A stretch of DNA of 20,098 nt. Source: a virus. Shown here in pieces: positions 1-20,098 of the stretch. Made by a program: the position numbers and the translations under genes. Below the pieces are notes generated by a model. That model was not told the DNA's origin and did not search any database. It worked only from the letters and a program-made list of their open reading frames with translations. The DNA is taken from the IMG/VR virus record IMGVR_UViG_3300029309_000440, positions 1 to 20,098 of that record; one strand, written 5' to 3'. Numbering within the stretch: position 1 is the stretch's first letter; each line of letters starts with the position of its first letter.

Positions 1-30
1 AGCAAGTATAAATTAAAAACATTATTGTGA
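1..30 (+). CDS. C-terminal end of an upstream phage gene (partial)
   Basis: The first ten codons in frame 1 read through to a TGA at 28-30, giving the tail SKYKLKTLL. The TGA overlaps the GTG start of the next gene in a GTGA junction, the same type of overlap used by several neighbours, which is the main reason to believe this frame is the end of a real gene. Nine residues are too few to name a product. In T7-like phages the gene before endonuclease I is usually a replication gene, but that is only context. Confidence 0.5.
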   Translation, partial: SKYKLKTLL

Positions 31-383
31 GGTTTAGGTCAAAAGCAGAAATTAGCTTTGCATCATGGCTAATAAAAGAAGGTATAAATTATGAATATGA
101 AAAACATAAACTTAAATATGTACCAGACCCAAAAATTTATTTACCAGATTTTTATTTGCCTAAATATAAATTTTTTATTGAAGTTAAAGGTGAATTTGAT
201 AAAGCAGATAGGAAGAAACATATTCTTATTAAGAAGCAACATAAAAAGGTTGATATTAGAATTTTATTTATTAATGCAAATAATAAGATTTACAAAGGTA
301 GTAAAACAACTTATGGTGCATGGTGTACTAAACACGACATATTATGGTGTGAGAAAAGGATTCCAAGAGAATGGCTGAAGTAA
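27..383 (+). CDS. T7 endonuclease I-like Holliday junction resolvase
   Basis: This is a phage endonuclease I that cleaves branched DNA such as Holliday junctions during recombination, replication and packaging of concatemers. It matches the T7 gp3 family over nearly the whole length. Glu8 (in FRSKAE), Asp41 (in LPDFYLP), Glu52 and Lys54 (in IEVKG) line up with the T7 catalytic residues E20, D55, E65 and K67. The following DRKKHILIKKQH and DIRILF stretches and the final REWLK also match the family. At 118 aa it is shorter than T7 gp3 (149 aa) at both ends; it starts just before the first catalytic glutamate. The GTG start at 27 is supported by the GTGA overlap with the upstream frame; an in-frame TAA at 9-11 leaves no room for a longer ATG start. 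Only the identity of the start residue is in real doubt. Confidence 0.93.
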   Translation: MRFRSKAEISFASWLIKEGINYEYEKHKLKYVPDPKIYLPDFYLPKYKFFIEVKGEFDKADRKKHILIKKQHKKVDIRILFINANNKIYKGSKTTYGAWCTKHDILWCEKRIPREWLK

Positions 384-718
384 AAAAATTTTATTCTACT
401 ATAAAGAGAGATGCCGCAGAAGAATTAGGCTTACTACCAGATAGATTTTATTTAGTATTTAAACCAACAAAAGATGTTCCAGATGGTTTTGATGTGGTTG
501 CCTATGATACGATGCCATCAGATAAAGATTTACATCCTGTATTTTATGTCATGAAAGGTATACTAGAATTATTAGACACTGATATGGAAAAAATTGTTGC
601 GGCGGGTCAGATGGCTGTTATAGATAAACTTACAGAAGCATCACAATCTGGTGTTAATCCAGATGCACAAGAGCTTGACCCGGTATTTAAAAAGATAGAC
701 ATAGGAAAGAAACATTGA
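371..718 (+). CDS. Conserved-looking phage protein of unknown function, 115 aa
   Basis: I do not recognise this gene. It begins 13 bases inside the end of the endonuclease I gene and ends in a TTGA overlap with the next gene, so it is embedded in a tightly coupled operon. The product is mildly acidic, has no signal peptide or membrane segment, and reads as a small globular cytoplasmic protein: a mixed beta region near residues 24-60 (DRFYLVFKP and DVVAYDT) followed by a helical region near 60-95. Its place between two nucleases suggests a role in phage DNA metabolism, but that is only guilt by association. The reading frame is convincing because of the operon spacing and the absence of any competing frame of comparable length. 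Confidence 0.8.
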   Translation: MAEVKKFYSTIKRDAAEELGLLPDRFYLVFKPTKDVPDGFDVVAYDTMPSDKDLHPVFYVMKGILELLDTDMEKIVAAGQMAVIDKLTEASQSGVNPDAQELDPVFKKIDIGKKH

Positions 719-1077
719 TAGCTAATAAAAAATTTGATATTGACTTAAAGTATGGTCAAAAAAGAGAGAATAGAATCAAAAAGATGATTGAGGAAGGCAC
801 AATAGAGGTTAAAACAGAGAGAGCTTGGTGGTTCAAAACAGGAAACATAGCGGTAGAGTTTGAATCCTATGGCAAACCAAGTGGCATCGCTACAACTGAA
901 GCTAAATACTGGGCACATGTATTAGCAAATGGCGATGAAGAACACTGCATACTTTGGTTTAGAACTAGTAAGTTACGAAAATTAGTAAAAAAATTTTCAG
1001 ATAAGATAAAAGATGTAGGAGATAGTAAGCGTTCTAAAGCATACTTAATTCCTATTGTAGAATTATTTAAGCTATGA
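715..1077 (+). CDS. Small PD-(D/E)XK-like nuclease family protein
   Basis: The 120-aa product resembles a small phage protein family usually assigned to the PD-(D/E)XK nuclease superfamily. Visible family marks are FDIDLKYGQKRE near the N-terminus, the ExK core E31-V-K33 in IEVKTER, and the following beta-strand and turn KTGNIAVEFESYGKPSGI, then TTEAKYW around residues 60-66. E18 and E31/K33 are candidate active-site residues. Such proteins are common in marine T7-like phages beside endonuclease I, and are thought to act on DNA during replication or host genome degradation; the substrate is not known to me. The start is a TTG at 715, overlapping the previous stop as TTGA, and the stop overlaps the next ATG as ATGA. 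Superfamily membership is fairly secure, the activity is inferred. Confidence 0.75.
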   Translation: MIANKKFDIDLKYGQKRENRIKKMIEEGTIEVKTERAWWFKTGNIAVEFESYGKPSGIATTEAKYWAHVLANGDEEHCILWFRTSKLRKLVKKFSDKIKDVGDSKRSKAYLIPIVELFKL

Positions 1078-1364
1078 TAATTACAAAAGAATTATTAAGT
1101 AAAGCTATTGAGATAGTTGGTGGCGATAGGCAAAAAGAATATGGCGATAAGGTTGATAATCATAATAATATTGCTAAATTATGGTCGGCATATCTTGATG
1201 TTAAAATAGAAGCACACGATGTTTCTATCATGATGATTTTATTAAAAATAGCTAGAACTAAAATAGGAACACGCACAAAAGACACTTACGTTGATATGGC
1301 AGGTTATGGTGCTATAGCAGGGGAAATAGAATTTAGAGGAAAAGATGAATCAAAAAATAGTTAA
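1074..1364 (+). CDS. DUF6378-like phage protein, possibly MazG-type all-alpha
   Basis: The 96-aa product has the hallmark order of the phage family I know as DUF6378: GGDRQKEYGD near residues 16-25, then NIAKLWSAYLD, then a helix with DVSIMMILLKIART, and a final DTYVDMAGYGAIAGE. The all-helical pattern with acidic residues facing a central helix recalls MazG-like nucleoside triphosphate pyrophosphohydrolases, so a nucleotide-pool role is possible, but the catalytic EExxE signature of true MazG is not evident and I would not assign an enzyme activity. The start overlaps the previous stop as ATGA; the end overlaps the next gene by 20 bases. Confidence 0.75.
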   Translation: MIITKELLSKAIEIVGGDRQKEYGDKVDNHNNIAKLWSAYLDVKIEAHDVSIMMILLKIARTKIGTRTKDTYVDMAGYGAIAGEIEFRGKDESKNS

Positions 1365-1674
1365 GATACGCAAATTAGATGATATAGATAAGAATGATTG
1401 GGAAATACATTTTGATAATGAAACACAGATTGTTTACACGCATGAAGAATTATTTAAAATAGTGGAGTTAGGATTGAGCAGAGAAAAACCAGTGGTAAAG
1501 AAGGAAGATACTGGCACCCCCATATTTTTCCCTAAAGATGAGGAGTGGGAAAATTTAAAAAAGAAAGAAAAGAGAATTGTAGAAAAGTTTAGAGAAGATG
1601 TTAAAGGTTTATCAAATACACAATTCAAAAAGAAATACGCTAAAATTAAGGGAGATGATATACTAGATGGCTAA
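1345..1674 (+). CDS. Hypothetical phage protein, 109 aa
   Basis: No family is recognised. The N-terminal half (residues 1-50) reads like a small beta-rich domain (KIVKIRKLDDI, WEIHFDNETQIVYT), and the C-terminal half (65-105) is highly charged and helical with many lysines and glutamates. A good ribosome binding site (AGAGGA, just upstream of 1345) lies inside the end of the preceding gene, giving a 20-base overlap. It ends in a TAATG junction with the next gene. The position in the operon is the only functional clue. Confidence 0.75.
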   Translation: MNQKIVKIRKLDDIDKNDWEIHFDNETQIVYTHEELFKIVELGLSREKPVVKKEDTGTPIFFPKDEEWENLKKKEKRIVEKFREDVKGLSNTQFKKKYAKIKGDDILDG

Positions 1675-1895
1675 TGAATAAAGAAACAACATTAGCTAGT
1701 TTTGAAGTTAAGATTACCACAGAAGGATTACTAATCCTTGAAACAAAGTTACCACCTACAGATGAATTTTTAGATGCTATGGATAAGTGGAACCCCTCAT
1801 ATGAAAACACCCCTGTTATAGCAAGCCTTTTGGATTACTACAAAGGGGTGTTTACCGTAATGAGTAAAGATAGTCAGAAAATTATCTCTTCTTAG
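1674..1895 (+). CDS. Hypothetical protein, last gene of the plus-strand operon
   Basis: This 73-aa product is unrecognised. It starts at the ATG of a TAATG junction with the previous gene and is the last gene before the orientation switch. Its 3' end overlaps, antisense, the 3' end of the lysine-rich gene on the other strand by 14 bases. A perfect 10-bp inverted repeat (1805-1814 with 1844-1853) lies inside its coding sequence. Part of the protein (residues 15-30, GLLILETKLPPTDEF) looks beta-strand rich; no signal peptide or membrane segment is seen. The frame is supported by the 1-base junction rather than by homology. Confidence 0.68.
   Translation: MNKETTLASFEVKITTEGLLILETKLPPTDEFLDAMDKWNPSYENTPVIASLLDYYKGVFTVMSKDSQKIISS
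1805..1853. repeat. Perfect 10-bp inverted repeat near the convergent junction
   Basis: AAACACCCCT at 1805-1814 is the exact reverse complement of AGGGGTGTTT at 1844-1853, separated by a 29-base loop. It lies inside the last plus-strand gene, 29 bases before the end of the opposing operon. Neither side is followed by a clear U-tract, so a classic intrinsic terminator is not shown, but a structure slowing or ending one or both converging transcripts is possible. Chance occurrence cannot be excluded. Confidence 0.45.
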
Positions 1896-2196
1896 ACATC
1901 ATCTTTCCGCCACCTCTCATCATCGCTCTTTTCTTTTTACCGCCCATGTTCATGGCTTTCTTTTTCTTTCCACCCATGTTCATGGCTTTTTTCTTTTTGC
2001 CACCCATGTTCATAGCTTTTTTCTTTTTGCCACCCATGTTCATAGCTTTTTTCTTCTTACCTCCACCTTTCATGGTAGGTAATTTTTCATTCTTCATAGC
2101 GGACATTCTACCGCCTAGTGCTTTTTTCTTTTTCATGTTGGCGTTTTTCTTTTTACCACCGCCACGCATACCTGCTTTTTTCTTTTTCATTACCAT
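1882..2196 (-). CDS. Lysine/methionine/glycine-rich tandem-repeat basic protein
   Basis: The 104-aa product is extraordinarily basic: I count 36 lysines and 5 arginines against a single glutamate, with about 19 methionines. Residues 47-86 are four near-perfect copies of a ten-residue unit (KKKKAMNMGG), and degenerate copies flank them. It would not form a normal hydrophobic core. Binding to nucleic acid or to an acidic protein is a reasonable inference, for example DNA condensation or virion packing; similar KKK/MGG-rich short proteins occur in marine phages, without a role known to me. It is the last gene of the late operon. The ATG at 2196 follows an AGGAG site with good spacing and sits 2 bases after the stop of the upstream gene. 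A second ATG two codons downstream is possible. Confidence 0.75.
   Translation of the reverse strand: MVMKKKKAGMRGGGKKKNANMKKKKALGGRMSAMKNEKLPTMKGGGKKKKAMNMGGKKKKAMNMGGKKKKAMNMGGKKKKAMNMGGKKKRAMMRGGGKMMSKKR
1941..2060 (-). repeat. Four tandem 30-bp coding repeats
   Basis: Units at 1941-1970, 1971-2000, 2001-2030 and 2031-2060 each contain CCCATGTTCAT followed by GGCTTT or AGCTTT and a T-rich run on the plus strand. On the coding (minus) strand each encodes the ten-residue unit KKKKAMNMGG. The last two full units are nearly identical, which points to recent duplication or slippage in the A-rich tract. There are no spacers, so this is not a CRISPR array. Confidence 0.9.
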
Positions 2197-2198
2197 AA

Positions 2199-2756
2199 TT
2201 ATCTCCTAATATTAGGTTTAAGTTTTTGTCTTGGAGTAACCACCTCATCGTAGTAATCCATTGGCCAATTTTTATAATAACCCTTTTTGTATAAATGGTT
2301 TGATGCGTCTTGTAAAAGTTTTAATTCTTGCATGAATATCATCATGTAAGGTTCAACTTGACTACTATCCCATTCATTATCTGCTAAAAATGCATGCTCT
2401 TCAACAGTGGCGGGGCTATCGGGATGAAAACACATTAGATAAAGGTTTTCATCTTGCAAAGCAATGTTCCGTGTGTCCACAAAATATTGTATGCAATAGG
2501 GTGAAACATCGTCTACATTAGGGTCTGCAACGACTATTAAATCTTTTTTTTCTTTAGGAAATAGTTTTATCTGTCTTTCAACAGCTTGAAAAAAACTATA
2601 CTTTCTTAAATTTACTTTTATTTTTAATCTGTTTCTTGTTCTAGTGGTCTTGGCATACGGGCACGCAGGAAAATTATTTAGATGTTTATTTGGCTTCTCG
2701 AGTACATTGATACACCAATCTATTACATCATTTTCTATTAATTTTGCTCTGCCCAC
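2199..2756 (-). CDS. Unknown phage protein with four cysteines, faintly DUF1415-like
   Basis: I cannot name this 185-aa protein. It has cysteines at 15, 32, 88 and 109, a PACPYAK segment at 30-36, a DLIVVADP strand at 72-79 and a CFHPD segment at 109-113. The order of a CP(F/Y)A motif near the N-terminus and an FHP motif in the second half recalls the bacterial DUF1415 family, but this is from memory and weak. The C-terminal third is helical and aromatic-rich. The start is a GTG at 2756 in a TAGTG junction with the holin-like gene. Its place after lysis-like genes and before the lysine-rich gene gives no clear role; it is one of the few cysteine-containing products of the late operon. Confidence 0.75.
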   Translation of the reverse strand: MGRAKLIENDVIDWCINVLEKPNKHLNNFPACPYAKTTRTRNRLKIKVNLRKYSFFQAVERQIKLFPKEKKDLIVVADPNVDDVSPYCIQYFVDTRNIALQDENLYLMCFHPDSPATVEEHAFLADNEWDSSQVEPYMMIFMQELKLLQDASNHLYKKGYYKNWPMDYYDEVVTPRQKLKPNIRR

Positions 2757-3268
2757 TATTTCTTGACTAACGAACCACCGAAGTATAGGCCTACTATAGC
2801 AGACATGAGGTGGGTGTCAAGTGGTGTTATAATAACACCTGCAAAGGATTTATCCATTAAGACTTCTTTTTGGTCTATTAAAAATAGAAAACCACTTGTA
2901 AATTCTGTCCATGTTAAGATAACTGGCACATCAAAAAATACAGGAACAAGTTTAGGATATGCGATTACCATGAATACAGCAGTAAGTGCTATTATTCTTC
3001 TTGTCCATTGAAAGCCTTTGTTTTCATACGTTCTAGCTTTCTCAATGTGTTTCATTTGATTATCAGCTCTTGCTAATAACATTTTTTGTTCGTCTTGTTT
3101 TGCTTTGATACTTTGCGACCAGATGGACATAATACCACCTAATACACTAGAACCTAGCATTGTAATCATTTCTACTGGTAATCCACCTAACATATTATTT
3201 ACTCCTTCATCACCTGTTACGTTACTTACTAAATTCACACCCGTAAGTGCTAATAGTATATATTCCAT
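2756..3268 (-). CDS. Holin-like integral membrane protein
   Basis: The 170-aa product has several hydrophobic segments: roughly residues 31-50, 91-111, 115-131 and 151-167, with a charged helical stretch (52-90, rich in K, R, E and Q) between the first and second. This resembles multi-span phage holins, which sit in the inner membrane and permit lysis late in infection, and it ends with a short positively charged tail (VKK). It follows directly, without a gap, a short gene for a TM+coiled-coil peptide, an arrangement seen in phage lysis cassettes. No endolysin is present in the window, so the lysis role remains an inference; a virion membrane-interacting protein is the alternative. The start ATG at 3268 abuts the upstream stop at 3269. 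Confidence 0.6.
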   Translation of the reverse strand: MEYILLALTGVNLVSNVTGDEGVNNMLGGLPVEMITMLGSSVLGGIMSIWSQSIKAKQDEQKMLLARADNQMKHIEKARTYENKGFQWTRRIIALTAVFMVIAYPKLVPVFFDVPVILTWTEFTSGFLFLIDQKEVLMDKSFAGVIITPLDTHLMSAIVGLYFGGSLVKK

Positions 3269-3469
3269 TTAATTGTCTAATTTTTTATTTATATTTTTTA
3301 TCTCTGCTTCTATTACTGCAAGTCTAACTTCCATTTTTGTAAACATTACTATGGCTTCTTCCATCCTATCAATGTCTTGCTCCATAGCGGATATTCTTTG
3401 TGAGGTCATACCCCATGTTACACCTAGTGCTAAAACTACGCCTACAAACCATACAGTATCTTTAATCAT
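3269..3469 (-). CDS. Short protein with one membrane segment and a coiled coil
   Basis: The 66-aa product has a single hydrophobic segment at about residues 5-21 and a heptad-like region at 24-64 (hydrophobics I26, M29, I33, M36, I40 and so on). This design matches small lysis accessory proteins such as XhlA-like or Rz-like peptides, and could also be a membrane anchor for a partner. It lies one base after the stop of the giant ejection-type gene and directly before the holin-like gene, so the two are probably co-translated. No lipobox or long proline-rich tail typical of spanins is visible, so I do not call it a spanin. Confidence 0.65.
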   Translation of the reverse strand: MIKDTVWFVGVVLALGVTWGMTSQRISAMEQDIDRMEEAIVMFTKMEVRLAVIEAEIKNINKKLDN

Positions 3470-3470
3470 T

Positions 3471-6400
3471 TTAATTTACCAACTGAGACAAGCTCGTATT
3501 CATAGTTTTTAGAAAATCATCCTCATATTCTTCTTGATATTCTAATGCTTTTTCTGAACCCTCTCTTAGTAGTATTGCTTTAAATGTTGATTCTTTTAAC
3601 AAATTATAAAACGTTTCTACCATCTTTGGGTCTTGATAGATGTTTTCTGTTTCAAGAATTTTTAAAACTACGTCAGCCATTTTTGGATTTTCTAAAACAG
3701 TTCTAATTAAAACTCCTTTATTTTTTGCAAATCTTCTTATGGCTACTTCCATTGCAACATATCTAGGAGATATAACTCCCCTTGATATTGCAAAACCCCT
3801 TGATAGTAGTGAGTTTAATGATAAAGAATTTGATATAGGCGTTATGTTTATTCTTGATGCATCAGCACCTGTTAGTAATGCTTGAACTCCTAATATGTCT
3901 ACTATATTGTCGTAATGTTCTTTTCCAAAAACTTTTTCTAAAACAACTTTATTTTCTTTTAAATATTTTCTAGCTTCAGCCGTTTGAAAGGTATACAGTT
4001 CACTTACTTGAACCATATCTTTATTTTTTACAGATGCTTTTACGTCATCAGCTACAACAGCAAACTTATCAAAGAAATTTTTAGATACTAAATTTCTAAC
4101 AACTTCATTAAACTGGTCATTTGTTAATTTCTTAGACCCAACAATTGATTTTCTAAGTTTTTCTAAATTATCTATACTACCTGTTGTTATTATTGCATCA
4201 TTAAAAATAGATGGATTTGTTAAATTATCACCAAATTGAAGAATAACAGAATCGTCACTAAAAAATCTTTGATTAAATTTAAAATCTTTTAATCTTTTCT
4301 GCAAAGTTTTTTTAACCTTTTTTAACTCTCTAGCAAATTGTACAGTATCTGTTCTCGCTATATTATTAATTGTAGCGTTACGTGCTATTACCATGTCTAT
4401 TCCTAAGTTCATGTTTATAAGTCCGTTTATATCTACCAAAGATATTCTGTTTTCACCTGCTCCAACAGACATAACTTCATCAAACCCATTAAAAATTTTA
4501 ATTTCTTTTGCGTCAGTTTTTTTAGGAGGATTAACTAAGAGAACTTGTTCTATTTCTTTTTTGTTCATGTACAGTTTTCCTGCATCAGTTCTTCTAAGAT
4601 GAGCGGCAAATTCTTCTTGTAAAAATCTACTTACTATTGTTAATTTTTTCATTGTTTCTGGATTATTAAAATCAATAAAATACCCGGTAGCAGTGCTAAA
4701 ATCTCTATCACCTACTAGTGGTAAGATAACTTCATTTTTAAATTTAAGTGCCTCTGTTTCACTACTCATTATTTTACCCCAGTCAATCCAGTCATAAGGT
4801 GATTCTTTATGAACATAGCTAGGAACTTTAATATCATCTGCTCCAGATATTTCATTTACTATCTTAGTTCCCTCTTCATTAATTGCTTGAACTCTTTCTA
4901 ACTCGGAAGTAGCATTTCCTGATGCATCTTGTTTTATATCTATCTTAGAACCTTGTCCGTTGTAAGTTGTCCAACCTCTTAATGTAGCAAAGTTGTTAAA
5001 TCTACTGTAAAAATCAGCGTAAGTATTTACAGCATCAGCATAATCCTTTGATAGTTGAATATTATTTTCTTTACTTATTGACGCTAATAGGGAGTTGTCT
5101 ATTTCAGTAAACATGCTTGCATAAATATTACCTTTAGTTTCGCCGGCCATTGCTTTATTCATAGCACCAACTCCAGATTTAAATTCCATCGCTTCTTGTA
5201 GGTTTAGCATTAGTGGTATGTCACCTCCTAATGCGTCTCTAACATCTAGTGCAAGAATGTCTGTTATTCTCTTATTTTTGTAATTAGGATAAGTTGCTTT
5301 TAAGTTTTCTTTCATAGCATTAAATACTTTTTCAGCATTAGGCGGACTTAAATCTAAATTCATCCTAAGAATACTTAAAAGCTCTTCATTTATTACAAAT
5401 GTTTCTTGACTTAATCCGGGTATAACTTCACTTGGGTCGTCAAAAAATTTTATTAGTTGTGCACGATTATTTTTGTCTGATATAAATTCTATCATATTTC
5501 TTTTTGCAGACATTTCTATTATATTTATTAAATTATTTGTCTCATAAGAACTTGGAAAATTACCAGTGTATGCACCTATTGGATTTTGATTTTTTGTTCC
5601 TTTATTTAATCTTTCTACTCCACCTTGTTTTTCAACTATATCATCAAAAAATTTAGTAAAGTCTATTCTAACATTAGGGTTGTTATTAAATAAGTTAAGA
5701 TATTTTTCTCTAGCACCTAATTTGTAGAAAGTATAAAATCCATCAACCATGCCAGAAAACCAATTAGAGTTGTAATTACTACCATCAGCATTTAATCCTT
5801 TACCAATGTTGTCAAAATGTGTTAGTATTTTTGTGTCTAGCTCTTTTATTTTTTCTATAGCTTTTTTTTGTATTTCTGGTGTAGTGCCGTTTTTTGATAA
5901 ATGCTGTAACTCATCAAAAAATTTCATCATGTTTAAATTGTTAATATCTGTTCCATCAAACATGTTGCCAGTTCTTACATAATTCTCTACAACATCAAAA
6001 ACTTCTAATAACTCTAACTCTCTTTGTGCTATGCTTTCTTGAGACTCTTTAACAACTATATTTATTTTTTCTGCAAACTCTGTAAAATTTGGATTTAGAG
6101 CAGGTTTTTTCATAAACTTCTCTAAGTTTGCTTGAATTTCTCTTAAAACAACTTTTGTGCTATTAATGTAATCATTACCTTGAACTAGCATGTCACTTGT
6201 TAAATTACCGGCGGCAACTTTTACCATGTACATTTCATCTATGGCTTGTAAAGTTGCTAAACCTGTAAATTGACCAAACATTAATTTTACTTCGGCCGCA
6301 TCTTCACCACTCATTCCTAAAGTTAATTTATCAAACTGCTTATTTAATTCCTGCATCCTACCTATTACTTCTGCTCTTCTCTTTGGAGGTAAATTTATTA

Positions 6401-8408
6401 ATAAATCTGTAAATGCTCTTAATGCTTTTGTTTCTTTTAAAGTAGGAACTCTTTCTAATCCATCATCACCCAATATTTTTAAATCGTCAAAATTAATATT
6501 TAAGTATGCTGATTTACTCATTGTTGATAAATTATCAACAAATTTTGAGTTAAACGTTAACATGTTTGCTGTATTTAAAAGACTAGCCGCATGAGTCAAC
6601 GCACTTTGAAACATGCCACCAAATCCTCTTTTTTTAAGTATTCTAGGTTCAAAAAATGCACCGCCTAATTCAGATGCTATTGCCGCACCACTATTTATTC
6701 CAAAAAAGTAGTCTCCAACTCCACCAAAAGTTGAGGCAAATATTTCGTTTCTAAACAAACTTTTTTCAAATGTAGTAAAGTGTTTTACTTGAAGACCTAC
6801 TTGTTTTGCTACTAAAGTTTCTTTTCCTAATAACAATTTTTCAACTAAATTATTATCACCTTTTTTAAGAGCTTTTTTAATTCGTTCATCTATAGAATTT
6901 ATTTCATCTAACAAATTAATTTGTAATTTTTCTTTGCCCGATTTAGTTAACAATTGTTTTTCAAATTGTCTTTGTACTTTTTTAATAAATTTGTTGGTAG
7001 AATTTTTACCATACACTTTTGTAAATGCTTCTTTTTGAAAAAATGCATTTAATGCCTCAATTGGGTTTGCATATTTTAATCCGGGCCCAGAATTTTTTAA
7101 TGAGTATTGTAATGCATCATCTGCTATTTTTGTTCCGCCTAATCTAAACGCTCCTAAAATACCGTTTAGTGTTGCAACATAAGGTATCGCTTCTGCTGAA
7201 GTATCTGCTATGTGAAATAAAATAGATTGGTCTGGATTTTGAACTGCTAACTCTTCTAGTAATTTGTCATCCATTACAAAACTAGTATTATTTTCTACTA
7301 ACGCTTTGTATAATTTTTTATGCGACATAAACAGAGTATTAGTGTTTTGCATAGTGTCAAACATTTCTGTCATACCAACTATTTTTGCTGTGTAATTTTC
7401 TTCTTGTTCAAAGTATTCTTGTGAGTCCTCTAATATTTGTTGATTACTTTTAAATGTGTCAGTTTCAATTCCATTGGCATATACATATGGACTCAAAAGT
7501 TTGTCGTCAGGTTTACCTCCATGTTTATAATTATATTGTTTTATACCTGCTACTCCAAGGCCTGTTATGACGGATGGAAAATCACTGGTAATTCTACCCA
7601 TAATTTGAGTAAATTGTTGAAAGAAAGATGCATCGCCTTCGGTAGGTATTAAGTAAGATAAGTCTTTTGTTTCTTCGTGATACTTAACTTTGCCGTCTGC
7701 TCCAACATAATAGTGAGACTCTTTTAATTGGTCTTGTAAATTTTTTGCTTTGTCTGGGTCTAAGCCTAATTCTGCTAGTTGAGCTTCATATAGTTTTCTT
7801 TGTTTTAAATCATCTGGCCCAGTAACAATTGGTAAAAAATCTCCAAAAAGTGTTTGAAAAGTATTTAATTCTTTTTCTTTACTTACATCTAATTTATATG
7901 ATTTTCCATTTTTAAAAGCATATCTAACACCTTCTGTTTGAAATAAATTTCCAGATGCCTCTCTATTTTCAGTTATTTCAATAGTTTCATCTTTACCATT
8001 TTGTATGGCATATATTTTAGATAACTTATCTTCCATAGAAGTTAAACCTAAATCATTAATTGATAAAGGTATAATACCATCTTTATATCCTACAGGTATT
8101 TCTCCTTGTAACATTTTTTGAAAATCTTTTCTTTCGGGGTCAAAAAAAGTTTGATATTTTGGATGTAAATTTAATAATGCAGGTTGCATTTGATTTCGAT
8201 AAAAAGAAGTTATGTCTTTACCTAAACCCATGTCTTGTATTTCTTCAAGACTAACAACTTTATCGTCTCTAGGTGGTTCTTCTATTATTGGTTGAACATC
8301 CTTTTTAGATACAATATTATCTGGGTTAAATTGTTTGCCAACAAAACCCTGTTCTACATCTACAGGCTCTATTTCTTTTTGTATTTTATTTAAGTTTAAT
8401 TCTTCCAT
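3471..8408 (-). CDS. Giant internal virion / DNA-ejection-type protein, about 1645 aa
   Basis: This very large protein is inferred to be an internal core protein ejected with the DNA, by analogy with T7 gp16 (1318 aa): it is the last and largest of a set of proteins whose sizes and order resemble T7 gp14, gp15 and gp16. I see no lytic transglycosylase signature, so unlike T7 gp16 it may lack peptidoglycan cleavage. The N-terminal 60 residues are charged and proline-containing; a hydrophobic glycine/alanine-rich stretch around residues 560-630 could touch membrane; the rest is mostly helical. It contains no cysteine at all. The frame is open from a TTG at 8420, but the ATG at 8408, one base after the upstream stop (TAATATG), is the likelier start. 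The C-terminal region with SRGVISPRYVAMEVAIRRF resembles marine podovirus internal proteins as I remember them. Confidence 0.8.
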   Translation of the reverse strand: MEELNLNKIQKEIEPVDVEQGFVGKQFNPDNIVSKKDVQPIIEEPPRDDKVVSLEEIQDMGLGKDITSFYRNQMQPALLNLHPKYQTFFDPERKDFQKMLQGEIPVGYKDGIIPLSINDLGLTSMEDKLSKIYAIQNGKDETIEITENREASGNLFQTEGVRYAFKNGKSYKLDVSKEKELNTFQTLFGDFLPIVTGPDDLKQRKLYEAQLAELGLDPDKAKNLQDQLKESHYYVGADGKVKYHEETKDLSYLIPTEGDASFFQQFTQIMGRITSDFPSVITGLGVAGIKQYNYKHGGKPDDKLLSPYVYANGIETDTFKSNQQILEDSQEYFEQEENYTAKIVGMTEMFDTMQNTNTLFMSHKKLYKALVENNTSFVMDDKLLEELAVQNPDQSILFHIADTSAEAIPYVATLNGILGAFRLGGTKIADDALQYSLKNSGPGLKYANPIEALNAFFQKEAFTKVYGKNSTNKFIKKVQRQFEKQLLTKSGKEKLQINLLDEINSIDERIKKALKKGDNNLVEKLLLGKETLVAKQVGLQVKHFTTFEKSLFRNEIFASTFGGVGDYFFGINSGAAIASELGGAFFEPRILKKRGFGGMFQSALTHAASLLNTANMLTFNSKFVDNLSTMSKSAYLNINFDDLKILGDDGLERVPTLKETKALRAFTDLLINLPPKRRAEVIGRMQELNKQFDKLTLGMSGEDAAEVKLMFGQFTGLATLQAIDEMYMVKVAAGNLTSDMLVQGNDYINSTKVVLREIQANLEKFMKKPALNPNFTEFAEKINIVVKESQESIAQRELELLEVFDVVENYVRTGNMFDGTDINNLNMMKFFDELQHLSKNGTTPEIQKKAIEKIKELDTKILTHFDNIGKGLNADGSNYNSNWFSGMVDGFYTFYKLGAREKYLNLFNNNPNVRIDFTKFFDDIVEKQGGVERLNKGTKNQNPIGAYTGNFPSSYETNNLINIIEMSAKRNMIEFISDKNNRAQLIKFFDDPSEVIPGLSQETFVINEELLSILRMNLDLSPPNAEKVFNAMKENLKATYPNYKNKRITDILALDVRDALGGDIPLMLNLQEAMEFKSGVGAMNKAMAGETKGNIYASMFTEIDNSLLASISKENNIQLSKDYADAVNTYADFYSRFNNFATLRGWTTYNGQGSKIDIKQDASGNATSELERVQAINEEGTKIVNEISGADDIKVPSYVHKESPYDWIDWGKIMSSETEALKFKNEVILPLVGDRDFSTATGYFIDFNNPETMKKLTIVSRFLQEEFAAHLRRTDAGKLYMNKKEIEQVLLVNPPKKTDAKEIKIFNGFDEVMSVGAGENRISLVDINGLINMNLGIDMVIARNATINNIARTDTVQFARELKKVKKTLQKRLKDFKFNQRFFSDDSVILQFGDNLTNPSIFNDAIITTGSIDNLEKLRKSIVGSKKLTNDQFNEVVRNLVSKNFFDKFAVVADDVKASVKNKDMVQVSELYTFQTAEARKYLKENKVVLEKVFGKEHYDNIVDILGVQALLTGADASRINITPISNSLSLNSLLSRGFAISRGVISPRYVAMEVAIRRFAKNKGVLIRTVLENPKMADVVLKILETENIYQDPKMVETFYNLLKESTFKAILLREGSEKALEYQEEYEDDFLKTMNTSLSQLVN

Positions 8409-8409
8409 A

Positions 8410-10827
8410 TTATTGTCCAAAAATTTGTCTTACTGGTACACCTCTAAATTCTGGAGGTCTTTCTTTATCATATGGTTGAATTTCAAAATCATCCACAGAT
8501 AATTCTTCTACATCGTTAGCCATTTCGGCATAAATATCACTAGGTATGTACCGTGCACTACCTTGAACGTATCTACCATTTTCACGTTCAATGTATATTG
8601 GTGTGCCATTAGTTGCACGCACAACCTCCCAACCATTAGAATTTAAATACATATTTGATTGATATAGTTTGGCTACATCATCATTAGCATTAAGGCCAAT
8701 ATTATTTCTTTCTTCTTGTACTGTTTTAAATCCATTAGCAGAAAGTTCCATACCACCGTTTGCGGCTATTGCTGATAGTAGTTGTTGAGTTGCATCATGA
8801 GTTCTAATGTTTTTCATGGTGTTGCCTCCTGCAATAAATCTTGTTTTTAATTCTATGCCTTCTAAAAATTCTCTTATAGTAAATAAAGACTCCATTGTTT
8901 TTTCTGGAGTATCAAAACTAAAAAAATTATCAGATAGTGATAGTCCTTTTAAAATATTTTCTACGTCTTGGTCGGATATGGTTCTACCACCACTACCGCC
9001 TTGTAGTGCCATGGAAACTTGATAAGCTAAAGTAAATTTTAACAAAGTTAATTTTGCTTTTTTCTTTGCGGCATCACTATAAATACCCTCGTTGTTAAAT
9101 ACAATGTTACCTGCTTCCATAATTTGTTGTGAGTATTTTTGAATTGACTCTGTTGCTTTAAGCCCATCCTCATTAACAATACTTAAACTATTTCCAAGTT
9201 TATTATCAGAACCATCAAAAAAAGAGGCTAGTGTTTTAAATTGTTCAGTACCACCATATACAGCCGCTACTGCATTTAATGATAATCCTAATAATTTATC
9301 ACTACCTTTGTTTTGATTAACAACATTTATTAACATATCTGTTGTTGATATTGCTTGTTTTGCAGATGAATTTTGTAGTATGTAATCTTTTATAACAAAA
9401 TCTTCACCTCTTCCATAAGCATTAGGATTGTTAGAACCTGCAACAAAACTAGAACCCGGAACGTATAAAGGAAACTCTGATTCTGGTTGTATCAAATGTA
9501 AAAATTTTATTAAATGCTCTTCACCTTGAATGTTTCCTGCCTTATCAATAGTTAACAAACCTATATCAAATGCCTCCGCCGCAAATTTATTATAATCAGT
9601 TGCTAAAGTAATTTTGTCATGCGGTGATTCTTGAACTGCATTAAAATGGTCGTATAATTGTAAAACTTTTAAATCTATACCTGCTGTTTCTACAGTTGAC
9701 ACTAATGTTTGACCATCTTCAAAAGCACTCATGTTATTTACCATAGAGGAGAAAAATTTATTTTGGTTGGCTATTTTGTTATTAATATCTACAAGTGAAT
9801 TAACAGCTATGTTAAACTCGTCTGCAGTATTAAAACCAGATTTTTTTACGTACGCTTCCTCATCGTAAACTCGTGCTGATATTACTGTTTCTGGCCCATC
9901 GCCACCATCTACTACTTGTGATTCAATTAATACATCTTTGCTATCAACGTTCATGTTTTCTGAAGCATGTTTTTTAATTGATTCTTTTAAGTTAATACCC
10001 AAGTAATCTGCCATATCTACTAAATTATCAATATCGTATCTTCCAAATATATCTCTATACTTACCTTCATTGCCTTCAGTTGTCATCGCTATAGAATCTA
10101 ATAATAAAGAAAAATTTGCATTAATGTCAGTTTGTAATTTTTGTTTATCTTCTAATTTCATCTCATCAATTAATTGTTTTGTAAGATTAGTGTTTAAGTA
10201 TGCTAAAAAAGTTCTGTGTCTTGTGTTTACATCACTGTAATCTTTAAAATTAAATGATAGATTAGGCCCATATTTTACTACACCCTTTTGTTGATTTTTT
10301 AATAATTTTTCATATTCTAAATCCATTTCAAGATAAAATTTTTCTTTTTCCCAATCTAACTCATTAATTTTATTATCTTGTTTAAAAGTTTGAATAGATT
10401 TATCAAAATCAAATTTTTCGTTTTCTAATTGATTTTGTAATATCCCTAATTGAAAGCTATCAGTGGTAGATTGTATTTTATTATTTATATCTTTTATTTT
10501 TAAATCATGGTCTTTTAACAATACTTTATACTTATCACCCCACACTGCTCTATCAAAACCTAGTTGGTCTACGTTTAATTGATGCTCTAAACCAAAAACA
10601 TATTTGTTATGTTCATGTACCGCTCTATCTAAATCAATTCCTTGTTGTTGTAGGCTAATATTATCATTGTGTTTTTGTTGTTCAAACAAAAGCTCATTAT
10701 ATGCTTGTACTTGTTCTGCTTCAAGTTTAGCTTGGTCAATTTTATATTGATTTGCTAGGTCTATTTCTTGTCTAAATTGACTAGATGCCCCTCCTAAAAA
10801 TGAAAATAATCCGCTTGCAAAACTCAT
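8410..10827 (-). CDS. Internal virion protein with long N-terminal coiled coil, 805 aa
   Basis: The protein is comparable in size and position to T7 gp15 (747 aa) and sits directly before the giant gp16-like gene, so a role in the internal core and DNA ejection conduit is inferred. It starts with a short hydrophobic patch (SFASGLFSFLGGASS, residues 2-16), followed by a long charged helical region at about 17-190, rich in Q, E, D and K with regular hydrophobic spacing, likely coiled coil. The remaining 600 residues look globular and mostly helical, ending in a proline- and acid-rich tail (PYDKERPPEFRGVP). There is no cysteine. The ATG at 10827 overlaps the previous stop as ATGA, with GGGAGA upstream as ribosome binding site. 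No sequence similarity to gp15 is claimed. Confidence 0.75.
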   Translation of the reverse strand: MSFASGLFSFLGGASSQFRQEIDLANQYKIDQAKLEAEQVQAYNELLFEQQKHNDNISLQQQGIDLDRAVHEHNKYVFGLEHQLNVDQLGFDRAVWGDKYKVLLKDHDLKIKDINNKIQSTTDSFQLGILQNQLENEKFDFDKSIQTFKQDNKINELDWEKEKFYLEMDLEYEKLLKNQQKGVVKYGPNLSFNFKDYSDVNTRHRTFLAYLNTNLTKQLIDEMKLEDKQKLQTDINANFSLLLDSIAMTTEGNEGKYRDIFGRYDIDNLVDMADYLGINLKESIKKHASENMNVDSKDVLIESQVVDGGDGPETVISARVYDEEAYVKKSGFNTADEFNIAVNSLVDINNKIANQNKFFSSMVNNMSAFEDGQTLVSTVETAGIDLKVLQLYDHFNAVQESPHDKITLATDYNKFAAEAFDIGLLTIDKAGNIQGEEHLIKFLHLIQPESEFPLYVPGSSFVAGSNNPNAYGRGEDFVIKDYILQNSSAKQAISTTDMLINVVNQNKGSDKLLGLSLNAVAAVYGGTEQFKTLASFFDGSDNKLGNSLSIVNEDGLKATESIQKYSQQIMEAGNIVFNNEGIYSDAAKKKAKLTLLKFTLAYQVSMALQGGSGGRTISDQDVENILKGLSLSDNFFSFDTPEKTMESLFTIREFLEGIELKTRFIAGGNTMKNIRTHDATQQLLSAIAANGGMELSANGFKTVQEERNNIGLNANDDVAKLYQSNMYLNSNGWEVVRATNGTPIYIERENGRYVQGSARYIPSDIYAEMANDVEELSVDDFEIQPYDKERPPEFRGVPVRQIFGQ

Positions 10828-11396
10828 ACTCTATCTCCCATATTTATAAAACCTTCAGCAGGTGGTTCTTTGTCAACTTCTTCTGTGTTATCTTTTTGAT
10901 TTAAAACAGATGCTAGTCTCTGATACTCCGTAGGATTTCTCTCTTCCATAACTTTAAGAGTTGTTTCTTTAGACATCATCTTGCCATCTTCTTCTGTATT
11001 TTTGTTAGTGAACATTACAACCGGAACTTTGTTTTCAATTGCTAATCCAACAAAATAAACTGATAGTGCCGGCTTTATAACTTCAGCAACATCTGGTGTA
11101 AACTCTCCATGTGAAAAACCGGCTAGTCCTACAGTGTTTACTATTTCTTCTACTGTTATTCCAGATGCCATCATTCTTAAAAAATTTTCTTTTGTGTTTG
11201 CACTAGACTCAACTTTGTCAATAACAAAATCTACAACTTTATCTGGGTCTGTCATTCTTGGAGGTCTATCCCAATCCCATTTATCCGGAGCATCAGTTAA
11301 AGAGTGTCCGGGCACAGGAAAATTAAGGGGGTCTACTGTTGCTTGTTGTGCACCTTGTTTTACATTATTATCTAATTTATTTATATTGTTTCTCAT
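10824..11396 (-). CDS. Putative virion structural protein, 190 aa
   Basis: The N-terminal region carries FPVPGHSLTDAPDKWDWDRPP (residues 26-46 as a whole; key parts PVPG-SLT and W-RPP), a pattern I recall from small structural proteins of marine cyanophages and pelagiphages. After it comes a helical domain containing GITVEEIVNTVGLAGF and FTPDVAEVIKPAL (about 78-110), and a charged, flexible C-terminus from 145 on. No cysteine, signal peptide or clear membrane span. It lies between the 204-aa and 805-aa genes of the ejection-type set and overlaps the latter by four bases (ATGA), so it probably belongs to the same virion substructure. Its exact role is unknown. Confidence 0.65.
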   Translation of the reverse strand: MRNNINKLDNNVKQGAQQATVDPLNFPVPGHSLTDAPDKWDWDRPPRMTDPDKVVDFVIDKVESSANTKENFLRMMASGITVEEIVNTVGLAGFSHGEFTPDVAEVIKPALSVYFVGLAIENKVPVVMFTNKNTEEDGKMMSKETTLKVMEERNPTEYQRLASVLNQKDNTEEVDKEPPAEGFINMGDRV

Positions 11397-11400
11397 GTTA

Positions 11401-12015
11401 TTATACTCTTAAATTTTTTTTAAGGTTACTACTTCCTATTTTAATTGTTGTTCCTCTAGAACCTTCAGCGTATAAAGCACTACTGTCAATTCTACCGTTA
11501 TCAACTAAATCATTCATGTATGATGCCATATTAACCAAACTCTCTCTAACTCTATTATTGTTAAAACCCGGATTAGAAGCTACGGATGTTGTAAAACTTC
11601 CAGTGTTAGTCATTTGATTAAATCTATTTCCTGTGTATCTTTCATTTAGTGCTTTTAGCTGTGCAATATACTCGTCATTAGCATCTGGCACTCTCTCACC
11701 TTTTTTATTTATTGTTGTTCCAACCATACCTTGACCAAATTTAACAAGCGGATTATCAGAGTATTTTTTTAAACTATCTGCTACTGCAAACATTCCTGTA
11801 GCAGGTTTAGTATAGTCTTTCGTTCCCATGCCGTATTTAGAAAGTTCTACAACTTGACTAGGACTACCAACAAAGTTTTTTAACTGATTATAAACAGCAG
11901 GGCCATATTTATAACCTAATAGTGCGGTGCCAGTTATAGCCGCCGCTTTTCCGAGGTCAAGTTTTTTTAATTCGTTTGGAATAACGTCATCTAAAAAATC
12001 TCTAATAAATCTCAT
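11401..12015 (-). CDS. Putative small internal virion protein, 204 aa
   Basis: By size and position this corresponds to T7 gp14 (196 aa), the smallest internal core protein, which forms the outer-membrane part of the ejection channel. The similarity is positional; I see no sequence match. The protein has an N-terminal helix (residues 1-20), a weakly hydrophobic alanine/glycine-rich segment at about 22-42 (DLGKAAAITGTALLGYKYG), and a polar remainder rich in N, S and T with a basic end. It contains no cysteine. The ATG at 12015 is preceded by TTAGGAGA, a good ribosome binding site, and 8 bases separate it from the upstream stop. Confidence 0.6.
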   Translation of the reverse strand: MRFIRDFLDDVIPNELKKLDLGKAAAITGTALLGYKYGPAVYNQLKNFVGSPSQVVELSKYGMGTKDYTKPATGMFAVADSLKKYSDNPLVKFGQGMVGTTINKKGERVPDANDEYIAQLKALNERYTGNRFNQMTNTGSFTTSVASNPGFNNNRVRESLVNMASYMNDLVDNGRIDSSALYAEGSRGTTIKIGSSNLKKNLRV

Positions 12016-12023
12016 AATGTCTC

Positions 12024-13400
12024 CTAATTAAATAAATTAAATATACCTTTAACAACACCACGACCCAATTCTGCTAAAGTTATATCTTTAGTTTTTTCTT
12101 CATACATCTGTTGGTCAAAACTAGATTCCTGTGCAAACATAGCAACTTGATGTGCACGAGCTTTTGCATTTTCTGCACTTTGCATTAACCACGATGCTTC
12201 ATCTCTATATCGTTGCCATAAATTATTTAGTTGATTTTGATTCATCTGCAACAAGTTTAGTGCATTTAATCTGTTTACTTCATTTTGTAATGTGGTATTA
12301 GCAGTATTAATGTTACGTCTCCACTGCACATTGTTTTGATTTATTTGCAATTGCATGTTTTGATTAAACTTTTCTCTAGAGTCTTGTAATTGAGTTACGA
12401 ACCTAGATTGTGCATTTGCTTGGTCAGTGTTAAATTGCTGTTGTGCCGCTACTCTGTTTTTATTTGCGTTCTCTACTTGTATGCTTAATTCTTTGAAAAA
12501 CATATCAACTTCACTTTGTGTTTTAGCATTAAATTGTCTTGCCGCATTTTCAGCCGCTTGGTCACGGAACAAACCTTGTAATATCCCTTGATACTCTAAT
12601 AAATTTGTTTTTTGTTCATTGTCTAAATTTTTTAAATCTATAGATAAAAAGTTTCTTGCATTGTTTACAGCACCTTGTAATTGTACGCTTAAATTAGCTC
12701 TATCCATTGCCGCAACTGTAGCCGCATTTTGTAATGTAGCTTGTTGTTCGTTAGATAAATTTTTTAAATCTATGGCCGCATATGTTTTTGCATCAGCCGC
12801 CGCAATAGGTATTGCTGATTCTAATACAGCTTGTGTTATAGCCGCAGATGCTATACTTGATGAACCAAGACCACGTTGTGCCATAATAGCAGAAACTTTT
12901 CTTACTGCAGGAGCCGCCCATGCAGGGAGGTCATTTCCATCTTCCATTGATTTAAATAGCTCTCCTAGTTGATACCTTACTGTTGCTTTTTCACTTACAG
13001 TTCCTGTTGCCGCTTGTGCTTGAGCCGCATCTGAAACAGCACCTTGTATGTTACCAACTATTGCTTGAGAATTAAGTGTTCCTCTTGCCGCCTCTGCTTC
13101 TGGCGTATTAGGCAAGGCATATGCCTCGTAAGTGGTTGCAGATGCAGATTGTGGAACTGCTACCTCTAATCCTGTTGTTGGTGCTTGTGCTGTTGCAGTG
13201 CTAGGGTCTGAACCTAGAGCTTGTTGTGCTAATACTTCATTTGCACTTTCTTGCAATAGTACCGGATTTACAACAGTGTCTTTTGGAAGACTAGTATCAG
13301 TATCACCAATTCCTGCTTGTTCTGTAACTAAACTCTCTACTTTTTCTTCAGTAGTTGGCGTTGTTTGTCCACCTGTCTGCATCTTTCTTTTTAATACCAT
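12024..13400 (-). CDS. Alanine/glutamine-rich virion protein with internal repeats, 458 aa
   Basis: The protein opens with a basic MVLKRKMQTGG leader and a disordered T/P/A/Q-rich region up to about residue 140. The segment WAAPAVRKVSAIMAQRGLGSSS through ESAIPIAAADAKTYAA (161-209) matches, from memory, a region common in marine phage structural proteins. From about 205 to 440 it is long helical, very rich in A, Q and N, like an extended coiled-coil or rod. Two copies of a 20-residue repeat around IDLKNL(S/D)NEQ occur at 207-226 and 251-270. There is no cysteine. It is the first of the five-gene ejection-type block, so an internal core or connector-associated role is inferred. The ribosome binding site (AGAAGGA) lies about 10 bases before the ATG. 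Confidence 0.7.
   Translation of the reverse strand: MVLKRKMQTGGQTTPTTEEKVESLVTEQAGIGDTDTSLPKDTVVNPVLLQESANEVLAQQALGSDPSTATAQAPTTGLEVAVPQSASATTYEAYALPNTPEAEAARGTLNSQAIVGNIQGAVSDAAQAQAATGTVSEKATVRYQLGELFKSMEDGNDLPAWAAPAVRKVSAIMAQRGLGSSSIASAAITQAVLESAIPIAAADAKTYAAIDLKNLSNEQQATLQNAATVAAMDRANLSVQLQGAVNNARNFLSIDLKNLDNEQKTNLLEYQGILQGLFRDQAAENAARQFNAKTQSEVDMFFKELSIQVENANKNRVAAQQQFNTDQANAQSRFVTQLQDSREKFNQNMQLQINQNNVQWRRNINTANTTLQNEVNRLNALNLLQMNQNQLNNLWQRYRDEASWLMQSAENAKARAHQVAMFAQESSFDQQMYEEKTKDITLAELGRGVVKGIFNLFN
12591..12782 (-). repeat. Direct repeat with 44-residue (132-bp) period inside the 458-aa gene
   Basis: Copy one at 12723-12782 and copy two at 12591-12650 each encode a 20-residue block with IDLKNL, then S or D, then NEQ. 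At DNA level both share TAAATTTTTTAAATCTAT on the plus strand. The spacing suggests an internally duplicated helical module. Confidence 0.65.
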
Positions 13401-13402
13401 GA

Positions 13403-13597
13403 CTAGTTATCCTTCTTTTTAAACTCCTTTTCAGCTTGTATCGTTGCTTTCAATCTCATGTTTTCTTGTTTTAATCTTGCAACATCTATTTCTAAAGTTG
13501 CTACTCGATTGTGTGCATCATTACGTTGCTGTGCAATTTTACCTATGACTTCTTCATAGATTTTAGGGTCTACGTTACTTGTTTTTTCTTGGGTCAT
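13403..13597 (-). CDS. Short coiled-coil protein, 64 aa
   Basis: The product is almost wholly helical with heptad-like spacing from about residue 13 to 58 (I18, I21, V32, L35, I37, V39, L42, L49), ending in a basic tail. I do not recognise it; small coiled-coil proteins in this position could be virion assembly factors or adaptors. It has the strongest ribosome binding site of the area (AAGGAG, 7 bases before ATG) and is preceded by the only sizeable gap of the operon, which suggests it may open a separately translated, or separately transcribed, ejection-protein group. Confidence 0.65.
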   Translation of the reverse strand: MTQEKTSNVDPKIYEEVIGKIAQQRNDAHNRVATLEIDVARLKQENMRLKATIQAEKEFKKKDN

Positions 13598-13639
13598 TGT
13601 TTCTCCTTGTTAAACGACCACTCCCTATAAAACTCAACA
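13598..13639 (-). promoter_or_regulatory. Only sizeable intergenic gap of the late operon, possible promoter
   Basis: Read on the minus strand the gap contains GAGTTTTATAGGGAGTGG, with TATAGGGAG identical to the initiation part of the T7 RNA polymerase promoter; the upstream T7 recognition part is not matched. A weak sigma70-like pair (TTGAGT, 17 bases, TTTAAC) also exists but would start RNA at or inside the ribosome binding site. The AAGGAG site of the 64-aa gene lies at the downstream end. I consider a promoter possible, not shown. Confidence 0.22.
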
Positions 13640-14140
13640 CTAATTACTTAGAGGGTTGTTAGTGCTAAGTTTTAATTCTTCTATCATAACATCTTGCACT
13701 TCATTTTCTTTTAGTGCAATTGCTACTTGTTTTGATAATTCTGATAATAAACTTTCTAATGTTCTAATAGTTTCATTAATTGGTGCTATGAAAGGTTGTA
13801 TAATAAAAGGTTCTGGTATATCTAACATAGCTATTTGCTCTTTTACTTTACCTATTTCTTTAAACACTAATGTTAAATCAGTAGGTACAATTTTATCATC
13901 CACCTTTTTAATTCTATCAATTAAATCTACTTTGTATTCATTCGCATATAATAATGCTTCATCAATTTTTTTTTCTAATTCTTTGTCTTTTTCTTTTAGT
14001 GGTTTTAAATTTACTGGAGGTGTAGCCTCAATAGCGTCAAGTCTTGAGTTGAATTGACCCCATGTATAGAACCCTCCTCCTATAGCTCCAATCACTCCCA
14101 ATAGTGCCGCATATGTGCTAAGTTTTTCAATTATCTTCAT
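13640..14140 (-). CDS. Membrane-anchored coiled-coil protein, 166 aa
   Basis: The product has an N-terminal hydrophobic segment at about residues 9-27 (TYAALLGVIGAIGGGFYTW), followed by a mostly helical, charged remainder with heptad-like stretches at 30-80 and 100-155, interrupted by a proline-rich DIPEPFIIQPFIAPI region near 106-120. There is no signal peptidase site, so it is probably an inner-membrane protein with one span. It follows two genes with signal peptides and overlaps the preceding one by four bases (ATGA), so the three may act together at the cell envelope. The function is unknown; a lysis accessory or superinfection-exclusion factor is conceivable but not supported by any motif. 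Confidence 0.7.
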   Translation of the reverse strand: MKIIEKLSTYAALLGVIGAIGGGFYTWGQFNSRLDAIEATPPVNLKPLKEKDKELEKKIDEALLYANEYKVDLIDRIKKVDDKIVPTDLTLVFKEIGKVKEQIAMLDIPEPFIIQPFIAPINETIRTLESLLSELSKQVAIALKENEVQDVMIEELKLSTNNPLSN

Positions 14141-15876
14141 TGTCTAAGTGCCTCCAGTTCAGCTAGTAATTTATTCTTCTTACTAGTTATATTTAGTAGT
14201 TTGACTCTGTGTACTTCTACAGGGTCATTAGTTGTGTAGGAATCTAAAGCGACTCCTGCGTATATATCTCCCGAGTAGGAAGATAAATCTATTTGTATAA
14301 ATAACCCTACGTTTGCATTTTCATAAATATCTTCAACAGAATAAAAAGCTATCTGTTTATAAACGTCAAGGCTATTTTCTTTAAAAAATAAATCCTCTTT
14401 TGTTAAGTTTTGAGTTGTTTCTTTTGTAACCTTTGCTATTTGTTTAGCTATAATTTTTAAATTTTTATTTAATTTTTTTTCTACGTTTGCAACATCTGTA
14501 GCAACCCCGTCTTCGGTGTCCACTTTTGCGTCTTCCGATTGTACAGTTTCTTGCTCTCCACTCTCTTCTGCCTGTACTTCTGACTCCTCAGTGTCTTTGC
14601 TATCGGATTTGTCTTCTTCTTTGTTTTCATTTTTTGCTACTTGTTTTTCTTCCTCTACTGTTTCTGTTTCAGTAACTTCTTCCACTGTTTCTGTTTCATC
14701 TTCCTCAACCTTCGAAATGCTTTCTTCCTCCGTTGCGAAACTTTCCAGTGGTTCCTCAAACTCTTCAAAAGATTCCTCAGTAAGTTCGTCATTGAACTCC
14801 TCCTCAGTTATCTCTTCAAAAAACTCTTCGGCAGTTATGCCTTCATCTTCTAGAAACTCCATGAACTCTTCTTCCATGCCAGTCTCTTCTAAAAATTCAG
14901 TAAAGTCCTCCTCAAACTCCTCTGTAAATATCTCCTCTACCATCATTGGCGGAGGTTCCATCATAAACTCGTCTTCAAAAAATACCGTTTCTATTTGCGG
15001 CATTTCTTCAAAACCACCCATATCAAACTCCTCTATTGGAGGTAGTTCATCTATGTAAACTGTTTCTATATCTTCAAAGTAAAACGTGTCGTCAAATTCT
15101 ACTGGTATTTCAAATATAGGTAAATCTTCTTCATACCAATTAAAATCATCTGGTATGTTTTCTACTATATCTGTAATATCACTATCAATGTCATCTATAA
15201 CATCTTGTGTTTCTTCATTTATAGGTGGTATCTCAGTATAAGTAACATCTAACGTAACATTATCTACATCTGGGCCACGATGATAATTATCATAAGCCGT
15301 GCCCGCAGTCTCATTAAACAGTTCTGCTCTTATTGTAAAATCTGTTTGCGTATTTGAGCCTTGAGTATACACATTTGTGTAGTTTGTAAATGTGCCACCA
15401 TTACCGGGTCTACTAGGGTCATGGTCATTTATTTCTCTAACTTGTGTAGATACTGAACCATCAGAACCTGTAACAGTTTGTTTAAGAGTAAGTGTGTTTT
15501 CAATACTGTTCCAAAACCATACATCTGCTCCCATGGTTGAGGTGAAACCTTGATTAACTTCTGATTGTGTTAGATGTCCATCACCAACCAAATCTACATC
15601 TTGATATACATTGTCTTCCTCATGCCCTTCAAATGCTAATACACCACCGCTATCATTCATTCCTGTTTGATATGGAAATCCATTCCAAGCACCATGGGTG
15701 TGAACACCATCATCACCATCTGTTGACCAACCAGTTGTAGTGGTATTACTTCCAGTTCCAAATGTTGAGTTAGTAAGGATGTTACCAGTGTTTATTGTCT
15801 GTGCATTTCCTATACTATAAAGGCACAAAAAAGATAAAGCTATTGAAAACCATATCCCGTAATATAAATATCTCAT
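14137..15876 (-). CDS. Secreted protein with lectin-like N-domain and hyperacidic linker, 579 aa
   Basis: Residues 1-25 form a signal peptide with cleavage likely after GNA (A25/Q26), and no lipobox around C18. Residues 26-215 look like a beta-sandwich, carbohydrate-binding-like domain (NILTNSTFG, GW, GGVLAFEG, VYQDVDL). Residues 201-388 contain no lysine, arginine or histidine, and 73 of these 188 residues are D or E, with repeating EEF, FEE and FLE patterns. A second acidic but lysine-containing stretch runs to about 465, followed by a mixed C-terminal domain (466-579). The mature protein has no cysteine. It would be exported to the periplasm or beyond. Phage virion proteins rarely carry signal peptides, so this may be a host-envelope effector rather than a virion part; the target is unknown. 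It overlaps both neighbours by ATGA junctions. Confidence 0.78.
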   Translation of the reverse strand: MRYLYYGIWFSIALSFLCLYSIGNAQTINTGNILTNSTFGTGSNTTTTGWSTDGDDGVHTHGAWNGFPYQTGMNDSGGVLAFEGHEEDNVYQDVDLVGDGHLTQSEVNQGFTSTMGADVWFWNSIENTLTLKQTVTGSDGSVSTQVREINDHDPSRPGNGGTFTNYTNVYTQGSNTQTDFTIRAELFNETAGTAYDNYHRGPDVDNVTLDVTYTEIPPINEETQDVIDDIDSDITDIVENIPDDFNWYEEDLPIFEIPVEFDDTFYFEDIETVYIDELPPIEEFDMGGFEEMPQIETVFFEDEFMMEPPPMMVEEIFTEEFEEDFTEFLEETGMEEEFMEFLEDEGITAEEFFEEITEEEFNDELTEESFEEFEEPLESFATEEESISKVEEDETETVEEVTETETVEEEKQVAKNENKEEDKSDSKDTEESEVQAEESGEQETVQSEDAKVDTEDGVATDVANVEKKLNKNLKIIAKQIAKVTKETTQNLTKEDLFFKENSLDVYKQIAFYSVEDIYENANVGLFIQIDLSSYSGDIYAGVALDSYTTNDPVEVHRVKLLNITSKKNKLLAELEALRQ

Positions 15877-16649
15877 TCAGCGTGTACGTTTATTATTATT
15901 TTTTCTTCTGTTACTAAATCAGTTTCAATAATTATATTATCTACACTATCTTGTTCTTTTAATGTTTCTAGCTTTGCTTGCTCTTCAGCTAACTTTTTAG
16001 CTAGTTCTTCTTGTTCTTTTTGTATTCTTATAGCTTCTAGTTCAGCATCTATTCTAGACCTTGTTTCTAATTTAGATACATACTTTTCATAGTCTGGTCT
16101 TTCAACATCATATTTATCCCATTGTTCTATAGCATCTTTTCCAATCTTACCTTCAAACGGACACGGGGTGCCTGCCATAAGCATAGCTTCAAAAACTCTT
16201 TCATCTTGACATAGTAATGATACCGCCGCTACTTTCATACCATAATCATATAGCACCTTGCTGAGCTTAATACGCTCACAGTTCAAATCCCTTACATGTT
16301 TTCCGCCAGATACACCAAAACCCAAAGTAGAAACAGAACCACTAATACCCATGCTACAAACATCTTGAGACATTGCAGAGTATGATGGTGCGTTAGCTGA
16401 GTTAACGGGTACATCTGACCCATTTGTAGTAGATGAAGTGGTACTGGTTGTTGTATTGGTTTGGCCACCGGAATAGGTGTTCGTTGTTGTGGATGAGTAA
16501 CCGCCCGTAATTTGTGTATTACTACCGGAAGAATTTGTTTGTGCATTATTGTCATTTGTTGAATCTGAAAATACTGGTTTAGAAAATACTACCACTATCG
16601 TTAGTAATATAATGCTAACTACATTAAGTACATTAAATCTATTAAACAT
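15873..16649 (-). CDS. Secreted four-cysteine marine phage protein, 258 aa
   Basis: A signal peptide covers residues 1-28 (hydrophobic core 9-23, cleavage likely after VFS). Then comes a low-complexity S/T/N/G-rich region (29-85), a compact domain at about 88-175 with cysteines at 98, 124, 147 and 163 (SQDVCSMG, DLNCERIKLS, LLCQDERVFEAML, GTPCPF), and a charged coiled coil at about 192-236. Four cysteines in an exported protein suggest two disulfide bonds. I recall this SQDVC...GTPCP domain from marine phage genomes, always unassigned. It is the first of three successive envelope-directed products, with TAATG and ATGA junctions on its two sides. Candidate roles are periplasmic effector, lysis helper or a surface component; none is demonstrated. 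Confidence 0.78.
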   Translation of the reverse strand: MFNRFNVLNVVSIILLTIVVVFSKPVFSDSTNDNNAQTNSSGSNTQITGGYSSTTTNTYSGGQTNTTTSTTSSTTNGSDVPVNSANAPSYSAMSQDVCSMGISGSVSTLGFGVSGGKHVRDLNCERIKLSKVLYDYGMKVAAVSLLCQDERVFEAMLMAGTPCPFEGKIGKDAIEQWDKYDVERPDYEKYVSKLETRSRIDAELEAIRIQKEQEELAKKLAEEQAKLETLKEQDSVDNIIIETDLVTEEKIIINVHAE

Positions 16650-16789
16650 TATGGTTTGCCTTGTCCTCTTGTTCTTGTGTGTTGCTTTCGTGTATTTTTA
16701 TTTTTAGGTCTACTCCTTGATGAGTCTCCTATACTTGTTCTTTTCTTTACTGGCGTAAAATATATATTATTAACAGATAATCTAGCCAT
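16649..16789 (-). CDS. Very small basic phage protein, 46 aa
   Basis: Between the DUF7483-like gene and the four-cysteine secreted gene an open frame runs from an ATG at 16789 to a TAA at 16651-16649. It fills the gap exactly: its ATG shares a base with the upstream stop (TAATG) and its stop shares a base with the downstream ATG (TAATG). The product begins MARLSVNNIYFTPVKKRTS, contains SRSRPKNKN and ends in RTRGQGKP; it is strongly basic, with one acidic residue (D22). I recall short proteins with RPKNK and RGQG(R/K) near this place in marine phage genomes. Nucleic-acid binding is a plausible inference. The double TAATG fit makes the gene convincing despite its length. Confidence 0.8.
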   Translation of the reverse strand: MARLSVNNIYFTPVKKRTSIGDSSRSRPKNKNTRKQHTRTRGQGKP

Positions 16790-17856
16790 TATCTCGCTGT
16801 TACTGGTACACCTTTTGATGATACAAAAGGGTGTTCTGCAAATGCCATGTAGATGTAAGATTGACCGTTATTATTATGAGATGTAGAAGTATCTCTTATC
16901 TTAATTCCATTAGATAATAAATCAATAGGTCTATTAGTTCCTTCAGAATCAGTTAAATTGGCAAATAATTGTTTCTGTGCGGGATTAAAAGTGCTTCTTT
17001 TATTATCAATTATAAACCAACTATCGGTTGCACTGGTTATTTTAAACATAACCCAAGCAGGTTTAAATCCTGTGTAAATAAATGGGCCATCTGCATTACC
17101 ATTACCTGTGTAGCTACCAAATTTACTATAGCCTTGTTTTTCAACAAAACAATATGCTATGTGTTTGGAATTATTTTCATTTGTTTCATTAGAATTTCCA
17201 ACACTAAAAACTGTTGAAGTTGGGGCTGTATCATTCCAAGACCCCTCATAATCTGATGTAGCATTATCATCATCTAACCATAAATATTCTGTTGCAGGTG
17301 CTGATGTATTTTTATGATGGTAAACCATCCATCCTCTATCTGAATCTCTATTTTTTACTATTAAAACTGTAGGAGCCACACCTAATCCATGTGCAACAGT
17401 AGCACCTGCCGAATTATTACCCGTATAACTTACAATAGAAAATCCTGCTGTGGTATTGGCTTGATGGTTAGATGTAGAAACACTATCGTTACTAGAACCA
17501 TCCGTTGTTGTTCCGCCATTAGCTTTCCATGCCCAAGTAACTTGACTAGAACCAGATTTATTTGCATATTCTTGATTACCACCAACTGTAATACCATTTG
17601 AATCAAAAGATTCTATATTTCCATTACCATCAGTGTCTTCATCAAGATTAACATTTGAATATAAAATTTTATTAACTCCTCTTGTGCTGTCAAACAAAGC
17701 ATAAGAATCAGCTATAGACCTAGATTTATTCCATATCCAATCTGGTTGTAAATTTGAATTACCATCAAATGTAATTGCATGATTACTTGAACCATTACCT
17801 GTATAAATTTTAACTTGAAAATGTGCTGATGGGTCGTCTATTGTTGTATAAGCCAT
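16789..17856 (-). CDS. DUF7483-like tail adhesin built of three repeats, 355 aa
   Basis: The protein starts with AYTTIDDPSAHFQVKIYTGNG, which I recall as typical of a marine phage family labelled DUF7483 (name from memory). It is made of three related beta-rich modules: each has a YTGN start (residues 18, 144 and 249), a strand of PDWIWNK type (38, APTVLIVKNR at 161, PAWVMFK at 266), and a closing strand (VTWAWKA at 106, IAYCFVE at 233, YIYMAFAEH at 334). Such proteins sit beside tail-fibre genes and are thought to help bind host surfaces. One cysteine (236) only. It overlaps the preceding LamG gene by one base (TAATG). A distal tail location is inferred. Confidence 0.75.
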   Translation of the reverse strand: MAYTTIDDPSAHFQVKIYTGNGSSNHAITFDGNSNLQPDWIWNKSRSIADSYALFDSTRGVNKILYSNVNLDEDTDGNGNIESFDSNGITVGGNQEYANKSGSSQVTWAWKANGGTTTDGSSNDSVSTSNHQANTTAGFSIVSYTGNNSAGATVAHGLGVAPTVLIVKNRDSDRGWMVYHHKNTSAPATEYLWLDDDNATSDYEGSWNDTAPTSTVFSVGNSNETNENNSKHIAYCFVEKQGYSKFGSYTGNGNADGPFIYTGFKPAWVMFKITSATDSWFIIDNKRSTFNPAQKQLFANLTDSEGTNRPIDLLSNGIKIRDTSTSHNNNGQSYIYMAFAEHPFVSSKGVPVTAR

Positions 17857-19334
17857 TATCCAAACTCCGCTAAGTTTTTAGTACATAATGAATAAAATCC
17901 ACTAGGCACTGCATATTCAAAGTTACCATATCCGTTTGCATCTGCATTACCACTTGATATTGAGTAAGATGGATTGCCAAAGTTATATGCTAACACTGTC
18001 TTTCCACTTGAAGTTTGTGCAAATGCAGGCATATAATCCACTCCTGCTGTATCAAAAATACTTGAAAAATCTGAATTACTAGCATCAAAGGTAGTTGATT
18101 GAGACGCACTACCATTAGACCATGTACCATTTACACCAAACCACATTTTATTATTATCTAAATCTACAGCTACTTGAAAGATATCGTTGGTAGAACGATT
18201 ACCAAAAGTTGCTTGATTACCACTACCACTATTGTTAAATATGATATTACCACCGGGGTCCATTGACGCATTATCCTCTCCACTCATAAATCCAACTCCG
18301 TTGCCCGTTCCTTTTTGTCCTTCATAATCAACTTGACACCACCCAGTAGAAAAATTTGTACTAGATTGATCACCTGTTGTTAGTTTGGCTTCGTAATACC
18401 ATTTGCCATTTTTTACACCAAAAGTTGAACCTGCGGCACTCGTATCATTATTAGAATCTACGACTGTATTACCTTCACTAAATGCATCTATACCATCACT
18501 AGCACCTGCAAAACTCATTAAAGGATTCATTGTACAAAAATTATTTGTAGGTGTATCTGTTGTAACATCTGTTGCGGCTAGGTTAGTTACTGCAAAATGA
18601 TTATCTTGACCACTTGTATCTGCACCTATACCACTTGAGTTTTGACTTGTACCTGTTTCTTTAAATTCCATATAAAAACCATTGGTTCCATAATTTCCTC
18701 CTGTGTATTGTTTTGGAATCCAAACTCCATTATCGTTTGTTTCACCAAAATAACTAGCGTCATATGCTGTGCCATCTAAAAAATGCATTTCAGCTAAATA
18801 GCCATCATAAGGATTTGAATTAGCGGCTGAACCACTATGACCTGCACCAATAGTCATGTTATCTTGACTACCTAAAATTACGTCAGCGTTTTGGTCTGGG
18901 TTTGCATTTCGTGTTACATCTGTTTGTAAAGTTCCATTAACATAAAGTTTTAACCTGTCGTTTGCAGTTCCGTCTGTGGAATCTACACGAACTAAAAAAT
19001 GATACCACGCTGATGAATCTCTGTATCTAGCATTAGTATATAAATCAATAAATGTACTACCACTTGATTTTCCAAATATTGCAAATTCACCAGTATTAGA
19101 TATGTGAACTCTACATCTATTATTTGCATCAGCATGATTACTAAAAAAATAATCAGTGCCATTACTGAGTGGCACACCAATTTTTGCCCAAAAAGAAAGT
19201 GTGCATTTTTTATTGTTTGTTGATGTTCCCGGGTCTAAAGTTAAACGAGCACTATCGTCATCATTAAACCTAAGTGAATTATCTATTTCGTAACCTGTTG
19301 GTTTACCATCTCCACCTACTACTGGAAATACCAT
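17856..19334 (-). CDS. Tail adhesin with LamG-like and SPRY-like domains, 492 aa
   Basis: Residues about 18-195 look like a concanavalin-type LamG jelly roll (LRFNDDDSARLTL, CTLSFWAKIG, WYHFLVRVDS, LKLYVNGTL, YLAEMHFLDGTAY). After a linker with W(I)PKQYTG and FYMEF, residues about 295-450 resemble a SPRY domain (GKWYYEAKL, GWCQVDYEG, FQVAVDLDNNKMWFGVNGTW, YMPAF). Both folds bind carbohydrate or protein ligands, so the protein is probably a host-recognition part of the tail. Its end (YNFGN, YAVPSGFYSLCTKNL) is typical of this marine-phage family. It follows the 205-aa gene with a strong AAGGAGTAACATG start context, one base after the upstream stop. Confidence 0.82.
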   Translation of the reverse strand: MVFPVVGGDGKPTGYEIDNSLRFNDDDSARLTLDPGTSTNNKKCTLSFWAKIGVPLSNGTDYFFSNHADANNRCRVHISNTGEFAIFGKSSGSTFIDLYTNARYRDSSAWYHFLVRVDSTDGTANDRLKLYVNGTLQTDVTRNANPDQNADVILGSQDNMTIGAGHSGSAANSNPYDGYLAEMHFLDGTAYDASYFGETNDNGVWIPKQYTGGNYGTNGFYMEFKETGTSQNSSGIGADTSGQDNHFAVTNLAATDVTTDTPTNNFCTMNPLMSFAGASDGIDAFSEGNTVVDSNNDTSAAGSTFGVKNGKWYYEAKLTTGDQSSTNFSTGWCQVDYEGQKGTGNGVGFMSGEDNASMDPGGNIIFNNSGSGNQATFGNRSTNDIFQVAVDLDNNKMWFGVNGTWSNGSASQSTTFDASNSDFSSIFDTAGVDYMPAFAQTSSGKTVLAYNFGNPSYSISSGNADANGYGNFEYAVPSGFYSLCTKNLAEFG

Positions 19335-19335
19335 G

Positions 19336-19953
19336 TTACTCCTTTATTGGAAATTCACCTAGTGGTCTTGTTACGCTTCCGTCTTCTTGTTCTGTATATG
19401 TAAACAAAGCGGCTAACGCATCAACATCACTAGCATTATCTATTTGTGTTTGCATCGAGTTACATTTAGTTCTCACACTTGCTCTCCAAGTCTTCCAACC
19501 ACTATTCATTGTGCCTCCCGTTTCTGTCGCTCTTACTACCATCCAATCACTCGGTGCAAGTATTCCTGCACATTGATTGTCTATCATTCTTTTTTTAATT
19601 GTTTTTAAACCTTCTGTAGCTACATCTCCTACATCATCACCTTCTCTTATTTTACCATCAGTTTTATCTTGTTCTGTCCATAGAGTATCTGCTATCTTTT
19701 TAGCTGTAGCTGTGCCATATGTTCCTGTAACTTTACCACTACCAAATGCATATGAGATGTTGGTATTGATATACCACTCTTCATCTTTTTTATTTGTGTC
19801 ATCTATCTCTACTGTGTAGATACCGATTGCGTTTCTCTCTGCTTCTGTCCATAGTGTATAGATTGATGCAGGGTATTGATTATCTCCAATCGTAATGCCT
19901 TTGTTGCCTTTTGGCATTTGTGTTATATTACCATCTTCTACTAATGCAAACAT
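19336..19953 (-). CDS. Probable tail-fibre-associated protein, 205 aa
   Basis: The N-terminal part (MFALVEDGNITQMPKG, then TLWTEAERNAIGIYTVEID) and the C-terminal part (LAPSDWMVVRATETGG, then a helix TWRASVRTKCNSMQTQID) follow the plan of tail-fibre assembly or tail-tip proteins with a DUF4376-like C-terminus. The link to that family is from memory and only moderate. A repeated TLWTE element occurs at about residues 33 and 91. It stands between the end of a fibre-like gene and the LamG/SPRY adhesin, which fits a fibre chaperone or small fibre subunit. The start has a clear GGAG site (AGGAGTAATATG). Confidence 0.65.
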   Translation of the reverse strand: MFALVEDGNITQMPKGNKGITIGDNQYPASIYTLWTEAERNAIGIYTVEIDDTNKKDEEWYINTNISYAFGSGKVTGTYGTATAKKIADTLWTEQDKTDGKIREGDDVGDVATEGLKTIKKRMIDNQCAGILAPSDWMVVRATETGGTMNSGWKTWRASVRTKCNSMQTQIDNASDVDALAALFTYTEQEDGSVTRPLGEFPIKE

Positions 19954-19960
19954 ATTACTC

Positions 19961-20098
19961 CTATGATAATGTTAAGTTTTGATTTCTACCGACTTCAAGA
20001 TATTTACTACCATTATATCTAAATACAAATAAATCACCTTTAGCGGCAGTTGTTGTTAGTGTTGGTGCTGTATCATCTTTAAATTCATAAGCGGCATT
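19961..20098 (-). CDS. C-terminal end of a tail/fibre-like protein (partial)
   Basis: The frame enters from the right edge and ends at a TAG (19963-19961), 7 bases before the ATG of the 205-aa gene. The visible 45 residues include ETTL-type polar sequence (DDTAPTLTTTAAKGD) and end in LFVFRYNGSKYLEVGRNQNL plus TLS, a beta-rich closing strand as found at the end of marine phage tail or fibre proteins that I remember (FVF-YDG-TKY-EVGR). It lacks its start, so family and length cannot be judged. Confidence 0.65.
   Translation of the reverse strand, partial: NAAYEFKDDTAPTLTTTAAKGDLFVFRYNGSKYLEVGRNQNLTLS

What the first reader, a model, noticed from the sequence alone, without database searches (positions are those of the whole stretch)
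3471..13400. Five successive internal-virion-type proteins without a single cysteine
The 458, 204, 190, 805 and ~1645-aa products total about 3300 residues and I see no cysteine in any of them, while tail adhesins and other neighbours do have cysteines. Proteins that must unfold, pass a narrow portal and refold in the oxidising periplasm would be expected to avoid cysteine. This could be a sequence signature of ejected proteins, useful for finding them without homology.
Basis: partly seen in the sequence, partly recalled or inferred. Interest (0 to 1): 0.6.

Follow-up and report, generated by a model that had tools for sequence, protein, structure and literature searches.

The report
Cysteine-free phage ejection-protein module
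Five neighbouring proteins of a marine virus of bacteria contain no cysteine in 3,300 residues because evolution removes it, a mark shared with proteins that other phages push through their tails into the cell envelope; it may help find such proteins when sequence similarity fails.

Summary
The five products (458, 204, 190, 805, 1645/1649 aa) have 0 cysteines in about 3,300 residues; 36.5 are expected from their own codon-position base use (P~1e-16). TGT/TGC occur 233 times out of frame and never in frame. The window is a fragment of an HMO-2011-like podovirus, probably infecting SAR11. About 38 other contigs carry the module: 6 Cys in 72,127 non-redundant aa against 304-489 expected from a regression on the other 19 amino acids; neighbours have 0.83%. 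Five isolates have 2 Cys in about 12,400 aa. Unrelated proteins known to be ejected behave alike (T7-like gp15/gp16, P22-like gp20/gp16, SP6, P-SSP7, N4 vRNAP), as do tape measures, while capsid, portal and nozzle of T7- and P22-like phages keep 0.4-1.2%. The idea was stated for N4 vRNAP in 2002; a 2022 review of ejection proteins does not mention cysteine. Limits: that these five are ejected rests on synteny and size, without homology or fold match; scaffolds, the P22 needle and some capsids and fibres are also cysteine-poor; phiKZ vRNAP and T4 Alt are ejected yet keep cysteines.

The parts
12024..13400 (-). E1, 458 aa, 0 Cys; Ala/Gln-rich, helical-looking; first gene of the module
   Evidence: distant homologue matches HMO-2011-type isolates
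11401..12015 (-). E2, 204 aa, 0 Cys; small protein in the gp14-like position
   Evidence: ORF in the same position has 0 Cys in 26 contigs
10824..11396 (-). E3, 190 aa, 0 Cys; best conserved small protein of the module
8410..10827 (-). E4, 805 aa, 0 Cys; gp15-like position; invariant core GGTGGRTISDQDVEN in a fast-diverging protein
3471..8420 (-). E5, 1649 aa (1645 from ATG), 0 Cys; gp16-like position, largest protein
13403..14140 (-). two small upstream genes (64 and 166 aa), also 0 Cys; not counted in the module
2756..3469 (-). two small downstream membrane-type genes (66 and 170 aa), also 0 Cys; not counted in the module

Best explanation
The five genes are the internal-virion (ejection-protein) module of an HMO-2011-like short-tailed phage that probably infects SAR11. 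Shown: the five-gene order is conserved, none of the window's five proteins holds a cysteine, relatives keep this over large divergence, the loss acts on protein rather than DNA, and it exceeds what composition or being a virion protein gives. Inferred from T7, P22 and N4: the proteins are packed in the head, leave through portal and tail as largely unfolded chains, and rebuild a conduit across the envelope. A free thiol in such a chain would risk wrong disulfides or cross-links in the oxidising outside and periplasm, so nearly every mutation to Cys is removed by selection.
For: 0 in-frame against 54 and 179 out-of-frame TGY; codon null P~1e-16. About 38 further contigs with the module, 6 Cys in 72,127 non-redundant aa against 304-489 expected; isolates HTVC033P, CHOED, phiM6, Slicky01 and HMO-2011 have 2 Cys in about 12,400 aa. 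Known ejected proteins behave alike: T7-like gp15 0/11,238 and gp16 1/22,004, P22-like gp20 0/7,486 and gp16 0/5,610, N4-like vRNAP 1/31,490, gp51 0/6,014, gp52 0/1,400, SP6 0/2,487 and P-SSP7 gp15/16 0/2,082. Tape measures: lambda 0/853, HK97 0/1089, TP901-1 0/937, T4 gp29 0/590, P2 1/815. The single Cys of most P22-like gp7 sits at residue 17-18, within the N-terminal 20 residues that the P22 record says host OpdA cleaves off. Cys in T7-like gp16 are scattered singletons, one shared by two close relatives. Synteny: after nozzle and fibre genes, size series like T7 gp14-15-16.
Against: No sequence or fold match of E1-E5 to any known ejection protein, so ejection itself is not shown. Scaffold (T7-like 3/4,552; P22-like 0/1,514), P22 needle (2/5,008) and, in this clade, capsid (0/304 in G3) and several fibres are also nearly Cys-free. 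phiKZ vRNAP (16/2,614) and T4 Alt (3/682) are carried in virions and keep Cys; gp14 of T7, epsilon15 and P-SSP7 keeps Cys2.
Confidence: 0.72

Rival explanations
1. General avoidance of Cys in all virion proteins, because virions spend long times outside the cell in oxidising conditions; the five are ordinary structural proteins and not a special ejected class.
For: Virion proteins as a whole have less Cys than replication proteins (G3 0.38% against 1.69%); this clade's capsids, scaffolds and some fibres are nearly Cys-free; T7 fibre 0.21% and scaffold 0.07%.
Against: At the 0.38% of other G3 virion proteins the window's module should have about 13 Cys. Capsid, portal, nozzle and tail proteins of T7- and P22-like phages keep 0.4-1.2% while known ejected proteins of the same virions have about 0.00-0.01%; large external proteins such as lambda J (11/1132), N4 gp65 (11/1382) and epsilon15 spike (15/1070) keep Cys.
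Confidence: 0.15
2. A by-product of composition: long helical, Gln/Asn/Ala-rich, partly disordered proteins simply use little Cys.
For: Scaffolds and the P22 needle, also helical, are Cys-poor without being known to pass the tail channel.
Against: Regressions on the other 19 amino acids, cross-validated on controls, predict 304-489 Cys for the module and 6 are seen; T7-like gp16 115-178 predicted, 2 seen; vRNAP 126-225 predicted, 1 seen.
Confidence: 0.06
3. Ejection is right, but the harm of Cys lies in assembly or storage (cross-linking of proteins crowded against DNA in the head) and not in the periplasm or in unfolding.
For: Scaffolds, which never enter the periplasm, are also depleted; TMP of TP901-1, a phage of a Gram-positive host without a periplasm, has 0/937.
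Against: phiKZ vRNAP and T4 Alt are stored in heads and keep Cys, and both enter through contractile tails. Tape measures are stored in tails and not in the head.
Confidence: 0.3

Closest known systems
N4-type virion RNA polymerase (gp50)
   Same: Very large ejected protein without Cys; authors linked this to passage through tail and periplasm (Kazmierczak 2002 as cited in PMC2784036; PMC3915230; PMC3715699). Confirmed here, together with gp51 and gp52.
   Different: No RNA polymerase domain or similarity detected in E1-E5.
T7 ejection proteins gp14/gp15/gp16 (DNA ejectosome)
   Same: Clustered small-medium-large series after tail genes; gp15 and gp16 free of Cys (review PMC8954989).
   Different: No detectable homology by HHalign, no matching fold for E4; five genes rather than three; T7 gp14 keeps Cys2 while E2 and E3 have none.
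P22 ejection proteins gp7/gp20/gp16
   Same: 0 Cys in gp20 and gp16; gp7's only Cys lies in the cleaved N-terminal segment.
   Different: No detectable homology; the P22 set is much smaller.
HMO-2011-type phage structural module (HMO-2011 ORFs 22-25; HTVC033P gp52-gp56)
   Same: Same gene order and E1 homology; 'hypothetical proteins' with 0-1 Cys each.
   Different: E4 and E5 of the window are longer than in the isolates and show no tblastn match to named phages, so those two are equated by position only.

Membership tests
T7/P22-type podovirus ejection proteins | Gene cluster of small, medium and large internal virion proteins next to tail genes | tested here: met
T7/P22-type podovirus ejection proteins | Sequence homology to gp14/gp15/gp16 or gp7/gp20/gp16 | tested here: not met
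   HHalign best probability under 3% for E1-E5; no significant PHROG or Pfam family for the large proteins
T7/P22-type podovirus ejection proteins | Fold of T7 ejectosome proteins | tested here: inconclusive
   E4 model pLDDT 63, no PDB match at E<=0.001; E5 N-terminal part pLDDT 57
T7/P22-type podovirus ejection proteins | Present in the virion and leaving it with the DNA | not testable with these tools
   needs proteomics of full and emptied virions
N4 virion RNA polymerase | Single-subunit RNA polymerase domain | tested here: not met
   no Pfam hit in E4/E5; HHalign to N4 gp50 under 1%
HMO-2011-type phages | Shared structural gene order, homologous E1 and portal | tested here: met
   E1 relatives in HTVC033P, CRP phages, CHOED, phiM6; portal of close relative G3 46-53% identical to HMO-2011-type portals
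HMO-2011-type phages | HMO-2011-type DNA polymerase | not tested
   replication genes lie outside this 20-kb fragment
Cysteine-free ejected protein (proposed signature) | Cys far below same-genome and composition-matched expectation, kept across relatives | tested here: met

The most novel reading that the evidence does not exclude
[quoted passage not shown] It is strong enough to nominate such proteins in unannotated genomes without homology; leftover cysteines are tolerated mainly where they cannot act as a free thiol in transit (cleaved propeptide, possible pairs, fixed N-terminus).
Probability: 0.55. Interest if true: 0.72.

Novelty: new member of a known kind. Interest (0 to 1): 0.56.

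Why it matters
Ejection proteins diverge so fast that homology often fails: the five here match no known family. In 15 genomes or stretches, ranking ORFs by cysteine depletion against the genome's own rate put a known or suspected ejected or tape-measure protein first in all but a few (HTVC010P, parts of phiKZ), and 13 of the 14 ORFs with P<0.001 are such proteins; the other is phiKZ gp181, a tail-associated lysin. That gives a cheap filter for viral dark matter and points to a physical constraint (free thiols during unfolding, delivery or storage) that can be tested at the bench with T7.

Tried and rejected
Chance: rejected. Regional DNA bias: rejected, since TGY is common out of frame. Sulphur saving: rejected (Met normal; enterobacterial phages alike). 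Composition: rejected by regression. Remote homology of E1-E5 to T7, P22, N4, SP6, epsilon15 or P-SSP7 ejection proteins: none. AlphaFold of E4 and of the N-terminal 1100 aa of E5: low confidence; PDB search of E4 found nothing. P22 gp16 in genome contigs found nothing. A rule that leftover Cys come in pairs holds in two lineages of the module (E4 C368/C379; E3 C71/C79) and perhaps in epsilon15 gp15, but single Cys also occur (HMO-2011 E1, phiM6 E3, T7-like gp16), so it is not general. The 6 Cys of the 'between' class appear to come from wrong-strand ORFs; the plus-strand E2-position ORFs have none. Kazmierczak 2002 and the HMO-2011 PNAS paper were not held, so the first is cited through later papers.

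Full report
WHAT WAS CHECKED. Their neighbours do carry cysteine, although several small ones do not, so the cysteine-free run really spans nine genes, 2756-14140. From each gene's own base use at the three codon positions 36.5 cysteine codons are expected (P about 1e-16); from the rate of the other window genes (20 in 3105) about 21. On the same DNA strand TGT/TGC is found 54 and 179 times in the two other frames and never in frame. The avoidance is therefore at the protein level. Methionine is not low, which speaks against sulphur saving.

WHERE IT COMES FROM. The window is a 20-kb virus record with 28-37% GC in 1-kb steps. It has no megablast match in named phages, and tblastn finds no relatives of E4 or E5 there. 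A 51-kb relative (G3) carries the same module and a portal 46-53% identical to portals of HMO-2011-type phages. A distant E1 homologue from L048 matches HTVC033P, CRP roseophages, Vibrio phage CHOED, Sinorhizobium phage phiM6 and others. Low-GC subgroups of HMO-2011-type phages are thought to infect SAR11 (PMC9038755). I therefore read the window as part of an HMO-2011-like podovirus, probably a pelagiphage.

RELATIVES. Profiles found the module in about 38 further viral contigs in the same order. The nearest E5 relatives are 46-47% and the nearest E4 relatives 39-41% identical, and more distant ones fall to 11-20%. E1 and E5 have no cysteine in any contig where they were found; E4 has two in one lineage (L049, L051, L052, L054, L055) and E3 two in L025; the ORF in the E2 position has none. 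After removing near-duplicates the module holds 6 Cys in 72,127 aa, while other ORFs on the same contigs have 324 in 38,921 (0.83%). The isolates HTVC033P, CHOED, phiM6, Slicky01 and HMO-2011 have 2 Cys in about 12,400 aa at the matching genes; there only E1 is tied by sequence, the rest by position.

T7-like phages (48 loci): gp15 0/11,238 and gp16 1/22,004 against portal 0.59%, capsid 0.39%, tail A 0.92%, nozzle 0.57%, fibre 0.21%, terminase 0.81%. P22-like (80 loci): gp20 0/7,486 and gp16 0/5,610 against portal 0.57%, coat 0.60%, gp10 1.2%. N4-like: vRNAP 1/31,490, gp51 0/6,014, gp52 0/1,400 against 1.09% in controls. SP6 0/2,487; P-SSP7 gp15 and gp16 0/2,082; epsilon15 gp15-17 4/2,394. Tape measures, which also leave the tail: lambda 0/853, HK97 0/1089, TP901-1 0/937, T4 gp29 0/590, P2 1/815. 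A regression trained on control proteins and using the other 19 amino acids predicts 304-489 Cys for the marine module, 126-225 for vRNAP and 115-178 for T7-like gp16 (2 seen in that set).

AS A FINDER. Ranked by the chance of so few Cys given length and genome rate, the top protein is an ejected or tape-measure protein in T7, P22, SP6, epsilon15, P2, P-SSP7, N4 and lambda, and E5 in the module-bearing contigs. Of 14 proteins with P<0.001, 13 are of that kind and one is phiKZ gp181. Shorter ejected proteins are missed, and above P about 0.002 false positives appear, such as scaffolds and the N4 capsid protein.

EXCEPTIONS. T7-type gp14 keeps one Cys at residue 2 in T7-like phages, epsilon15 and P-SSP7. 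Most P22-like gp7 keep one Cys at residue 17-18, inside the N-terminal 20 residues that the P22 record says are removed by host OpdA. T7-like gp16 shows Cys only as scattered singletons, one of them shared by two close relatives, as expected for variants that do not last. Against the rule: phiKZ virion RNA polymerase subunits have 16 in 2,614 aa (non-virion paralogues 33 in 2,850) and T4 Alt 3 in 682. Both enter through contractile tails, which fits a danger that lies in the periplasm, but two cases are not a test. Scaffolds, the P22 needle and several fibres and capsids of this clade are also very poor.

WHAT IS SHOWN AND WHAT IS INFERRED. Shown: selection against cysteine in this conserved module; the same pattern in unrelated proteins known to be ejected; most other virion proteins far less depleted. 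Inferred: that E1-E5 are themselves ejected (synteny, size series, signature; no homology, fold or proteomic proof), and that the harm of a thiol lies in transit or the periplasm rather than in storage.

PRIOR WORK. The absence of Cys in N4 vRNAP and its likely role in passage was proposed in 2002 and repeated for roseophages, Achromobacter phages and LUZ7/LIT1. The 2022 review of ejection proteins never mentions cysteine, and my literature searches (an open-access library only) found no statement of the general rule. The finding is thus a new, well-supported member and a broad extension of a known idea.

Noticed in passing
L028:27728-28318 (T7 gp14), L145:11586-12128, L147:10956-11558: T7-type gp14 proteins keep exactly one Cys, at residue 2 (MCW.../MCEPVSI...), across T7-like phages, epsilon15 and P-SSP7. 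A fixed N-terminal Cys in an otherwise Cys-free set may have a function such as modification or membrane insertion.
   Followed up: partly
L150-L229, gp7 homologues: In most P22-like gp7 the only Cys is at residue 17-18, within the N-terminal 20 residues noted as cleaved by host OpdA; the mature ejected protein would be Cys-free.
   Followed up: partly
L049:3129-5771 and L051, L052, L054, L055; L025:3455-4159: The few Cys in the marine contigs' module come as close pairs (E4 C368/C379, conserved in the lineage; E3 C71/C79), possible disulfides.
   Followed up: partly
window 1882-2196 (-): 104-aa Lys/Met/Gly-rich ORF with tandem KKKKAMNMGG repeats; relative G1 has a similar shorter one.
   Followed up: no
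window 14137-15876 (-) and 15873-16649 (-): Two adjacent proteins with N-terminal signal-peptide-like segments between fibre genes and the module; the 579-aa one is very acidic and its only Cys lies in the signal-like segment.
   Followed up: no
L027:5799-8108 (G3, 769 aa): Large Cys-free protein of unknown family between portal and scaffold; phiM6 protein in the same position has 0 Cys in 812 aa, that of HMO-2011 3 in 762.
   Followed up: no
L115:11095-16346 (HTVC010P gp15-gp20): Near-consecutive Cys-free proteins (144, 268, 370, 144, 504 aa) of unknown function in the abundant pelagiphage HTVC010P; candidate ejection proteins by this signature.
   Followed up: no
L119:17835-24548 (phiKZ gp181): 2237-aa tail-associated lysin with a single Cys, the most depleted ORF of that phiKZ stretch; behaves like a tape measure or delivered protein.
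   Followed up: no
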